Position numbers and translations under genes: made by a program. A DNA stretch of 64,000 nucleotides. It comes from Methylococcus mesophilus. Its GTDB lineage: Bacteria > Pseudomonadota > Gammaproteobacteria > Methylococcales > Methylococcaceae. Every line of letters starts with the position of its first letter. Positions within the stretch are counted from its first letter, which is position 1. Under the pieces are notes generated by a model. It did no database searches and was not told the DNA's origin. It saw nothing but the letters and a program-made list of their open reading frames with translations. Shown here one piece after another: positions 1 to 64,000 of this stretch. Where the stretch lies: NCBI RefSeq assembly GCF_026247885.1, contig NZ_CP110921.1, forward strand, positions 124,001-188,000, written 5' to 3'.

Positions 1-2
1 AC

Positions 3-308
3 GACACCTACAAGGATCCCAACGCGGCCCGCATTTCCCTCGATGAGGAGGAATGCCGGATGATGGCCAATGAAGCCGGCAGCGCGGGTACGGAAGCCCT
101 GAAGGGCGGCGCAGTGGGCGGTCTGGTGGGTGCGGCGGCCGGTGCGGCGATCGGTGCGGCGGTGGGAAGCCCTGGGACAGGCGCGGCCATCGGTGCAGCG
201 GCCGGCGGCATCGGCGGCGCTACCCAGCAGGGAGTCTCCGGCGACGAGCAGTACAAGCGCGCGTTCATCAACTGCATGCGCGGACGCGGCCACAACGTCA
301 TCAACTGA
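3..308 (+). CDS. Glycine-zipper protein, 5' end outside window
   Basis: The reading frame is open from the first bases of the window, so the gene begins upstream; the Met at 60 is internal. The visible 101 residues have an acidic stretch ending in a Cys (DEEEC), then a Gly/Ala-rich zipper with repeated GxxxG spacing (GGLVGAAAGAAIGAAVG and GAAIGAAAGGIGGA), then a short tail with YKRAFINCMRGRGHNVI. Glycine zippers of this kind sit in or against membranes, and the two flanking cysteines could form a disulfide in the periplasm. Related small gammaproteobacterial proteins are usually secreted or lipid-anchored, but the export signal is outside the window. The exact function is unknown. Confidence 0.7.
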   Translation, partial: DTYKDPNAARISLDEEECRMMANEAGSAGTEALKGGAVGGLVGAAAGAAIGAAVGSPGTGAAIGAAAGGIGGATQQGVSGDEQYKRAFINCMRGRGHNVIN

Positions 309-398
309 TGCTCAAGGCATAACCCTTTTCCCCGGATGAGAGGGGTGTGGCCGGGTTTGCCGCGGCCGCCGCCATGAAACGTTTTTAAGTTTCCAAGA

Positions 399-1931
399 AT
401 GCAAGCATCACTCCCGGCTGCGCTCCGGCAGGCCGCAGCCCGCTTTTCGTCCCTTCCCGCCGTTTTGGCGGACGACCGGCCCATCGGGTTCGCCGAGTTC
501 GACCGCTCCTCCGACGCCATCGCCGCGGGGCTTGCCGCCCGTGGTGTCACCAAGGGGGAGCGCATCGGTCTCTACTGCATCAATTCCGCGGAATTTGCCC
601 TTGCCTACGTCGGTATCCTCAAGACCGGCGCCGTCGTCGTGCCCGTCAACCTGCTGCTCAGTGCCGAAGAGGTGCATTACAACCTTGCCGACGCCGGGGT
701 CAGCGGGCTGATCTATCACGGCCACGTCTCGGCAAATGCCTCCGCCGTGCTGGATCGGCTTCCCGGCCTGAAGGTCCGCGCCGGCATCGGCTGCGACGGT
801 TCGGACGGAGAGGTTTGGCGGGCCTTGCTGGAAGATGCCTGCGCGCCCCCGTCCGTCGAATTCGACGCTCTGGAAGACTTGGCCGCGATTCTCTACACCT
901 CCGGCACGACCGGTCATCCCAAGGGCGCGATGTTGACCCACGGCAATCTGCTGGCGAATACCGCGAGCGTGCGGGAGGCCCTGGACTGGCGTCCCGGCGA
1001 GGACCGGGTGTTGGTGGTGCTGCCGATGTTCCATGCCTTCGCGGCCACCGTCGGCATGCTCACGCCGCTCCTCCACGGCTGTGCCCTGGCGCCGCTGGCG
1101 AAATTCGAGCCGGACACGGTCGCCGACACCATTGGCCGGCACGGGGCCACCCTGTTTCTCGGCGTGCCCAGCATGTATGCCTTGCTGTGCCGGCTGCGTG
1201 ACGATCGAGTCGCTCGGTTCGGAACCATCCGCCTGTGCGTGTCCGGCGGCGCGGCCTTGCCGCCCACCGTCATGCAGCAGTTTCAGGCGCGTTTTGGCTT
1301 AGCCATTCACGAAGGCGACGGTCCCACCGAATGCTCGCCTGTCACCTGCGTCAACCCCGTGGGCGGCCCCGTCAAATGCGGCACGGTTGGCTTGCCGGTG
1401 CCGGGTGTGGAGATGAAGATCGTCGACGAGCAAGGCGCCGAACTGCCGGTCGGCGAGATGGGTGAAATCGCCGTGCGCGGCGCCAATGTCTTCAAAGGCT
1501 ACTGGAAGCAGCCCGAAGCCACTGAAGAAAGCTTTCGCGACGGCTGGTTCCTCACCGGTGACCTGGGGCATGTCGACGAGGACGGCTATTTCAGCATCGT
1601 CGACCGCAAGAAGGACCTCATCATCGTCAACGGCATGAACGTCTATCCAAGGGTGATCGAAGACGTATTGTGCCGGCATCCGGCGATCCGCGAGGTGGCC
1701 GTGGTCGGCGATCCGGACCCGTTGCACGGCGAGCGGGTCGTGGCCTATGTCGTATTGGAAACCCTCGCCACCGAGGCGGAAATCCGCGCGTGGTGCAAAC
1801 CCTATCTGGGGCGGCACGAGATCCCCCGCCATGTCGTAGCGCTCGAGCAACTGCCCAGGAACGCCGCCGGCAAGATATTGAAGCGGCAGTTGCGGCGGCA
1901 GGGGGAAGTGGAGCGTGGGGTGGATGTCTGA
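399..1931 (+). CDS. Acyl-CoA synthetase (AMP-forming ligase)
   Basis: A 510-residue ANL-superfamily adenylating enzyme, close to full length for a long- or medium-chain acyl-CoA ligase. Visible core motifs: the phosphate-binding loop YTSGTTGHPKG (about residue 167), a DGPTE version of the usual YGxTE motif, the hinge region LTGDLGHVDEDGY, and the C-terminal catalytic lysine motif PRNAAGKILKRQL. It should activate a carboxylic acid with ATP to an acyl-AMP and then the CoA thioester in the cytoplasm. The substrate cannot be read from sequence. It converges on the diiron protein gene downstream across a hairpin terminator. Its place beside a diiron oxidase, a carbamoyltransferase and an AlkB-like hydroxylase suggests it feeds an acyl chain into a shared pathway, which is inference. 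Confidence 0.88.
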   Translation: MQASLPAALRQAAARFSSLPAVLADDRPIGFAEFDRSSDAIAAGLAARGVTKGERIGLYCINSAEFALAYVGILKTGAVVVPVNLLLSAEEVHYNLADAGVSGLIYHGHVSANASAVLDRLPGLKVRAGIGCDGSDGEVWRALLEDACAPPSVEFDALEDLAAILYTSGTTGHPKGAMLTHGNLLANTASVREALDWRPGEDRVLVVLPMFHAFAATVGMLTPLLHGCALAPLAKFEPDTVADTIGRHGATLFLGVPSMYALLCRLRDDRVARFGTIRLCVSGGAALPPTVMQQFQARFGLAIHEGDGPTECSPVTCVNPVGGPVKCGTVGLPVPGVEMKIVDEQGAELPVGEMGEIAVRGANVFKGYWKQPEATEESFRDGWFLTGDLGHVDEDGYFSIVDRKKDLIIVNGMNVYPRVIEDVLCRHPAIREVAVVGDPDPLHGERVVAYVVLETLATEAEIRAWCKPYLGRHEIPRHVVALEQLPRNAAGKILKRQLRRQGEVERGVDV

Positions 1932-1937
1932 GCCCCC

Positions 1938-1967
1938 CTTCGGCAGAGCGTTGCCGAAGCCTGTTTT
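1938..1967 (+). terminator. Hairpin terminator after the acyl-CoA ligase gene
   Basis: Perfect 8-bp arms CTTCGGCA (1938-1945) and TGCCGAAG (1952-1959) around a 6-base loop, followed by CCTGTTTT. It lies just after the ligase stop codon and touches the end of the convergent gene, so it may serve both transcripts. Confidence 0.6.
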
Positions 1968-3928
1968 CAACCTCGCCGGCTTCGTAGCTGGGAGCGAAGC
2001 CGCCAGGCCAGGCTCAGCCCGGCGGTGTAGAGCGAGAGATAGCCGGTCCAGATTCTCCTCCATACCTGGTGTGAAACCTCCGCGCCGCCCTTCCGTTCCA
2101 TTTCGTCCATGTAAATCATGACGGCATCCCTTGCCCGGGCGGCATGCCCGGAGGCGAGATTGTCGATGCTGAGGTGCAACTGGATGATGGCGGGGTCGAT
2201 CCCATGGTCGCGCAGCAGGTCGATCAGCCGCATGTAGCCGGCGCCGAGTCCGCTGAGTTCGATGGCGAGATTGAGACCGAGCAGTTCTGGGAAATAGCGG
2301 CGGGGGTCCTGGCCGATGGCGAGGAGGTAGACGGGTAGGTCGAAGGCGGCATCCAGGAAGCGCGGGTCATTGGCAAAGGCTTCGCTCGCGAACGGCGGCA
2401 GCCCGATGCCGAGGTCGTCGAGCAGGCGGCGGTAGACGTTGGGATGGTTGCGTTTGGGTCGGCCGTTGCCCAGTTCGTCGGCGTAGATTTTCAGCAGATG
2501 GCGGTTGATGGTATCCAGGTTTTCGGCAGCCGTGGCGATGCCGGCCAGCCAGCAGCCGTCGACCAGGATGGTGGGCGCGAGCTGGAGGATGACCCATCGG
2601 CAGAAATCCTTGCCGATCCGAGGCGGCACGGCGAGCGGGCGGTAACGCTCGATTTCGTGCCGGTATATGGCTTCGATGCGGGCGTGGAAAGCCGTCTCAT
2701 CGTAGGGGAAAAAACGGCGGTCACCTCGTTGCAGTTGCATGAAAAAGCGGGTCAGGCGGAGAGTCCGTTCTATGGCCTCGGTGGCTTGTCCGGGGATATC
2801 TGACGTCGACTCGGCGTCCAGCAGGGCGGTGTATAACGCACGCTTCGAGCGAGGGCCGGACTTTGGCCGTCGGTTCACGAGATTCGGCCGTGGAATGAAG
2901 GCCGAGCCGGTCGCCGCAATGCCGACGCTCCGGCGCTCATCTTCGATCCAGTCCAGCCAAACCCGCCGCTCGGCGGCATCGAACACGCCGAACATCGGTC
3001 CGCCGAAGTCCATGGCGCGGATCAGCCGGCTTTCTTCCGCGCAGGTTCGGTCCACGTAGGGCGAATCGCGCAGCGCGTCGAGCAGCGGTTCCGGACCGGC
3101 CTGCGCCAGCCATTCATCGAGGCTGCGTCCGGCGAGCAAGACCCTGCCGTGATGGCCGAGGGCATGGGCGCGTTTGGCCTGGACGATACTGGCCATCGCT
3201 TCTCTGGCCTGGAGTCGGCGGGCCAATTGGCCGGCGGCTTCCTGGAGCAGTTCGGTGAACGACAGGCAGTAAAGGGACCAGCCGGCCTGGACGCGACCTT
3301 CGTCGCGATCCGTGCAAGCCTCCAGCGCGGTGCGGGCCAACGCGCGGCAGTGGCCGGTTTCGGCTGCATCGCCGTCATCCCACCAATCCGGTTCCCGCAG
3401 GCTGTGGGCCAGAGTCCAACCCAGCAGTTCCGGGAAGTAGCTGCGCGGGCGATGGAACAGGCAAAGCTGGACGGCCGGCAGCGCCCAGGCGAAATCGGGA
3501 ATGTTGGGAGCGTGAAAGAAGGTGGGATCGTCCAGGGCAGGCAGAGTCGCGCCGGCGAGGGTGAGCTTTGCCCGGAACTTCAAGGGAGCCGAGGTGGCGG
3601 GCTCGTCGAGGCCGACGCTGCGGCAATACAGTTCGAACAGCTGGCATTCGGCGAGGCGGTGCGCCGTGGCCGGCCGCGCGGCGCGGGCCAGCCAGATTCC
3701 ATCCAGCAAAAGCGTCGGCGCCAGGGCGAGAAGCACGATGCGCCGTCCGGCTTCTTCTTTTGGATTGGGCCGGACCGGTGGCGACCAGGGATTCCCGAAG
3801 CTCGGGAGCGTGCCGGCCTGCACGGCCTTAGCGAGCGTCGACTCGAAGAATTCCGATGCCCCCCGAAGCGTCTCGGCATCGGCGGGACCGTGCAGCAGCG
3901 CCCGGCACAGGCCGCGCAGCCCGGTCAT
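1967..3928 (-). CDS. Tandem haem-oxygenase-like diiron protein (HDO family)
   Basis: A 653-residue protein made of two related halves of the iron-containing redox enzyme / haem-oxygenase-like superfamily. Each half has the APTLLLDGIWLA / APTILVDGCWLA helix and the YFPELLG helix. The C-terminal half keeps the family's likely iron ligands: Glu in YADELGNG (about 483), His in NHPNVY (about 493), Glu in IELSG (about 555) and the His/Asp/His set in LHLSIDN and SGHA (about 582-595). In the N-terminal half most of these are replaced. Family members with known function oxidatively cleave fatty acids to alkenes or N-oxygenate amines; which applies here is unknown. The start is ATG at 3928, overlapping the carbamoyltransferase stop by 4 bases, so the two are probably co-translated. 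Open frame continues upstream but only as antisense-frame noise inside the neighbour. Confidence 0.75.
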   Translation of the reverse strand: MTGLRGLCRALLHGPADAETLRGASEFFESTLAKAVQAGTLPSFGNPWSPPVRPNPKEEAGRRIVLLALAPTLLLDGIWLARAARPATAHRLAECQLFELYCRSVGLDEPATSAPLKFRAKLTLAGATLPALDDPTFFHAPNIPDFAWALPAVQLCLFHRPRSYFPELLGWTLAHSLREPDWWDDGDAAETGHCRALARTALEACTDRDEGRVQAGWSLYCLSFTELLQEAAGQLARRLQAREAMASIVQAKRAHALGHHGRVLLAGRSLDEWLAQAGPEPLLDALRDSPYVDRTCAEESRLIRAMDFGGPMFGVFDAAERRVWLDWIEDERRSVGIAATGSAFIPRPNLVNRRPKSGPRSKRALYTALLDAESTSDIPGQATEAIERTLRLTRFFMQLQRGDRRFFPYDETAFHARIEAIYRHEIERYRPLAVPPRIGKDFCRWVILQLAPTILVDGCWLAGIATAAENLDTINRHLLKIYADELGNGRPKRNHPNVYRRLLDDLGIGLPPFASEAFANDPRFLDAAFDLPVYLLAIGQDPRRYFPELLGLNLAIELSGLGAGYMRLIDLLRDHGIDPAIIQLHLSIDNLASGHAARARDAVMIYMDEMERKGGAEVSHQVWRRIWTGYLSLYTAGLSLAWRLRSQLRSRRG

Positions 3929-5688
3929 GGCAGTGTCTCCGGTTTGGTGAAGAGATAATCGCCGGCGACCAGGGCGTCCAGGCCCGATCCCAGGAATACA
4001 CCGAAGGCGTCTTCCATGCTGTGCACCATGGGCTTCCCCATGACGTTGAAACTGGTGTTGAGCAATACCGGCACCCCACTCAGCCGGTGGAATGCTTCCA
4101 GAAGGGCATGAAAGCGCGGATTCCAACTCTGTTTGACGGTCTGCAACCGGCCGGTACCGTCCACATGCACCACCGCCGGCACCCGCTTCCGTGCCTCCGG
4201 CCGGAACCGCAGGGTACGCTCCATGTACCGGGATTCCTGATAGGCCTCGAACCAGTCGGGGCCGTGTTCGTGCAGGATGGCGGGAGCATAGGGCCGGAAG
4301 CGTTCGCGGAACTTTACCTCGCGGTTGATGCGCTCGCCGGTTTCGGCATGGCGGGGATCGGCCAGGATGGAGCGGTTGCCGAGCGAGCGGGGGCCGAATT
4401 CGGCCTTGCCCTGAAGCCAGCCCAGGACCTTGCCTTGGGTCAGCAGTTCGGCCGCGCTGCCGATGAGGGCATCTCCGGGGAGGTGCCGAACCGGCAAGCC
4501 GGCGTAGCGGGCGAAGCGTTCGATGTCCGGGGCCGCGATTTCGCTGCCGAGATAAGGGGAGAGACCGCCCGGTTCGAAGGATTGCCCGGGGTGATCTTCC
4601 CGGAAGGCGAGCCATGCCGCCCCCAGCGCGGTGCCGTCGTCGGCCGGCGCCGGCGGCACGTACAGCGCCCGGAACGGCGTCCCGCCCGGAATCTGGCCGT
4701 TGCATACCGAGTTCAGCGCGCAGCCGCCGGCCAGCGCGAGGTGTTCGGAAAATCCGCGAGCGTGGAAGTTGGCGAGCAGCCGATTGACGGTTTCGGCGAA
4801 AAAAAGCTGGCCTGTATGGGCGAGGTCGGCAGCGGCTTCCGGCGCTTGCTCCGGATGCCGCCGGCGGGATTCGAGCCGTTGCAGCCGGTCGAAAAACACA
4901 TCGTGGCCGGTCTTCAGGCGCAGGCCGTCCACCTGCATCATGTCCCGTAGCCAGCCCATCACTTCCGCGTCCGCGCGCCCGTAGGAGGCGAGCCCCATGA
5001 CTTTCCATTCCTCGCCGCCGAGCCAGTCGAATCCGCAGAGTTCGGTGAGCTTCATATAGTAGAATCCCAGACTCTGCGGTCCCTCGAGTTTGGCCACGGG
5101 GCGCAGCCGGCCGTTGCGGTAGTCGAAGAACGCCATCGATCCGGTTTCGCCGTATGAGTCGATCACGGCGCAGGCCGCGGTCTCGAAGGGGCTGCCGTAA
5201 CAGGCCAGCGCGGCATGGCTGAGGTGGTGGTCGTAGCCCCGGATACGGACCGGGACGCCGGGAAAATCGCGGCGCAGGCTTCGTGCAAGGTTGAGCAGCC
5301 GGCTTTTCAAGGCATGGTGCTGGGCGGCTTGCATATGATAGAGCTGATGGGGCTCCAGCCAGGCATGGAGCCGGCGGCCTGCATCGGCAAGGATGCCCTC
5401 AGGCGACAGCCATCCCAGCCAGCGTGCGAGATGCTCGTGCAGAGGGCGCGACTCCTGCCAGTTGCAGGCAATGACGAATTCGTCGGCGTCGGCGCAATGC
5501 GCGTGCAACAGTGCAGGCGTTTGGAACAGGTCGTCTGGCGGGGCGTTCAAGGCCCGCTTGCTCTGGAGCCGGCGCTCGGCGGCTTCGGCGAACAGGATGC
5601 CGCCGTCCGGACCGACGATCGCCAGGGCCGGATCATGGTAGGTCAGGCACAGGCCGAGATAATAGGTTCTCGCTTTTGATGGCCGCAT
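3925..5688 (-). CDS. O-carbamoyltransferase, NodU/CmcH/TobZ family
   Basis: A 587-residue carbamoyltransferase from the ATG at 5688 (a TTG at 5703 could add five residues; no clear ribosome site separates them). The N-terminal Kae1/ASKHA-like half has the metal-binding DHHLSHAALACYGS segment and a following DSYGE motif; the C-terminal half has GPRSLGNRSILADPR, typical of the YrdC-like carbamoyl-phosphate domain. Known members make a carbamoyl adenylate from carbamoyl phosphate and ATP and pass it to a hydroxyl on a natural product such as a Nod factor, cephem or tobramycin. The acceptor here is unknown; the divergent AlkB-like hydroxylase could create the hydroxyl. It is translationally coupled to the tandem diiron protein. 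Confidence 0.88.
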   Translation of the reverse strand: MRPSKARTYYLGLCLTYHDPALAIVGPDGGILFAEAAERRLQSKRALNAPPDDLFQTPALLHAHCADADEFVIACNWQESRPLHEHLARWLGWLSPEGILADAGRRLHAWLEPHQLYHMQAAQHHALKSRLLNLARSLRRDFPGVPVRIRGYDHHLSHAALACYGSPFETAACAVIDSYGETGSMAFFDYRNGRLRPVAKLEGPQSLGFYYMKLTELCGFDWLGGEEWKVMGLASYGRADAEVMGWLRDMMQVDGLRLKTGHDVFFDRLQRLESRRRHPEQAPEAAADLAHTGQLFFAETVNRLLANFHARGFSEHLALAGGCALNSVCNGQIPGGTPFRALYVPPAPADDGTALGAAWLAFREDHPGQSFEPGGLSPYLGSEIAAPDIERFARYAGLPVRHLPGDALIGSAAELLTQGKVLGWLQGKAEFGPRSLGNRSILADPRHAETGERINREVKFRERFRPYAPAILHEHGPDWFEAYQESRYMERTLRFRPEARKRVPAVVHVDGTGRLQTVKQSWNPRFHALLEAFHRLSGVPVLLNTSFNVMGKPMVHSMEDAFGVFLGSGLDALVAGDYLFTKPETLP

Positions 5689-5708
5689 CGTGAGGTTCCG
5701 CAAAGCCC

Positions 5709-6818
5709 ATGAGCATTCTATCGAAAACCCGATCGGAGGCCATTTGGCCGCTGCCGTGGTGGACCGGCTACGGACTCAGCCTGGTGTTTCCTCTGGCCGT
5801 GCTCGGGTTTCTCGCCACCGGTCCGCACCGGCCGGCGGCTGCGCTGCTCTGGACTCTGCCCATGCTCGGCCTGCTGCTGGCCGAGTATTTCGGTCCGGCG
5901 GAAACCCGCGTGGTGCAGGAAGATGCGCCGCATCTTTTCTTCGACGGCATCCTCTATTTGCTGGCCGGACTGCAGGTGCTGAACCTGATCCTGCTCGGCC
6001 GGCTGGTGTCGCAACTCGGCTGGACTGGATTTTCCGAAATCGTGGCGAGCCTGGCCGATATGTTCGCGATACGGGCGATGGTCTCCGCGGATTTCGTCTG
6101 CGCGGGCATCTGTCCGGCCCATGAGCTGATGCATCGGCGCTCCCGTCTGCAACGAAGGCTGGGACGGCTGCTGCTCGCCTCGCTCGGCTACGACCATTTC
6201 TACGTCGCGCACAAGCAGGGACATCATGCCCGGCTGGGAACGGCCGACGACCCCTCGACTGCGCACAGAGGGGAGAACTTCGAGGATTTCTATCGGCGCG
6301 GGCTTCGCCAGCAATGGCGCATCGCCTGGTCGGACCGGCGGGGGGCGGCGGTGGCGGGGTTGGTGTTCGAACTGGCATGGCTGGCGCTCTACGCCGCGCT
6401 GTTCGGCTTGCTGGCAGCACTGGTGCTGCTGCATCAGGCGCGAGGCGCGGTACGGACCCTGGAATCGGTGAATTATTTCCAGCACTACGGCCTGACCGAA
6501 GATTCCGGCCAGAGCGGGGCGATCGCATGGCGCAATGATTCGGCCCTCAGCCTGTTCATGTTCCTCGGGCTCAGCCGCCATGCCGATCACCATCTTCGGC
6601 CCGGCGTGAGCTATGCGGAGTTGCGGACTACGCCGAAGGGACCGGGGATGCCTTATGGCTATATGGGCATGGCGCTGTGGGTGCAACGCCGGAACGAGAG
6701 CTACCGTCGATGGGCCGAAGCGCACCTTGAACGGGTCGCTGCTTCAGAGAGCGCTTGGTCGACGCGGCGAACACCTGGGGTCAGGCAATCGGAAGCGGGT
6801 CTTGTGGAAACACCGTGA
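5709..6818 (+). CDS. AlkB-like integral-membrane diiron hydroxylase
   Basis: A 369-residue polytopic membrane protein with the histidine boxes of the alkane 1-monooxygenase / fatty acid desaturase superfamily: HELMH (about 138), HKQGHH followed by GTADDPSTA (about 168), NYFQHYG (about 254) and LSRHADHH (about 288). At least four hydrophobic segments lie in the N-terminal 130 residues and about residues 215-245. Textbook AlkB has EHxxGHH and NYxEHYG; here His replaces the first Glu and Gln the second, so this is a divergent branch. It should use O2 and electrons from a rubredoxin-type donor, which is not encoded nearby. It is divergent from the carbamoyltransferase with almost no gap. The last ~40 residues are low-complexity and probably dispensable. 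Confidence 0.82.
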   Translation: MSILSKTRSEAIWPLPWWTGYGLSLVFPLAVLGFLATGPHRPAAALLWTLPMLGLLLAEYFGPAETRVVQEDAPHLFFDGILYLLAGLQVLNLILLGRLVSQLGWTGFSEIVASLADMFAIRAMVSADFVCAGICPAHELMHRRSRLQRRLGRLLLASLGYDHFYVAHKQGHHARLGTADDPSTAHRGENFEDFYRRGLRQQWRIAWSDRRGAAVAGLVFELAWLALYAALFGLLAALVLLHQARGAVRTLESVNYFQHYGLTEDSGQSGAIAWRNDSALSLFMFLGLSRHADHHLRPGVSYAELRTTPKGPGMPYGYMGMALWVQRRNESYRRWAEAHLERVAASESAWSTRRTPGVRQSEAGLVETP

Positions 6819-6834
6819 GAGACGCCTGACGGAT

Positions 6835-7240
6835 TCAGTCCCGCTCGGTTTTCAGGATTTTGCCACTGACGTCCAATTCGAGTTCGAGTTCCTCGCCATT
6901 CTCTTTGAGCTCGACCTCATACCCGGTGACCGTGCCATCGGGTTCATTATTTTCTCCGCTTCCTTCACCTTGCCTTTCGGATATGCGCTTGTGACGGCCT
7001 GAATGACGGGATCAGGCAGCGCCTTGCTGTCGATTTCCTCTTCCTTCTGCAGAAGGAAGCCGTGAGCGTCGTAGAGGGGCTCGTATTCCCTGTCGCTCTC
7101 CTCGTGCTCCACTTCATAAGCGACCTTGCCTTCGACGGTTTCCTTCTCAAACTCTACGCCTTTGACATGGGGATAGGCGTTTTCGAAGGCTTAGACCAGC
7201 ATCTTGGGCACCTGCCGCCTGCTCAGTTCCTGTTCCTCGC
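6835..7240 (-). pseudogene. Decayed PepSY-like periplasmic protein gene
   Basis: Reading the minus strand, three pieces of one PepSY-like protein can be stitched together. The first reads ELSRRQVPKMLV, then a TAA near 7192, then AFENAYPHVKGVEFEKE and a second PepSY unit ending KVKEAEKI. A one-base loss near 6947 shifts the frame, after which EPDGTVTGYEVELKENG and a natural C-terminus ending KTERD follow, with the stop at 6835-6837. A further in-frame stop lies upstream near 7265. At least two lesions mean no full protein is made, unless the lesions are sequencing errors. Intact relatives are small exported proteins with two PepSY-like repeats. Confidence 0.65.
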
Positions 7241-7406
7241 CCCGGGCGTGCCCAGGCGCCAGTCAAGGGGTAACCAGCACCGCCGTAGCCAAGATTCGGG
7301 TTTTCGTACTTCCTTGTCGGGTGGAACTGAATGAGCGCTGCAAAGCCCGCGATCACAGGCCTTAAAACACCCGAAGATCAATGACACAGCAACAAGAAAA
7401 TCGCTG

Positions 7407-7436
7407 TTGACTACCTTCTGCTCTTATCGTGTAGGA
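7407..7436 (+). promoter_or_regulatory. Weak candidate promoter for chrBA
   Basis: TTGACT at 7407-7412 is followed by the weak -10-like TAGGAT at 7432-7437 after a 19-base spacer. It lies about 30 bases upstream of the ChrB start, in the only AT-richer stretch before the operon. The -10 is poor, so activation or another promoter is possible. Confidence 0.3.
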
Positions 7437-7468
7437 TATTCAACACAAACGTTATATAAGAACAATAA

Positions 7469-8419
7469 ATGAAATACTCTTGGCTGGTCCTTATCCTCAC
7501 TCTGCCCACTCATAACGCCACCGGCCGCATGCGCGTCTGGCGCGCGCTCAAAGCCGTCGGGTGCGGTGTATTGCGGGATGGCGTCTATCTTTTGCCCAAC
7601 CGGCCGGGACATAGGCAGGCCTTGCGGGTGCAGGCCGAAGAGGTGGTCGCCGGAGGGGGCAGCGCCCACGTACTGGTTCTGGACGGCGAGAATCAGGAGC
7701 AACAGCAGACTTTTGAGGCGCTGTTCGACCGTTCAAGCGAATACGGCAAGCTGGTCGATGCGGTCCGGCAAGCTGTCGATCTGGAACTGGAATCGGCGGA
7801 ACCCGCCCGCCTGCGAAGGCAAGTGACACGGCTGCGCAAGGAATTCGAGACGGTCGCGGCCTTGGATTACTTCCCCGGTGCCGCGCGCGACCAAGCCGCC
7901 GCGGCGTTGGAAGAGTTGGAGCATGCGGCGAGCGACCGGTTGACGCCGGATGAGCCCCATGCCGCCCACCGGCGGATCAAGCGGCTGCAGCTCAAGGATT
8001 ATCAGGGCCGGCTTTGGGCCACCCGCCGCCGTCCCTGGGTTGACCGCCTCGCCAGCGCCTGGCTGGTCCGGCGCTTCCTTGACCCCGAAGCCCGTTTTCT
8101 CTGGCTGGCCTCGCCGGCCGATTGTCCTCCTGATGCGGTGGGCTTCGATTTCGATGGCGCAGCTTTCACCCATGTGGGTGCCAAGGTCACCTTCGAAGTG
8201 CTGCTGGCCAGCTTTGGCTTGACGGACGCCGCCCTGCAACGCCTGGGGGCGCTGGTGCGCTACCTGGATGTCGGCGGAATCCCGGTTCCGGAAGCGGCAG
8301 GGCTGGAAGCACTCATGCGGGGCATGCATCAGCGGCTGGCGGATGACGACGCTCTCCTGGCCGAAGCACAAGAGGTATTCGATTCCTTCCATCAGGCCTT
8401 TTCGGAAAACGGCGCATGA
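7469..8419 (+). CDS. chrB: Chromate resistance protein ChrB
   Basis: A 316-residue full-length ChrB. The N-terminal half ([27 protein letters not shown], shown as separate parts: [11 protein letters not shown] and [13 protein letters not shown]) is the winged-helix-like ChrB-N region; the C-terminal half has [19 protein letters not shown] and [12 protein letters not shown], typical of the ChrB-C domain. ChrB acts as a chromate-responsive regulator and is needed for high-level resistance in characterised operons. Its TGA overlaps the ATG of chrA (ATGA), so the two are co-translated. Known chr operons place chrB directly before chrA, as here. Confidence 0.88.
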
Positions 8420-9792
8420 ACATCTCCCAATCGACACCCGTCCGGCCCCCGGTTCCAACTTTGGGACAAGCCTTCTGGTACTGGCTCAAGCTCGGCTTCA
8501 TCAGTTTCGGCGGTCCCGCAGGGCAGATTGCCATCATGCACCACGACCTGGTCGAGAAAAAACGCTGGATTTCCGAGCGCCGTTACCTGCATGCCCTCAA
8601 TTACTGCATGCTGCTGCCGGGGCCGGAAGCCCAGCAACTGGCGACCTATATCGGCTGGCTGATGCACCGCACCTGGGGCGGCGTGATCGCCGGCGGACTG
8701 TTCGTCCTGCCCTCGCTGCTGATCTTGATCCTGCTGGGCTGGATTTACCTGGCATTCGGCCAGGTACCTGCCGTTGCCGGCGTACTGTACGGCATCAAGC
8801 CGGCGGTGACCGCCATCGTGGTGTTCGCGGCTTACCGCATTGGCTCTCGCGCCTTGAAGAATTGGGTGTTATGGGGCACGGCGGCGTTGGCGTTCGTGGC
8901 CATCTTCGTCTTTGATGCACCCTTTCCCCTGATCGTGCTGGGGGCGGCGGTCCTGGGCGCCATTGGCGGAAAACTCATGCCGCGGAAATTCGCCTTGGGT
9001 GGCGGCCATGGCCCGGCCAAGGACAATTACGGCCCTGCGCTCATTGACGATGACACGCCGGTTCCCGCTCATGCCCGCTTCACCTGGGCGGGACTACTCA
9101 AAGTCGTCCTGGCGGGCTTGATCCTCTGGGGCGCTGCGATCGGCTTCCTCGGCGCGCGCTACGGCTGGGACGGTGCGCTCACGCAGATGGGCTGGTTTTT
9201 CACCAAGGCGGCCCTCCTGACCTTCGGCGGCGCCTACGCGGTGCTCCCCTACGTCTACCAGGGCGCGGTCGAGCATTACCAATGGCTGACTCCCCCTCAG
9301 ATGATCGACGGCCTCGCCTTGGGCGAGACCACGCCGGGACCGCTCATCATGGTCGTGACCTTCGTCGGGTTCGTCGCCGGCTGGGCCAAGGCGCTGTTCG
9401 GCTCGGACCAGCTTTTTCTTGCGGGCGCCACAGCCGCTTTCGTGGTGACCTATTTCACTTTCCTGCCCAGTTTCTTGTTCATCTTGGCCGGCGGCCCCCT
9501 GGTGGAATCCACCCACGGCAATCTCAAGTTCACTGCCCCACTGACGGCAATCACCGCCGCTGTGGTGGGCGTCATCCTCAATCTGGCCGCGTTCTTTGCC
9601 TGGCACGTGTTCTGGCCGCAAGGCCCTTCGGGACTTTTCGACAGGGTTGCCGCCCTGATCGGTTTGGGTGCGCTGCTGGCGCTGTTTCGCTACAGGATCG
9701 GGGTTATTCCGCTGATCGGCGCCTCGGGCCTCGCCGGGCTTTTGTTCACTTTCCTCCCGCCCTGGCTGATCCAGGCGGGAGTGCTGCCATGA
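8416..9792 (+). CDS. chrA: Chromate efflux transporter ChrA
   Basis: A 458-residue inner-membrane protein with the two homologous CHR domains of long-chain ChrA. Domain 1 carries [19 protein letters not shown] and [16 protein letters not shown]; domain 2 carries the matching [20 protein letters not shown] and [20 protein letters not shown] long linker with basic and acidic residues separates the halves. ChrA expels chromate from the cytoplasm using the proton motive force. It overlaps chrB upstream, and its stop overlaps the start of a small truncated exported reading frame downstream (ATGA again). Confidence 0.93.
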
Positions 9793-9899
9793 ACCGTTTA
9801 ACGTTTCCGAGCGTTGCAATCGGAATTTTCCTTTTCCTGAGTCATGCCGCGCTGCCGGTCCGCGCGGAAGAACCGCCGCTCTTGACCGGCACGGCTTAG
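9789..9899 (+). pseudogene. Truncated exported ORF coupled to chrA
   Basis: A 36-codon frame whose ATG overlaps the chrA stop. It encodes a clear signal peptide (IGIFLFLSHAALPVRAEE) and then stops at a TAG after ten more residues. After the TAG the same frame stays open with coding-like sequence (TSWFGAVVAVVDLEEGRVKQ) to a TAA near 9990. Together with beta-propeller sequence just downstream this looks like the start of a once longer secreted protein rather than a functional micropeptide. What the intact protein did is not known. Confidence 0.45.
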
Positions 9900-9969
9900 G
9901 TAACCTCCTGGTTCGGCGCCGTCGTCGCTGTGGTCGATCTCGAAGAAGGGAGAGTGAAGCAAGCCAGCC

Positions 9970-10209
9970 CCGCTGGTAACCGACAATAACGCACGCAGCG
10001 TGTCGACCGTCGATACCAAGACCAATGTCGTGATCGGAAGCTTTACTACCGGTTTAGACGCCCGTCATACGCCATCCCCTGCTATGCCTGCCTGGGGTGC
10101 CAGCATTATCGAGAGCCAACACCTTGACCCTGCGACGTCCAGAGACTTGCCTAACGGGTTGATCGGCAGGACCGGTAAAGCAGATCATCAAGCTCTTTTA
10201 GGCTCTTGA
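9970..10209 (+). pseudogene. YVTN-type beta-propeller fragment
   Basis: The frame reads LVTDNNARSVSTVDT and TNVVIGSFTTG, which is one blade of a YVTN beta-propeller (pattern VTN..NSVSVIDT.TN.VI..I..G). It is followed by unrelated residues to a stop at 10209. There is no start codon or ribosome site for a complete protein. It is in a different frame from the truncated signal-peptide ORF just upstream, so both may be pieces of one secreted propeller gene that has collapsed by deletion. Confidence 0.45.
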
Positions 10210-10558
10210 TGAGCGGAGTGAAGGTAAGACTTAAGCCTATGAAAACGCCGATTCCGTTGGCCAGTATATCGAAGGGGTCGGTAGTCCTGATGCCGGTGAA
10301 GCCTTGCAGCAGCTCGAGGAGGCTCCCCAGCGCGATGAAGAAAGCTGGCCAGCGCCAGTGGCGGGAATAACTCAGGGAAAACCAGAGCGTCAGGACCGCA
10401 TACGCGAGGAAATGCTGGGCCTTGTCCCAGCCCAGCAGGGACGGAGCCTTGGGCAACTGCGGAACGAGGGATAGAGCGACGACCACGGCGACCATCGCCC
10501 AGCCGAGGCCTCGCCAAAGGGTGGCGTAGCGGTATGAGTTCTGCATCCGATCATTCAT
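10151..10558 (-). CDS. VanZ-family membrane protein
   Basis: A 135-residue protein with four hydrophobic segments and the VanZ pattern: WDKAQHFLAYAVLTLWFS, then SLLELLQGFTGIRTTDPFD and ILANGIGVFIGL. The conserved His/Ala-Tyr, Glu-x-x-Gln and Asp-x-x-x-Asn positions are all present. VanZ in enterococci raises teicoplanin resistance; most chromosomal relatives in proteobacteria have no assigned role. It lies downstream of nrdB on the same strand but beyond a strong terminator, so it probably has its own promoter. Confidence 0.8.
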   Translation of the reverse strand: MNDRMQNSYRYATLWRGLGWAMVAVVVALSLVPQLPKAPSLLGWDKAQHFLAYAVLTLWFSLSYSRHWRWPAFFIALGSLLELLQGFTGIRTTDPFDILANGIGVFIGLSLTFTPLIKSLKELDDLLYRSCRSTR

Positions 10559-10579
10559 GCCCGCTCCGTTGATCAGGGG

Positions 10580-10652
10580 AAAAAAGCCGCCGGATTTCCC
10601 GCACGAGCCAGACGGGGAGAAAGTCTCGTGCGTTCAGCGGAAATCGCGGCGG
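10580..10652 (-). terminator. Composite stem-loop terminator after nrdB
   Basis: Nested inverted repeats: inner perfect 8-bp arms at 10600-10607 (CGCACGAG) and 10625-10632 (CTCGTGCG), extended by near-complementary outer arms at 10586-10599 and 10639-10652. Read on the minus strand the stem is followed by a run of six T residues (10580-10585). It sits 20 bases past the nrdB stop. Confidence 0.65.
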
Positions 10653-10672
10653 GCGCGTTGCTCTGTGCTGCG

Positions 10673-11893
10673 TCAGTCCCAGCTCAGGGTGCCGCCGGTC
10701 TGATACTCGGTGACTCGGGTTTCAAAGAAATTTTTCTCCTTCTTGAGGTCCAGCACTTCGCTCATCCAGGGGAAGGGATTCGACACGCCGGGATATTGCT
10801 CGGGCAGGCCGATCTGGGCGCAGCGGCGGTTTGCGATGAACTCCAGGTATTCCTTGAACATCGGTGCGTTGAGGCCCAGGATGCCGCGCGGCATGGTGTC
10901 GTAGGCGTACTGGGTTTCGATTTCGACCGCTTCGCGGATCATCATGATCATTTCCCCTTTGAAGCTTTCCGACCACAGATGCGGGTTTTCGACCTTGATC
11001 TGGTTGATGACGTCGATGCCGAAGTTCATGTGCATGGACTCGTCGCGCATGATGTATTGGAACTGCTCGGCGGTACCGGTCATCTTGTTGCGGCGGCCCA
11101 TGGACAGGATTTGGGTGAAGCCGACGTAGAAGAAGATGCCTTCGAAGATCACGTAGAAGGCGATCAGTTCGCGCAGCAGGCGCTGGTCGTTCTCCGGCGT
11201 GCCGGTGTGGAAGTGCGGGTCGGACAGGTACTGGGTGAAGGGCAGGGCCCATTCGGCCTTGCGCGCCACGGCCGGCAACTCGCGGTACATGTTGAACACC
11301 TCGCCCTCGTCCAGCCCCAGCGATTCCACCACGTACTGGTAGGCGTGGGTGTGCAGGGCTTCCTCGAAGGCCTGGCGCAGCAGGTACTGGCGGCATTCGG
11401 GGTTGGTGATGTGGCGGTAAACGGCCAGCACCAGATTGTTCGCCACCAGCGAATCGGCGGTGGAGAAGAAGCCGAGGTTGCGCTTGATGATGGTGCGCTC
11501 GTCTTCGGTCAAACCGTCGGCGCTCTTCCACAGGGCGATGTCGGCATTCATGTTGATTTCCTGCGGCATCCAGTGGTTGGCGCAGGCATCCAGGTATTTC
11601 TGCCAGGCCCAGTGGTACTTGAAGGGCACGAGCTGGTTGAGGTCGGCCCGGCAGTTGATGATCTTCTTGTCGTCCACCTGGATGCGGCGGGCGCCCATCT
11701 CGATGTTTTCGAGGCCGGTGGCGCCGGTCGTGGCGACGGAAGGCGCCAAGCTGTCCAGACGCATTTCGGCGACGGGGGCAAGCGGCGTCGGCGCGGGTTC
11801 GACGAAGGTTTCGATGTCCAGGGTGACGGCGGTGTTTGACGGCGGATTCGACCGGGCCGTCAGGCCGGCGAGGGGATCGTCCCAATTCAGCAT
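10673..11893 (-). CDS. nrdB: Ribonucleoside-diphosphate reductase, beta subunit (class I)
   Basis: A 406-residue R2 subunit. Iron ligand and radical features are visible: the first carboxylate in [22 protein letters not shown] region, [16 protein letters not shown] with the Glu-x-x-His pair and the Tyr three residues after the His+4 position that matches the radical Tyr of E. coli R2, and [11 protein letters not shown] with the second Glu/His pair. It assembles a diiron-tyrosyl radical and passes it to NrdA to reduce ribonucleotides. The tail ends [16 protein letters not shown], resembling the R2 C-terminus that docks on R1. A good ribosome site (GGGAG, 8 bases from ATG) supports the start. 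It is separated from nrdA by two extra genes. Confidence 0.95.
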
Positions 11894-11947
11894 GGTTGTT
11901 GCTCCCTTTAAGAAATTGTGTCGGTGCCGCTCAAGGAAAAAGCCGGC

Positions 11948-12502
11948 TCAGTCGATGCGCGGTTGTTGGCCGGGCAGCATCCGCTTCAGAACGCCGTCGC
12001 GGTCGATATGGTGATGCTTGATAGCCATGACGACATGGCCCACCACCAGGGCCGCCAGAGCCCAACCCAGGAATTGATGGATTTCCACGAAGGTTTCGGC
12101 CAGGGCTTCGTTCTTTTCGATCAGGGCGGGCAGAGTAATCAATCCGATCAGCTTCACCGGGTAGCCGTAGCCCGAGCTGATGACCCAGCCGCTCATTGGC
12201 TGGGCGATCATCAGGCCGTACAGGGTCCAATGCGCCGAATGCGCCGCCTGCTGCAGGCCGGGCGACATGCTGTTCGGCAGCCGTGGCGGCGGATTGAGCA
12301 GCCGCCAGGCCAGCCGCGCCGTTAACAGGGCCAGCACGGCCGTGCCGAAGCCCTTGTGCCAGCCCATGATGAGAGCCTTCTCCGGGCCTTTGGGCAGGTC
12401 GGCCACGTAAAGCCCGATCACCCATGCCAGCACGATCAGTGCGGCCATGACCCAATGCAGCCACTTGGCGGTCGCGGTGTATTGATCCCGAGTCGTATTC
12501 AT
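11948..12502 (-). CDS. Cytochrome b561 family membrane protein
   Basis: A 184-residue four-helix membrane protein of the bacterial cytochrome b561 / CybB type. Candidate haem ligands are the His in AKWLHWVMAALIVLAWVIG (helix 1), GWHKGFG (helix 2) and IHQFLGWALAALVVGHVVMA (helix 4). It would carry electrons from the quinone pool or act as a small haem electron shuttle in the inner membrane. The ATG at 12502 has a GGAG ribosome site 8 bases upstream; a GTG at 12508 is less likely. It sits inside the nrdA-nrdB block, which is unusual. Confidence 0.85.
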   Translation of the reverse strand: MNTTRDQYTATAKWLHWVMAALIVLAWVIGLYVADLPKGPEKALIMGWHKGFGTAVLALLTARLAWRLLNPPPRLPNSMSPGLQQAAHSAHWTLYGLMIAQPMSGWVISSGYGYPVKLIGLITLPALIEKNEALAETFVEIHQFLGWALAALVVGHVVMAIKHHHIDRDGVLKRMLPGQQPRID

Positions 12503-12538
12503 CGACACACTTCTCCGCTTGCAGGCCCGGCGACAGCC

Positions 12539-12958
12539 TCAGTGGCCCGTGTCGTGCTTGCCGTTGGCCGCGCCGGCGGCACGGGACGGTGCATCGGCAC
12601 TCCGGTCCACGCTGACGTTGCCTACCGGGGCGCCGTCGAGCGTCATTTCGGTGATGCCCCGGTCGCGCTCATAGCGGCAGGTCAGCACGTGGTCGCCGTT
12701 GTTGGTGTAGTTCCAGGTCAGGTTTACATAGCTGCTGCCGTCGCTCTGCGACTCGCTCGGCATGTAAAGATGGGTGCCGGCCTTGGCTTCGCCGGCCTGG
12801 GTGCAGGAATCCCGCGCGTAGGTGTTCAGCATGTTGCCCGACATCAGCAGCGCCTGCCCGACCTTGTCCTGGTCGGTTTCCTTGGAGAAATACACGATGC
12901 CGAAGCCGATGACCATGATGCCGACGAATGCGTAGATGAGTTTGGTCAGTTCGCTCAT
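12539..12958 (-). CDS. Small single-pass membrane protein of unknown function
   Basis: A 139-residue protein not recognised beyond its layout: a short cytoplasmic start (MSELTK), one transmembrane helix (LIYAFVGIMVIGFGIVYF, about residues 7-24), and a periplasmic domain with two cysteines (RDSCTQAG and LTCRYERDRG) and an Asn/Tyr-rich middle (NLTWNYTNNGDHV), ending in an Ala/Gly/His tail. The start at 12958 follows an AAGGAGAGG ribosome site. It is placed 110 bases after nrdA and 36 bases before the cytochrome b561 gene on the same strand, so it may partner the cytochrome. The open frame upstream of this start is only antisense-frame noise of nrdA. Confidence 0.65.
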   Translation of the reverse strand: MSELTKLIYAFVGIMVIGFGIVYFSKETDQDKVGQALLMSGNMLNTYARDSCTQAGEAKAGTHLYMPSESQSDGSSYVNLTWNYTNNGDHVLTCRYERDRGITEMTLDGAPVGNVSVDRSADAPSRAAGAANGKHDTGH

Positions 12959-13068
12959 TTGCCTCTCCTTACCTCTCGATAGTTCAGTTATTTTCAGGGA
13001 GTCTTCCGCCAGGACCCGACGGCCTTGCCGGACGCCAGGCCCATGATGCACAAGGATGAGCGTTCCGG

Positions 13069-15978
13069 CTACTGGCACGCTTCGCAAGTGGGATCGTCGA
13101 TCAGGCAGGCCTTGGGTTCGGCCGGCCGGACGTCGGCATGGGCGGCTTCCGCCTGGCGCAGGCCTGGGATCGCGTCGTCGATCGGGTCGGTCTTCACCGC
13201 ATTGAGCTTGCCGTCGAAGGCCGTGCTCTTCTCGACGTGGGTGGCGCCCAGCGAACGCAGGTAGTACGTGGTCTTGAGGCCGCGCACCCAGGCCAGCTTG
13301 TAGAGCGTGTCGAGCTTCTTGCCGGAGGGCTCGGCCAGGTACAGGTTCAGGGATTGCGCCTGGTCCAGCCATTTCTGCCGGCGCGAACCCGCCTCGATCA
13401 GCCAGCGGGCGTCGATCTCGAACGCGGTGGAGTAGAGTTGCTTCAGCGGCTCGGGGACGCGCTCGATCTTCTGCACGCTGCCGTCGTAGTACTTGAGGTC
13501 GTTGATCATGACCGCATCCCACAGTCCCAGCGCCTTGAGGTCCTCGACCAGATAGGGGTTGACCACGGTGAACTCGCCCGACAGGTTCGATTTGACGAAC
13601 AGGTTCTGGTACGTCGGCTCGATGGACTGCGAGACGCCGCAGATATTCGAGATGGTCGCGGTGGGCGCGATCGCCATGGTGTTGCTGTTGCGCATGCCGA
13701 CCGTGCGCACCCGTTCGCGCAGGGCATCCCAGTCCAGCGTCCAGCCCCGGTCCATCTGCAGATAGCCGCCGCGTCCCTCTTCCAGCAGGGCGATGGAGTC
13801 GACCGGCAGGATGCCCCGGCTCCACAGCGAGCCGTCGAAGCTGCTGTAGCGGCCCCGCTCCTCGGCCAGATCGCTGGATGCCTGGATCGCGTAGTAGCTC
13901 ACCGCTTCCATGCTCAGGTCGGCGAAGGCCACGGCTTCCTGCGAGGCATAGGGCAGCCGCAGCTGGTACAGCGCGTCCTGGAAGCCCATGATGCCCAAGC
14001 CCACCGGGCGGTGGCGCAGATTGGAGCGGCGCGCCTGCGGCACGCTGTAATAATTGATGTCGATCACGTTGTCCAGCATGCGCATGCCGGTGGCGATGGT
14101 CCGCTGCAGCTTCGCCGTGTCCAGCGCGCCGTCCGGCGTGATGTGCGCCGCCAGGTTCACCGAGCCCAGGTTGCACACGGCGATTTCGCCGTCGTTGGTG
14201 TGCAGGGTGATCTCGGTGCAGAGGTTGGACGAATGCACCACGCCGGCGTGCTGGTTGGTGTAGCGCAGGTTGCACGGGTCCTTGAATGCCAGCCAGGGGT
14301 GGCCGGTCTCGAACAGCATGGACAGCATCTTGCGCCACAACTGGCTGGCGGGCAGGCGCTTGTACAGCTTCAGCTCGCCGCGCTCGGCCTTGGCTTCGTA
14401 GTCCAGGTAGCGCTGCTCGAAGGCCAGTCCCGTCAGGTCGTGCAGATCGGGGGTGTCGTTCGGCGAGAACAGGGTCCAGTCCTTGTCTTCCGCCACCCGC
14501 TTCATGAACAAATCCGGCACCCAGTTGGCCGTGTTCATGTCGTGGGTGCGGCGGCGGTCGTCGCCGGTGTTCTTGCGCAGGTCGAGGAATTCCTCGATGT
14601 CGATGTGCCAAGTCTCCAGGTAAGCGCAGACCGCGCCCTTGCGCTTGCCACCCTGATTCACGGCTACCGCCGTGTCGTTGGCGACCTTGAGGAAGGGCAC
14701 CACACCCTGGGACTTGCCGTTGGTGCCCTTGATGTGGGCGCCCATGCCGCGCACCCGGGACCAGTCGTTGCCGAGGCCGCCGGCGAACTTGGAGAGCAGG
14801 GCGTTGTCCTTGATGGCACTGTAGATGCCGTCCAGGTCGTCCGACACCGTGGTCAGGTAGCAGGACGAAAGCTGCGGCCGCAGCGTGCCGGCGTTGAACA
14901 GCGTCGGCGTCGAGGACATGAAGTCGAAGGAGGACAAGAGGTCGTAGAACTCGATCGCACGCTCTTCGCGGTCGACTTCCTGGATGGCCAGCCCCATGGC
15001 GACGCGCATGAAGAAGGCTTGCGGCAGCTCGAAGCGGATCTCGCCGCTGTGGATGAAATAGCGGTCGTACAGGGTCTGGAGACCCAGATAGTTGAACTGC
15101 AGGTCGCGCTCCGGCTTGAGCGCCTTCCCTAACCGCTGCAGATCGAAGCGGGTCAGCTCCGGCGACAGCAACTCCAGCTCGGCGCCGCGCTTGACGTAGT
15201 CATTGAAATATTCGCCGTAGCGCTGGCTCATCTCGTCCTGGGTGGCGGAGACGGGGCCGTGGCCGAGGAAGCTCAGGGCTTCCCGGCGCAGCGCGTCCAG
15301 CAGCAAGCGGGCGGAGACATAGGAATAGTTCGATTCCTGCTCGATGCGGGTGCGGGCGGTCATCACCAGGGTCGGCGCGACGTCCTTCTCCGGCACGCCG
15401 TCGAACAGGTTGCGGCGGGTTTCCTCGATGATCCATTGCGGTTCGACGTCGGAGAGGCCGCGGCAGGCTTCTTCCACGACGCGATGGAGGCGGGCGGTGT
15501 CCAGCGACTTGCGGCTGCCGTCGTCCAGCGTGACGTAAACCACGTCCTCGCCGTCTGGCTGCGCTTTTTCCTCGCGGCTCTTTTCGGCGCGCAGGCGGGC
15601 GCGCTCCTCGCGGTACAGCACGTAGGCGCGGGCCACTTTCTGGTGGCCGGAACGCATCAGGCCGAGTTCCACCTGGTCCTGGATGTCCTCGATGTGGATG
15701 GTGCCGCCGCCCGGCAGGCGCCGCAGCAGAGCCTTGACCACCTGGTCGGTCAGTTCGTCCACGCTTTCGTGAATGCGCCGGCTGGCCGCCGCGTTGCCGC
15801 CTTCCACCGCGAGGAAGGCCTTGGTGATGGCGACGCTGATCTTGGCGGCATCGAAGCCCGTGACTTTTCCATTGCGGCGGATGACTCGGACTTCGCCCGG
15901 AGACAGGCTGCGGAGTTCGGCGGGCGCGGCGTCTATCGAGGCATCGGAGAGGGGGCGTGCGGCGTTTTCGGTAAGCAT
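13069..15978 (-). CDS. nrdA: Ribonucleoside-diphosphate reductase, alpha subunit (class I)
   Basis: A 969-residue R1 subunit, longer than E. coli NrdA because the N-terminus carries two ATP-cone-like domains: RVIRRNGKVTGFDAAKISVA with RRLPGGGTIHIEDIQDQVE (about 30-125), and VYVTLDDGSRKSLDTARLH with NYSYVSARLLLD (about 150-240). Catalytic features include SNLCTEITLHT and VCNLGSVNL, and the C-terminus ends in a redox Cys pair (CEACQ). It reduces ribonucleoside diphosphates using the radical generated by NrdB; the cones give allosteric control by ATP/dATP. Start at 15978 follows GGAGGT at good spacing; an upstream in-frame start at 16014 would run into the operator. Two NrdR-type boxes lie upstream. 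Confidence 0.95.
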   Translation of the reverse strand: MLTENAARPLSDASIDAAPAELRSLSPGEVRVIRRNGKVTGFDAAKISVAITKAFLAVEGGNAAASRRIHESVDELTDQVVKALLRRLPGGGTIHIEDIQDQVELGLMRSGHQKVARAYVLYREERARLRAEKSREEKAQPDGEDVVYVTLDDGSRKSLDTARLHRVVEEACRGLSDVEPQWIIEETRRNLFDGVPEKDVAPTLVMTARTRIEQESNYSYVSARLLLDALRREALSFLGHGPVSATQDEMSQRYGEYFNDYVKRGAELELLSPELTRFDLQRLGKALKPERDLQFNYLGLQTLYDRYFIHSGEIRFELPQAFFMRVAMGLAIQEVDREERAIEFYDLLSSFDFMSSTPTLFNAGTLRPQLSSCYLTTVSDDLDGIYSAIKDNALLSKFAGGLGNDWSRVRGMGAHIKGTNGKSQGVVPFLKVANDTAVAVNQGGKRKGAVCAYLETWHIDIEEFLDLRKNTGDDRRRTHDMNTANWVPDLFMKRVAEDKDWTLFSPNDTPDLHDLTGLAFEQRYLDYEAKAERGELKLYKRLPASQLWRKMLSMLFETGHPWLAFKDPCNLRYTNQHAGVVHSSNLCTEITLHTNDGEIAVCNLGSVNLAAHITPDGALDTAKLQRTIATGMRMLDNVIDINYYSVPQARRSNLRHRPVGLGIMGFQDALYQLRLPYASQEAVAFADLSMEAVSYYAIQASSDLAEERGRYSSFDGSLWSRGILPVDSIALLEEGRGGYLQMDRGWTLDWDALRERVRTVGMRNSNTMAIAPTATISNICGVSQSIEPTYQNLFVKSNLSGEFTVVNPYLVEDLKALGLWDAVMINDLKYYDGSVQKIERVPEPLKQLYSTAFEIDARWLIEAGSRRQKWLDQAQSLNLYLAEPSGKKLDTLYKLAWVRGLKTTYYLRSLGATHVEKSTAFDGKLNAVKTDPIDDAIPGLRQAEAAHADVRPAEPKACLIDDPTCEACQ

Positions 15979-16014
15979 GGATAGGACCTCCGGGGGTTGT
16001 GGTCGCGAGTACAA

Positions 16015-16030
16015 ACACTATAGACGGTGT
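16015..16030 (-). promoter_or_regulatory. NrdR-type box 1 overlapping the nrdA -10
   Basis: The 16-bp imperfect palindrome ACACTATAGACGGTGT fits the NrdR-box pattern (acaCwAtATaTwGtgt). It covers the -10 element of the nrdA promoter, so a bound repressor would block transcription. Confidence 0.7.
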
Positions 16031-16046
16031 TTTTAGACAGCGTCAA
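16017..16046 (-). promoter_or_regulatory. Sigma-70 promoter of nrdA
   Basis: On the minus strand TTGACG (plus 16041-16046) and TATAGT (plus 16017-16022) are separated by 18 bases and lie about 40 bases before the nrdA start. Confidence 0.65.
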
Positions 16047-16062
16047 GCACATTATCTTGTGT
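16047..16062 (-). promoter_or_regulatory. NrdR-type box 2 upstream of the nrdA -35
   Basis: The 16-bp GCACATTATCTTGTGT matches the same pattern. It begins exactly 16 bp after box 1 ends, giving a centre-to-centre distance of 32 bp, the three-turn arrangement known for paired NrdR boxes. Confidence 0.7.
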
Positions 16063-16184
16063 CAAAGCAGTGGATGAGGTGTGGATAGCCTGTGGAAAAC
16101 CGGCCCCAGCCCCCGCCGGTTCGCAAGTCCGTGCGGCCCGGTGATACAGTTACGCCTCCTGATTTTCCCCCCGATGGAGCCCCG

Positions 16185-17396
16185 ATGAGCGCAAATTCCG
16201 AGCTGACGCCCCCCGAAACCCTCAGTCCGCCGCAGCCGGTCCAGCCGGTCGACGAGGCGCGAGCGGCCGGCATGGTCCGGCTCGAAGCCGAGACCCTGGC
16301 GAAACTGGATATGAAGATCGAGGATTTCATCGCCACGGTCATCGACCGTCCGCTGCAGAGCGAGGAGTTCAAGGCCAGGCTGGCGGGGGCGCACACCCTG
16401 GGAAACGAGGAAATCCGGGCGGCCGCCGGCATTTCCAACCGCCTGCTGGAGAAACCCATGCGGGCCATGAGCGCCGGGGTGTTCGACAGCGGCTCGGACA
16501 TTTCCCGCGCTCTGCTGGATCTCCGCGCCAAGGTGGAAGAGCTGGACCCCTCGCGCCAGGGCAATCTGCTGGAGCCGCGCAAGCTGCTGGGGCTGATCCC
16601 GATGGGCAGCCGCATCCACGACTATTTCCGCCAGTACGAATCGGCCCAGGCCCACATCAACGGCATCATCCAGGCCCTCTACGGCGGCCAGGACGAACTG
16701 CGCAAAGACAATGCCGCGATCGAGGAGGAGAAGATCCAGGCCTGGAAGATCATGGAGAAGCTGGAGCAGTACGCCTATGTCGGCAAGAAGATCGACGCCG
16801 CGCTGGAACAGAAGCTGGCCGAGATCGAGGCGCAGGACCCGGAAAAGGCCCGCGTGGTCCGCGAGGAATTGCAGTTCTACGTGCGCCAGAAGGTGCAGGA
16901 CATCCTCACCCAGCTCGCCGTGACCATCCAGGGCTATCTCGCCATGGACATGATCCGCAAGAACAACCTGGAGCTGATCAAGGGGGTGGAGCGGGCGACC
17001 ACGACCACCGTCTCGGCGCTGCGCACCGCCGTCATCGTCGCCCAGGCCCTGGCCAACCAGAAACTGGTGCTGGATCAGGTCGGGGCTCTGCGGGCCACCA
17101 CCGGCAATCTGATCGAATCCACCTCGGCCATGCTCAAGCAGCAGGCCGGCCGGGTGCAGGAGCAGGCCGGCGGCACCGCCGTCGATCTGAAGCAGCTCCA
17201 GGCCGCATTCCAGAACATCTACGAGACCATGGACAGTGTCGCCGGCTACAAGCTCCAGGCCCTGGACAACATGCGGCAGACGGTGGACGCCCTGACCCAG
17301 GCGGTCGCCAAGTCGAAAACTTATCTCGACCGCAGCAGGGAGGAAATGGTGGCGGAAGTGGCGGGAGCCCTACCTGCCGACGAAATCGTTTTGTAG
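16185..17396 (+). CDS. Toxic anion resistance protein, TelA family
   Basis: A 403-residue cytoplasmic, mostly helical protein of the TelA/KlaA family. Family signatures are LDPSRQGNLLEPRKLLGLIP, the YESAQAHINGIIQALYGG stretch, and NNLELIKGVERATTTTVSAL. Heptad-like segments suggest coiled coils in the C-terminal third. TelA proteins are linked to tellurite and other anion or membrane-stress resistance, but their mechanism is unknown; they often neighbour TerD genes, which are not seen here. The start at 16185 follows GATGGAG; an ATG-like frame from 16092 lacks support. It is divergent from nrdA. Confidence 0.82.
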   Translation: MSANSELTPPETLSPPQPVQPVDEARAAGMVRLEAETLAKLDMKIEDFIATVIDRPLQSEEFKARLAGAHTLGNEEIRAAAGISNRLLEKPMRAMSAGVFDSGSDISRALLDLRAKVEELDPSRQGNLLEPRKLLGLIPMGSRIHDYFRQYESAQAHINGIIQALYGGQDELRKDNAAIEEEKIQAWKIMEKLEQYAYVGKKIDAALEQKLAEIEAQDPEKARVVREELQFYVRQKVQDILTQLAVTIQGYLAMDMIRKNNLELIKGVERATTTTVSALRTAVIVAQALANQKLVLDQVGALRATTGNLIESTSAMLKQQAGRVQEQAGGTAVDLKQLQAAFQNIYETMDSVAGYKLQALDNMRQTVDALTQAVAKSKTYLDRSREEMVAEVAGALPADEIVL

Positions 17397-17444
17397 GATC
17401 GGCAAACATACGCCGGTAAGCACCGGAGCGTTCGCGGCTCCGCT

Positions 17445-18470
17445 TCAGGCTGGCAGGCGGTAACCTCTTTCCCGAAAGAGCTTTAGACAAGCATCGACTG
17501 CCGCGGCGTCGTAGAGCGTATCCCGATGCCGCGCGATTTCTTCCAGCGCCGCCTCGATGCCCAGCGCCGCCCGATAGGGGCGGTGCGAGAGCATCGCTTC
17601 CACCACGTCCGCCACGGCCAGTATACGGGCTTCCAGCAGGATTTCTTCGCCTTGGAGTCCTTGCGGGTATCCGGTTCCATTCAGCCTCTCGTGGTGCTGC
17701 AGGACGGTTCGGGCGATGGGCCAGGGAAAGTCGATGGATTTGAGGATTTCGTAGCCGGTCTGGGGGTGTTCCTGGATGATGCTGTATTCGAGATCGCCCA
17801 ATTGGCCCGGTTTGCTGAGGATTTCGGCCGGGACGCGAATCTTGCCGATGTCGTGCACCGCGCAGGCCAGGTAGAGGCCTTCGACCTCGTCTTCCGGCCT
17901 TTGCAGTTCCCTGGCGATGGCGCTGGCGAGGTGGCCCACGCGCCGCTGGTGTCCGGCGGTGTAGGGGTCGCGCATCTCGATGGTGGCAGCGATCGCCGTG
18001 ATGGAATCCAGCAGGCTCGCCCGGAGCTTGGTCTCGCTTTCCCGGAGTTCGCGGGTGCGCTCTTCGACCAGCTCCGCCAGATGGTTGCGCAGGCGATCGA
18101 TTTCGAGATGGGTGCGCACCCGGGCCAGCAGTTCTTCCCGTTGATAAGGCTTGGTGACGAAGTCCACCGCGCCCAGCTCGAAGCCCTGCACCTTGTCGTC
18201 CGTTTCGGACAAGGCGCTGACGAAGATCACGGGTACGGTCCGGGTTTCGGGGTGGGCTTTGAGTCTGCGGCAGACTTCGAAGCCGTCCATCTCCGGCATG
18301 CGGATGTCCAGCAATATCAATTCCGGCGGGTTGCCGATGGCGGCATGCAAGGCCAGCTCGCCGTTGATGGCGGAGCGCACCTCGTAGCCTTCCGCTTTGA
18401 GGATGTCCGACAGCAATTTGAGGGAGGCCGGGGTGTCGTCCACGGCCAGGATATTGCCTTTGTCTGCCAT
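17445..18470 (-). CDS. Response regulator with HD-GYP phosphodiesterase domain
   Basis: A 341-residue two-domain protein. The N-terminal receiver has ILAVDDTPASLKLL, the phospho-acceptor Asp in LLLDIRMPEMDGF (about 54) and the Lys of FVTKPYQREEL. A short coiled coil (LVEERTRELRESE) links to an HD-GYP domain with AGHQRRVGHLA, VHDIGKIRVP and HHERLNGTGYP. HD-GYP proteins hydrolyse cyclic di-GMP. The usual DG of the GYP motif reads NG here; such variants exist and activity should not be assumed. It begins 10 bases after the hybrid kinase stop and is the likely output of the same operon. Confidence 0.88.
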   Translation of the reverse strand: MADKGNILAVDDTPASLKLLSDILKAEGYEVRSAINGELALHAAIGNPPELILLDIRMPEMDGFEVCRRLKAHPETRTVPVIFVSALSETDDKVQGFELGAVDFVTKPYQREELLARVRTHLEIDRLRNHLAELVEERTRELRESETKLRASLLDSITAIAATIEMRDPYTAGHQRRVGHLASAIARELQRPEDEVEGLYLACAVHDIGKIRVPAEILSKPGQLGDLEYSIIQEHPQTGYEILKSIDFPWPIARTVLQHHERLNGTGYPQGLQGEEILLEARILAVADVVEAMLSHRPYRAALGIEAALEEIARHRDTLYDAAAVDACLKLFRERGYRLPA

Positions 18471-18480
18471 GCTTATCCGG

Positions 18481-21411
18481 TCAATCGTGTGGTAAGGCTT
18501 TCAGAATAGCGGGGTAGTCGAAATTTTCGGCGAAGCGGGACAGCGTCTTGTGCAATTGGGGATCGAGCGCCGCCACCTTGCGGAGGGCGGCGTCGATGCG
18601 CTCGCTTTCCAAGCTGCTCAGGGCGCTCCGCAATTCCTGGCGTAAATCTTCGGGCAATCCGCTCAGCATCTCCGGCAGCAGCGTTTCGGCCGCTTTTTGC
18701 TCGGGGGCCTCATTGTAGCGGTATCGCACCCCCAGTTGCTTGGACAAACATTCGTAAATCTCGCCGGAGCGGTAGGGTTTGCGTACGAAGCCGTCCATGC
18801 CGGCGCCGCGCAGCTCTTCCTTCTGTTCTTTGAAAGCGGAGGCGGTCACCGCGACGATCTTGACGGTCTGGCCGCCGGGCAGCCGGCGAATGCGCCGGGT
18901 CGCTTCCACGCCGTCCATCACCGGCATGCGGCGATCCATCCAGATGAGATGCGGCTGCCAACTCTGGAACAGCTCGACGCCGCGTTGCCCGTTCTCCGCC
19001 ACTTTGACCGGAAAACCAATGGATTCCATCAGCTTGACCAAAAGCAACTGGTTGTCGGTCTGGTCTTCGACGATCAGGATGCGGTATTCCGGCTGTCCGG
19101 GCGCGAGCCCCGCGACATCCCGCTGTTCGACAGCCTCGGACGGCGGGAGGACATTCTGCCCGACTTCATGCAGCGGCAAATCGATCCGGAACAGCGAGCC
19201 TTTGCCCGGTGTGCTCTCCAGTTGAATGCTGCCTCCCATCAACTGCACGAATTGGCGGGCGATGGCCAGCCCCAGCCCCGCGCCTTCGTTGCCGCCGTCC
19301 TGCCGGTCCAATTGTACGAAGGGCTTGAATATGCGCTGCTGGTCCTCGGGTGTGATGCCAGGCCCCGAGTCCTCGACTTCGATCAGCAGCCGCGGGGCAT
19401 CGCCGCGCGTCGAGCTCAGCCGCACGGTGACGCCACCTTGACAGGTGAACTTGATGGCATTGCCAACCAGGTTGATCAATACCTGACGCAACCGCGCTTC
19501 GTCGCCGACGACGTAGCGGGGAAACTGCGAAGACTGCTCGGTCAGCAAAAGCAGCCCCTTCTCCTGTGCCCGCAGCTTCATCATGTCCATGGTGTCGCGC
19601 ATCAGCAGGCCCAAGTCGAACGGTGCATTTTCCAATTGCACCCGTCCGGCTTCGATCTTGGCCATGTCCAGCACGTCGTTGATCAGGGTCAGCAGGTGCT
19701 CGCCGCTGCGGTTGACGATGTCGAGGTACTGCCGCTGGCTTTCGGGCAGGGAGGGGTCTTTGCGCATCAAGCCGGAGAATCCGAGGATGGCGTTCAAGGG
19801 AGTGCGCAGCTCGTGGCTCATATTGGCCAGGAAGATGCTCTTGGCCCGGTTCGCCGCTTCGGCGGCATTGCGGGCCGCCAGCAGGTCCGCGGTGCGCTGG
19901 TCGACCAGTTCTTCCAGGTGATCCCGATACCGCGTCAGTTCGTCTTCTGCGCGTTTACGCTCGGTGATGTCGCGGGCTATGGTGGAAATGCCGGTGACCT
20001 TGCCGAAAGCGTCCCGGATGGGCGAAAGCGTGAGCGCGACGTGGATGCGGCTGCCGTCCTTGCGGATTCTTTCGGAATCGCGGCTGACGACCATTTCGCC
20101 GTTCCGGATTTTTTCCAGTAGCGCTTGAATCTCGGCATGGCGCGCGGGGTCCGCAAGCACCGTGATGGATTGGCCGACGATTTCTGCTGCGGTGTACCCG
20201 TAAATCTTCTCGGCCGCCTTGTTCCAGTGCGTGATGATGCCGTCCAGGGTCTTGCCGATGATCGCATCGTTGGAGGATTCGACGATTGCCGAAAGCTGCA
20301 TGCGCGTGGCATCCGCCCGTTTGCGCTCGGTGATGTCGCGGGCCGCCGCGAACACCCCTTGCACCGTGCCGGTGTCGTCGCGGTAGACGCTGGCGTTGTA
20401 CAGCACTTCCATGACGTGTCCGTCCTTGTGGCGGAGGCTCAAGGGGTAATCGGTCAGTAGTCCATTGAGGAAAACGCTCCGGTAGCCTTCACGCGCCCGC
20501 TCCGGTTCGGTGAAATAGTCTGAAAAATCCGTGCCTATCAATTCGGTACGGCTCAGGCCGGTGGCTGTTTCGGACGCTCGATTGACGTCGGTGATTTTCC
20601 CTTCCGGGCTGATGGTCACCAGCGGATCGAGGCACGCTTCGATCAGGCTGCGGGTATAGCGCGATGCGCTGTGCAGATCCTTTTCGTTTTGCGCCAGCGT
20701 ATCCAGCATCAGGTTGAGGCTGTCGGCCAGCTTGCTGAGCTCGTCTTTCCGGTTGGAAATGACGGCGCGCGTGCTGAAATTTCCCGCTTGCACGTCCTCC
20801 GCCACGCGCACCAACGCGCCGATACGGTAGCCCAGCCTGCTCGCAATGAGGAAGGCGGCGAGGAGAGACAGGCCGAAAGCAATGCACACGAAGACGATGC
20901 TGCTCGACACGATGCTGTGCAAATCGGCGGCGATGCTGTCCCGGCCTAAGCCGATTCTTGCCCAGCCGATAGGCCGTCCGTCGATCTCGATGGGCACGGC
21001 GACATCGACGAGGGTTTTCGTGTCTCTCAACACCCGGCTCGTCGGTGGCGCTTGGAGGAGAGTGAGGCTGGTGGCGTCGGAAAGGAACAGCCCCGTTTTC
21101 GAGGCATCGCTGTGGGCGAGCACCTGACCCGAAGGGGAGATGACCATGGCATAACGCAACTCGGGATAGCTTTGGAAGGAATGCACGACTTCCTGCAGTC
21201 CCGCCAGATCGTAGGCCAGAACCCAGGAGCGGGAGCTGACCGCGAGAGATCGCGCCAACCCTTGGGCTGAGTCTTCGCTTTCATGGTACAGGTAGGCGCT
21301 TTCGGTATTCACCATATGGCCAGCAAAGGGCACGACGAGAAAAAAGAAGCCGCCTGTGAAGGTCAGGATAATCTGTCGTTTGAACGATCTCCGGCTGAAA
21401 AATCTCTTCAT
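18481..21411 (-). CDS. Hybrid sensor histidine kinase (HAMP-PAS-PAS-HisKA-REC)
   Basis: A 976-residue inner-membrane kinase. In order: TM1 (IILTFTGGFFFLVVPFAGHM), a periplasmic sensor of about 145 residues, TM2 (SIVFVCIAFGLSLLAAFLIA), HAMP, two PAS domains (LIEACLDPLVTISPEGKI; AIVESSNDAIIGKTLDGII), HisKA with the phospho-His in FLANMSHELRTPLN (about 531), HATPase with GLGLAIARQFVQLMGG, and a receiver with Asp in HLIWMDRRMPVMDG (about 825). A helical C-terminal tail of about 90 residues follows and lacks an obvious Hpt His. The start at 21411 overlaps the stop of the upstream lipoprotein gene by 4 bases. It probably senses through that lipoprotein and signals to the HD-GYP regulator. Confidence 0.9.
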   Translation of the reverse strand: MKRFFSRRSFKRQIILTFTGGFFFLVVPFAGHMVNTESAYLYHESEDSAQGLARSLAVSSRSWVLAYDLAGLQEVVHSFQSYPELRYAMVISPSGQVLAHSDASKTGLFLSDATSLTLLQAPPTSRVLRDTKTLVDVAVPIEIDGRPIGWARIGLGRDSIAADLHSIVSSSIVFVCIAFGLSLLAAFLIASRLGYRIGALVRVAEDVQAGNFSTRAVISNRKDELSKLADSLNLMLDTLAQNEKDLHSASRYTRSLIEACLDPLVTISPEGKITDVNRASETATGLSRTELIGTDFSDYFTEPERAREGYRSVFLNGLLTDYPLSLRHKDGHVMEVLYNASVYRDDTGTVQGVFAAARDITERKRADATRMQLSAIVESSNDAIIGKTLDGIITHWNKAAEKIYGYTAAEIVGQSITVLADPARHAEIQALLEKIRNGEMVVSRDSERIRKDGSRIHVALTLSPIRDAFGKVTGISTIARDITERKRAEDELTRYRDHLEELVDQRTADLLAARNAAEAANRAKSIFLANMSHELRTPLNAILGFSGLMRKDPSLPESQRQYLDIVNRSGEHLLTLINDVLDMAKIEAGRVQLENAPFDLGLLMRDTMDMMKLRAQEKGLLLLTEQSSQFPRYVVGDEARLRQVLINLVGNAIKFTCQGGVTVRLSSTRGDAPRLLIEVEDSGPGITPEDQQRIFKPFVQLDRQDGGNEGAGLGLAIARQFVQLMGGSIQLESTPGKGSLFRIDLPLHEVGQNVLPPSEAVEQRDVAGLAPGQPEYRILIVEDQTDNQLLLVKLMESIGFPVKVAENGQRGVELFQSWQPHLIWMDRRMPVMDGVEATRRIRRLPGGQTVKIVAVTASAFKEQKEELRGAGMDGFVRKPYRSGEIYECLSKQLGVRYRYNEAPEQKAAETLLPEMLSGLPEDLRQELRSALSSLESERIDAALRKVAALDPQLHKTLSRFAENFDYPAILKALPHD

Positions 21412-22316
21412 TTCTGCGGTTCGTCCAAGGGATACACGGTCCGGCCAAACCGGCGCAGAAAATCCTCGACGACGAGGTAACGCCGGTCGTCGGCCAATTC
21501 GAAGCGGGAGAGCGGTATGCGCGCCAATAGGGCTTTGCCTTCCTCCGTCGTGTGCAAGGTGTCTAGCAGGCGCGCTACCTCGCGGACAATCTGCGCGGGG
21601 GTGTCGTCCCTGGCGACCACGCCGTTGTTGATGAGCGGCTTGGTTTCCCACTTCAGTTCCAGCTCGCGCGCCCGGTCGGGGTACTCTTTCTGGAACATCT
21701 CCCAGGGTAGCGGCCAGGTCGCGCCGGCCGCTACTTTGCCGAAATAGACGTTCATGATCGAGGACTCCTGCGAACCGACATACAGGTTCTCGATATCGCG
21801 ATTCACGTCCACCCCGTGGGTATGGAGAAAATATTGCGGCATCAGGGTCGCGGCCAATGCCGTACGGGCCGGATAGGCGACCTTTTTGCCTTTGAGGTCC
21901 GTGACTTTCTCGATGCCGCTGTCGCGCCGGACCAGGATGATGCCGGTGAATTTCGAGTCTTCGCCCATTTTGGCGATGACGTGATAGCCGTATTTCAGCG
22001 AATTCAGTGTCTGGTAAGGATTGGGTAGAGCGAAATCGTATTGCCGCGAGTATAGCTTCTTGTCGAATTCGTCGTAATTGCGCGAGGCTTCCAGGCGGAA
22101 TGTGGCGGCTGGAATATTCCGGTTGAGATAATCGACCAGTGGGGCATATATCTCGAACAAACGTACCGGATTATGCAGCGGATGGATGGCGAACACATAG
22201 GTCTTGCGGATTGCCGGCGCCTTCGCGGTGAACTCGGGTGCGGTCGTTTTGCCGTCCTCTTTTGGGCCGCAAGCCGCTAGCGCCAATGCGGCGAATAGCA
22301 TCCAAAGCGTTTTCAC
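21408..22316 (-). CDS. PhnD/phosphonate-type substrate-binding lipoprotein
   Basis: A 302-residue periplasmic binding protein of the PhnD / phosphate-phosphonate-binding type (type II fold). A short lipoprotein signal peptide (TLWMLFAALALAAC) gives a lipidated Cys. Family parts are FAIHPLHNPVRLFEIYAPL, YDFALPNPYQTL, GIILVRRDSGI, DLKGKKVAYPARTA and VGSQESSIMNVYFGKVAAG. I chose GTG at 22316 because it puts the signal peptide at the N-terminus; ATG at 22349 would add 11 residues. No ABC permease or ATPase is nearby. Its stop overlaps the hybrid kinase start, so it more likely serves as the kinase's ligand-binding partner than as a transporter component. Confidence 0.83.
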   Translation of the reverse strand: MKTLWMLFAALALAACGPKEDGKTTAPEFTAKAPAIRKTYVFAIHPLHNPVRLFEIYAPLVDYLNRNIPAATFRLEASRNYDEFDKKLYSRQYDFALPNPYQTLNSLKYGYHVIAKMGEDSKFTGIILVRRDSGIEKVTDLKGKKVAYPARTALAATLMPQYFLHTHGVDVNRDIENLYVGSQESSIMNVYFGKVAAGATWPLPWEMFQKEYPDRARELELKWETKPLINNGVVARDDTPAQIVREVARLLDTLHTTEEGKALLARIPLSRFELADDRRYLVVEDFLRRFGRTVYPLDEPQK

Positions 22317-22443
22317 GTTCCGTGGAACTCCCCATCGTTGCTGCTCCATGCTGCTTCATCGAATAGCCTCGACAAGGTCATCGTAATATCGGTGCGCGCA
22401 TGCCTTGATCCTCGACTGGGTGCTCGCCGGAGGCGCTCGGCGT

Positions 22444-24780
22444 TTAGTTCCGGTTCGGGATGATCTCGATTTGCAGGGGACGGGGAGTATCGACATGGAC
22501 GTCGCGCTGCGGGAACGCCAGCGCGATGCCGTCCTCGGCGAAGCGTTTTTCGATCATGAAGCGGAGGTCGCTGGCGATCTGGTAGGCGCTCATGGAGGGG
22601 TGCATCTCCAGCCAGTAATAGAGCCCGAACACCAGCGAGTTTTCGCCGAAATCCTCGAACCAGACGAACGGTGCCGGATCGCCGAGAATCAGGCCGTGGC
22701 GGCCGGCGCATTCCAGCAGGATGTCGGAAACCCGGTGCGATGGCGAGCCGTAGGCGACGCCGACCTTGACCGAGCGCCTCAGCTTGGGCGTGGTGTAGGT
22801 CCAGTTGGTGACCTTGTTTTCGAGAAAGGTCGCATTGGGGAGCATCGTCTCCACCCCGTCGAAGCCGCGCACCGTGGACGAGCGGACGTCGACGTCGGTT
22901 ACCGTGCCGACGATGCCGTCCACTTCCACGATGTCGCCGACCTTGATCTTGCGTTCGAACAGGATCAGGGCGCCGCTGATGAAATTTTTCAGCAGGGTCT
23001 GGGTGCCGAAGCCCACGCCGATGGCGAGGGCGCCGCCGAGGAAGGCGAAGGCGGTGAGCGGGATGCTCATGAAATCGAGCACGACCAGGAGCAGCACCAC
23101 GATGAAGGCAGCGCGCAGCCAACGGCGGAACAGATTGGCCTGGGGGGCGTCCATGCCGCCGCGGGTGATCAGGACATGCTGGAACCGCTGGGTGAACACG
23201 CCGGACAGCCAGTAGCCGAGCAGGAACAGCAGCACCGCACCGACACTCTTGCCGAAAGTTACACTGCGACTGATGGCGACGGCCTTGCCTTCGATTTCAA
23301 TGCTGTCGTCGACGGCGAACAGTTCGAATTGCCAGACCGATTTGCCGATACCGACGGCTGCGGCGATAAACTCGCCCAACCGCTGTTTGAAGCCGAGCAG
23401 GCTGAGCTGAACCTTGTGTTCGTCCCGCCAGCGCCGTAGCGTGCGCTCGGTACGATCCACGAAGAGCCGCACCTTTTGGACGGCTTCCTGGCGGGCGCGG
23501 TAGGCTTCGGCCGCCGATTGTTCGTAGTCCCGGACCTGGTCGGTACTGCCTTGCAGCTTGTCCAGCCGCGCCGCCTGGCCGCGTTCTTCCGCATACGCCA
23601 GATCGGATTCGCCGTCGAGGTAGGCCAATACGGGCTGCAGCCGTTCGATGCTCTGGCCGACGAGGTCGAGTGCCTGGCGCCGGGCTTCGGGGTCGGAGTT
23701 GGTCACCAGAACGTAGCGTTGCTTCCAGAGATCGGAAAGATACCGGCTGATCGCCCCCCTCGTGTTCACGGCGTAGCTGCGGAACCGGAAAGTCTGCAGC
23801 CAGGCGTCGGCGGCTCTCAGGCGCGCAATGAGCGCATCGATCTCCGGCGCCGGTGTGGCGGCATCGGATTTGGCCTGCTGCAGGGCTCGCGCGGCTGCAT
23901 CGCGCTCCCGGCTCCAGTGTTCGTGATCGGACAGGATGCTTTGCTGTTCCCGCTCCAGGGGCTGCTGAGACTGCCGCAGGCGCTCGAGTACGTCCTCCAG
24001 GTCCCGGGGCGTGAACGAGCCATGGTCCCTGGCCTTGGCGATCTGCCTCTGGAGCAGCGCGGCTTCCGACCTCGAAGCTTCAAGGCGGGTCTTGGCCAGG
24101 ATGAATTCGAGCCCGCTCCAGGCCAACCGGTTGTCCATCACGCGTTGACGCAGTTGGGCCAAGGCTTGGTTCGATTTCGCCTTGGCTCCGTCCTCCGGAG
24201 TTTTGGCCTTCTCCACGGCTTCGGCGGCCAGTCTCACTGCGGCCTTTTCCTGCCTGGCGTCTGCCTCGAACCGGACGGCGTCGCGCTGGAGCTGGACCTG
24301 GGCGGATTCGAACGCCGCAATCTTGGTCCGGGCGGCGTCGAGCGCATCCTGAAGATCGTCCAGCATCAGCACCGAATAGGGCGGCGGCTGGTCGAAACCC
24401 GACCAGGCCGCTTCCTTGGCCTTGGCCTCATCGCGGGTCCGGCTCGCCGCCTCCTGTTCCGACAAGGTCTCCAATTCGGCTTGATAGACGTAGACCAGGA
24501 GATCGGCCTGGCGGCGGGCCAGCGCCTGGTCCTCTGGCGTAAATTCCGGCGCGCTTTCCTCGCTCGCCAGTCTGTCCCGCAAGGCGGTGGCGTCTTCCAG
24601 TTTTCGCCGGATTTCCGGACGCAGTTCCGCAGGGGCCGGCATCGCGGCCGGGGCAGGGGAAGCTTCCGCCTGGGCATTGCCGCCCGGCACCGCGGGAACC
24701 TGGCCGGATGCGCCGGGCGTGGCCAGAGCGAGCAGCGCCAACAGCGCGCCCATACGGCCGCGCACGCTCAGTGTTGCCAT
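22444..24780 (-). CDS. Large MscS-family mechanosensitive channel
   Basis: A 778-residue protein: signal peptide (GALLALLALATPGASG), a long periplasmic coiled-coil region of about 450 residues rich in Ala/Glu/Arg, then membrane helices (SVGAVLLFLLGYWLSGVF; AFIVVLLLVVLDFMSI) and the MscS pore and beta domain with ALAIGVGFGTQTLLKNFISG and EVDGIVGTVTDVDVRSSTV. The pore helix GFGTQTLLKNFISG is canonical. Such large members resemble MscK/MscM-type channels that open under osmotic downshift. The start at 24780 shares one base with the stop of the upstream PspC gene, so they are coupled; ATG at 24792 is an alternative. Confidence 0.88.
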   Translation of the reverse strand: MATLSVRGRMGALLALLALATPGASGQVPAVPGGNAQAEASPAPAAMPAPAELRPEIRRKLEDATALRDRLASEESAPEFTPEDQALARRQADLLVYVYQAELETLSEQEAASRTRDEAKAKEAAWSGFDQPPPYSVLMLDDLQDALDAARTKIAAFESAQVQLQRDAVRFEADARQEKAAVRLAAEAVEKAKTPEDGAKAKSNQALAQLRQRVMDNRLAWSGLEFILAKTRLEASRSEAALLQRQIAKARDHGSFTPRDLEDVLERLRQSQQPLEREQQSILSDHEHWSRERDAAARALQQAKSDAATPAPEIDALIARLRAADAWLQTFRFRSYAVNTRGAISRYLSDLWKQRYVLVTNSDPEARRQALDLVGQSIERLQPVLAYLDGESDLAYAEERGQAARLDKLQGSTDQVRDYEQSAAEAYRARQEAVQKVRLFVDRTERTLRRWRDEHKVQLSLLGFKQRLGEFIAAAVGIGKSVWQFELFAVDDSIEIEGKAVAISRSVTFGKSVGAVLLFLLGYWLSGVFTQRFQHVLITRGGMDAPQANLFRRWLRAAFIVVLLLVVLDFMSIPLTAFAFLGGALAIGVGFGTQTLLKNFISGALILFERKIKVGDIVEVDGIVGTVTDVDVRSSTVRGFDGVETMLPNATFLENKVTNWTYTTPKLRRSVKVGVAYGSPSHRVSDILLECAGRHGLILGDPAPFVWFEDFGENSLVFGLYYWLEMHPSMSAYQIASDLRFMIEKRFAEDGIALAFPQRDVHVDTPRPLQIEIIPNRN

Positions 24781-25832
24781 CAGGAACCCCATCCGGTCTG
24801 CCAGCGGTCAAATTTGTCTTTCAGGAACCGGGCATGCACCGCGATGGCCTGGGCGTCGTCCCGGTACAGGCTGTTCAGCATCTGGCGCAGGGACTGGTCC
24901 AGCACGTCGAGCTGTTCATGTAGCACCGCCTGAGCCGTCTTGCCGTGCAGCAGTGGTTCGGTGCGGGCCAGGTCGGCGGGCAGCGCGAGATAGTGCTCCA
25001 CCGCGTCCGGCAGATATTCCAGGGCGATGCGGCGGACGTCGTAGAGCATGGGGTCGGCCTCATGGGCCGTGCGCAGGAGCCGGTCCAGAGCCGCGAGCAG
25101 CGACTCGCCGATGCTGGCGATCCGGGCTTCCGCCTCGGGGTCGAGGCGTCCGGCGATGCGGTTTTGGAGGTTTTCCAGCCGCACCCGTACCGTCGCCGCC
25201 GGGTCTTCGTCGAACTGTTCGCGAAGCTGGTCCAGATTGCCGGCGGTGCGGGCGAAACGCTCGCTGAATGTTTCGAACGCGATCTGCCGAAGGCTCTGTT
25301 CCAGCGTGTCGAGTTCGGCGACGAGTTGCTGTTCGGGCGTCCTGCCGTCGTCGAGCCGGTGACTGGCGGCGTAGTGCTCGGGAAGTTCCAGATAATGGTT
25401 CAGCAGCGCGGGCAGTTCTTCCAGTGCCGCCTTGCGCACCGCCAGCAAGGTCGGCGACTGCTGCGAGCGGGGAAGATCAAGCTGTGGAAGCAGTGACTGC
25501 ACCAAAGCCTCGGTCTCCGAAAGCCTGGCTTGCAGCGCCGGCAGCCTCGCCCGCGCGCGGGCGCCGTCGAACCGCCGGGCCAGACCCCGCGCCTTTCTCC
25601 GCAGTCCCCAGGACAAACCCGCTCCCCGCGCCGGCAGCACCAGCCAGAGCACCAGGTAGAGCCAGAACGTAAAGCTGAAGCTGAAGAAGATCGAGACCAG
25701 GAAGATCAGGCGGACCAGCGACACGTCCAGCCCGAAATAGCGTGCGATCCCCGCACACACACCGCCGATGCGGCGGCGGTCGGGATCGCGTTCGAGGCGG
25801 GAGGGACGGGGGAGGGCAGAAGGGGGTTGCAT
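24780..25832 (-). CDS. PspC-domain protein with helical C-terminal region
   Basis: A 350-residue protein. The N-terminal 60 residues are a PspC domain: RIGGVCAGIARYFGLDVSLV then one membrane helix (LIFLVSIFFSFSFTFWLYLV). The remaining 270 residues are soluble and helical, with two similar units around ALEELPALLNHYLELPEHYA and ALEYLPDAVEHYLALPADLA, each followed by a Gln/Leu-rich helix, suggesting an internal duplication. PspC in enterobacteria responds to envelope stress; no pspA or pspB is present. Starts at 25832, 25841 or 25850 are all possible and none has a strong ribosome site. It is coupled to the MscS-type channel, so a shared envelope-stress role is a reasonable inference. Confidence 0.75.
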   Translation of the reverse strand: MQPPSALPRPSRLERDPDRRRIGGVCAGIARYFGLDVSLVRLIFLVSIFFSFSFTFWLYLVLWLVLPARGAGLSWGLRRKARGLARRFDGARARARLPALQARLSETEALVQSLLPQLDLPRSQQSPTLLAVRKAALEELPALLNHYLELPEHYAASHRLDDGRTPEQQLVAELDTLEQSLRQIAFETFSERFARTAGNLDQLREQFDEDPAATVRVRLENLQNRIAGRLDPEAEARIASIGESLLAALDRLLRTAHEADPMLYDVRRIALEYLPDAVEHYLALPADLARTEPLLHGKTAQAVLHEQLDVLDQSLRQMLNSLYRDDAQAIAVHARFLKDKFDRWQTGWGS

Positions 25833-25944
25833 GGATCGCATCGAAACCATTGGGCGGCCGTAAACCGGGCAAGCATAGCGCAACTCGGCCCGTGCCTGCT
25901 CCCTCCAGTCCGGGATGCGTTCCCCGAAATCCGGGGGTACCCGG

Positions 25945-26949
25945 TCAGAGGGCGAGTATTCCCAGCAAATGGGAAAAATCGTCCCGGAATCGCGCATCGG
26001 ATTCCCGCGCTGTCTGCGCCTCACGGCAGGCGAGCAGCACCGCCGCGGCGTCTCTGCCTCCGAACCTGCGGCCAACTTCCTCGAGGCCATGATCGGTAAG
26101 CTCCAGGCACAAAGCCATGGCAAGCTGGAGCGGAAGGGCATGTTGGTTCGACAGTAGATCGCCGGGAGCGATGCCGAAATGGTCCGCCACCGCTGCCTGG
26201 ACGCGTTCGACGGTGATCATCCGTTCCGGCAAGGCGATGACGTGACGCAGTTCCCAGGCCGCGGTTTCGAGCGTGATGGGCTGCCGGGCGCATGCCGCCA
26301 GCCGAAGCAGCGCCCTTTCCAGCTCGGCCAGATCCGTACGGATGCGCCTGCCGAGGAAAAACGCCACCTCCGGAGGCAAGTCGATCCCCCATGTCCGCGC
26401 CTTTTGCATGAGGACCGCGGCGCGGGTCTCCAGGTCCGGCGGTTCGATGGACACGGACAGTCCCAGGTTCAATCGCGTCTTGAGATCGCCGGCCACCCCC
26501 GTCATGTCGTAGGGAGAACGGTCGCCCGCCAGCACGATCGACCGGAGGCTTTCGAGCAGCGCATCGAATAGCCAGACCAGTTCAGCCTGGGCGCGAACCT
26601 TCCCCGCCAAGCGCTGAACGTCGTCGAACAGCAGGAGGTCGGCACTTTCGTAGCGGCTTCTGAAGCCGGCGACAGCCCCTTCCTGCAGAGCGGCGGCCAG
26701 GTCCGCCTCGAAGCCGTCCCCGGTCTGATAGACGATACGGGCCTCGGGATTCAGGCGTAGCCTTTCGTTGCCGATGGCCTGGAGCAGATGTGTCTTGCCC
26801 AGGCCGGCCGCGCCCCAGATGACCAGAGGGACAGACGCCGGTCCCAGGTTCCGGGCGACCCGCAGCGCTGCCGTTCCGGCCTTGTTGTTCGATCGCGCCT
26901 CGATGAAATTGGAAAACTGGAAAGACGGGTTCGGAGTCTCGGGACGCAT
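25945..26949 (-). CDS. DnaA paralogue with altered DNA-binding and sensor residues
   Basis: A 334-residue AAA+ protein collinear with DnaA domains III and IV, lacking domains I and II. Present: NPSFQFSNFIEARSNN, Walker A GAAGLGKTHLLQAIGN (about 46), Walker B LLLFDDVQRLAGK (about 107), the LKTRLNLGLSVSIEPPDLETR segment in two parts (LKTRLNLG, SIEPPDLETRAAVL), and a helix-turn-helix domain IV. Altered: the DnaA VRELEGAL sensor-2 Arg is Ala (LAELERAL), and the DnaA signature GGRDHTTV reads GGRDAAAV, losing DnaA-box contacts. It is larger than Hda, which lacks domain IV. The start at 26949 avoids overlap with the upstream gene; ATG at 26979 is an alternative. It is probably a regulator, not the initiator. 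Confidence 0.8.
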   Translation of the reverse strand: MRPETPNPSFQFSNFIEARSNNKAGTAALRVARNLGPASVPLVIWGAAGLGKTHLLQAIGNERLRLNPEARIVYQTGDGFEADLAAALQEGAVAGFRSRYESADLLLFDDVQRLAGKVRAQAELVWLFDALLESLRSIVLAGDRSPYDMTGVAGDLKTRLNLGLSVSIEPPDLETRAAVLMQKARTWGIDLPPEVAFFLGRRIRTDLAELERALLRLAACARQPITLETAAWELRHVIALPERMITVERVQAAVADHFGIAPGDLLSNQHALPLQLAMALCLELTDHGLEEVGRRFGGRDAAAVLLACREAQTARESDARFRDDFSHLLGILAL

Positions 26950-26954
26950 CGCGG

Positions 26955-27557
26955 TTACCGCTCCGAAGTCTTCTTGCACAGCGTCAGGTTCTCACCGCCG
27001 GCCGCCAGCCAGGCCATGATCGCGGGAGAGAGTTTGTGCGCCTGTTCCCGCAGGCTGGAGGTGGCGCCGCCGTTGCCGCGGTCCTCGGCATTCTTCTGCA
27101 ATCCCTCCAGCAGCTGATCCAGCGTTTTCTGGGCCAATTGCGCTTTCAGGGTCTGCTCCGCCAGCGCCTTGTTGAGCTCGACCACGCGCTGATCGGCGTC
27201 CAGCACCCGGCGGTCGGCCTCCTCGACCTGCCGCTTGAGCTGCTCGTATTTGTCGATCACCTCGGCGGGGGCTTGCGGGCGGACTGCCGTGACAGCGGCG
27301 GTGCTGGTCTCCTGAGACGGCGAGGGGAGCCTGACGCGAATGCCCATGAGGTCGGACAGCAGAACGGCGGCGGTGGCCAGAACCACACCGGTGAGGAGAC
27401 CGGAGGAGAATTTCAGCGCCGAAGCCGGACGGCGGGGTGGGGGAGACGAGTTCGGCTCCAGCGGGAACGGTAGGTATTGGGCCGGATTTGGCCGGGCGTG
27501 GCGGCGATCGACTTCACGGATCGATTTGGGCAGGAAATAGCCGGCTTCGCGGTTCAT
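26955..27557 (-). CDS. Single-pass membrane coiled-coil protein, unknown
   Basis: A 200-residue protein I cannot assign to a family. About 45 cytoplasmic, Pro/Arg-rich residues precede one membrane helix (FSSGLLTGVVLATAAVLLS, about 50-68), then a Ser/Thr/Pro linker and a coiled coil of about 80 residues (IDKYEQLKRQVEEADRRV and ELNKALAEQTLKAQLAQKT). The last 45 residues contain an AHKLSPAIMAWLAAGGENLTLC segment. The stop lies 5 bases before the chosen start of the DnaA paralogue, so the two are co-transcribed and may work together at the membrane. Confidence 0.65.
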   Translation of the reverse strand: MNREAGYFLPKSIREVDRRHARPNPAQYLPFPLEPNSSPPPRRPASALKFSSGLLTGVVLATAAVLLSDLMGIRVRLPSPSQETSTAAVTAVRPQAPAEVIDKYEQLKRQVEEADRRVLDADQRVVELNKALAEQTLKAQLAQKTLDQLLEGLQKNAEDRGNGGATSSLREQAHKLSPAIMAWLAAGGENLTLCKKTSER

Positions 27558-27603
27558 GACGGTGCTCCCTGGAAATAAGGAGCACTCAGCCTAGCCGCAC
27601 CGG

Positions 27604-27658
27604 GCGTCGTTTCAGGTCGCGTACGAATTTCCGCGCCGGATGCGACCTGAAACGACGC
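27604..27658. repeat. 17-bp perfect inverted repeat in a divergent intergenic region
   Basis: Arms GCGTCGTTTCAGGTCGC (27604-27620) and its exact complement (27642-27658) flank a 21-base GC-rich centre. It lies between two divergently transcribed genes, 47 bases from one start and 70 from the other. It is too long and too symmetrical to be chance; it may be an operator, a cruciform, or a dispersed palindromic repeat. No T-run follows either arm, so a terminator is unlikely. Confidence 0.6.
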
Positions 27659-27727
27659 GGCTCCTCCGTAGGCTATATCCCGAGGGCGCGAACCGCCCGG
27701 ATCGCAACGACAACGTCAGGAACTAAC

Positions 27728-28225
27728 ATGATGGAAACACGCAACGAAGAACACGCCAGCGAACATGCCGCCGCCGTCGGCGCCATCGCCACGGCAGCCG
27801 CCCGTGGCGAACTGGACATGGACAGGCTCGGGGAAATACTGTCCGGCCACTATGGGGAGGTCAACTGCTACCCCGGCAAACCGACCAACGCCTGCCACAA
27901 TGTGGCGTACTTCATCGCCCTGGAGGGGCTCGCCGGGAGCCGTCTCCGGAGCGACGCCCGGTGCGATGAATGGGAGCGCGAATTTCGCCACCATCACCGG
28001 TTTCACGGCGGAGACTGGTACGGCATCGCCTACATCCTCGACCGCTTCGTCCGCCACATGCAAGGCGGCTGCGCCGGCATGACCCGCCAGGCCGTCATCA
28101 TCACCGACGCCTGGGACCCGATCGCCTATGGCTACTGGCGGGCGAACATCGCCCAGATCCGCAAAACCGCCGCGGTCGAGATTCACCTGGTCGGCGATGG
28201 CGGCTTGAAACAGCGCATCCTGTAG
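27728..28225 (+). CDS. Conserved-looking hypothetical protein, 165 aa
   Basis: Not recognised. A soluble protein with no signal peptide or membrane helix. It has a helical N-terminus (HAAAVGAIATAAARGELDMD), a Cys-containing middle (NCYPGKPTNACHNVAYFIAL), a His/Trp-rich part (EFRHHHRFHGGDWYGIAYIL) and a C-terminal TRQAVIITDAWDPIAYGYW stretch. The start at 27728 (ATG ATG) follows AGGA at 7 bases. It is 7 bases ahead of the sirtuin gene and probably in its operon. Normal GC content argues it belongs to the host core or is long resident. Confidence 0.6.
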   Translation: MMETRNEEHASEHAAAVGAIATAAARGELDMDRLGEILSGHYGEVNCYPGKPTNACHNVAYFIALEGLAGSRLRSDARCDEWEREFRHHHRFHGGDWYGIAYILDRFVRHMQGGCAGMTRQAVIITDAWDPIAYGYWRANIAQIRKTAAVEIHLVGDGGLKQRIL

Positions 28226-28232
28226 GCACCCC

Positions 28233-29000
28233 ATGGAATTCTCCGACGAACTGCTGGCCTCCCTGCGTGACGCCCGCCACATCGCGGTGTTCACCGGCGC
28301 CGGGGTGTCCGCCGAGAGCGGCATCCCGACCTTCCGCGACGCGCTGACCGGGCTCTGGGAAAACTACGACGCCTCCACCCTCGCCAGCCCCGAAGGCTTC
28401 GCGGCCGACCCGGCGCTGGTATGGGGCTGGTACGAATGGCGGCGGACGCGGGTGCTCCGGGCCGAGCCCAACCCCGCGCACTACGCCATCGCCGCGCTTG
28501 CGGCGGACTGTCCCCGCCTGACGCTCATCACCCAGAACGTCGACGACCTGCACGAACGCGCCGGCAGCGCCGATCCCATCCGTCTGCACGGCAGCCTGCA
28601 CCATCCGCGCTGTTCCGCCTGCGAGGCGCCATATAGGCTGCCGCCCGGCATTCCCGACGAACCCGAAGGCGGCCGGCGTGTCGACCCGCCCCGCTGTGCC
28701 CGGTGCGGTGCGCCGGTAAGGCCCGGCGTGGTCTGGTTCGGCGAAAACCTGCCGCAGGCGGCCTGGGACGCCGCGCGCCAGGCCGCCGAGGTGTGCGTTC
28801 TGATGTTCTCCATCGGCACCTCCGCCCTGGTCTGGCCCGCGGCCCAGTTGCCGGCGCTTGTCGCCCGGCGCGGCGCCACGGTGGTCCAGGTCAACCCCGC
28901 CGAAACCGCCCTGGACGGACATGCCGGCTACAATCTGCGGGGCGCGGCGGGCAAGGTCATGCCGCTGCTGCTCCAAGCCCTCCGGAGATCACGCCCATGA
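28233..29000 (+). CDS. NAD-dependent protein deacylase (sirtuin, CobB type)
   Basis: A 255-residue class III sirtuin. NAD-binding GAGVSAESGIPTFRD, TQNVDDLHERAGS, catalytic His in RLHGSLHHPRC, zinc Cys pairs CSAC and CARC, and PGVVWFGENLP are all present. The YEWRR segment supplies the Tyr-x-x-Arg pair that in SIRT5 and CobB selects acidic acyl groups, so it could remove succinyl or malonyl groups as well as acetyl. It uses NAD and releases nicotinamide and O-acyl-ADP-ribose in the cytoplasm. Its stop overlaps the ATG of the following Cys-repeat gene (ATGA). Confidence 0.92.
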   Translation: MEFSDELLASLRDARHIAVFTGAGVSAESGIPTFRDALTGLWENYDASTLASPEGFAADPALVWGWYEWRRTRVLRAEPNPAHYAIAALAADCPRLTLITQNVDDLHERAGSADPIRLHGSLHHPRCSACEAPYRLPPGIPDEPEGGRRVDPPRCARCGAPVRPGVVWFGENLPQAAWDAARQAAEVCVLMFSIGTSALVWPAAQLPALVARRGATVVQVNPAETALDGHAGYNLRGAAGKVMPLLLQALRRSRP

Positions 29001-29266
29001 AGATCAAACTCCTGGCTGGAGCCGCCCTCGGCATCAGCCTGGCGGCCGCCGCCGACGATCCCGCCCGCTGCTACAACATCCGCGATCCCGATCTGCGCAA
29101 CGCCTGCCTCGCCGACACCCGCGGCGACAAGAGCCGCTGCTATTCGATCCAGGACGCCGACGCCAAACAGCTCTGCCTCGCCCGCCTCACCGGCGACAAA
29201 TCGCGCTGCTACAACGTTCGCGACAAGGATCTGCGCGCGGCCTGTCTGGCGGGGATGGGGCGCTGA
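28997..29266 (+). CDS. Secreted protein with three 23-residue Cys repeats
   Basis: An 89-residue protein with a signal peptide (LLAGAALGISLAAAA) and then three tandem units of the form CYxIxDxDxxxxCLAxxxGDKSR: CYNIRDPDLRNACLA, CYSIQDADAKQLCLA and CYNVRDKDLRAACLA. Each unit has two cysteines nine to ten residues apart, suggesting three disulfide-closed or metal-binding modules in the periplasm. The function is unknown. Translation is coupled to the sirtuin gene, although one product acts in the cytoplasm and the other is exported. Confidence 0.7.
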   Translation: MKIKLLAGAALGISLAAAADDPARCYNIRDPDLRNACLADTRGDKSRCYSIQDADAKQLCLARLTGDKSRCYNVRDKDLRAACLAGMGR

Positions 29267-29333
29267 GCTTGCGGCAAGCCCCCGCCGGTTTCAGAATCGG
29301 CTCTCCAGACGCAGAACCGCAGAAAACGACCGT

Positions 29334-29903
29334 ATGACAGCTCCCGCCGAACGCCTCGCCACCTATCAAGACCTGTTCGATCTTCCGGACAACGTGATTG
29401 GCGAGATTCTGCACGGTCAGATGATCACCCAGCCGCGGCCCGCGCCTCGGCATGCCCGCGCCGCCTCGGTCCTCGGCGGGGACTTGATGAATCCGTTCGA
29501 CCACGGCAGAGGCGGCCCCGGCGGCTGGTGGATACTCTTCGAGCCGGAGCTCCATCTCGGCGCGCATATCCTGGTCCCCGATCTCGCGGGCTGGCGGCGG
29601 GAGCGGATGCCCGTGTTTCCGGACGAAGCCTATTTCACGCTGGCGCCGGACTGGGTCTGCGAAGTGCTCTCGCCTGGCACCGCGCGGATCGACCGCGTGG
29701 TGAAGATGCCGCTCTACGCCGAACACGGCGTCGGTTGGCTCTGGCTGGTGGACCCGGATCAGCGCACACTGGAAGTGTTCCGGCTGCACGAAGGCCATTG
29801 GCTGATGGAACAGGCCTGGCAGCAGAACGAAGAGGTCGGCGCCCCGCCCTTCGGCGAATGGCGGTTTGCGCTGGCGGATTTATGGGTGCCGGACGCGACC
29901 TAG
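29334..29903 (+). CDS. Uma2 family protein (DUF820, PD-(D/E)XK fold)
   Basis: A 189-residue Uma2/DUF820 protein. Landmarks are TYQDLFDLPDNVIGEILHGQM, FEPELHLGAHILVPDLAGWRRER with the conserved VPDLAGW acidic site, and PDWVCEVLSPGTARIDRVVKMPLYAEHGVGWLWLVDP in parts (CEVLSPGT; KMPLYAEHGV; LWLVDPDQRTLEV), all of which match the family core. The fold is that of PD-(D/E)XK nucleases and members are called putative endonucleases, but no biological role is established. It appears to be a single gene with its own short leader. Confidence 0.85.
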   Translation: MTAPAERLATYQDLFDLPDNVIGEILHGQMITQPRPAPRHARAASVLGGDLMNPFDHGRGGPGGWWILFEPELHLGAHILVPDLAGWRRERMPVFPDEAYFTLAPDWVCEVLSPGTARIDRVVKMPLYAEHGVGWLWLVDPDQRTLEVFRLHEGHWLMEQAWQQNEEVGAPPFGEWRFALADLWVPDAT

Positions 29904-29934
29904 CATCCGCCCGCTCCGTTCACGGTCGGCGCGG

Positions 29935-29994
29935 CTACAGTTGTGTCATATGGGTCAAGGCGTCAGCTTCGTCGACCCCGGTGAATACGGTCAC
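29935..29994 (-). pseudogene. Vestigial toxin frame behind AbrB antitoxin
   Basis: A 19-codon GTG-started frame (TVFTGVDEADALTHM) begins inside the antitoxin stop (GTGA overlap) and ends at TAG. The position is where the toxin of an AbrB-type module would start, but only a stub is left. The toxin family cannot be told from so little. Confidence 0.35.
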
Positions 29995-30218
29995 TTGGCG
30001 AGTTCCCGAAGCACATTGCGCCGCCGCTTCATGATTTCCTCGGCCTCGCTCATTTGCCGCTCGAAGCCGGGATCGTAGCCCAAGATGTGGAAGCCGTCGG
30101 GCGACTCGGCCAGGAACACAGCGTCGCCCTTCTCCAACTTCAGCCGCGCCAAGACTTCTTTGGGCAGAATCACTCCGACGGAATCGCCGATCTGGGTCAG
30201 TCTGAGGGTGTAGTGCAT
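29991..30218 (-). CDS. AbrB/MazE-type antitoxin
   Basis: A 75-residue protein with a SpoVT/AbrB swapped-hairpin DNA-binding domain: TLRLTQIGDSVGVILPKEVL and LKLEKGDAVFLAESPDGF. The C-terminal 30 residues (ERQMSEAEEIMKRRRNVLREL) would form the helix that neutralises a toxin. Its stop overlaps a GTG that opens only a 19-codon frame, so no functional toxin follows. It is likely an orphan antitoxin or a remnant of a toxin-antitoxin pair that may still act as a DNA-binding protein. Confidence 0.8.
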   Translation of the reverse strand: MHYTLRLTQIGDSVGVILPKEVLARLKLEKGDAVFLAESPDGFHILGYDPGFERQMSEAEEIMKRRRNVLRELAK

Positions 30219-30336
30219 GGCGGCTCCCGGTCGATGTTATAACGACAGCTATGCTACCGATTACAGGCTGGTTGTGGAAACAAAGCAACGTATGCCAATA
30301 CCCTATGCCATCCGGTTCCTATGGTACTTCAAACGC

Positions 30337-30765
30337 TCAGAACGTTTCCGCCCAGCGTTCCCAGAATCCCGGTTCATCGTGATGCGCATTTTTCATGGCG
30401 CTTTCCAGCGACAAATACCAAAATTCCACCTGTGGTTGCCGCATGCTGCCATCCGGATTTTCTAGGAAATCCCGTAGGAAGCAATAGCGTTGATCGCTCT
30501 CGTCAAGCGGTATATCGATATATATCTGTCCCCGATAGGACCTAAGGGAATTCTCATTGGCAAAATCCCCGCAGGGCTGCCAAGTGTAGCCATGTTCTTC
30601 CAGCCATGCGAGCACTCGCTGGCGTACGGCGTCATGGCGATATTCATAATTGCGCTCCGATTCGGGACGGAATCCATGAGCGCTATCAGGATGGAAAGTC
30701 AAATACAACACGCCTCGTTTCTTTTCACGGGCGATGGCATCGATGTGCTGAATGAGTTGTGGCAT
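30337..30765 (-). CDS. Hypothetical protein, 142 aa
   Basis: Not recognised. A soluble protein starting MPQLIQHIDAIAREK, with YLTFHPDSAHGFRPESERNY, a helical RVLAWLEEHGYTW stretch, GQIYIDIPLDESDQRYCFLR and a C-terminal WERWAETF. No signal peptide or membrane helix. The size and the VLYLTFH/YIDIPLD beta segments resemble small accessory-region proteins near toxin-antitoxin genes, but no role can be assigned. It stands alone between an orphan antitoxin and a membrane protein gene, all on the minus strand. Confidence 0.6.
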   Translation of the reverse strand: MPQLIQHIDAIAREKKRGVLYLTFHPDSAHGFRPESERNYEYRHDAVRQRVLAWLEEHGYTWQPCGDFANENSLRSYRGQIYIDIPLDESDQRYCFLRDFLENPDGSMRQPQVEFWYLSLESAMKNAHHDEPGFWERWAETF

Positions 30766-30830
30766 AGCGGCGGCTCCGAAGGGGAATACGTTCTAAGTAT
30801 ACGATTGCAACTGGTTGTTAGTTTGGCGGC

Positions 30831-31406
30831 TCACTCCTTGGGCAGTTCCTTGTGCGCGTCGACGACGGTGTAGGTTGTCTTTGGCTTGGAGAGATTTTTT
30901 GTAAGCTCATCTATTAGCACGCCCACAAATGTGCCGCCCGCGCCGATAACAACCCAGAGCGGCACGCCGATGCCGCCACCAAGCGCCGCAATACCAGCGC
31001 CGGCACTGCCGACCGTTGCGACGGTGGTGATAACCGCGCCAAGACCAAGACGTGATCCCCAAGAGCGCTCATCCCAACCAACGCGCTTCAGCTCGCGAGA
31101 CATTACCTTGATGAGCGGTGATATTGCCTTGCATTCGTTGGTGATTTTGACCGCCGCTGTGGCTTTTTTATGAATGGGTAGATTGCTCTCGCGAAATTGA
31201 ACCAATCGCTGCGCCCACGACAGTAATAGCTGTTGCTCATCCGGAGTGGTTGCCCGAACCACTGACTGAGCGACCGATGAGTGACTTGCCTGCTCTGTAT
31301 CCTCAACCACGAATCTCTCTTGACAGGGTAACAACGGTTTTACCACCGCTATATTACCGCGGCAGCCGAATTTGAGGTAAGGGATATCGGTTACTCCACT
31401 GTTCAT
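30831..31406 (-). CDS. Hypothetical membrane protein with Gly-rich hairpin
   Basis: A 191-residue protein of unknown function. The first 110 residues are soluble (KFGCRGNIAVVKPLLPC; SWAQRLVQFRESNLPIHKK). Residues about 125-180 form a Gly/Ala-rich hydrophobic hairpin (AVITTVATVGSAGAGIAALG then GVPLWVVIGAGGTFVGVLID), which could insert in a membrane, and a short basic tail follows. Base composition is lower in GC than the neighbouring core genes, in keeping with an accessory origin. The Met at 31406 was chosen because the frame upstream overlaps vapC in antisense-like noise. Toxin or immunity-type roles are possible but not shown. Confidence 0.55.
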   Translation of the reverse strand: MNSGVTDIPYLKFGCRGNIAVVKPLLPCQERFVVEDTEQASHSSVAQSVVRATTPDEQQLLLSWAQRLVQFRESNLPIHKKATAAVKITNECKAISPLIKVMSRELKRVGWDERSWGSRLGLGAVITTVATVGSAGAGIAALGGGIGVPLWVVIGAGGTFVGVLIDELTKNLSKPKTTYTVVDAHKELPKE

Positions 31407-31437
31407 GGGGAAGGCTTTCAACAGAAACTCGGGCCCG

Positions 31438-31842
31438 TCACGATCCGCGCGTCCAATTTTCGACCGCCAAGCCCGGATAGCCGGTGAAATCGGCCTCATT
31501 GTTGGTGACCAGGACAGCGCCCAGGCTCACGGCATGCGCGGCGATCAAGCGATCCAAGGCATTCCGGCGGCAACCCGGCACCGCGGCGCGCAAAGCCCCG
31601 TAGGCGAGCGCGGCGCCCTCGTCGAAAGGCAGGAACGGCACCCGCTTGAGGAACAACTCCAGAACCCGCTCGTTGTGCTGGCGCGTATCCGTCAGTTTTT
31701 CGATCCCGACCCGAAGCTCAGCGTAGGTAATGACCGAAATGCCGACATCCCCGACCTTGAGCGCACGGAATCGTGAAGCCAGCGCCGGGGGCTGCCGGTG
31801 TATCAGATAGATGCAGATGTTGGTGTCGAGCAGGTACTTCAT
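31438..31842 (-). CDS. vapC: VapC-type PIN-domain ribonuclease toxin
   Basis: A 134-residue PIN domain. The acidic active site is complete: Asp in YLLDTNICIYL (residue 6), Glu in ITYAELRVGIE, Asp in RNALDRLIAAHAV and the Asn/Asp of LVTNNEADFTG. VapC toxins cut initiator tRNA or rRNA and are held off by VapB. The ATG overlaps the vapB stop by 4 bases, the usual arrangement, so the pair is co-translated and autoregulated through VapB. Confidence 0.92.
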   Translation of the reverse strand: MKYLLDTNICIYLIHRQPPALASRFRALKVGDVGISVITYAELRVGIEKLTDTRQHNERVLELFLKRVPFLPFDEGAALAYGALRAAVPGCRRNALDRLIAAHAVSLGAVLVTNNEADFTGYPGLAVENWTRGS

Positions 31843-32117
31843 TGTTCAAGCCGTTCCTCCTGGATTGAGAACGGGCCGAAGGTTTCCCAGTCCCGATCCC
31901 GTTCCGGCGACTCCTCGCGCCCCTCAAGCATGAATTCGGGGGAAAACATCGCCAGAATGTCCGTCACGTCCGCCAGGCTCTCCTGCGCCACGGGCCGAAT
32001 CACGAGCGTGTTGCCTACCCGTTCGATTTCGACCTGCTGCGCCACTTCGGCAATGGCCAGTTCCTTGGGAATCCGGATGGCGAGAGAATTCCCGCTTTTG
32101 AAAATTCGGGTCAGCAT
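31839..32117 (-). CDS. vapB: VapB-type AbrB-fold antitoxin
   Basis: A 92-residue antitoxin with an N-terminal SpoVT/AbrB domain (LTRIFKSGNSLAIRIPKEL; VEIERVGNTLVIRPV) and an acidic C-terminal arm (MLEGREESPERDRDWE) ending in FGPFSIQEERLEQ that should occupy the VapC active site. The ATG at 32117 has GAGG eight bases upstream; starts further up have no support. It is coupled to vapC. Confidence 0.9.
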   Translation of the reverse strand: MLTRIFKSGNSLAIRIPKELAIAEVAQQVEIERVGNTLVIRPVAQESLADVTDILAMFSPEFMLEGREESPERDRDWETFGPFSIQEERLEQ

Positions 32118-32273
32118 CGTTTCATCCTCAAAAGTATGTATATCCATGATATACACCCTGCAAGCAGACAGCAATGCGGGAAGAGCGGCAGACCCTTATC
32201 GTCTTATAGACCGCGGCTCCCGCTGTCGCAGACGGCGGCTATGCTGGAACGCCCATTCCCGCGCATCCGTCCA

Positions 32274-32558
32274 ATGCCAAACAGAAACGACCCGTCCCGA
32301 CCAGCAACCAAAGTCCCGAGCCCCGCGGAACGCGCAGCCCTGTGCCGCCTCAACGCCTATTTGGCAGAACTGGAGAACCTCATCGTGACCGAGGCGATAG
32401 TCGCCGATCGGGCTTTGCTGGCGCGCAAACACGATCCCGCCGATCCGATGAACGATTACGTTGCACTTGGTACTTTAAACTGCCTAATAAAGTTAGTCAG
32501 GACGGTCTGGAGATCATGCTTAAGATTCTTGATTTCTCCAATTTGTTGTTTTAAATAG
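32274..32558 (+). pseudogene. Gene start truncated by an AT-rich insertion
   Basis: From ATG at 32274 the frame reads like a GC-rich host gene (ERAALCRLNAYLAELENLIV, ADRALLARKHDPADPMNDY) until about 32458. Base composition then drops sharply and the frame runs on as noise to a stop at 32558, antisense to the AT-rich gene. This is best read as the first 60 codons of a resident gene cut off by the incoming cassette. The original product is not recognisable. Confidence 0.4.
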
Positions 32559-32983
32559 ATGAAGTTACCGTCCACTATAGTCGGCTCATTTAGCTCGTAC
32601 CCCCTGGTTTTTACATCAGTTTTTCGTTGTAGCTCAAGTTCAGCCATCAAGAGGGTTTGGTTGTCTCGAAAATCGATGTATAACCAAAGCGTCCCTACAT
32701 CTTTTTCATCCTTATCTCGAATCCATATATATGATCCCACCCATGCCCTATCGTATTGCCATGTCCGTTTTCCGTCGGTCTTGGGGTGAATTTCTATATT
32801 GATCGAGTCGCGGTGTAATTGTGCATTGAATACCTGGCCGATTTCATTGATGTTATCTGTCAAGACTTGTTTGGTGATGTCCGCCATAATGCTACTCCCT
32901 CGATATATCGCACGGATTATATTAAGATATGGAGTGCCTGGATTGAACATTGCATCTAGAAAAGAGGAATCATTCGCATTCAT
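32456..32983 (-). CDS. Hypothetical AT-rich partner of the HTH-nuclease
   Basis: A 175-residue protein of unknown function with GC content far below its surroundings. It has an alpha/beta body (INIEIHPKTDGKRTWQYDRA, WVGSYIWIRDKDEKDVGTLW, LYIDFRDNQTLLMAELELQ) and a helical C-terminus (IGEIKNLKHDLQTVLTNFI). The ATG at 32983 overlaps the upstream nuclease stop (ATGA) and has GGAG eight bases ahead; an internal ATG at 32887 with GGGAG is a second possible start giving 143 residues. The coupling implies it works with the nuclease, as an accessory or immunity protein. Confidence 0.6.
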   Translation of the reverse strand: MNANDSSFLDAMFNPGTPYLNIIRAIYRGSSIMADITKQVLTDNINEIGQVFNAQLHRDSINIEIHPKTDGKRTWQYDRAWVGSYIWIRDKDEKDVGTLWLYIDFRDNQTLLMAELELQRKTDVKTRGYELNEPTIVDGNFIYLKQQIGEIKNLKHDLQTVLTNFIRQFKVPSAT

Positions 32984-34026
32984 TTTGTTCTCTCCGCAAA
33001 TTCATTCAAGTAGTCTGCCGCTCGCGAATTAGGCTGATGTCTGTCGATATTAAGATTTAATACACTAACTTCAAGAAGTCCTGTCAATAATAATAAGGAA
33101 GTCTTAGTGTAGATTGAAAAATCTCCGCCAATTTGGGAAATGATGACTCGTAAGTTTTTTAGAAAATCTTCCCATTGAACAAAATCAAATCCGTAGGCTG
33201 ACGAATTGGCTGAAACACCATTTACCAGTGCTACAGGAGAAAATGATTTGTATATCTGTTCTAAGGAGAGTAAGTACCCTACATTCTTTAACATGTCAGC
33301 ATTGTTTGCGTGCGTCAATTTGGTTTCGATGATAAGAGCTTCGTCGTCAGGATAGACGGCTGCGATATCCAAGCGGCCTTGTTTGTTTAAATGGCCGTGA
33401 TCAACAAACAATTCCCTATAAACAGTTTTAGGATATTCAGCTGAGCTCTTCTTGGCGTTTCTCCCAAAAGCCCTGAATGATGAGTTTTTTGGGAGTAATT
33501 TGATAATTTCAGCCAATACATCGTTTACCTGGTTTTCATTTTTTAGCTTGATGGCTCTATAGATATTACTGTATAGGAGCGGCTCACTGCCTAATTTTGC
33601 TTCGGATATGGATACGATATTATTAAGTTGCCTTGATAATTCATCTTCGTAATTTTTATGTGCCAATAAAATTGATTTAATTATGTCGGTTGGAAACGGA
33701 ATCGATCCTAATTTATCCTGCAGGCAAGATTGTTCGGCGGTTAATCTGTCGTCGATAGAGCCTTGTCTAAAATTTTTTCCAAGTGCTGAATACGTAAAAA
33801 TAAGTTGCGTTAGCTTGTAACCTTCAATATGTTTTAAATGCATATATCGCCTTTTCCATTCTTCAATGTCTACGGCACTCCACAAAGGCGATGCAGCGGT
33901 TATTTGAACAGGGGGGGGGAAACCCAGGTAACGAGTGGTGTGCCACCTACTCGTCGTGCTTGGACTGCTGCCTAGGAAACGAGCAACATCGCGTAGAGAA
34001 AGAAGTTCAAGTTTATTTGGAGACAT
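32980..34026 (-). CDS. AlpA-like HTH fused to PD-(D/E)XK nuclease-like domain
   Basis: A 348-residue AT-rich gene. The N-terminus is an AlpA/excisionase-like helix-turn-helix (LLSLRDVARFLGSSPSTTSR; FPPPVQ; SAVDIEEWKRR). A helical middle of about 150 residues follows. The C-terminal domain contains KQGRLDIAAVYPDDEALIIETKL, read in parts as GRLDIAAVYP and ALIIETKLTHAN: the Asp, then Glu-x-Lys about 13 residues on, is the PD-(D/E)XK nuclease core, and HNNAD/MLKNVGYLLSLEQIY follows. No exact family is recognised. The start could be 34026 or 34035. It is co-translated with the small gene after it. A sequence-specific nuclease or a defence effector is the best guess. Confidence 0.62.
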   Translation of the reverse strand: MSPNKLELLSLRDVARFLGSSPSTTSRWHTTRYLGFPPPVQITAASPLWSAVDIEEWKRRYMHLKHIEGYKLTQLIFTYSALGKNFRQGSIDDRLTAEQSCLQDKLGSIPFPTDIIKSILLAHKNYEDELSRQLNNIVSISEAKLGSEPLLYSNIYRAIKLKNENQVNDVLAEIIKLLPKNSSFRAFGRNAKKSSAEYPKTVYRELFVDHGHLNKQGRLDIAAVYPDDEALIIETKLTHANNADMLKNVGYLLSLEQIYKSFSPVALVNGVSANSSAYGFDFVQWEDFLKNLRVIISQIGGDFSIYTKTSLLLLTGLLEVSVLNLNIDRHQPNSRAADYLNEFAERTK

Positions 34027-34146
34027 GATGGCCATAGAAAAAATAATGTTCGAATGAAAAACATCGTTCCACATGAAAATTCTAGCAATCGATTGGTCGA
34101 ATTTCAAGACCGCTGGGAGACCGATGCTAGTGAACAAACCTAGAGT

Positions 34147-35166
34147 CTAGAAGAGATATTTTTTCCGTAGCCAACACGTCTGCTCCGCCATCGCCTCGCG
34201 CAGCTCGGCGGGTTCGAGCACTTCCACGTCGGCGCCGAAGGAGCAGAGCCACCATTTGAGCTGGCCGGTGTGCAGGACGGTGGCGGTGAGCACGAAGTGG
34301 TAGGGATCGCAGGGCTCCACCTTCTGGTCGTCGGAAAGGGGGGTGTCCAGCAGGTGCTGGCCGACGGGGTTGTAGAACCGGGCGACGAGGCGGATCGGTT
34401 CGAGGCTGCCGCCCATGCCGAACAGGCCGTCGGCGATGGCGCGGTCGAGGTCGAAACCCGCGGGACGTTCGGCGGGGGCGTCCAGCCGCTCGGCGTTCTT
34501 GAAGCGGTGGAGGGCGACGACCCGCGGGTCGTCGTAGCCGTCGTAGGTGCAGACCAGGTAGATCGAGACGCCGCGCTGGACGAGGGCGAGGGGGTGCAGG
34601 GTGTATTCCACCGGTTCGTCCTGCCAGGGCTTCTGGTAGTTCACCCGGAGCTGTTGGCCGCGGTCCAGGGCCTCGAACACGGTGTCGCGCACTTTCGGAT
34701 CGACCTGCGGCGGCAGCAGCGGCTGCCAGGCGGGCAGGGTGCGTATCTTGTCTTGCCAGTGGCGGCGACCGGGGTTCCTGGCTTGATCGGCCTCGATTTT
34801 TTCTTCGGCGTGACCGAACACCGCTTGCAGGGGTTCGAGGTGTGCGGGCGGCAGCAGGGGGGCGAGCTGTTGCTTGACCAGGGCGAGGGTCTGGGCTTCC
34901 CGCAGCGTCAGGCCGGGGAGGTCGAGCGAGGCGCCTTTTCCCCAGCACCAGCCGTAAGGTGTGCCTTTGTCGTTGCAGTGGAGGGGGAATTGCTGGCCGA
35001 GTGTGTCGAGGGCGCGTTCGACCCAGCGTTTGCTGATGCGCTTTCCGAGCCGTTCGCTGAGCTTGGCTTGCAGTTCGCTGGCGGTGGCCTGGGCGGGATG
35101 CTTGGGGATCAGCTTCAGCAGCTCGAAATACTGGGTGAGGGATTCGCCGTATTGTTTTCTGGCCAT
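34147..35166 (-). CDS. WYL-domain transcriptional regulator
   Basis: A 339-residue protein. The N-terminal 80 residues form a winged helix (SLTQYFELLKLIPKHPAQAT; RISKRWVERALDTLGQQF), the middle is helical, and the WYL domain contains YTLHPLALVQRGVSIYLVCT with the conserved His-Pro and Tyr-Leu positions and VVALHRFKNAERLD. A WCX-like C-terminal extension (LKWWLCSFGADVEVLEP) ends the protein. WYL regulators bind nucleic-acid-type ligands and often control phage-defence loci. It sits between the AT-rich nuclease cassette and a RecB-like nuclease gene. Confidence 0.85.
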   Translation of the reverse strand: MARKQYGESLTQYFELLKLIPKHPAQATASELQAKLSERLGKRISKRWVERALDTLGQQFPLHCNDKGTPYGWCWGKGASLDLPGLTLREAQTLALVKQQLAPLLPPAHLEPLQAVFGHAEEKIEADQARNPGRRHWQDKIRTLPAWQPLLPPQVDPKVRDTVFEALDRGQQLRVNYQKPWQDEPVEYTLHPLALVQRGVSIYLVCTYDGYDDPRVVALHRFKNAERLDAPAERPAGFDLDRAIADGLFGMGGSLEPIRLVARFYNPVGQHLLDTPLSDDQKVEPCDPYHFVLTATVLHTGQLKWWLCSFGADVEVLEPAELREAMAEQTCWLRKKYLF

Positions 35167-35255
35167 GGGGTTGATTGTTGCGTGTCGGTTTCAGAGAGTT
35201 TGGGGATTACTAAGCGTTAAGAAAGAAAAGTCACTCGTCACCTCGGCATGGATTC

Positions 35256-35349
35256 GGCACGCGCTCTGGCGTGTGCCGAGGTCCAGGTTATATGGATGTA
35301 TCAGCTTTGCCATCCCTGGCTTCTGGATTCCGGCAATCCATGCCGGAAT
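35256..35349. repeat. Intergenic hairpins, REP-like
   Basis: Within the 224-base gap between the WYL and DUF2779 genes there are two palindromes. One is ATTCCGGCA (35327-35335) with its exact complement at 35341-35349 around a 5-base loop, matching the common REP-type form. The other, about 35256-35278, is an imperfect GGCACGC / GCGTGTGCC hairpin. They may end transcription or be dispersed repeats. Confidence 0.5.
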
Positions 35350-35390
35350 GACGAGCGATGCGACATTCATTTCTTTAGTAAAAAGCATCG

Positions 35391-36887
35391 TCACTCTGGC
35401 CCAGAGGGTGAGGGTGCGCCGGCTCTGCCTTCCAGGTACCAGGCTAGGCGGACCATGGCGAGGGTGTCGAGCCGGCAATAGTCGAGCAGGTTCCGCCGCA
35501 GTTCGCCGCGGCGCTGCGGGACCGTGCCGGGGTCGATGAGTTCGGCGTAGGCTTCCTGGGCCATGGCGCCGTGCTGGACTTGCAAGGCCGTGTAATCGAG
35601 GTCCGGGGCGAGGGTGGGCAGCACGCTCTTGATCGACCAGGAGCCGTCCATGCCGGGATGATAGTAGTGATTGCGGACGAGAGGCAGCAGGTCGACCATG
35701 CGTTCGCCGATCGCCAGCAGCGGCGCGGACAGGTCGGGGAAATCGCTTGCCAGTTCGTTCGTGCGGGTACGTTCGAAGCCGATGTGGTAGACGAACACTG
35801 GGCCGCTTTCGCCGAGTGGGGCGATCAGGGCCTCGGCGAAGCGGCGGCGCGGGTCGTCGCCGCTGCCGTCGAGGAATTCCAGGTGGCGCAGCTCGCCCGG
35901 CGCGTCCTCGACATGGCAGGACCATTGGAACACGAGTTGCTGGTAGGGTCGGGTGCTGGCCCAGCGCGGCACGGCGAACTGGATGCTCTCGAAGTCCAGG
36001 TAGTAACGGGGGTATTCGTGTCGGGACAGGGCGGCCGCGGCGGCGGGATCGAGCTCGGCTTCGCCGCTGAGGGCGACCCGGTGGATGCGCCGGTGTTTCG
36101 GTTTGGCGAGGCGTTCGGCAGGCACGTCGCGCAGATCCCGGTAGCCTTCGGCTTCGAGTTCTTCGATCAGCTTGCCGGGGTACGGCAGCAGCCGCAGCGG
36201 AAACTCCGATTCCGCGGGTAGCCCAGCGGCTTCGGCGCAATGGCCGAGGAAGGGGCAGGCGTAAGGGGCATGGCATTGCACCCCCGGCGCGATGGCCGGT
36301 TCGCCGCGTTCGAGCGTGGCGCGGGCGGCGGCGATACAGCCGGGAATCTGCGAGATCAGCGGCTGGAGGGCTGCGGTCAGATCGACATGCCGCAGCAATC
36401 CGCGGTAGTCGCCGCCGCCGGGATAGACGAAGCCGCTGTCGACATGGGCCAGCTCGACCCGGTTCAAGCTCAGGCCGGCCTGGCGGCAGACCCAGGCCTG
36501 GATGGCGCAGTCGCTGAGGTGATAGTCCTTCACCCTTGTGCTGGCTTTCACTTCGACCAGCCGGTGCTCTCCCTCTTCCGGTATCAGCACGTCGGCCCGG
36601 ATCAGCACGCCCTCGTGCTCGAAGGTGGCTTCGAACAGCGTCCGGTTCAGTTGGGAGGCCAGCGCCAGCCGGGTGTCGGCCAGGGCATCCGCCAGGTTGG
36701 CGCCGTCGATCAGCCAGCCGTCCGGATACAGCGTCCGCGCCGCTTCGCCGATACCGTAGCCGTGTTGGATGGCGATGGCCGAGGCATCGGCCCATTCGGT
36801 CAGCTCCGGCCGATGAACCTGCAGCCAGAGGCGTTTCGGGCACTGTCGGTGAGCCATCAGTTTCGATTTGGACAAGCCGTAGGCCAC
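35391..36887 (-). CDS. DUF2779 RecB-like nuclease with exonuclease domain
   Basis: A 498-residue two-domain protein. The N-terminal half is RecB/Cas4-like: Cys in RQCPKRLW, the nuclease core in IRADVLIPEEG then RLVEVKAST (Asp and Glu-x-Lys), QAWVCRQAGL, and a Cys triad in CHAPYACPFLGHC that with the first Cys could hold a 4Fe-4S cluster. The C-terminal DUF2779 half looks like a DEDD-type 3'-5' exonuclease: YYLDFESIQFA (Asp-x-Glu), FVYHIGFERTR, and LDYCRLDTLAM. The start is GTG at 36887 after GGAGG; it is needed to include the conserved LSKSK segment. Its target is unknown; domain choice suggests nucleic-acid processing in defence or repair. Confidence 0.85.
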   Translation of the reverse strand: MAYGLSKSKLMAHRQCPKRLWLQVHRPELTEWADASAIAIQHGYGIGEAARTLYPDGWLIDGANLADALADTRLALASQLNRTLFEATFEHEGVLIRADVLIPEEGEHRLVEVKASTRVKDYHLSDCAIQAWVCRQAGLSLNRVELAHVDSGFVYPGGGDYRGLLRHVDLTAALQPLISQIPGCIAAARATLERGEPAIAPGVQCHAPYACPFLGHCAEAAGLPAESEFPLRLLPYPGKLIEELEAEGYRDLRDVPAERLAKPKHRRIHRVALSGEAELDPAAAAALSRHEYPRYYLDFESIQFAVPRWASTRPYQQLVFQWSCHVEDAPGELRHLEFLDGSGDDPRRRFAEALIAPLGESGPVFVYHIGFERTRTNELASDFPDLSAPLLAIGERMVDLLPLVRNHYYHPGMDGSWSIKSVLPTLAPDLDYTALQVQHGAMAQEAYAELIDPGTVPQRRGELRRNLLDYCRLDTLAMVRLAWYLEGRAGAPSPSGPE

Positions 36888-37096
36888 GTAATACGCCTCC
36901 CAGGAATGAGGATTTCAGTTTAGCCCCACTCGCGTCAGCACACGTCGCGCCCGGCTTTCGACGGTGAGTGGGCAGGGCGCAGGCCTACCGGCGAAACCGT
37001 GACGCAACGAGTGCGACTTCAACTGTCGTGGCGATCACATTCAATGGTTCTCCGCCACCCGGCACACGATCCACCCTGCCCTTGGAGAGACACACC

Positions 37097-37522
37097 ATGG
37101 CCCGGAAACCTCAACATCTGTCCTCCCGCGAACTGCTCGAGCGCATTGGCCTGAGCGAGGACAATCCCATCCCTTTGCTCGAGGATGAGCCGCTGGACGG
37201 CATGCGGGGCGACATCGCCGCGGCCCTGCGAACGCGCTACCGCCTGTTCTTCCAGACTCACCGCTTTGCGCCGGGCGATCTGGTGACGTGGAAGCCCGGC
37301 CTGAAGAACAGACGGATTCCCCGGTACGGCCAGCCGGCGGTCGTGGTCGCCTTGCTGGAGCCGCCGGTCCTCGACCATGAGGAGGAAAGCGGCAGCACCT
37401 ACTTCCGCGAACCGCTGGACCTGGTGCTAGGCGTGGTCTGGGACCGCGATCCCGGACGCGGCGAATTCGTCACCTTCCACTTCGACAGCCGCCGCTTTCA
37501 ACCCTGGAGGGACAACGCATGA
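37097..37522 (+). CDS. Small protein coupled to the double AAA+ ATPase
   Basis: A 141-residue soluble protein of unknown family. The N-terminus is helical (SSRELLERIGLSEDN) and the C-terminal part is beta-rich (FAPGDLVTWKPGLKNR, GQPAVVVALLEPP, PLDLVLGVVWDRD, EFVTFHFDSRRFQPW), resembling a KOW/SH3-like barrel. Its stop overlaps the ATPase start (ATGA), so the two are made together and the small protein is a likely adaptor or substrate-binding partner. The start at 37097 follows GGAGAG. It is divergent from the DUF2779 nuclease. Confidence 0.68.
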   Translation: MARKPQHLSSRELLERIGLSEDNPIPLLEDEPLDGMRGDIAAALRTRYRLFFQTHRFAPGDLVTWKPGLKNRRIPRYGQPAVVVALLEPPVLDHEEESGSTYFREPLDLVLGVVWDRDPGRGEFVTFHFDSRRFQPWRDNA

Positions 37523-39777
37523 CACCACCGACGCATCGAAGCCTGTGGCGCGCCGACTTCGTCGCCGTGCCTCCGGTCGAACGCCGTTTGGCGCGGTACG
37601 CGCTGCAGTTGTTCCGGCACGATCCGCAGCGTGCCCTGAATCTGTCGGACCATGAGGTGCTCGGTGCCTTGTGGCGGCTGACGGCGCCGCTGCTCGATCC
37701 GCGGGCGGCCCGTGAACTCATGGGTTGTTCCGAGGAGGAGGTCCCATGGGCTGCCGAGGCTTTGGAGTCGGAATCGCTCTCGAGGGAAGAGGTCGTCCGG
37801 GATCTGGAGGCGGCCTTTGCCCAGGACCGGAACGAACCGGCCCGGCCCGCGCCGGTCGCCGAACGGCGGCAGCGCTGCCGGGCGGTGTTCGAGACGCTGC
37901 CGCAGCAGATTGCGAGGCGTCTGGCCGAGGCCGACGGCGCGGCGCCGACGTCCTCTACCGTCGCGACCCTGGGCCAGGCCCTGGGGCTGAGCGCCACCGA
38001 GGTCCTGATCCTCGAGTATCTCGAACACCGGGAATTGAGCCGCCCGCTCCGTGTGTTGCTGCGTGCCGAGCCGGGCGCTAGATACGCAGGACGCGCCGTT
38101 GGCCGGCTCAACCTCGCACGTCTGGCTGCCATGCTGGGCGTGGAGCAGGAAGCGATGCGGGGTGCCCTGGCCAGGCTGGCACCGTTGCAGTCGTTGGGGC
38201 TGGTTGAGTGCGATTTCGAGCTTCAGAGAGATATGGAGGATTTCCTCAGCCCCACCGCCTTGCTGCGCCGGGTGCTCGAGGCCGCTCCGCCGGATGCCGA
38301 CGCTCTGCTGGCCGAGCTGATCGAACCCGCGCCCGCCGGTGTCTGGCCGTTGGAGGCTTTTCCCCATTTGCGGGACACGACGGAGCGACTGCAGGGGGTA
38401 TTGGGTCGCGCCGCGGCGGAGGGGGCGGTGGGAATCAATCTGCTGTTCTACGGCCCGCCCGGCACCGGCAAGACGGAGCTGGCGCGCGCGCTGGCCCAGG
38501 CTTCCGGACTGCGCGCCTACCAGGTCAGGAGTAGCGATGACGAGGGCGACGGATTGAATCGCGAAGGCCGGCTGTCGGCTTACCAGCTCGCGCAGCGCCT
38601 GCTCGCCCGGCGGCGGGACGCCATGCTGATCTTCGACGAGGTCGAGGACGTGTTCGAAATGTCCGACCCGCTGTTTTCCTGGATGCGCGGACGCGGCGCT
38701 ACCGGCCGCCAGAAGGGCTGGATGAACCGCATCCTGGAAGAGAACCCGGTGCCGGCGATCTGGGTCACCAACGCCACGGATTGCTTCGATCCGGCTTTCC
38801 TGCGGCGCTTCCTGCTGCCGGTCGCCTTCGTTCAGCCACCGCGCTCGGTGCGCCGGCAGATGGTGGAGTCTCACTTCGGCGAGTGCGCGGTCCCGCCGTC
38901 GTTGCTGGACGAGCTGGCCGATGACGCGGTGCTTGCCCCGGCCCAGTTGGGCTCGGCGCGCCGATTGTGGGAGCTGCTGCCGGAAGCACCGCCCGAGGAG
39001 ACGATCCGGGCCGGCGTGGCCGCGCTGCGCACGCTGTTGCACGGGTCGCCCTCGCCCCGCCGGCGCCGGGCGGACACCCGGTTCGATGCGGCCTTCCTGA
39101 ATCTGGCCGGCGGAGTGAGTCCCGGCGCCATAGTCCGGGCTCTTTCGCAGCACGGCCACGGCAGCCTGTGCTTCTATGGCCCGCCGGGCACCGGCAAAAC
39201 CGCGTTCGCCGAAATCCTGGCCGAGGCGCTCGACAGGGAACTGGTGGCGCGCCAGGCTTCGGACCTGCTTTCCCCCTTCGTGGGCGAAACCGAGCAGAAT
39301 CTGGCCCGTCTGTTTCTGGAGTGCGATCCCTCGCAGTCGGTCTTGCTGCTCGATGAGGTCGACAGCTTCCTGACCGACCGGCGCCAAGCGCAACGGTCCT
39401 GGGAGCGCACCCAGGTCAACGAGCTGCTGCAGCAGATGGAGCGCTACCCCGGCATCTTCATCGCTGCCACCAATCTGATGAGCGGCATCGATGCGGCGGC
39501 CTTGCGCCGGTTCGATTTCAAGTTGCATTTCCGCGCCTTGACCCCCGCGCAGCGGCTCGCTCTGTTTGCGCGGGAGGCTTTCGGGGATGCCACGGCGCCG
39601 GTGCCGGCGGACCTGATCTATGCGCTGGAGGGCTTAGAGGGCCTCACGCCCGGCGACTTCTCCGCGGTCACACGCCAGTGCACGCTGCTCGGCGAGCGGC
39701 TGACCCCGGAGCAGTTCCTGCGCCGACTGGCGGCGGAATGCCGGCTGAAGCGGACGGAGCCCCTGGAGGAGGCTTGA
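37519..39777 (+). CDS. Double AAA+ ATPase
   Basis: A 752-residue ATPase. An N-terminal domain of about 300 residues is helical and ends before AAA1, which has FYGPPGTGKTELARAL (about 309) and MLIFDEVEDVFE (about 370). AAA2 has FYGPPGTGKTAFAEIL (about 551), LLLDEVDSFL (about 608), DAAALRRFDFKLHF with the arginine finger position. Both Walker sets look intact. This architecture resembles FtsH/Cdc48-type tandem remodelling ATPases but no protease domain or N-terminal Cdc48 domain is visible. No known family name fits. It is co-translated with the small upstream protein and divergent from a RecB-like nuclease gene. Confidence 0.82.
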   Translation: MTPPTHRSLWRADFVAVPPVERRLARYALQLFRHDPQRALNLSDHEVLGALWRLTAPLLDPRAARELMGCSEEEVPWAAEALESESLSREEVVRDLEAAFAQDRNEPARPAPVAERRQRCRAVFETLPQQIARRLAEADGAAPTSSTVATLGQALGLSATEVLILEYLEHRELSRPLRVLLRAEPGARYAGRAVGRLNLARLAAMLGVEQEAMRGALARLAPLQSLGLVECDFELQRDMEDFLSPTALLRRVLEAAPPDADALLAELIEPAPAGVWPLEAFPHLRDTTERLQGVLGRAAAEGAVGINLLFYGPPGTGKTELARALAQASGLRAYQVRSSDDEGDGLNREGRLSAYQLAQRLLARRRDAMLIFDEVEDVFEMSDPLFSWMRGRGATGRQKGWMNRILEENPVPAIWVTNATDCFDPAFLRRFLLPVAFVQPPRSVRRQMVESHFGECAVPPSLLDELADDAVLAPAQLGSARRLWELLPEAPPEETIRAGVAALRTLLHGSPSPRRRRADTRFDAAFLNLAGGVSPGAIVRALSQHGHGSLCFYGPPGTGKTAFAEILAEALDRELVARQASDLLSPFVGETEQNLARLFLECDPSQSVLLLDEVDSFLTDRRQAQRSWERTQVNELLQQMERYPGIFIAATNLMSGIDAAALRRFDFKLHFRALTPAQRLALFAREAFGDATAPVPADLIYALEGLEGLTPGDFSAVTRQCTLLGERLTPEQFLRRLAAECRLKRTEPLEEA

Positions 39778-39799
39778 TAAACCGACAGTCGGCCCGGCA

Positions 39800-42052
39800 T
39801 CAAGCGGGGCTGGACGCGCGGCCGGCGCCGGCGGTCTCGACGATCTGGCCGTAAGCGATCGCGGCATCGTTGACAGGAAGGCTGGCGGGCAGGACGACTT
39901 CGAATCCGTCGGCCCGCAGCAGACCCGCGGTCAGTTCGGCGAGAATACGGTTCTGGAACACGCCGCCGGTGAGGCCGGCCAGGTTTACGCCCGATTCGCC
40001 ACGGATCGCTCGGGCCTGGGCCAGGACCGCGCGGGCCAGGCTGGTATGGAGCAGGGCGCTGCGGTAGCCGGCCGGTTGGCTCCCGTCCATCAAAGCGGGC
40101 AGCAGGGGGCTCCAGTCGGCGCGATACAGGCCGTTCTCACGCCGCAGCGGCAGTTCGATGAAATCCGCCGTGTCGCCGGCCAGCGCTTCCAGCCGCATAC
40201 CGGCCTGGCCTTCGTGGCTTTGATTCAGCGTGACGCCGAGCAGGGCGGCGGCGGCGTCGAACAGACGTCCGGCGGAGCTCGTGTAGGGACTGTTGATCCC
40301 GCGTTCCCAGACGTGCCGATACGGCGCGGGGTCCACCGGGCAGCCGGACCAGTCCAGCCCCGCTTCCCAGCAGGCCGCGAGCGCGCAGCGCCAGGGCTCG
40401 GCGCTGGCCTTTTCGCCTCCGATGAGCCGGAACGGCCGCAGGCTTCCGACCCGGCGCCAGCCGCCGGGCCGGCCGAGCAGGGTTTCGCCGCCCCACAGGG
40501 TGCCGTCGCCGCCGAAGCCGGTGCCGTCCCAGGCGAAAACCAGGATGTCGCCGCCCGGCCCGAACTCGCCGTAAAGCGCCGAGGCGTGGGAGTGGTGGTG
40601 GAGGACGCGGTGGATTTCGAGCCCGCAGGCCCGGGCCCAGCGACTGGAGAAGTAGTCGGGGTGAGCGTCGCAGACCACCCGCTTCGGCTCGATCCCGTAC
40701 AAGGCGGACAGCTCCCGAATCAGTTGCTCGAATACGTCGAGGCTGCGCGGCGCGCCGAGATTGCCGAGGTGCGGGGAGACGACCGCGCGGTCTTCGAAGG
40801 CCAGGGCGATGGTGTTCTTGAGATCGGCCCCGAGCGCAAGAGTGGGTTCGGCCACCGGGTAGCGGAGACGCATTTCGAGCGGCGCCGTACCGCGACCCAG
40901 CCGCAAGGGCCGCATACTCCCGGCGCTGCGGCGGTAAACCGAGTCGTCGGCGGGCCGGCGGATCGGCCGGTCATGATGCAGGAAGGCATCGGCGACGTGA
41001 GCCAGCCGGCGCTCGACTTCCGCGCCGTCCGTCAGCACCGGCTCGCCGCTCAGGTTCGCCGAGGTGGCGACCAGCGGCGCGCCGTAATCCCACGCCAGCA
41101 AGTGATGCAGCGGGCTGTAGGGGTACATCAGGCCGATCTCGTCCAGGCCCGGCGCGATGAGGCCGGACAGATCGCTGTCGACGGAGCGCTTGAGGATGAC
41201 GATGGGCCGGAGCGGGGATGCCAGCAGTTCGCGTTCGTCAGGGCGCGGCTCGGCCAGGCGTGCCAGCCAGTCGATCCCTTCGCCTTCGAACCAGGGGATC
41301 AGCACCGCGAGGGGTTTGTCCGGGCGGCGTTTGCGTTCGCGCAGGCGCCTGACGGCGGCATCCGAGCGGGCGTCGCAGAGGAGGTGGTAGCCGCCGACGC
41401 CTTTGACGGCGACGACCTGGCCTTGCCGTAGGGCTTCGATGCAGCCCGAGAGCGCCGGTTCGTCGACGCATGCGGACGGCTCGCGAAATTCCAGCACCGG
41501 CCCGCACCGAGGACAGGCCAGCGGCTGGGCGTGGTAGCGCCGGTCGTGAATGTCTTCGTACTCGCGCCGGCAGTCCTCGCACAGCGGGAAGTCCGCCATC
41601 GCGGTGTTCGGGCGGTCGTAGGGCAGCCGGTCGATGAGGGTGTAGCGCGGCCCGCATTGGGTGCAGTTGATGAAGGGATACCGGTAGCGGCGGGCGGCGG
41701 GATCGCGCATTTCGTCCAGGCAATCGGCGCAGACGAAATGGTCCGGCGGCACGTGGATGGGCGTTTCGTTTCCGGAATCGCTGAGCAGGATTTCGAACCC
41801 GGCGTAGCCCCGGAATTCGGCGGGCAGGCGAACGGGCGGCTGCGGATCGGCCAGCGGCGGGGCACGGGAGACCAGTGCGTCGATGAGCCGCTCGATCGCG
41901 GCGGGCTCGCCTTCGGCGTGGATCTCGACGCCGCCGCCGCGGTTCCTCACCCAGCCGGCGAGGCCGAATTCGCGGGCGAGCCGGCAGACGAAGGGACGGA
42001 ACCCCACGCCCTGCACACGGCCGCGGACCTGGATGCGCTGGGCGGTCCGCAT
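39800..42052 (-). CDS. hypF: Hydrogenase maturation carbamoyltransferase HypF
   Basis: A 750-residue HypF. In order: acylphosphatase domain (VRGRVQGVGFRPFVCRLA), two zinc-finger pairs (CADC, CTQC, CEDC and CPRC), YrdC-like domain (VVAVKGVGGYHLLCDARSD), and a Kae1-like domain with HHHSHASALYGE and FAWDGTGFGGDG. HypF forms a carbamoyl adenylate from carbamoyl phosphate and passes it to HypE, giving the cyanide ligands of the [NiFe] hydrogenase active site. The start at 42052 is 8 bases after the hypD stop. No hypE is in the window. Confidence 0.95.
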   Translation of the reverse strand: MRTAQRIQVRGRVQGVGFRPFVCRLAREFGLAGWVRNRGGGVEIHAEGEPAAIERLIDALVSRAPPLADPQPPVRLPAEFRGYAGFEILLSDSGNETPIHVPPDHFVCADCLDEMRDPAARRYRYPFINCTQCGPRYTLIDRLPYDRPNTAMADFPLCEDCRREYEDIHDRRYHAQPLACPRCGPVLEFREPSACVDEPALSGCIEALRQGQVVAVKGVGGYHLLCDARSDAAVRRLRERKRRPDKPLAVLIPWFEGEGIDWLARLAEPRPDERELLASPLRPIVILKRSVDSDLSGLIAPGLDEIGLMYPYSPLHHLLAWDYGAPLVATSANLSGEPVLTDGAEVERRLAHVADAFLHHDRPIRRPADDSVYRRSAGSMRPLRLGRGTAPLEMRLRYPVAEPTLALGADLKNTIALAFEDRAVVSPHLGNLGAPRSLDVFEQLIRELSALYGIEPKRVVCDAHPDYFSSRWARACGLEIHRVLHHHSHASALYGEFGPGGDILVFAWDGTGFGGDGTLWGGETLLGRPGGWRRVGSLRPFRLIGGEKASAEPWRCALAACWEAGLDWSGCPVDPAPYRHVWERGINSPYTSSAGRLFDAAAALLGVTLNQSHEGQAGMRLEALAGDTADFIELPLRRENGLYRADWSPLLPALMDGSQPAGYRSALLHTSLARAVLAQARAIRGESGVNLAGLTGGVFQNRILAELTAGLLRADGFEVVLPASLPVNDAAIAYGQIVETAGAGRASSPA

Positions 42053-42060
42053 GCGGGCTT

Positions 42061-43161
42061 TCAGGCGGCGGCGGAGTCCTTGCGCACGCCGGCCGCCCAC
42101 CAGATGCGGCAGGCGCCTTCGTCCGAGACCATGCAGGGGCCGACCGGGCTGCGGGGGGTGCAGGGTTTGCCGTAGATGCGGCACTCGTCCGGCTGGATCT
42201 TGCCGAGCACGACGCGGGCACAGTCGCAACCCGCCGGCATCTCGCCGGCATGGCGCCGGTCGCCCGCGTTGTAGTCGGGGAAATGCAGGCGGGCGTCGTG
42301 CGCGGCGAATTCCGGCTTCAGCGCGTAGGCCGAAGCCGCGATCGGCCCGATGCCGCGCCAGTTGCCGGCGGCGACGTCGAAGCTGCGGTCCAGGAATTCC
42401 CGAGCCTTCGGATTGCCCCCCGGCTTCACCGCCTCCGGATAGCAGTTAGCCAGCCGCGGCGTTTCCTCCAGCCACTGGACGATCGTCGAATGCACCGCCT
42501 GGAGCAGGCTGGCGGGGGTGAAGCCGGCGATTGCCACCGGCAAGCGGTAGTCGTCGGCAACGAAGTCCCACTCTTCCGGCCCCATCACCGTGGCCACGTG
42601 GCCGGGCGCGACCAGGGCGTCCAGCACGCATTCGTCGGAATCGAGCAGCAGCTTGACTGCCGGCCAGGTCAACCGGCCGCTGCACAGGATGTAGAGGTTG
42701 TCGGGCAGGCCTTCCGCCATCAGGGCGGCGACCGGCGCCATGGTGGTTTCGAAGCCGACCGCGAACAGTACCACCGGCTTGCCGGCCGCCTTTTCGGCGA
42801 TGATCCGCGCCTCGATGGGCGAGGCGATGGGCCGGATGTCGGCGCCCGCCGCCTTGGCCTGTTCCAGCGAGCGCACGGCCTGGCGCCCGAGGTTGACCGG
42901 CACCCGCAGCATGTCGCCGAAGGTGGCGACGACGGCATCGCCCTCGAGGCCGAGCCGGATGGCTTGGTAGATGTCTTCTTCCGGGCAGATGCAGACCGGG
43001 CAGCCGGGGCCGGGGATCAGGCGGATGGCCTGCGGCAGCGCGGTACGCAATCCCGCCATGCTGATCGAGCGCTCGTGCCCGCCGCAGACGTTCATGATGC
43101 GGATCCCGTCCGGAATCGGCAGCTCCCTGATCCGCTCCAGCCAAAGCCGTCCGTCGCTCAT
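42061..43161 (-). CDS. hypD: Hydrogenase maturation protein HypD
   Basis: A 366-residue HypD. Landmarks are MNVCGGHERSISMAGLR, RLIPGPGCPVCICPEEDIY, VGFETTMAPVAALM and the C-terminal Cys-rich DCARVVLGKIQPDECRIYG. It holds a 4Fe-4S cluster and, with HypC, is the scaffold on which the Fe(CN)2CO group of [NiFe] hydrogenases is built in the cytoplasm. It is between hypB and hypF in one minus-strand operon. Confidence 0.96.
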   Translation of the reverse strand: MSDGRLWLERIRELPIPDGIRIMNVCGGHERSISMAGLRTALPQAIRLIPGPGCPVCICPEEDIYQAIRLGLEGDAVVATFGDMLRVPVNLGRQAVRSLEQAKAAGADIRPIASPIEARIIAEKAAGKPVVLFAVGFETTMAPVAALMAEGLPDNLYILCSGRLTWPAVKLLLDSDECVLDALVAPGHVATVMGPEEWDFVADDYRLPVAIAGFTPASLLQAVHSTIVQWLEETPRLANCYPEAVKPGGNPKAREFLDRSFDVAAGNWRGIGPIAASAYALKPEFAAHDARLHFPDYNAGDRRHAGEMPAGCDCARVVLGKIQPDECRIYGKPCTPRSPVGPCMVSDEGACRIWWAAGVRKDSAAA

Positions 43162-43173
43162 CGCCCGGCTCCT

Positions 43174-44025
43174 TCAGGCCGTTTCGGGCTTCGGTGCGGG
43201 CTTGAAACGGACGTCCGGCTTGGCGAGGCCATGCAGCCTCCGGCCTTCGGACTGCACCGCCGGGCTCAGGCTGCGGTTTTCGCGCCGCAGGTTCCGGTAG
43301 TGCTCCAGCCGACGGTTCAGCCAGTCCAGCCATTCCTTCATGCCTTCGCCGGTCTTGGCAGCAAGGCGCAGCACCGGCGCGTTCGAGGCCAGGTTGCGCA
43401 GGCAGGCTTCCGCCCGTTCCGGGGAGAATTCCTCGAGCACTGCCAGGAGATCGGTCTTGCTGAGGACCATGGCGTCGGCCGCCCGGAACATTACCGGGTA
43501 CTTGGCCGGCTTATCGTCGCCCTCGGTGACGGACAGCAGGGTCAGATTGAGATGATGGCCCAGGTCGAAACTGGCGGGGCAGACCAGGTTGCCGACGTTC
43601 TCGATGAACAGGACATCGATGTTCTCCAAATCGAGCTTGGGCAATACATTGGCGACCAGATGCGCGTCGAGATGGCAGGCCGTGCCGGTGGTGATCTGGT
43701 GCGCCTCGACGCCCAATGCGCGGATGCGCGCCGCGTCGTTTTCGGTTTCCAGGTCGCCTTCGATGACGGCGATGCGCAGGCCGCCGTTCAGCGCCTTGAT
43801 GGTCGCTTCCAGCAAGGAAGTCTTGCCTGAGCCGGGCGAGGACATCAGGTTGATGACCAGTACGCCGTGCCGGTCGAACAGGGCGCGGTTCGCCTCGGCC
43901 TGGGCGTCGTTGTGCTGGAGCAGTTTGTTCAGGACGGAGACGGCGGTGACTTTGGCGTGCGAGCCGTCGGCGCGCAGCAGATGGCGGTTGCCGTCGGTGA
44001 TGTTGCAGCCGCAGGTGTCGCACAT
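43174..44025 (-). CDS. hypB: Hydrogenase nickel-incorporation GTPase HypB
   Basis: A 283-residue HypB with the N-terminal nickel motif MCDTCGC, the G1 loop SSPGSGKTSLLE, the G3-like IEGDLETEND and ENVGNLVCPA, and the NKxD-like SKTDLL. It inserts nickel with HypA using GTP hydrolysis. A ~40-residue basic C-terminal tail (HYRNLRRENRSLSPAVQSE) extends beyond most HypB proteins. It lacks the long N-terminal His-rich nickel store. Confidence 0.96.
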   Translation of the reverse strand: MCDTCGCNITDGNRHLLRADGSHAKVTAVSVLNKLLQHNDAQAEANRALFDRHGVLVINLMSSPGSGKTSLLEATIKALNGGLRIAVIEGDLETENDAARIRALGVEAHQITTGTACHLDAHLVANVLPKLDLENIDVLFIENVGNLVCPASFDLGHHLNLTLLSVTEGDDKPAKYPVMFRAADAMVLSKTDLLAVLEEFSPERAEACLRNLASNAPVLRLAAKTGEGMKEWLDWLNRRLEHYRNLRRENRSLSPAVQSEGRRLHGLAKPDVRFKPAPKPETA

Positions 44026-44060
44026 GGTGGGCTTACCTCATACAGTCTCGAAAAGCGGAT

Positions 44061-44414
44061 TCAGTCTGCGGCCTGCAGCAATTCGACCCGGGCCAGGATC
44101 ATTTCGTCGCCGGCGATCAGCGCCGTGTCGGTGCCGGAGCAGGCCGGACAGCGCAGGTCGCTCGGCCCGGCGTCCGCCTCCAGGCCGCAAGCCCGGCAGC
44201 GTATCCTCGGCTCGATCCTCTCCGTGCGCAGACGCGCATGCTCGGCGACCGTGCCCAGCCGCGCCATTTCGAAGGCGCTTTCCAGGAGGCCGGGTTCGAC
44301 GCCGGAGAGCGATCCGATCCGCAGGACGATGGTGTCCACCCGTTCGGCCTCGTGGCTGCGGGCTATGGCTTCGACCTGGTCGATCAGCTCCATGCAGATC
44401 GACAGTTCATGCAT
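44061..44414 (-). CDS. hypA: Hydrogenase nickel-insertion protein HypA
   Basis: A 117-residue HypA. The start at 44414 gives MHELSICMEL, whose residue 2 His is the nickel ligand; an ATG two codons earlier would bury it. The zinc site is CRAC and CPAC. It delivers nickel to the hydrogenase large subunit with HypB. The ATG lies inside the end of hypC (8-base overlap), so the two are co-translated. Confidence 0.95.
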   Translation of the reverse strand: MHELSICMELIDQVEAIARSHEAERVDTIVLRIGSLSGVEPGLLESAFEMARLGTVAEHARLRTERIEPRIRCRACGLEADAGPSDLRCPACSGTDTALIAGDEMILARVELLQAAD

Positions 44415-44643
44415 CGGCATCGCTCGCGGCGAGGATCTGGTCGAACAGCTCCCAGGTCGCCTCGGCATCCTCCCGGCTGATCTTCTGGATGGCGTAGCCG
44501 ACATGGACCAGGACGAAGTCGCCGGGGACGATGCCTTCGTCCTGCAGCATGAACAGACTGACCTCCCGCTCGACGCCGCGCGCCGTGCAGCGCGCGGAAA
44601 AGCCGTCGAGCCGGGTGATCTGCATCGGGACAGCGAGACACAT
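44407..44643 (-). CDS. hypC: Hydrogenase assembly chaperone HypC
   Basis: A 78-residue HypC starting with MCLAVPMQI, where Cys2 binds the iron group and the large-subunit precursor. The middle has GDFVLVHVGYAIQKI. It works with HypD. A GGAG ribosome site lies 8 bases upstream of the start. It is the first gene of the hyp operon seen here. A short hairpin at 44660-44678 lies in its leader. Confidence 0.95.
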   Translation of the reverse strand: MCLAVPMQITRLDGFSARCTARGVEREVSLFMLQDEGIVPGDFVLVHVGYAIQKISREDAEATWELFDQILAASDADA

Positions 44644-44755
44644 GGCCGTCTCCTAAAGCCCGCGGACCGGATCCGCGGTCGGTTCGATTCGGAACATGGT
44701 CTGCTTGAATCCTCGGAGCCGGTTCAAATGCCCGTCAATATACACCGCTTCGGAT

Positions 44756-46228
44756 TCAGCCTAAATCCAGCGGCACGAAAATCCTCGTACCGCCGCGCTG
44801 CACCAGCAGGGCCACATGTTTGTCCACCCGGTCCGCCAGTTCGCGCAATTCACCGGGATTGGACACCGTATGGCCGTTAAGCGCCAGTACCACGTCGCCC
44901 GGCCGGATGCCGGCGCGTTCGGCCGGCCCCGTGATCGCCTCGACCAGCACGCCGCCGTCGACGGCCGCCGCCCGCTGTTCTTCCGGCGACAGAGGCCGCA
45001 CCGCCAGCCCCAGCCGGCCCTTGGCCAAGCCGTTGCTGGGCGCGGCGGCCTGCTGCGCGTCGGGCATTTCGCCGACCTGGACCGTCACCTCGTCGCGCCT
45101 GCCGTTGCGCCAGAGACCCAACCTGGCCTCGCTGCCGGGCTTGATGTCCGCGACCAGCGGAGGCAACTGGCCGGAATTCTCGATCGGTTGGCCGTTCAGG
45201 CTCAGGATGACGTCGCCCGGCTTGATACCGGCCTTGGCTGCCGGTCCGTCGTTCGGCACCGAATCGACCAGGGCGCCCGTGGGCCGCTCCAGGCCGAAAG
45301 ATTCGGCCAGCGACTGGTTCAATTCCTGGATGCCGACGCCCAGCCGCCCGCGGCTGACCTTGCCGTCCGCCAGCAACTGTTTTTCCACCTTCAGTGCCAC
45401 ATCGATGGGGATGGCGAACGACAGGCCCTGGTAGCCGCCGGTGCGGCTGTAGATCTGGGAATTGATGCCGATGACTTCACCGTTCAGGTTGAACAGCGGG
45501 CCGCCGGAGTTGCCGGGATTCACCGCCACGTCGGTCTGGATGAACGGGACATAGGTCTCCTCGGGCAGGCTGCGCGATTTGGCCGAAATGATGCCGGCGG
45601 TCACGCTGTTCTCGAAGCCGAACGGCGAGCCGATCGCCACGACCCAGTCGCCGGGCCCGGACTGCGCCGGCTGCCCCAGCGGCACCACGGGCAGGTTGTC
45701 GGCCTCGATCTTGAGCACGGCGACGTCGGTCGGCTTGTCCACGCCGACGATCTTGGCCTTGTATTCACGGCGGTCGGTCAGCTTGACCGTGACTTCCTGG
45801 GCACCGTCCACCACATGGGCATTGGTCAGGATCAGCCCGTTCGGACGGATGATGAAGCCCGAGCCCAGTCCGTGCGTGGGAGCACCCTCCCCACGGGGAA
45901 TCTGTGGCTGGAACCGCCGGAAAAATTCGCCGAATGGATCGTTCGGGTCGAACTGGGGCGCATCCGGCATGTTGACTCGGGCGGTGCCGCTCACGCTGAT
46001 GTTGACGACCGCCGGTCCGTTGCGCTGAACGATGGTGGCGAAATTGGGCAGGGGCAGCGCGGCGGAGGCCGAGGGCGGCATCGCCGGCTGCTGAGTCGCC
46101 TGGGCCATCGGCTGGACCTGGGCCGACTTCGGCACCAGGGTGTAATCTCCGTAGCGGGCATAGCCTGCGCCGAGGGCGGCAATGACGGATGCGGCAATCA
46201 AGGTGGGACGCAGTATGTTCGTTTGCAT
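44756..46228 (-). CDS. Do/DegQ-type periplasmic serine protease
   Basis: A 490-residue HtrA protein. It has an N-terminal membrane/signal segment (LIAASVIAALGAGY), a protease domain with the complete triad (His in LTNAHVVDGA, Asp in PTDVAVLKI, Ser in VNPGNSGGPLF), and two PDZ domains (RGRLGVGIQELN..., KGRLGLAVRPLS...). It degrades or holds misfolded envelope proteins. The start at 46228 removes an upstream extension of 16 codons that has no ribosome site. It is downstream of the TetR gene on the same strand and may be partly co-transcribed with the efflux operon, but 100 bases separate them. Confidence 0.93.
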   Translation of the reverse strand: MQTNILRPTLIAASVIAALGAGYARYGDYTLVPKSAQVQPMAQATQQPAMPPSASAALPLPNFATIVQRNGPAVVNISVSGTARVNMPDAPQFDPNDPFGEFFRRFQPQIPRGEGAPTHGLGSGFIIRPNGLILTNAHVVDGAQEVTVKLTDRREYKAKIVGVDKPTDVAVLKIEADNLPVVPLGQPAQSGPGDWVVAIGSPFGFENSVTAGIISAKSRSLPEETYVPFIQTDVAVNPGNSGGPLFNLNGEVIGINSQIYSRTGGYQGLSFAIPIDVALKVEKQLLADGKVSRGRLGVGIQELNQSLAESFGLERPTGALVDSVPNDGPAAKAGIKPGDVILSLNGQPIENSGQLPPLVADIKPGSEARLGLWRNGRRDEVTVQVGEMPDAQQAAAPSNGLAKGRLGLAVRPLSPEEQRAAAVDGGVLVEAITGPAERAGIRPGDVVLALNGHTVSNPGELRELADRVDKHVALLVQRGGTRIFVPLDLG

Positions 46229-46345
46229 GGCGGTATTTTCCTCACGAATCAGCGGCAATCGCTGCTTGGTGATCACGATAAGGCGGGAAACTTAAAACAG
46301 GCTTAACCGGAAATCCGAACCGCGGTGAACTCTCCGGCCATCGTG

Positions 46346-47002
46346 TCAGGAGCCGGCTGGCTCCGGGTGCAGATGCTTCAGTGCCGCGATCGAAAAGCGG
46401 GCGATGTGCTCGGCGGTCTTTTCGATTTCTTCCGGCGTGGCGATGATCTCCGGATAGACCCGGTCGATCAGCGAGCGGGAGTGCCGGTACATCAGGCACT
46501 GTCCGACGATGCTCAGGCCCAGGCGGTGCATGTCCGCTTCGCTGTAGCCCGGCCCGACCAGCGTGGCGACGATGCCGTGCAGAATCGAGCAGTGCGGCTT
46601 CATGGTGGTTTCGATGACCTGATCGAGCGCCGCCGTCGGATCAGCAATCTCGCGCCCAATCAGCTTGCCGTGCCGGCCCAGATGGGTCTCGTCCAACAAG
46701 CGTGCCAGAAAGTTTGAGATGAAATGGCGCAGCCGCGTTTCGGGGGGGAGGTCCGGATCGCTGGCCAGTGTGTCGGGATAACGCTCGTGCGCTTCCCGGA
46801 AGGCGAAGCTCAGAACTTCGGAGTAAAGCGCCTCTTTGCTCCGGAAGTAATAATTCACGGAAGCGGTGTTCGCTTCCGCTCGGGCGCAGATTTCCCGCAC
46901 CGTTGCGTCGCGAAATCCTTTGTCGGCAAACACGTCGAGCGCGGCCTGGAGCAGCCGTTCGCGTGTCGGATCGTGGCAAGGCGCCGCGTTCAAGGCACAC
47001 AT
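46346..47002 (-). CDS. TetR-family regulator of the efflux operon
   Basis: A 218-residue TetR/CerR-type repressor. The N-terminal helix-turn-helix reads LLQAALDVFADKGFRDATVR and CARAEANTASVNYYFRSKEAL in parts (ICARAEANTASVNYYF). The C-terminal ligand domain resembles the DUF1956 type. It is the last gene of the outer-membrane factor / adaptor / RND set on the same strand, and two related palindromes overlay that operon's promoter, so it probably represses the operon and its own gene. Start ATG at 47002. Confidence 0.88.
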   Translation of the reverse strand: MCALNAAPCHDPTRERLLQAALDVFADKGFRDATVREICARAEANTASVNYYFRSKEALYSEVLSFAFREAHERYPDTLASDPDLPPETRLRHFISNFLARLLDETHLGRHGKLIGREIADPTAALDQVIETTMKPHCSILHGIVATLVGPGYSEADMHRLGLSIVGQCLMYRHSRSLIDRVYPEIIATPEEIEKTAEHIARFSIAALKHLHPEPAGS

Positions 47003-47056
47003 ATTGTTATGTTTATTGGGGTTCCAACCATATTGTTCAATCGGGCGACACGCATT

Positions 47057-50000
47057 TCAACCTTCGCCGGGGGACACCTCCGCGGCGCGGCCGTGACTCC
47101 GGTCGGCCATCTTTTGCAGAACATAGTAAAACACCGGGGTGAACAGCAGGCCGAACACGGTGACGCCGAGCATGCCGAAGAAGACCGGCACCCCCAGGGC
47201 CTGCCTCATCTCGGCTCCCGCTCCGGTCGCGAACATCAATGGCAAAACGCCCATGATAAACGCGAACGAGGTCATGAGGATCGGACGGAACCTGAGGCGG
47301 CAGGCTTCGAGAGCCGCCGCCAGCGCATCCACCCCCTCTTCGCGCCGGGCCTTGGCGAATTCGACGATCAGGATGGCGTTCTTGCTCGCCAGCCCGACCA
47401 GCACCAGCAGGGCGATCTGGGTGAAGATGTTGTTGTCGCCGCTGCGCAGCCACACCCCGCCCAGCGCGCACATCAGGGTCATGGGCACGATGAGCACGAT
47501 CGCCAAAGGCAGGATCCAGCTCTCGTACAGAGCTACCAGGACCAGGAACACCAGCAGGCTCGAGAGGGCGAACACGTAAGTAGCGGTGTCGCCGGCCAGG
47601 ATTTGCTGGTAGGTCAGCTCGGTCCACTCGAAATCCATGGACAGCGGGATGGTCCTCCGCACCAGATCCTCCATCAAGGCCACCGCCTGCCCCGAGCTGA
47701 CGCCGGCCCCGGGAGAGCCGTTGATCTCGGCGGCAGGGTACATGTTGTAGCGGAGCACCCGGTCCGGCCCGCTGATTTCCCTTACCGCCATCAGCGCGGC
47801 CAGCGGCACCATGTCCCCGGCGGCATTGCGGGTCTTGAGCCGGCCGATGTCCTCTGGCTCGCGGCGGAATTCGCCGTCGGCCTGGGCCGTGACCTGGAAG
47901 GTGCGTCCGAACAGATTGATGTCGTTGACGTAGAGCGACCCGAGATAGATCTGCATGGTGTCGAATATCTCCGACAGCGGGATGCCCTGGGACTTGGCCT
48001 TGACCCGGTCGATGTCGGCGTAGAGCTGCGGAACGTCGTTCTGAAAGCTGGTGAACAACCCCTGCAAGCCTGGCGTTTGCCGGCCCGCGTTGAGCGTGGC
48101 CTGCAGCGCACCGTTCAGCGCATCGAAACCCTCGTTGCCGCGATCCTGGATCTGCAGCTTGAAGCCGCCCAGGCTGCCCAGGCCCAGAATCGGCGGCGGG
48201 GGAAAGATGCCGATGAATGCCTCCTTGACGCCGCCGAGTCTGGGCTGCAGCTCGCCCAATATGCGCTGGGCGGACAGGCCCTGGGCTACCCGCTCCTCGA
48301 AGGGCTTCAAGGGCACGAAGATGGTGCCGGCGTTGGAAGTGTTGGCACCGCTGACGACCGAAAAGCCCGGAAAGGCCACCGTTCCCTTCACGCCCGGCTG
48401 GGCCAGGATGATTTCGGAGGCTCGGTGCAGCACTGCGTCGGTCCGCTCCAGCGAGGCGGCCTCCGGCAGTTGCGCGAACACCACCAGATAACCCTTGTCC
48501 TGCATCGGAATGAACCCGGCCGGCACCCGCTGAAATTCGAACCCGGTAAAGGCGAGCAGTCCTGCGTACAGCGCCAGTACCAGGCCGGACAGCCGCAGCA
48601 GCCGTTTGACCAGCTTGGCGTAACCGCTGGAGCTGGCATCGAAGCCGCGGTTGAACCAGCGGAAGAACCAGCCGAACAGGCGGTGGATCCAAACGCTCAG
48701 GCGGTCTTCGCGGGCGTGGTGCGGCTTGAGCAGGACTGCGGCGAGCGCAGGGCTGAGGGTCAGGGAGTTGAACGCGGAGATCAGGGTGGAAGCGGCGATG
48801 GTGACGGCGAACTGGCGGTAGAACTGGCCGTTGATGCCCGCCACGAAAGCCGCCGGAATGAACACCGCACCCAGTACCACCGAGATGGCGATGATCGGGC
48901 CCGTCACCTCCCGCATCGCCTGGCGCGCCGCCGCCTTGACCGAAAGTCCGAGGCCGATGTGGCGCTCGACGTTCTCCACCACCACGATGGCATCGTCGAC
49001 GACGATGCCGATGGCGAGCACCAGCCCGAACAGCGAGAGGTTGTTCAGCGAATATCCCATGGCCGCCATGACCGCGAAGGTTCCGACGATGGAGACCGGC
49101 ACGGCCAGCAGCGGAATGATCGCCGCGCGCCAGGTCTGCAGAAACACCAGCACCACCAGCACTACCAGGGCCAGTGCCTCGAAGAAGGTGCGGGTGACGG
49201 CATCCAGTGATTGCTCGACGAAGATCGTGGTGTCATAGACGATCCGGTAGTCCACTCCTTCCGGAAACCGCTTCTTCAGGGTCTGCATCGTGCTCTTGAC
49301 CAGCTTGGCCGTATCCAGGGCATTAGCGCCGGGCCGCAGCGAAATCGGTATGGCGACGGCGTCTTCGTTGCTCAGCTGGCTGCGCAGGGAATAGCGGTTG
49401 GCGCCCAGCTCGATCCTGGCGACGTCGCGCAGACGCACCAGGCTGCCGCCTTCGCCGTACTTGACGATGATCGCGCCGAACTGTTCGACGCTGGCGAGGC
49501 GACCCATGGTGTTGACGTTGAGCTGGAAGTCCGGGCTGCCGTCCAGTGGGGGCTGCCCGATCACGCCTGCCGGCACCTGGATGTTCTGTTCACGGATGGC
49601 GCGCACCACGTCGCCTGCGGCCATGTTCAGGGCCGCGATCCGGGTCGGGTCGAGCCAGACCCGCATGCTGTAATCGCCGGCGCCGAAGGTTCTGACGTCG
49701 CCCACCCCCGGCAGCCGCAGGATCCGGTCGCGGATGTTGAGCAGCGCGTAGTTGGAAAGGTAAAGCTGGTCGTAGCGCTGGTTCGGCGAAACCAGATGGA
49801 TGACCAGCAGGATGTCCGGAGAAGACTTCTTGGTCGTCACGGCCTGCCTGCGCACGTCCTCCGGCAGCTTGGGCGCGGCATTGGATACCCGGTTCTGCAC
49901 CTGCATCTGGGCGATGTCCATGTCGGTGCCGATCTCGAAGGTGATCGTGAGCTGCATCTGCCCGTCGCTGGTCGATTGCGAGGACATGTACAGCATATGC

Positions 50001-50224
50001 TCGACCCCGTTGACTTCCTGCTCGATGGGGGCGGCCACCGTCTCGGCGATGACTTTGGGGTTCGCGCCGGGATAGGTAGCCGACACGACGATGGTCGGCG
50101 GCACCACTTCCGGATACTGTGCAATCGGCAGGGCGAACATCGCGATTCCGCCGATCAGTACCAGGATGACGGAGAGGACGATGGCGAAGCGCGGCCGGTC
50201 GATGAAGAAGTGAGCGAATTTCAT
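47057..50224 (-). CDS. RND multidrug efflux transporter (HAE1 family)
   Basis: A 1055-residue inner-membrane proton-driven pump of the AcrB/MexB type. TM4 contains GIVVDDAIVVVENVERH, with the proton-relay Asp pair. Other marks are SATYPGANPKVIAETVAAPI, SNYALLNIRDRILRLPGV, the TM11-12 region with NAILIVEF, and PVFYYVLQKM near the end. The residue set suggests hydrophobic drug or solvent export with the adaptor and outer-membrane factor made from the same operon. Start overlaps the adaptor stop (ATGA). Confidence 0.96.
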   Translation of the reverse strand: MKFAHFFIDRPRFAIVLSVILVLIGGIAMFALPIAQYPEVVPPTIVVSATYPGANPKVIAETVAAPIEQEVNGVEHMLYMSSQSTSDGQMQLTITFEIGTDMDIAQMQVQNRVSNAAPKLPEDVRRQAVTTKKSSPDILLVIHLVSPNQRYDQLYLSNYALLNIRDRILRLPGVGDVRTFGAGDYSMRVWLDPTRIAALNMAAGDVVRAIREQNIQVPAGVIGQPPLDGSPDFQLNVNTMGRLASVEQFGAIIVKYGEGGSLVRLRDVARIELGANRYSLRSQLSNEDAVAIPISLRPGANALDTAKLVKSTMQTLKKRFPEGVDYRIVYDTTIFVEQSLDAVTRTFFEALALVVLVVLVFLQTWRAAIIPLLAVPVSIVGTFAVMAAMGYSLNNLSLFGLVLAIGIVVDDAIVVVENVERHIGLGLSVKAAARQAMREVTGPIIAISVVLGAVFIPAAFVAGINGQFYRQFAVTIAASTLISAFNSLTLSPALAAVLLKPHHAREDRLSVWIHRLFGWFFRWFNRGFDASSSGYAKLVKRLLRLSGLVLALYAGLLAFTGFEFQRVPAGFIPMQDKGYLVVFAQLPEAASLERTDAVLHRASEIILAQPGVKGTVAFPGFSVVSGANTSNAGTIFVPLKPFEERVAQGLSAQRILGELQPRLGGVKEAFIGIFPPPPILGLGSLGGFKLQIQDRGNEGFDALNGALQATLNAGRQTPGLQGLFTSFQNDVPQLYADIDRVKAKSQGIPLSEIFDTMQIYLGSLYVNDINLFGRTFQVTAQADGEFRREPEDIGRLKTRNAAGDMVPLAALMAVREISGPDRVLRYNMYPAAEINGSPGAGVSSGQAVALMEDLVRRTIPLSMDFEWTELTYQQILAGDTATYVFALSSLLVFLVLVALYESWILPLAIVLIVPMTLMCALGGVWLRSGDNNIFTQIALLVLVGLASKNAILIVEFAKARREEGVDALAAALEACRLRFRPILMTSFAFIMGVLPLMFATGAGAEMRQALGVPVFFGMLGVTVFGLLFTPVFYYVLQKMADRSHGRAAEVSPGEG

Positions 50225-51381
50225 CGGCCCGCCCCCGGCTTCGCGCCCGGCATGTCGATGCGGGTGGCGTCCACCGGCGCGCCGGGCCGGACGAACTGCA
50301 GCCCGTTGACGATCACCCAGTCGTCCGGCGACAGGCCGTCCGACACGATGCGCAGGCCGTCATGCAGCCGGCCGGTGACGACGGGACGGTATTCCGCTCG
50401 GTTTTCGGCAGTCACGACCATGACGTATTTCTTGCCCTGATCCATCGCAATCGCCCGGTCGCTGACGAGCAGGCCCCGGTAGCGGCTGCCGCCCGGAATC
50501 CGGACCCTGGCGAACAGCCCCTGCTCCATGAGTCCGTCGGGATTGGCGATGACGCCGCGGGCGCTCACGGTGCCCATGTCGGCGTTGACTTTCGGGTCCA
50601 CGTAGTCGAGATAGCCGCGATGCGGGTAGCCCTGCTCGTCCACGAGCCCCATTTCGAGCGGCGTTTCGTTCTTCCTTTCGCCGTCGATTTCCAGGCGGCG
50701 GTACTTGAGCAGGGCGCGTTCGTCGGCGTCGAAATAAACGTACATCGGATCGACCGAGACGATGCCGGCCAGCACCGTGGAATCGGCTGTAACAAGGTTG
50801 CCTTCAGTGATCAGCTTACGGGAGATGCGCCCGTCGATGGGCGCGCGGACCTGGGAGAACTCCACGTTGAGCCGGGCCAACTCGACCTCGGCCTGGGCCG
50901 AATCCACGTCCGCCGTGGCCTGGACCAGGCTCTGGTGGCGGGTATCGTATTCCTCTTCCGAAATCGCCTGTTCCTTCAGTGGACTCTCGGCCCGCTGGAG
51001 ATGGTTCTGCGCCAGTTTGAGCCTCGATTTGGCCCGCTCGAGTCCGGCCTGCGCCTGCTGGAGTTGCGCCACATAGGGCCGAGGGTCGACGACGAACAGC
51101 AGATCGCCTTTCTTGACCCGGCTGCCGTCGGCGAAAAGGATTTGTTTGAGGTAACCGGAAACCCGGGCACGGACCTCTACGGATTCCACGGCCTGCAATC
51201 GGCCGGTGTATTCGTCCGTCTCGGCGATTTCCCGCTGTACTGGCCGGCTCACCTCCACCTTCGGTGTCGGGAGGCCCGCCATGCCGCTTTCGCCGCCGCC
51301 GCAGCCGGCGAGCTGGAGCAGGGCGATCGCCGCCACAATGTGAACCGTCGAGACGGCGCGGGAAGGTATGATGTTGTTCAC
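50221..51381 (-). CDS. RND efflux adaptor (membrane-fusion lipoprotein)
   Basis: A 386-residue periplasmic adaptor. The lipobox LLQLAGCGGG gives a lipid anchor. Next come the lipoyl half (RVSGYLKQILFADGSRVKKG), an alpha-helical hairpin (QLQQAQAGLERAKSRLKLAQ), and barrel domains with GRISRKLITEGNLVTADSTV. It links the RND pump to the outer-membrane channel. It overlaps the pump gene by 4 bases and follows the outer-membrane factor gene by about 30 bases. Confidence 0.95.
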   Translation of the reverse strand: MNNIIPSRAVSTVHIVAAIALLQLAGCGGGESGMAGLPTPKVEVSRPVQREIAETDEYTGRLQAVESVEVRARVSGYLKQILFADGSRVKKGDLLFVVDPRPYVAQLQQAQAGLERAKSRLKLAQNHLQRAESPLKEQAISEEEYDTRHQSLVQATADVDSAQAEVELARLNVEFSQVRAPIDGRISRKLITEGNLVTADSTVLAGIVSVDPMYVYFDADERALLKYRRLEIDGERKNETPLEMGLVDEQGYPHRGYLDYVDPKVNADMGTVSARGVIANPDGLMEQGLFARVRIPGGSRYRGLLVSDRAIAMDQGKKYVMVVTAENRAEYRPVVTGRLHDGLRIVSDGLSPDDWVIVNGLQFVRPGAPVDATRIDMPGAKPGAGR

Positions 51382-51412
51382 GGTCGAGGATTCTCCTGAA
51401 TGAGAGGCCGAT

Positions 51413-52975
51413 TCAGCTTCCGCCGGCCAGCTTGCCCGAATCGACCAGGGCGGTTTCCCAGCCGCCGCCGAGGGCTTTGTACAGCGACACCAGATCGGCG
51501 GCCACGGTAGCCTGGCTCCTCACCAGATCGCTCTCGGCGGAGTAAACCGCCCGCTCGGAATCGAGCACGTTGAGAAACGAGGTGAGCCCGGAGCGGTAAC
51601 GCTCCTTGGAGAGCTTCAGCGCCAGCCGGTTCGATTCCACCGCCTGCTCCAAGGCCGTCCTGCGATCCTTTTCCTGGGCGTAGGCGACCAGGGAGTCCTC
51701 CACGTCCTTCAAGGCACCGAGCACGGTGGATTGATACGCCAGGAAGCTCTGCTCCTGCTGGGCCTCCTTGGCGTCGATGTTGGCCTGGATCCTGCCCCAG
51801 TTGAATATCGGGGTGGTCAAGGTTCCGGCAGCCGACCAGGATTTGCTCAAGGCGGTGACGTCGGTGATCTTCATGTTCTGGAAGCCGAGGAAGGCGGCGA
51901 TGTTGAACTTCGGATAGAGATCGGCCGTAGCGACGCCGACCTGCGCCGTGGCGGCGGCCAATTGCCGCTCGGCCAGCCGGATGTCGGGTCGGCGCCGCAG
52001 CAGCTCCGAGGGCAGGTCGAGCAGGATACGGTCGGGCGCCGACGGCACCGGCTGTTCGGGATCGAGCAGGGCCTGCAATGCGCCGGGGGTCTTGCCGAGG
52101 AGCAATTCGAGCTGGTGCATGGACTGCTTGCGGGCGGTTTCGTACACCGGCAACTGGGCCTGGGTCTGCGCGGCGAGGGCTTCGGCCTGAACCGCTTCCA
52201 GAGAGTCCGACAGGCCGGCCTGGTAGCGGATACGCATCAGCCGGGCGGTCTCGAGCTGGAGCTTGAGGTTGGCCTGGCTGACGTCCAGCAGGTGCTGGTT
52301 GCTGCGCATTTCGATGTAGGCGCGGGCGACGTCGCCCAGGAGAGTGACCAGGACTGCCCGGCTGTTTTCGACTTCGGCCTCGAGGTTGGCTTCCGCCGCT
52401 TCGATCGAGCGCCGGATGCCGCCGAACAGGTCGATCTCCCATTGGACGTCGAACCCGAGCTGGAAGATGTCGATGTTGTTGCCGAAACCGACGCCGCCGG
52501 GTTGTCCGCCCGCGCCGCTTTGGCCGGCGTTGTTGAGGCGCCGGCTCAGGCTCTCCTTGTTGGAGACGATCGGCAGACCGTTCGCGATGGCGACCAGGCG
52601 CTGTTCCCGGGCAGCGCGGATGCGGGTGTAGGTTTGCTTGAGATCCAGATTGGCGACCATCGCCTCCCGGATCAACCGGTTCAGTACCGGATCGCCGAAA
52701 GCTTTCCACCAATCCGCGCCGGCCGTTTCCGACGGGGCCGCCGCCGGCGGCTTGGCTTCGTGCCAGCGTTCCGGCGTCGCCGTGTCCGGGCGCTGATAGT
52801 CAGGACCCACCGGCGAACAGGCGGTAAACACCGCGCCGAGCAGACATGCGGAGAGACGCGGGATACGGCGTGGCACCTCGCCGCGGGCGCACTGTCCTGT
52901 GCGGATCGGCCCCGCGAACTGCAGGACGCGTTCGTTGCTCGAATTGTGATAGTCGGGCGGATTCAAGAAATTCAT
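51413..52975 (-). CDS. Outer-membrane efflux factor (OprM/NodT type)
   Basis: A 520-residue outer-membrane lipoprotein channel with two OEP repeats (NLDLKQTYTRIRAAREQRLV; TADLYPKFNIAAFLGFQNM). The signal SACLLGAVFTAC sits about 45 residues in, which is odd for a lipoprotein: a GTG at 52876 would put it at the N-terminus. I keep ATG at 52975 because it lies just after the promoter, but the GTG may be the true start. It is the first gene of the efflux operon. Confidence 0.9.
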   Translation of the reverse strand: MNFLNPPDYHNSSNERVLQFAGPIRTGQCARGEVPRRIPRLSACLLGAVFTACSPVGPDYQRPDTATPERWHEAKPPAAAPSETAGADWWKAFGDPVLNRLIREAMVANLDLKQTYTRIRAAREQRLVAIANGLPIVSNKESLSRRLNNAGQSGAGGQPGGVGFGNNIDIFQLGFDVQWEIDLFGGIRRSIEAAEANLEAEVENSRAVLVTLLGDVARAYIEMRSNQHLLDVSQANLKLQLETARLMRIRYQAGLSDSLEAVQAEALAAQTQAQLPVYETARKQSMHQLELLLGKTPGALQALLDPEQPVPSAPDRILLDLPSELLRRRPDIRLAERQLAAATAQVGVATADLYPKFNIAAFLGFQNMKITDVTALSKSWSAAGTLTTPIFNWGRIQANIDAKEAQQEQSFLAYQSTVLGALKDVEDSLVAYAQEKDRRTALEQAVESNRLALKLSKERYRSGLTSFLNVLDSERAVYSAESDLVRSQATVAADLVSLYKALGGGWETALVDSGKLAGGS

Positions 52976-52982
52976 TCAATTA

Positions 52983-53002
52983 ATTCAAACGACTGTTTGA
53001 AT
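52983..53002. promoter_or_regulatory. TetR-type operator palindrome at the efflux promoter start site
   Basis: A perfect 20-bp palindrome, ATTCAAAC-GACT-GTTTGAAT, covering the predicted transcription start just below the -10. Confidence 0.75.
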
Positions 53003-53004
53003 CG

Positions 53005-53033
53005 AAGATACGAAACAAGTGTTTGGATGTCAA
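53005..53033 (-). promoter_or_regulatory. Sigma-70 promoter of the efflux operon
   Basis: On the minus strand TTGACA (plus 53028-53033) and TATCTT (plus 53005-53010) are spaced by 17 bases. The predicted start of transcription is near 52998. Confidence 0.75.
53013..53024. promoter_or_regulatory. Second, related operator palindrome in the promoter spacer
   Basis: AAACA-AG-TGTTT lies between -35 and -10. It shares AAAC-n-A-n-TGTTTG-n-AT with the 52983-53002 palindrome; the centres are 26 bp apart. Confidence 0.6.
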
Positions 53034-53115
53034 CCGGAATATTTCCTATTGTGTTTGGCGGCCTTTTTCGCTGCAGGATGGACGATCCGGCGGCGGCTGG
53101 CGGAAAATGGGCTCA

Positions 53116-53520
53116 ATGACCATCACGCAACGCACATCGATCCTCCGAACCCTGCAATCGGGCCTGCCCCAGCTACTGGCCGTCTACGCATTCGGCAGCC
53201 GTATCCGCGGTGATGCGCGGCCGGACAGCGACCTCGACCTGGCTGTGCTGGTAGCGGGGTACGCCGATCCGGTAGTTCTGTGGGAACTGGCCGGGGAACT
53301 CTCCGATGCCGCCGGTTGCCAGGTCGATCTGCTGGATCTGCGCGCGGCCTCCACCGTCATGCAATACCAGATCGTCACGACCGGAGAACGCTGGTGGTCC
53401 AAGGACGCCCAGGCGCCGATTTACGAGGCGGCGATTCTGAGTGAGAAGACCGCGCTGGATACCGCCCGCGCGGCTCTGCTCGACGACGTTCGCCGTGAAG
53501 GAAGAATTTATGGCCGATGA
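53116..53520 (+). CDS. mntA: MntA-type nucleotidyltransferase antitoxin
   Basis: A 134-residue minimal nucleotidyltransferase with the signature FGSRIRGDARPDSDLDLAV (GSx10DxD). In HepT/MntA pairs it inactivates HepT by adding AMP groups to its tyrosine. The Met at 53116 is chosen; an ATG at 53107 would add three residues. It overlaps the hepT start by 11 bases, showing translational coupling. Confidence 0.85.
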   Translation: MTITQRTSILRTLQSGLPQLLAVYAFGSRIRGDARPDSDLDLAVLVAGYADPVVLWELAGELSDAAGCQVDLLDLRAASTVMQYQIVTTGERWWSKDAQAPIYEAAILSEKTALDTARAALLDDVRREGRIYGR

Positions 53521-53929
53521 CGTCTTGCTCAATAAATCCGCCATCATCGAACGTTGCGTGAGGCGGGCGAAAGAGGAATATGCCCGCGATCCGGCGGGCT
53601 TCGCGACCGATTTCACCCGCCAGGACGCCGCCATTCTGAACATTCAGCGTGCCTGCGAAGCCGCACTCGACCTGGGCCAACATCTGATCCGGCGGGAAAG
53701 GCTCGGTGTCCCCCAGAGCGCACGGGACGTGTTTGCCCTGTTGGCCCAGGGCGGCTGGATCGACCCCGCTCTCGCCGATGCGCTCAAACGCATGGTGGGA
53801 TTCCGCAACATCGCCGTGCACGATTACCAGAGCCTGCAGTTGCCCATCACCGTCAGCGTCATCGAGAAACATCTGGACGAATTTCTGCAGTTCAGCCGCA
53901 CGCTGCTCCTGCGCGATGCGGCCAGGTGA
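53510..53929 (+). CDS. hepT: HepT-type RNase toxin (DUF86)
   Basis: A 139-residue helical HEPN protein with the catalytic RX4HXY motif in FRNIAVHDYQSL. HEPN toxins cleave RNA or tRNA; AMP addition to the Tyr by MntA turns HepT off. AAGGA seven bases before the start at 53510 supports it. Its stop overlaps the next gene's ATG by one base. Confidence 0.88.
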   Translation: MADDVLLNKSAIIERCVRRAKEEYARDPAGFATDFTRQDAAILNIQRACEAALDLGQHLIRRERLGVPQSARDVFALLAQGGWIDPALADALKRMVGFRNIAVHDYQSLQLPITVSVIEKHLDEFLQFSRTLLLRDAAR

Positions 53930-54585
53930 TGTCCATCCTTCGACGTTCTTCCGGCGCGCTGGTCGCTTGGCTGCTGCTGGAGGCCGCGTCCGCTCTGGCC
54001 GGCCCGAGTTTCAGCGGACGGGTGTCGGCGGTGCTGGACGGCGATTCCATCACCGTGGTGGAGACCGGACAGCGCGGACTTCAAGTGCGGCTGGCGCAGA
54101 TCGACGCACCGGAATATGGACAGACGGACTGGCAGGCGTCCAGACAATCGCTGTCCGATCTGCTGCTGGGGAGAGCCGTGACCGTGGAGCGGGTGGACGC
54201 GGACCGTTACGGCCGCGTCGTGGGCCGGGTGTGGGCGGATGGGGCCGATGCCAGCCTGGAGCAGGTTCGGCGCGGCATGGCCTGGGTGTACCGGCAGTAC
54301 GCCACCGATCAGGCTTATTTCCGTGCCGAAGAGGAGGCACGGAAGGAAAGGCGGGGCCTGTGGTCGCAGCCTCACCCGGTTCCACCGTGGCGATTCCGCC
54401 ATCGGGCCGGATCAGCGGCTTCCGAACCCCGCCGCTCTCCGGCCAATGGCGTCCGCCAATGTGGCGCCAAGCGCCGCTGCGCCGAGATGGCCTCCTGCGA
54501 GGAAGCGCGTTTCTACCTGATCCGCTGCGGCGTAAAGAGTCTGGACCGTGACGGCGACGGCACCCCTTGCGAAAGCCTGTGCTGA
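53929..54585 (+). CDS. Secreted thermonuclease-like protein with excalibur domain
   Basis: A 218-residue exported protein. A signal peptide (LVAWLLLEAASALAG) is followed by a staphylococcal-nuclease-type OB fold: VLDGDSITV, VRLAQIDAPEYGQ with the catalytic Arg/Asp positions, and RYGRVVGRVW. The C-terminus carries an excalibur calcium-binding motif, LDRDGDGTPCESLC. It probably degrades extracellular or periplasmic nucleic acid. The ATG shares one base with the hepT stop. Confidence 0.88.
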   Translation: MSILRRSSGALVAWLLLEAASALAGPSFSGRVSAVLDGDSITVVETGQRGLQVRLAQIDAPEYGQTDWQASRQSLSDLLLGRAVTVERVDADRYGRVVGRVWADGADASLEQVRRGMAWVYRQYATDQAYFRAEEEARKERRGLWSQPHPVPPWRFRHRAGSAASEPRRSPANGVRQCGAKRRCAEMASCEEARFYLIRCGVKSLDRDGDGTPCESLC

Positions 54586-54589
54586 AGCG

Positions 54590-55225
54590 ATGGAATTGGT
54601 TCACGCCGATGCCGCATTGCTGGTCTTGTCCAAGCCCAGCGGCCTGCTTTCGGTACCGGGGCGCGGCCCCGACAAGCAGGACTGCCTCAGCGGACGGGTT
54701 CAGGTCAGGTTTCCCGACGCCCTCATCGTGCATCGCCTCGACATGGCCACTTCGGGCCTGATGGCCATGGCGCGCGGACCGGCGGCGCAGCGCATCCTGA
54801 GCCGGGCCTTCGCCTGCCGGGAAGTGGTCAAGCGTTACGAAGCGGTGGTCCACGGCGTGCTGAGCACACCGCCGGACGCCGAGGACGGCTGGAGCAGCAT
54901 CGATCTTCCCCTGGTCCTCGATTGGCCCAATCGCCCGCTGCAAAAGGTCGACCCGTTGCACGGCAAACCCAGCCTGACCCGCTGGCGAATCCTGGGCCAC
55001 GAAACCGATGCCACCCGCGTCGAACTCGAACCGGTCACCGGACGCTCCCACCAGTTGCGGGTCCATCTCGCCGCCCTGGGGCATCCGATGCTCGGCGATC
55101 CGCTGTATGGGCACGAAGCGGCGAAATCCCGGGCCGGCAGGCTGCTGCTGCACGCCAAGGGCCTGGGACTCCACCATCCGGTGAGCGGCGAGTGGCTCGA
55201 ATTCGAAAGCCCGGTGCCGTTTTGA
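54590..55225 (+). CDS. RluA-family pseudouridine synthase
   Basis: A 211-residue RluA-type enzyme with IVHRLDMATSGLMAMARGP, where the Asp of HRLD is catalytic, and GRSHQLRVHLAALGHPMLGD in the C-terminal part. There is no S4 domain, so it is close to RluA or RluF-like short members acting on rRNA or tRNA uridine. The start may instead be GTG at 54548, inside the thermonuclease gene. The C-terminus converges on the phospholipase gene. Confidence 0.88.
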   Translation: MELVHADAALLVLSKPSGLLSVPGRGPDKQDCLSGRVQVRFPDALIVHRLDMATSGLMAMARGPAAQRILSRAFACREVVKRYEAVVHGVLSTPPDAEDGWSSIDLPLVLDWPNRPLQKVDPLHGKPSLTRWRILGHETDATRVELEPVTGRSHQLRVHLAALGHPMLGDPLYGHEAAKSRAGRLLLHAKGLGLHHPVSGEWLEFESPVPF

Positions 55226-55290
55226 ACAGGCCCTGACACGGGCGGCCGGAAGCCTTCCTAGGCGCGGCCGGCCGGCCCGCAGACTGCGGA

Positions 55291-57390
55291 CTAGATCAAT
55301 CCTCCCATCAAAGGGTCGCTGATGCTGTCCTTGCCGGTTTCGACATGGCCGGCGAGTCGATATTCGAAGCCGGCATCGCCTTCGACGGTGACGATCAGGT
55401 CGTACCACCCGGAGAACAGACCGAGCGGCCAGCGCCGCGACCTGCCGACGCCGTTCTGCAGTTCGAGCACCGTGAACCTGCCGGTGTACTTGTCCAGGAT
55501 ACGGACCTTGGCCTTTCCTTGTGCGAGGTTGGCGATGTTCAGAGTGATGCCGTTTTTTACCTTGTCGTAGCTGGCATTGACGTTCAGATTGGCCGGGCCG
55601 TTCGGACTGCCTTTGAACGACCGGAAAAAACCGTTCGGGCCGTAAACCGACAGGTCGTAGCCGGTGGAGGCGCTCCAACTCCCGGAGAGCGATTTGGCGG
55701 GCTCGACGGTGTAGGTTCTGGGCATTTCCTGGTCGTTCCGCGAACGTACCTGAAAGACGGCGGCTGCCATACCGACGTTGTCGAAATCGATGCGGAACGC
55801 ATCGCCGATGCGGGCGCCATGGGCATGGAGCGCATAGGGCAGAGCGCGTGCCCGACGGACACCGGATTCCTGGACCGGCAGCGTCTGGTTGACGGGCGGG
55901 GTCGGTATCTCTTTCGAATAGGCGTCCTTGTTCAGGTCGGTCGGCACATAGGCGCCGGTGGCCGGCAGCCTGACCTTCCAGGCGTTGGGTCTCTTGAAGT
56001 CGAGGGTGCTGGTGAGATCGCCCACCACAGCACGTCGCCACGGGGTGATATTGGATTCGATCAGGTCGGGATGCTCGTCCGCGAAACGTGCCTCGATGAA
56101 GCGGATGGTCGAGGTGTGGTCGAATACCTCCGAGTTCACCCAGCCGCCCTTGCTCCATGGGGATACGACCAGCATCGGCACGCGCATCCCCAGGCCATAA
56201 GGGGCGGACGGAGGGTTCCTGGGATCGGCGGGGTTGCCCGGAAAGATTTCATTGACGGTGTCGACGGTGGACAGGCCCTGGCCGTCGTTCATCGGCGGGG
56301 TCGGCGGGACCATGTGGTCGAAGTACCCGCCTTCCTCGTCGAAATTGATGATGAAGACGGTCTTGCTCCAAACCTCCGGGTTGGCAACCAGGATGTCCAT
56401 GATCCGGGAGATGTACCACGCACCCCAGTTGGCCGGCCAGATCGGATGTTCGCCATAGGCCTCGGGCGCGGCGATCCAGGAAACCTGAGGCAGGTTGCCG
56501 GACATGACGTCCGCGCGGAAGTCCTCCAGCAGCATCAGCGGATCCTTGCCGTGCGCCTTGATTTCGGTTCCGGTCTTGGCGCGATCCGCCAGCGGATTGC
56601 CGGGCTGGGCGTTCTGGTATTGATGGAAATACAGCAGGGAGTTGTCGCCGTAGTTGCCGATGAACGGATCGGAAGTCCAGCCCCACCAGTTGCCGTTGTC
56701 CGCGTTCAAGCCGTCGCCGATATCCTGATAGACCTTCCAGGTAATGCCGGCGTCCTGTAGCCGTTCCGGATAGGTGTGCCAATCGTAGCCGGCCTCGTCG
56801 TTGAAGATCACCGGACCGCCGCCCTGACCGTCGTTGCCGCACCAGCCGGTCCACATGTAATAGCGGTTGGCATCGGTTCCGCCCAGCAAGGAGCAATGGT
56901 AGGCGTCGCAGATCGTGAAGGCGTCCGCCAGCGCATAGTGGTAGGGGATGTCCTTGCGGCCCAGGCAGGTCATGGCGGCGACCCCCTTGTTCGGCACCCA
57001 CTGGTCGTAGTTGCCCCAGTTCCAGGCGGCATGGGTATTGTTCCAGCTGTGGGGCGGATCCGGCGAGAACCACAGGCCTGCGTTTTCGACGTCCGGGCGG
57101 AACGGCAGGAGATAGCCGGCGCCATTGGGCTGATGCCAGACCGGCTTGCCGTTCGGCAGCGTCACCGCCCTGGGGTCGGCGAAGCCCCGTACGCCTCGCA
57201 TCGCGCCGAAATAGTGATCGAAGGAGCGGTTTTCCTGCGTCAGGATGACGATGTGCTCCACGTCCTTGATGGTGCCCGTGCGATGGTTGGCGGGGATTTC
57301 CAGGGCGCGGGCGATGCTGGTCGGCATCGCTGTAGCCATTGCGCCGGAGCCCATCAACTTGAGGAATGTACGACGATCGGTATTGCCCAT
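55291..57390 (-). CDS. Phosphocholine-specific phospholipase C, Tat-exported
   Basis: A 699-residue enzyme of the PlcH/PlcN phosphoesterase family. The N-terminus has a twin-arginine signal (DRRTFLKLMGSGAMATAMP). The catalytic domain has ILTQENRSFDHYFGAMRG, the acidic FIINFDEEGGYFDHMVP and HTSTIRFIEARF segments. Two C-terminal DUF756-like beta domains follow. It cleaves phosphatidylcholine or related head groups outside the cytoplasm, often to gain phosphate. The upstream region was checked for Pho boxes without a convincing match. Confidence 0.92.
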   Translation of the reverse strand: MGNTDRRTFLKLMGSGAMATAMPTSIARALEIPANHRTGTIKDVEHIVILTQENRSFDHYFGAMRGVRGFADPRAVTLPNGKPVWHQPNGAGYLLPFRPDVENAGLWFSPDPPHSWNNTHAAWNWGNYDQWVPNKGVAAMTCLGRKDIPYHYALADAFTICDAYHCSLLGGTDANRYYMWTGWCGNDGQGGGPVIFNDEAGYDWHTYPERLQDAGITWKVYQDIGDGLNADNGNWWGWTSDPFIGNYGDNSLLYFHQYQNAQPGNPLADRAKTGTEIKAHGKDPLMLLEDFRADVMSGNLPQVSWIAAPEAYGEHPIWPANWGAWYISRIMDILVANPEVWSKTVFIINFDEEGGYFDHMVPPTPPMNDGQGLSTVDTVNEIFPGNPADPRNPPSAPYGLGMRVPMLVVSPWSKGGWVNSEVFDHTSTIRFIEARFADEHPDLIESNITPWRRAVVGDLTSTLDFKRPNAWKVRLPATGAYVPTDLNKDAYSKEIPTPPVNQTLPVQESGVRRARALPYALHAHGARIGDAFRIDFDNVGMAAAVFQVRSRNDQEMPRTYTVEPAKSLSGSWSASTGYDLSVYGPNGFFRSFKGSPNGPANLNVNASYDKVKNGITLNIANLAQGKAKVRILDKYTGRFTVLELQNGVGRSRRWPLGLFSGWYDLIVTVEGDAGFEYRLAGHVETGKDSISDPLMGGLI

Positions 57391-57652
57391 GGGATGCCTC
57401 TGTGTGGATTTGTTGTTGATCCGCGCCCACTCCGAAGCACCGTTCCGAATCGTCAGGTGATGCAGGCAGGCCGGTTACGGGCCTGGAAGATTTCCGGGCA
57501 GATGCAAAATTGTAGGTCCGCAATAATGTCAACTGTGAAACAGGCGGATTAACGATTCGTTACAGGATTTCGGCAGGGCAGAGATTCCCGACGTATCTGG
57601 GGGAGAGAGGATCGCAAGAGGGCTGACGGTTTCGATAAGGAAGCGAACATTG

Positions 57653-57670
57653 CTGACACCACGTTGTCAG
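57653..57670. promoter_or_regulatory. CTGACA palindrome upstream of the VOC gene
   Basis: CTGACA and TGTCAG around CCACGT form an 18-bp palindrome; another CTGACA stands at 57696-57701. The 326-base gap between the phospholipase and VOC genes holds this and little else. The half-sites could be bound by the nearby WYL regulator. Confidence 0.4.
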
Positions 57671-57722
57671 GAACCCGCCCTTACCATGCAGCCTCCTGAC
57701 AAACTCCAAGGAGACCATGGAT

Positions 57723-58094
57723 ATGAGCAACGTAGCGAACTGGTTCGAAATTCCCGTGAATGACCTGGCGCGAGCCAAGGCCTTTTATCAGGAAGTCCTA
57801 CAAACGACGTTCAAGGACGAGGAAATGGGGGGCTACCGGCTGGCCATTTTCGCGTCCGAAGGCGAGGCGGTCGGCGGCATGCTGGTCGCCGGCGAACACT
57901 ACGAGCCCAGCCGGACCGGCGCGGTCATCTATCTCAACGGCGGAGCGGACCTGAGCCAGCCGTTGCAGCGCGCAGTCGAGCACGGCGGCAGCGTGCTGGT
58001 GCCGAAAACGCCCATCCATGAAGGCGACTGCGGCTACTTCGCGCAATTCCTGGACAGCGAAGGCAACCGCATCGGCTTATACTCGCCGGCTTGA
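57723..58094 (+). CDS. VOC (glyoxalase-type) family protein
   Basis: A 123-residue vicinal-oxygen-chelate protein with the paired beta-alpha-beta-beta units: WFEIPVNDLARAKAFYQEVL and GDCGYFAQFLDSEGNRIGLYS. Such proteins include glyoxalases, bleomycin-type binding proteins and dioxygenase relatives; the substrate is unknown. The start at 57723 is 9 bases after AAGGAG; ATG at 57717 is too close to it. First gene of a likely five-gene stress cluster. Confidence 0.85.
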   Translation: MSNVANWFEIPVNDLARAKAFYQEVLQTTFKDEEMGGYRLAIFASEGEAVGGMLVAGEHYEPSRTGAVIYLNGGADLSQPLQRAVEHGGSVLVPKTPIHEGDCGYFAQFLDSEGNRIGLYSPA

Positions 58095-58143
58095 ACCTTG
58101 CCGAGACGGGCGGCCGAGCGCACCTCGGCCGCCTGCCCACCCG

Positions 58144-58827
58144 ATGCGACGCGCCGACCGCCTGTTTCAGATCGTCCAAATCCTGCGCAACAAGCGCTTG
58201 GTCACCGCCAAGGCGCTGGCCGAACGGCTGGAGGTCTCCGAGCGCACGATCTACCGCGACATTCAGGATATCAGCCTGTCGGGCATTCCCGTCGAAGGGG
58301 AAGCGGGTGTCGGCTACACCTTGCGCCATGCCATCGACATACCGCCGATCATGTTCACCGCTGCGGAACTGGAGGCGCTGGCGGTCGGGGCCAGGATGGT
58401 GAAGTCCTGGGCCGGAATCGAACTGGGCCATTCCGCGCAATCGGTGCTCGACAAGGTGACGGCCGTCGTCCCCGCCGATCTGAAGGCCAATATCGAGCGC
58501 AGCAAGCTGTTTTCGCTGCGCTTCGGCGAACGCGAGGACATCGATGTCACTCTCGACATCTGTCGGAAAGCCATCGACCTGAAGCGTTTCCTATACTTCG
58601 GCTATTGCCGTGCGGACGGCGAGCAAAGCCGGCGCCGCATTCGCCCTTTAGGCCTCTACTTTTGGGGAAACGTATGGTCGCTGGCCGGCTGGTGCGAACT
58701 TCGGGAGGACTTTCGCAATTTCCGGCTGGACCGCATGCAGTCCATCCTGATGGAAAACCAGTCGTTCGAAGATGGGGCCGGGCAAAGCCTGCAGGACTTC
58801 ATCAAACGGATGACTTGCAATTCGTGA
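58144..58827 (+). CDS. YafY/DeoR-type WYL regulator
   Basis: A 227-residue regulator. The N-terminal DeoR-type helix-turn-helix is RRADRLFQIVQILRNKRLV and AERLEVSERTIYRDIQ. The C-terminal WYL domain has RRRIRPLGLYFWGNVWSLAG, with Trp in place of the usual WYL Tyr. It probably controls the neighbouring VOC or sigma gene cluster. Confidence 0.88.
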   Translation: MRRADRLFQIVQILRNKRLVTAKALAERLEVSERTIYRDIQDISLSGIPVEGEAGVGYTLRHAIDIPPIMFTAAELEALAVGARMVKSWAGIELGHSAQSVLDKVTAVVPADLKANIERSKLFSLRFGEREDIDVTLDICRKAIDLKRFLYFGYCRADGEQSRRRIRPLGLYFWGNVWSLAGWCELREDFRNFRLDRMQSILMENQSFEDGAGQSLQDFIKRMTCNS

Positions 58828-58843
58828 CTTCGGTGGGGCGGGC

Positions 58844-60136
58844 ATGCTCGGGGAATCGCAAAATGAAAAGGGCGGGGGCGTGACGGGTAAGGAATCGGCA
58901 GACCGCGTTCGCGGCAGATTGGAGGCCATCTACCGCGAGGAGTCTCGGCGGGTGTTCGCCACGCTGGTGCGCCTGCTCGGCGACTTCGACCTTGCCGAAG
59001 AAGCGCTGCACGACGCCTTTCGCGCGGCACTGGAACAATGGCCGAGGGATGGCGTCCCGGCCAATCCCAGAGCCTGGCTGGTATCCGCCGGACGTTTCAA
59101 AGCCATCGACGGCATGCGCCGCCGGTCCCGTTTCGAAGCCTTGCCGGACGAGGTCGCCGAGCAACTCGCGGACGATCTCGCCGATCCGGCCGGCCTCGAT
59201 GGCGAAACCCTTGAGGACGATCGGCTGCGGCTCATCTTTACCTGCTGCCATCCCGCGCTGTCGCCCGACGCGCAGGTCGCACTGACCCTGCGCGAAGTGT
59301 GCGGCCTGACCACCGAAGAGATTGCACGCGCCTTTCTCACGGCCGCTCCCACGCTCGCCCAGCGCATCGTCCGGGCCAAGGCGAAGATCCGCGATGCCCG
59401 CATTCCTTACCAGGTTCCCGCGCGCGAGGAGTTTCCTGTCCGCCTGGATGCCGTGCTGCGCGTCGTCTATCTCGTGTTCAACGAAGGTTATTCGGCGTCG
59501 TCCGGCGAGGCTCTCATGCGGCACGATCTGTCTAGCGAAGCCATACGTCTGGGGCGGCTGCTGATCGAACTATTGCCTGATCCGGAAGCGCTGGGATTGC
59601 TGGCGCTGATGCTGCTTCACGAATCCAGGCGCTCGGCGCGCAGCTCGCCCGAGGGCGAACTGATCCTGCTCGACGAGCAGGACCGCACGCTCTGGAACCG
59701 GGATCAGATTGCGGAAGGACTGTCCCTGGTGAGCCGGGCCCTGGCATCGCGGTACGTCGGCCCCTACGCGCTGCAGGCGGCCATCGCCGCGGTGCATGCC
59801 GAAGCGCCGAGCGCCGCTGCCACCGATTGGACGCAGATCGCAGGCCTGTACGAAGTGCTGCTGCGCGCCGAACCCTCGCCCGTCGTGGAACTGAACCGCG
59901 CCGTGGCGGTCGCCATGCGCGACGGTCCGGCGGCGGGATTGGCCCTGGTCGACGCCATCGTGGCGGAGGGTGTCCTGGCGGACTACCATCTGGTGCATGC
60001 GGCGCGAGCTGACCTGTGCCGGCGGCTCGGGCGCACCGCCGAGGCCCGGGCTGCATACCAGGATGCCATCGCCCTCGCAAAACAGGACGCAGAGCGGCGG
60101 TTTCTGGAGCGGAGATTGCGGGAATTGCCGGATTGA
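58844..60136 (+). CDS. ECF sigma factor, ECF42 type
   Basis: A 430-residue sigma factor: region 2 (RRVFATLVRLLGDFDLAEE), region 4 (LREVCGLTTEEIARAFLTA; RIVRAKAKIRDARIPYQ) and an extra 230-residue helical/TPR-like C-terminal domain (DADLxxRxG repeats ending AAYQDAIALAKQDAERRFLE). The C-terminal extension and linkage to a YciI/DGPF gene are the hallmarks of group ECF42, where the extension replaces an anti-sigma factor. Start at 58844; a start 13 codons later at 58880 (GTG) is also possible. Confidence 0.9.
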   Translation: MLGESQNEKGGGVTGKESADRVRGRLEAIYREESRRVFATLVRLLGDFDLAEEALHDAFRAALEQWPRDGVPANPRAWLVSAGRFKAIDGMRRRSRFEALPDEVAEQLADDLADPAGLDGETLEDDRLRLIFTCCHPALSPDAQVALTLREVCGLTTEEIARAFLTAAPTLAQRIVRAKAKIRDARIPYQVPAREEFPVRLDAVLRVVYLVFNEGYSASSGEALMRHDLSSEAIRLGRLLIELLPDPEALGLLALMLLHESRRSARSSPEGELILLDEQDRTLWNRDQIAEGLSLVSRALASRYVGPYALQAAIAAVHAEAPSAAATDWTQIAGLYEVLLRAEPSPVVELNRAVAVAMRDGPAAGLALVDAIVAEGVLADYHLVHAARADLCRRLGRTAEARAAYQDAIALAKQDAERRFLERRLRELPD

Positions 60137-60149
60137 AGAGGGATAAGTC

Positions 60150-60758
60150 ATGGAGAAAATCGATTTCAAGAAGCAACTGAAGCCGCTGTATCAGGCCTCG
60201 GCCGAGGGACCCTCCCAACTCAATGTGCCCGCACTGAATTTCCTCATGGCGGATGGGGAAGGGGACCCGAATACCTCCCCAAGCTACGCCGAGGCGGTGG
60301 AAGCCTTGTTCGGGGTGGCCTATGCGGTGAAGTTCATGATCAAGAAAGGGCCGCTGGCGATCGATTACGCCGTCATGCCGCTGGAAGGGCTATGGTGGGC
60401 CGACGATCCGTCGGTGTTCGCGGCGGGGGACAAGACCCGCTGGAAATGGACGATGATGATCCTGCAGCCGCCGTTCGTCGGCCGGGAAACCATAGACGAC
60501 GCCATTGCCGAGGTGGCGAAGAAAAAGAAGCCGCCCGCGATATCAAGGTTGCGCCTAGAAACCCTGACGGAAGGCCGTTGCGCGCAAATCCTGCACGTCG
60601 GCCCATTCTCGGCGGAAGGGCCGACGATAGAAAAGCTGCACGGCTTCATCGACGCCAACGGCGAAAAGGCCGGGAAACACCACGAAATCTATCTGAGCGA
60701 CATCCGGAGGGCGGAACCGGCGAAGTGGAAAACCATCATCAGGCAACCGATGCGGTGA
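60150..60758 (+). CDS. GyrI-like small-molecule-binding protein
   Basis: A 202-residue protein of the GyrI/SBMCL type. Core positions are LKPLYQASAEGPSQLNVPAL, ALFGVAYAVKFMIKKGPLA, ALLIDYAVMPLEGLWWA region and RCAQILHVGPFSAEGPTIEK, KHHEIYLSDIRRAEPAKWKT. It likely binds a hydrophobic small molecule. It lies 13 bases after the sigma factor gene and before the DGPF protein. Confidence 0.8.
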   Translation: MEKIDFKKQLKPLYQASAEGPSQLNVPALNFLMADGEGDPNTSPSYAEAVEALFGVAYAVKFMIKKGPLAIDYAVMPLEGLWWADDPSVFAAGDKTRWKWTMMILQPPFVGRETIDDAIAEVAKKKKPPAISRLRLETLTEGRCAQILHVGPFSAEGPTIEKLHGFIDANGEKAGKHHEIYLSDIRRAEPAKWKTIIRQPMR

Positions 60759-60855
60759 AACACTGAGTCGAATTCCAACCTGTCCAAACGACTAGGAAGC
60801 GACGGGAACCCAGCCTGGGAGGCGGGCCCGCAAACTGATCGTCAAGGAGAAAAAT

Positions 60856-61248
60856 ATGAAATATATCTGTTTCGGATATCTGGACGTCGAGAGCTGGATG
60901 AAAAAATCGAATAGCGAGCAAAACGCCATGATCGACAAGTGCTTCGCTTACGACGAGGTGCTTAGGAAAAACGGACATTGGGCTGGCGGGGAGGGGTTCA
61001 AAGGTCCGGACGCCGCCACGACGCTGCGTTACCGGAACGGCAAAGTCTCCATCACCGATGGGCCTTACGCCGAGACAAAGGAGCTTCTAGGCGGGCTGTT
61101 GATTCTGGAAGCTGAAGACTTGAATCAGGCCATCCAGTTGATATCGAATCATCCCGGCCTCCATATGGGGTCCTGGGAAATCCGGCCAGCCGAGGATTTG
61201 TCGGCCATGATTGCGGAAAGCGAGAAGCGCCGCGCCGCTGCAAAATAA
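60856..61248 (+). CDS. YciI/DGPF-domain protein
   Basis: A 130-residue YCII-related protein with the DGPF signature SITDGPYAETKELLGGLLIL. Genes of this family are the conserved companions of ECF42 sigma factors, which transcribe them. A strong AAGGAG ribosome site precedes the start. Biochemical function is unsettled. Confidence 0.9.
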   Translation: MKYICFGYLDVESWMKKSNSEQNAMIDKCFAYDEVLRKNGHWAGGEGFKGPDAATTLRYRNGKVSITDGPYAETKELLGGLLILEAEDLNQAIQLISNHPGLHMGSWEIRPAEDLSAMIAESEKRRAAAK

Positions 61249-61350
61249 TAGCCGCTACACACACAACGTCGGAGAAAATCGACCGGTACTTGAGAGAAGG
61301 AGGTTGAGGCCACGTCCGAGTCGCCGGACGAGGCCATGGCTTCGCCGCTT

Positions 61351-63087
61351 TCACAGCCGGTCCATGGCGAGGGGGCTCTGATTGCCTGCCCGCACCTTCT
61401 CCAGGATGCGCTGCGTTTCCGCTGCCGCGCTCATGTTTCCGCGTTTTCGCTGCACTTCCGCGAGGGCCCAAAGTGCCCAGGCATCGTTCGGGGCCTGTTC
61501 GAGCGAGGCGCGCAGTTCCCGCTCGGCGCCCGCGAGGTCGCCCGCCAGGAATTTCAAGGCCCCCAGCGAGCGGCGGACCGGGTAATACCAGTAGGGAGGC
61601 TCCATGTAGGGCAGTTTCTCCTGCTGGGCCGCCGCCCGCTCGAAGGCGGCAACGGCTTGCGCGGATTCGCCCCGCGCCTGGGCGATGCGGGCGCGGAGGA
61701 CCTCACCGGCGATGTGGACCAGATCCGGCGCCGGCACTCCGGCGGCGGACAGCGCCGAAAAATCCGCCGTTGTTTCCAGCCGCAACAAAGCGTTTAGTTC
61801 CGTCTGGGCCTCCCGAACGGCCGTCTGGCGAGCCGCAGCTACCCCCCGGGCATAGCGCCACATGGCCTGGACGTAAGGGAACTCCGAACCCGGGTCGGCC
61901 AGCTTCGATACGGCCTCCGGCGTTCCGAACTGGGCCTGGGCGAAATACGGAGCCGCCTTGATGGGCTGCGCCCAGGGTACGGCCCGGACGGCGTCGTCGG
62001 CGATGACAGTGGCGAGTTTGCCCGCGGTATCGAGAGCCATAGCGCCGTCACCGGCCATCTGCGCAGACACCATCAGGAAATGCACGTTGTGGGGATAATA
62101 GGCGAGCGCGTAGATGCCTTTGGCGCCGGTTTCCTTCAGATAAGCCTCGTCCGCGGCGATGGCGGCGCGATTGGCTTCCAACGCGTCACGATAGCGGCCC
62201 AGGCGGTAATACAGGTGGCCGGGCATGTGCACCATGTGGCCGGCGCCGGGCATCAGCCGCGCAAGCCGGTCCGCATGGGCTTCGGCCCGTTCGGGCCGGT
62301 CGGAGCTTTCCACCACGTGGATGTAGTAATGGATCGCGCCGGGATGGTCGGGATTCCGCGCCAGTACCCTTTCCAATACCTGCAGGATTTCTGTGGTGCG
62401 GCCCTTCGGTGTGTGCCTATCTTCTTCCCAATAGTCCCAGGGCGAGAGGTCCATGAGGCTTTCCGCATACAGGACGGCGATCTCGTCATCCGTGGGATAA
62501 CGCCGATAAAGTTTGCCCATGGCCTCGGCATAGGTCTGGTCCAGGGTCTTGCGGCCGGCTTCGGAATTTCCGGCGTAGCGCTTGGCGAGCGCCTCGATCA
62601 AAGCCCGTTCCTTACGAGGCCCTTGCCTGACGAGCGTCCTGGCCTGCCCGATCGCTGAACTGGCCGGAGCGATGGCGGCGGGTTCCATGGGGGCATTGAT
62701 GTTGGGGCCGAGTACCAGGGCTTCGCCCCAGAAGCACATCGCGCAGCTTGGATCGAGCTTCTGTGCCTTGCGAAACGCGCGCCGGGCTTCCAGGTGATTG
62801 AACGCGTAGCTGAGGCGCAGACCCTGGTCGAAGTAGCGCTGGGCCAGCTTGTCATGGGTCTTTATCCTGTAGCTCAGCGTACCGAGGTTGCTCCAAAGGG
62901 GCGGTTCGGTCTCGGCATAGTCATAAGCCGCCAAGGCCGCCGTCGGAAGCCGCCCCGCCTCTCCGTGACCGTGGGTATGGCCGGGGTGGCCATCGGCAGG
63001 CACGTTGACGCTGGCTGCCAGCATCGCGGCGATTAGCGGTACGTTCCTCCCGAGGGAGATGAGGGTGAGCGGCCTGTTGCAGTTCAT
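61351..63087 (-). CDS. Large TPR protein, exported
   Basis: A 578-residue protein with an N-terminal signal segment (VPLIAAMLAASVNVPADG), then a His-rich patch (GHPGHTHGHGEAG), and a run of TPR-like helical repeats (YFDQGLRLSYAFNHLEARRA; AFRKAQKLDPSCAMCFWGEA; LARNPDHPGAIHYYIHVVES). C-x-x-C occurs in SCAMC. It is probably a periplasmic or envelope scaffold; the exact role is unknown. The start at 63087 removes an upstream extension with no ribosome site. Confidence 0.75.
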   Translation of the reverse strand: MNCNRPLTLISLGRNVPLIAAMLAASVNVPADGHPGHTHGHGEAGRLPTAALAAYDYAETEPPLWSNLGTLSYRIKTHDKLAQRYFDQGLRLSYAFNHLEARRAFRKAQKLDPSCAMCFWGEALVLGPNINAPMEPAAIAPASSAIGQARTLVRQGPRKERALIEALAKRYAGNSEAGRKTLDQTYAEAMGKLYRRYPTDDEIAVLYAESLMDLSPWDYWEEDRHTPKGRTTEILQVLERVLARNPDHPGAIHYYIHVVESSDRPERAEAHADRLARLMPGAGHMVHMPGHLYYRLGRYRDALEANRAAIAADEAYLKETGAKGIYALAYYPHNVHFLMVSAQMAGDGAMALDTAGKLATVIADDAVRAVPWAQPIKAAPYFAQAQFGTPEAVSKLADPGSEFPYVQAMWRYARGVAAARQTAVREAQTELNALLRLETTADFSALSAAGVPAPDLVHIAGEVLRARIAQARGESAQAVAAFERAAAQQEKLPYMEPPYWYYPVRRSLGALKFLAGDLAGAERELRASLEQAPNDAWALWALAEVQRKRGNMSAAAETQRILEKVRAGNQSPLAMDRL

Positions 63088-63091
63088 GGAT

Positions 63092-63340
63092 TCATAAATT
63101 AAAAAACGAGAGGTTAGCTGGACGACCGGCGGCGGAATGTCCCGCCAAGCTGACCCCACGAATACGCTGCGACAGCGAACTGATCCGAATCGCTTCCGGC
63201 GAGGGCAGCGCTTTCCGGATACCTTTGATCAACTCGGCAGTGAGCTGGTACGCATTGCGATCAAAGTCGAAGGTTCCCTTTTTCGGGAGGTCACGCCTCT
63301 GTGTTGAAGCTCGGAGGATGCCGGGAAAGCGCTGCCTTCA
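63092..63340 (-). pseudogene. Open coding-like frame without a start codon
   Basis: In the 277-base gap an 80-residue frame reads LRASTQRRDLPKKGTFDFDR, NAYQLTAELIKGIRKALPSP and SLSQRIRGVSLAG to a stop at 63092. It has no ATG/GTG start and is not recognised. It may be the tail of a lost gene; chance in GC-rich DNA is possible. Confidence 0.25.
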
Positions 63341-63364
63341 CAAGTCAGGATGCTACGTGGGTGC

Positions 63365-64000
63365 CTACTTTTCCCTTTCTGCCTTCTGCTCTTCCATCAA
63401 TTCCTTGAGCCGCTCCTCGATTGCCGAGTCGGTCTGGAAATCGCGCCCTGGCGCTTTTTGCGCGAGCTTTAGGTGCAGAATCGCGTTGCGGGTCTGGCCG
63501 TCGGCGTAATAGGCTTCGGCCAGGTAGCGGTGGGATTCGGCTTCGTTCCCGAGTTGGGAATGGGCTTGCGCCAGCAGTTCGTATACTTCCGGCGTCGCGG
63601 GAAAACGGAGCAGGTACTCCTGCAGCCGCTTGCGCGCCTCCGCGGGTTTGCCGGACCGGACCAGAGTCTGGGCGTAATTCAGGCTGAGCGCGTGGTTGCC
63701 GGGAAAGCGCTTCAGGGCTTCGTCGTAGGTGGCGAGAGCGGCGGGATAGTTCTTGGCTTCGCGCTCGGCATCGGCGAGCGCATTGTAGAATTGCGACTGC
63801 TCGGGATAGTGGCGGATGAGCTCCTGGAGCATGGGTCCGCCCTGGCCGATCTTGCCCTGGGCGATCAGCGCCAGGGCCAGGCCGTAGCGGGCCACATCCC
63901 GCTGCTGGCGAGTGCCGACGTCGGAAATCGCGGTGAAATAGCTGACGCTTTCCTGAGGGTTGTGGGTCGTCTGCACGTGCAGCTTGGCTCGGATGATCTG
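63365..64000 (-). CDS. TPR C-terminal part of a larger protein, 5' end outside
   Basis: The frame is open past the window end (IIRAKLHVQTTHNP), so the gene starts beyond it. About 211 residues are visible, made of TPR repeats (ALADAEREAKNYPAALATYD; SLNYAQTLVRSGKPAEARKR; AQAHSQLGNEAESHRYLAEA). This layout would suit the C-terminal half of a BepA/YfgC-like M48 outer-membrane-assembly protease, but the protease part is not in the window. Confidence 0.65.
   Translation of the reverse strand, partial: QIIRAKLHVQTTHNPQESVSYFTAISDVGTRQQRDVARYGLALALIAQGKIGQGGPMLQELIRHYPEQSQFYNALADAEREAKNYPAALATYDEALKRFPGNHALSLNYAQTLVRSGKPAEARKRLQEYLLRFPATPEVYELLAQAHSQLGNEAESHRYLAEAYYADGQTRNAILHLKLAQKAPGRDFQTDSAIEERLKELMEEQKAEREK

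Follow-up and report, generated by a model that had tools for sequence, protein, structure and literature searches.

A conserved trio of carbamoyltransferase, haem-oxygenase-like and AlkB-like hydroxylase genes in Methylococcus mesophilus and its relatives: a candidate carbamoylation pathway

The window, i.e. the whole 64,000-nucleotide stretch of the Methylococcus mesophilus genome that was analysed, contains all four open reading frames of the original prediction, and domain and structure matches agree with the coordinates and the families that had been named.

399..1931, + strand: acyl-CoA-ligase-like AMP-binding enzyme (PF00501), a neighbour outside the three-gene unit
1967..3928, - strand: two-copy haem-oxygenase-like (HDO) protein, 653 aa from the ATG at 3928
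2042..2599, - strand: C-terminal domain of HDO (residues 444-629; PF14518), with the probable catalytic site
2939..3193, - strand: conserved middle segment of HDO (residues ~246-330; G.HGR..L.GRSLD.W and FGGPMFGVF)
3404..3736, - strand: N-terminal copy in HDO (residues 65-175), apparently a pseudo-HDO without the first metal-ligand pair
3925..3928, - strand: 4-nt ATGA overlap of the carbamoyltransferase stop and the HDO start
3925..5688, - strand: TobZ/NodU-type carbamoyltransferase (CT), 587 aa
5689..5708, no strand: 20-nt gap between the divergent CT and hydroxylase start codons
5709..6818, + strand: AlkB-like hydroxylase of integral-membrane type (PF00487), 369 aa, divergent from CT

The CT and HDO genes had been proposed to be co-translated and do overlap by four nucleotides (ATGA at 3925-3928), an arrangement that recurs in 13 of the 39 loci having both genes and through which the two are likely to be translationally coupled. 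The hydroxylase is divergent with a near-zero gap, as had been described; its start codon lies 20 nt from that of CT, and half of the 26 divergent loci (13) have a gap of 17-20 nt here. The claim that the region has no transporter overlooked a chromate transporter gene (PF02417; 8416-9792), though nothing connects it with CT, HDO and the hydroxylase.

Co-occurrence of all four genes had been set as a test of the prediction. A survey of 151 related genomes bears it out for CT, HDO and the AlkB-like hydroxylase; the ligase fails it in the smaller sets of loci and genomes described below. HDO and the hydroxylase are each present in 64 genomes and CT in 63, with all three together in 60 and at least one in 66. 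Five of the six incomplete sets come from draft genomes with at least 250 contigs and the sixth from a genome (G020) that is 89% complete in 40 contigs. Over the 151 genomes the trio is near all-or-none. Pairwise Fisher tests give p 7e-36 to 7e-39, values that, with related genomes, are no more than descriptive. Complete trios lie in a single stretch in 35 of the 41 loci examined, in divergent (26 loci) or collinear (9 loci) order, and co-localisation thus survives rearrangement. Linkage is not universal: the hydroxylase is on a separate contig in G024 and G052, where HDO lies well inside its own contig, in G006 HDO is separated from the other two genes, in G118 and G138 CT is, and the hydroxylase is 4.2 kb away in G016. 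Clustering of open reading frames of at least 90 aa found no other neighbour in more than 8 of the 41 loci. The distance matrices computed for CT, HDO and the hydroxylase are closely correlated (r 0.92-0.94, 32 loci), a correlation for part of which the species tree alone could account. A housekeeping role for CT, which would have argued against the proposed pathway, was not seen among the 151 genomes: 61 of the 63 with a strong trio-type CT match also have HDO, and 34 further genomes have weaker CT relatives only. By sequence kinship to Methylococcus capsulatus, through which the order was assigned, the trio appears to be distributed over part of the Methylococcales; M. capsulatus strain Texas (locus L001) is among its carriers. 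The methane/ammonia monooxygenase family was matched in three of four trio-bearing genomes tested; the fourth (G040) bears the trio without such a match, so these genomes do not establish a strict link between the trio and methanotrophy.

The ligase (PF00501, E 4.7e-93) most resembles the long-chain acyl-CoA ligases (PRK06187, 470.9 bits, cut-off 476), which fits the originally proposed route in which it would activate a fatty acid that HDO and the AlkB-like enzyme oxidise and CT carbamoylates. This route also draws on the close packing of the genes in the window, G003 and G001, and on a different adenylation enzyme (26-28% identity) near the trio in the four loci of genus g15. However, the window, G003 and G001 are the only three of 41 loci in which the ligase adjoins the trio, the other 38 having no close ligase in the stretch (some are short contigs). 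Among 29 chosen genomes, 22 with HDO and 7 without, close orthologues (at least 58% identity) occur in 17 of the 22, being absent from G009, G013, G017, G102 and G143, and in one of the 7 (G043); outside the three adjoining loci they lie at least 14 kb from the trio or on another contig. The ligase was therefore rejected as a fourth member and looks like a chance neighbour, and the acyl-activation step is not supported; we regard the four-gene route as very improbable.

The hydroxylase matches PF00487 (E 1.5e-20) and the AlkB structure 8f6t (E 3.6e-26; by profile E 1.5e-57), and all 23 homologues in the alignment keep its nine histidines. Nine conserved histidines in an FA_desaturase fold are an AlkB trait, and all nine, together with NYxxH and HxxHH, are common to the trio enzyme and AlkB alkane 1-monooxygenase (8f6t, 8sbb). 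Unlike AlkB, the trio hydroxylase has Gln (21/23) or Glu (2/23) at position 258 (NYFQH) and a biosynthetic-looking context. With five hydrophobic stretches in a simple hydropathy scan, it looks membrane-bound. The guanitoxin enzyme GntB was discarded as an identity (NF041365, 13.4 bits against a cut-off of 380). The genome has one rubredoxin gene, unlinked and ~680 kb from the trio.

CT matches PF16861 (E 9.4e-68) and PF02543 (E 2.2e-31). Both a Carbam_trans_N and a Carbam_trans_C domain are present, at 110 and 227.5 bits respectively (cut-offs 24 and 27), and CT scores 193-223 bits against solved structures. It can be aligned with the O-carbamoyltransferases GdmN, TobZ and the novobiocin enzyme, and His154/155/158, Asp177 and Asp350/351 are invariant in 23 of 23 sequences; we take H154, H158, D177 and D350/D351 to be the metal-binding His/His/Asp/Asp of the Kae1-like half. 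TobZ, GdmN, NovN and NodU share with it both Carbam_trans domains, the HHxxH motif and the Asp residues, but sit in polyketide, aminocoumarin, aminoglycoside or Nod-factor clusters, whereas the trio CT is paired with an HDO gene. As a TobZ/NodU-type enzyme it is predicted to transfer a carbamoyl group from carbamoyl phosphate with ATP. Its sole NCBIfam match is NodU (E 5.7e-45). By analogy with NodU acting on the Nod factor, and given a hydroxylase that looks membrane-bound, CT could carbamoylate a sugar of the LPS core or of a polysaccharide while the oxygenases alter the lipid part; yet the NodU score (NF041651, 154.1 bits) is far below the equivalog cut-off of 1000, for which reason CT was not filed as NodU proper, and no glycosyltransferase cluster was recognised among the recurring trio neighbours. 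An envelope glycan as the product is, in our judgement, quite unlikely.

PF14518 is the lone Pfam domain of HDO and covers its C-terminal half (residues 444-629, E 6.7e-24, 85.1 bits against a cut-off of 28.9); 25 of 25 homologues match it at E <= 0.01. The ligand candidates E485, H495, E548, E557, H585, D589 and H595 are each present in 25 of 25, i.e. three histidines and four invariant carboxylates, one of which may not be a ligand; a set of three histidines and three carboxylates (E557 or E548 as one) is found in all 25, in the C-half only. The N-half matches the C-half profile with 61 bits (E 1.4e-19, 25 sequences searched). At the positions of E485/H495, 20 of 25 N-halves can be aligned and none of these has an equivalent of the pair, the other 5 being unaligned there; the position of E548 is occupied by Glu in 23 of the 25. 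Judged from these alignments, the N-half is a degenerate copy of the fold without the first Glu/His ligand pair, so the earlier term 'tandem diiron oxidase' is true of the fold, but not of two diiron sites, and the idea of two working sites was rejected. The middle segment, in which H260, G310 and M312 are invariant, comes after the HDO fold in another family as well, found elsewhere and with members 439-557 aa long. The superfamily is marked by a seven-helix haem-oxygenase-like bundle; AlphaFold models of the whole protein and of the C-half (five sequences) are mostly helical, with mean pLDDT of 42.4 and 43.5, too poor for a fold search.

PF14518 is common to the trio protein and the HDO superfamily (SznF, RohS, UndA, BesC, MboA, AetD), from which the former differs in its two fold copies with one site lost, its added middle segment (GRSLD...FGGPMFGVF) and its pairing with a carbamoyltransferase. 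Its E-x9-H spacing is that of SznF (E215/H225, in the available excerpt of PMC11705231) and, in weak alignment only, of two further chains, 9pfw (E 0.011) and the RohS protein 9pfx (named PbrRohS, E 0.12), unlike the E86/H89 spacing of MboA, a protein with one HDO fold (excerpt of PMC13185094). This spacing would suit a metallophore-type molecule, in which HDO acts as an N-oxygenase making the metal-binding group and CT and the hydroxylase tailor it. The spacing of one ligand pair is nevertheless weak evidence on reaction type; the D-to-H spacing (6 in the trio HDO, 3 in SznF, 5 in MboA) does not agree, and the C-terminal cupin domain of SznF is absent from the Pfam search of the trio protein. 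In genus g15 all four loci combine the trio with genes for a luciferase-like monooxygenase, a stand-alone adenylation enzyme, a GNAT protein and a P450 (families from a Pfam run on L044 only), and three of the four also have a TonB receptor, a setting that would fit a metallophore; outside g15 the 41-locus neighbour clustering shows neither receptors nor exporters recurring beside the trio.

HDO and CT pairs also exist outside the Methylococcus-related group (phylum sample n=398, without selection for alphaproteobacterial methanotrophs). CT was found in 6 of 20 outgroup loci fetched and an AlkB-like match in 0 of 20 of the stretches scanned, so the trio hydroxylase could act on a substrate other than that of HDO and CT. 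Two HDO+CT loci outside the group (L118, L120) have adjoining L-amino-acid-ligase-type ATP-grasp and TauD genes, a context in keeping with a metallophore, and the trio substrate may therefore be amino-acid-derived, as an alternative to the lipid or hydrocarbon product originally suggested. An ATP-grasp ligase gene also accompanies HDO in the mangotoxin cluster mboABCDEF, which, as described in the available part of PMC13185094, is like the trio small and without PKS or NRPS; no ATP-grasp gene recurs with the trio in the 41-locus clustering. Taken together, a metallophore-type product seems unlikely to us.

A hopanoid product is suggested by the squalene-hopene cyclase: one oxygenase, or both, would add hydroxyls to the side chain of a bacteriohopanepolyol (BHP), and CT would make a carbamoyl hopanoid. 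The cyclase is present in 64 of the 64 HDO-bearing genomes among the 151, and HDO is absent from 21 of 21 cyclase-free genomes; the two f36 genomes likewise have HDO and cyclase. Methanotrophs make extra-hydroxylated aminopentol. However, 20 of the 21 cyclase-free genomes come from two families, f6 and f7; shared descent therefore confounds the link. In addition, 66 genomes have the cyclase without HDO. Among five distant HDO+CT genomes outside f36, cyclase matches were found in G471 and G867 and none in G629, G215 and G751; the HDO-CT pair as such therefore does not need hopanoids. No hopanoid gene was recognised among the recurring trio neighbours (41 loci). Carbamoyl BHPs are known, the available excerpt of PMC12583986 placing them in some Alphaproteobacteria, which cuts both ways. 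We assign this product a low probability.

CT, HDO and the AlkB-like hydroxylase are conserved and inherited together as a unit, which is most naturally read as one pathway, and the single route of the original prediction is supported for these three, though not for the ligase. We lean, with moderate confidence, towards a dedicated three-enzyme pathway, its genes kept together by selection, that makes an O-carbamoylated, oxidised small molecule. We infer that the three enzymes would act on one molecule, in the following order and with the following chemistry and electron donor. The AlkB-like membrane enzyme would draw electrons from the one rubredoxin that the genome encodes and hydroxylate a hydrophobic or membrane-associated precursor; at its C-terminal diiron site HDO would then carry out a further oxidation with O2 (C-H or N), with the pseudo-HDO and middle segment probably serving in scaffolding or substrate recognition; and CT would transfer the carbamoyl group of carbamoyl phosphate, via carbamoyl-AMP, onto a hydroxyl. 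Such a pathway would yield a carbamoylated metabolite or lipid that is new and might serve as a biomarker or metal carrier. We give very little credence to a variant in which a SznF/RohS-like HDO site N-oxidises the CT carbamate to an N-hydroxycarbamate, a hydroxamate-like metal-binder on a lipid anchor hydroxylated by the AlkB-like enzyme; if true, it would define a new class of membrane-linked metallophore in copper- and iron-hungry methanotrophs.

The trio is a new combination of known families. In line with the earlier remark that no characterised pathway has this set, a search of the open-access literature found no description of it, and the available excerpts of PMC13232832 (DtpC), PMC13108848, PMC6460317, PMC10724926 and PMC10849742 hold no account of it. 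An excerpt of PMC11072679 names a 'heme oxygenase' gene as one that changed in a Methylomonas polysaccharide band, but nothing connects that gene with the trio HDO. Standard cluster finders probably miss the trio, as there is no PKS or NRPS gene around it. The HDO-carbamoyltransferase pairing, occurring in unrelated clusters too, points to unexplored HDO chemistry, and the trio is a compact and nearly all-or-none instance of it among bacteria related to a much-studied methane oxidiser.

The four open reading frames and family assignments of the original prediction are present in the window, and Pfam agrees with each:

399-1931, plus strand: acyl-CoA-ligase-like enzyme (AMP-binding domain)
1967-3928, minus strand: haem-oxygenase-like iron oxidase protein (HDO), 653 aa (PF14518, iron-containing redox enzyme of HDO type)
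3925-5688, minus strand: TobZ/NodU-type carbamoyltransferase (CT), with both carbamoyltransferase domains
5709-6818, plus strand: AlkB-like hydroxylase (FA_desaturase domain)

The close packing described for them is likewise seen, as the ATGA at 3925-3928 combines the CT stop with the HDO start, and 20 nt separate the outward-facing start codons of CT and hydroxylase. The best solved relatives of CT are the carbamoyltransferase 7xb6, the novobiocin enzyme and GdmN, and that of the hydroxylase is alkane 1-monooxygenase 8f6t. An AT-rich stretch within the CT start region (5650-5670; GATAATAGG) resembles a putative -10 box for the divergent hydroxylase, its AT-richness being partly accounted for by conserved Tyr codons. 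ChrB-like and chromate transporter genes (7469-9792, plus strand) lie downstream of the hydroxylase.

Using one profile each for HDO, CT and hydroxylase (the trio), we searched 151 genomes, viz., the window's own (4.34 Mb, one contig) and 150 relatives, with bit-score limits that we chose to part trio-type proteins from distant relatives. An AlkB-like match was present in 80 genomes and a CT match in 97; the limits excluded 16 of the former, 14 from family f6 and two with fragments (G026, G104), and 34 of the latter. Trio-type HDO and hydroxylase were each found in 64 genomes and CT in 63; all three occur together in 60 and at least one in 66, the Fisher values for this co-occurrence being descriptive only because the genomes are related. 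HDO is present without a strong hydroxylase match in G020 and G064 and without a strong CT match in G014, G020 and G035, and hydroxylase and CT occur without HDO in G030 and G070. Five of these six incomplete genomes are drafts of at least 250 contigs; the sixth, G020, has 40 contigs and a completeness of 89%.

The trio is also held together physically. Across 41 loci (the window plus stretches of 5-19 kb round HDO in 40 of the 63 further genomes that carry it), all three genes fall within one stretch in 35, with the hydroxylase divergent from CT-HDO in 26 and all genes on one strand in 9. Half of the divergent loci (13/26) have 17-20 nt between the two start codons; in the others this distance varies between 12 nt and 4.2 kb. 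Three of the six loci without a complete trio are contig ends (L039, L048, L051), while the separation looks real in G024 and G052 (L056, L069), with the hydroxylase on a different contig, and in G006 (L074), with HDO apart from CT and hydroxylase. Profile searches additionally placed CT on a different contig from the other two genes in G118 and G138, which lie outside the 41 loci. Clustering of ORFs of at least 90 aa revealed no other neighbour of the trio recurring in more than 8 of the 41 loci. The three proteins also have concordant pairwise distances (r of 0.93, 0.92 and 0.94 over 32 loci), which is expected under co-inheritance but would in part follow from the species tree alone.

The ligase, predicted to be a fourth pathway member, flanks the trio in only 3 of the 41 loci, those of the window, G003 and G001, though several stretches among the rest are short; its orthologues within the genus (87-92% identity) lie about 18 kb off in G002, 14 kb in G005 and 52 kb in G004. 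Nor did the expected co-occurrence of all four genes hold: among 29 genomes of our choosing, a close orthologue (at least 58% identity) is present in 17 of 22 with HDO and 1 of 7 without. Family membership matches the ligase distribution no worse than the trio does, since six of the seven genomes without HDO belong to other families than the window's. A different adenylation enzyme (26-28% identity to the ligase) lies near the trio in all four loci of genus g15; a larger version of the pathway in that genus may thus draw on an activating enzyme. In these loci (L043-L046) the trio sits within a larger set, with P450, luciferase-like monooxygenase, GNAT and stand-alone adenylation enzyme genes in 4/4 and a TonB-dependent receptor in 3/4 (assigned from ORF clusters, with Pfam on L044). 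A metallophore is a possible trio product too, most so in this genus.

Beyond the order Methylococcales, the HDO profile was run on a class sample of 369 genomes, with matches in 9 (the window's own and G002 included), and on an overlapping phylum sample of 398, with matches in 22. CT is present in the stretch in 6 of 20 outgroup loci (L114, L116-L120) and was not found in L115 and L121-L133, and none of the 20 holds an AlkB-like gene. As outgroup loci hold HDO and CT without the AlkB-like gene, the pair appears to predate the hydroxylase, which would have been added in the order, a direction that we infer. L118 and L120 carry a TauD-family gene and an ATP-grasp gene whose C-terminal domain is of L-amino-acid-ligase type (above the Pfam cut-off in L120, slightly below it in L118), a different cluster on the same pair. 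A GDSL-like gene is present in L116 and L119 (matches below the Pfam cut-off), and ORFs similar to it by eye, with no Pfam match, in L118 and L120. In L117 a gene between those of CT and HDO (L117:5602-8805, minus strand) encodes a 1068-aa protein joining a GDSL/AlgX-like part to both carbamoyltransferase domains; this genome has three PF02461 (AMO) matches. A PQQ alcohol dehydrogenase gene lies near HDO in L114, and G178 and G323 of family f36 have both the AMO/pMMO family PF02461 and hopene cyclase.

TobZ-type enzymes carbamoylate hydroxyls with carbamoyl phosphate as the donor, AlkB enzymes use rubredoxin in the hydroxylation of hydrophobic chains, and HDOs carry out O2-dependent oxidation of C-H or N. 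The window's genome has one rubredoxin gene. By analogy, the simplest reading of the trio is a pathway whose end product would be a small molecule that is oxidised and O-carbamoylated. The substrate may be a hopanoid: hopene cyclase is present in all 64 HDO-bearing genomes and the 21 cyclase-free genomes among the 151 all lack HDO. However, the 20 named cyclase-free genomes are confined to two families, 66 genomes have the cyclase without HDO, and it was not found in 3 of 5 distant HDO+CT genomes tested. Of four trio-bearing genomes tested for methanotrophy, G000, G058 and G143 have PF02461 and G040 (94% complete) gave no match. Each enzyme family of this putative carbamoylation pathway is known, and the combination is, as far as could be seen, apparently new; no description of the set was found among the best matches listed in the open-access literature, most subscription papers being outside its scope.

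Judged, like all our statements on its fold, from sequence, the HDO protein is an internal duplication, since a C-half profile finds the N-half of the window's protein (residues 65-175; 61 bits, E-value 1.4e-19 in 25 sequences searched). The N-halves of 23 of the 25 pass the HMMER inclusion threshold, L066 and L069 falling short. Thus, of the predicted tandem diiron oxidase, the duplicated fold stands and the two metal sites do not: E485, H495, E548, E557, H585, D589 and H595 of the C-half are invariant in 25/25 homologues, whereas equivalents of E485 and H495 are absent from all 20 N-halves aligning there (the other five do not align). E548 is possibly structural because its N-half equivalent is Glu in 23/25. 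Few N-halves align over the part that holds the last three ligands, and a single metal site is expected. E485 and H495 stand ten residues apart, as do their counterparts in SznF (E215, H225; excerpt of PMC11705231) and in two weakly aligned chains, 9pfw (E-value 0.011) and 9pfx, named PbrRohS (0.12), but not in MboA (E86, H89; excerpt of PMC13185094), which is only a hint of an N-oxygenase-like site. Conversely, the D-to-H distance of 6 is unlike those of SznF (3) and MboA (5). The counterpart of SznF E281 appears to be E557 rather than E548, as judged by distance to H585. A middle segment (residues ~246-330), which holds the GRSLD motif, is also conserved. In 13 of the 20 outgroup loci (L121-L133), from other genomes of the window's taxonomic class and lacking CT within the stretch, it follows a single HDO fold in proteins of 439-557 aa, and a methyltransferase-like gene adjoins the HDO gene in L122 (Pfam) and L121 (by eye).

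Elsewhere in the window, ~30200-34140 is perhaps an inserted island, with GC down to 0.44 at 32-34 kb; three ORFs tested within it have no Pfam match, and a VapBC-like toxin-antitoxin pair was recognized by eye at 31438-32174.
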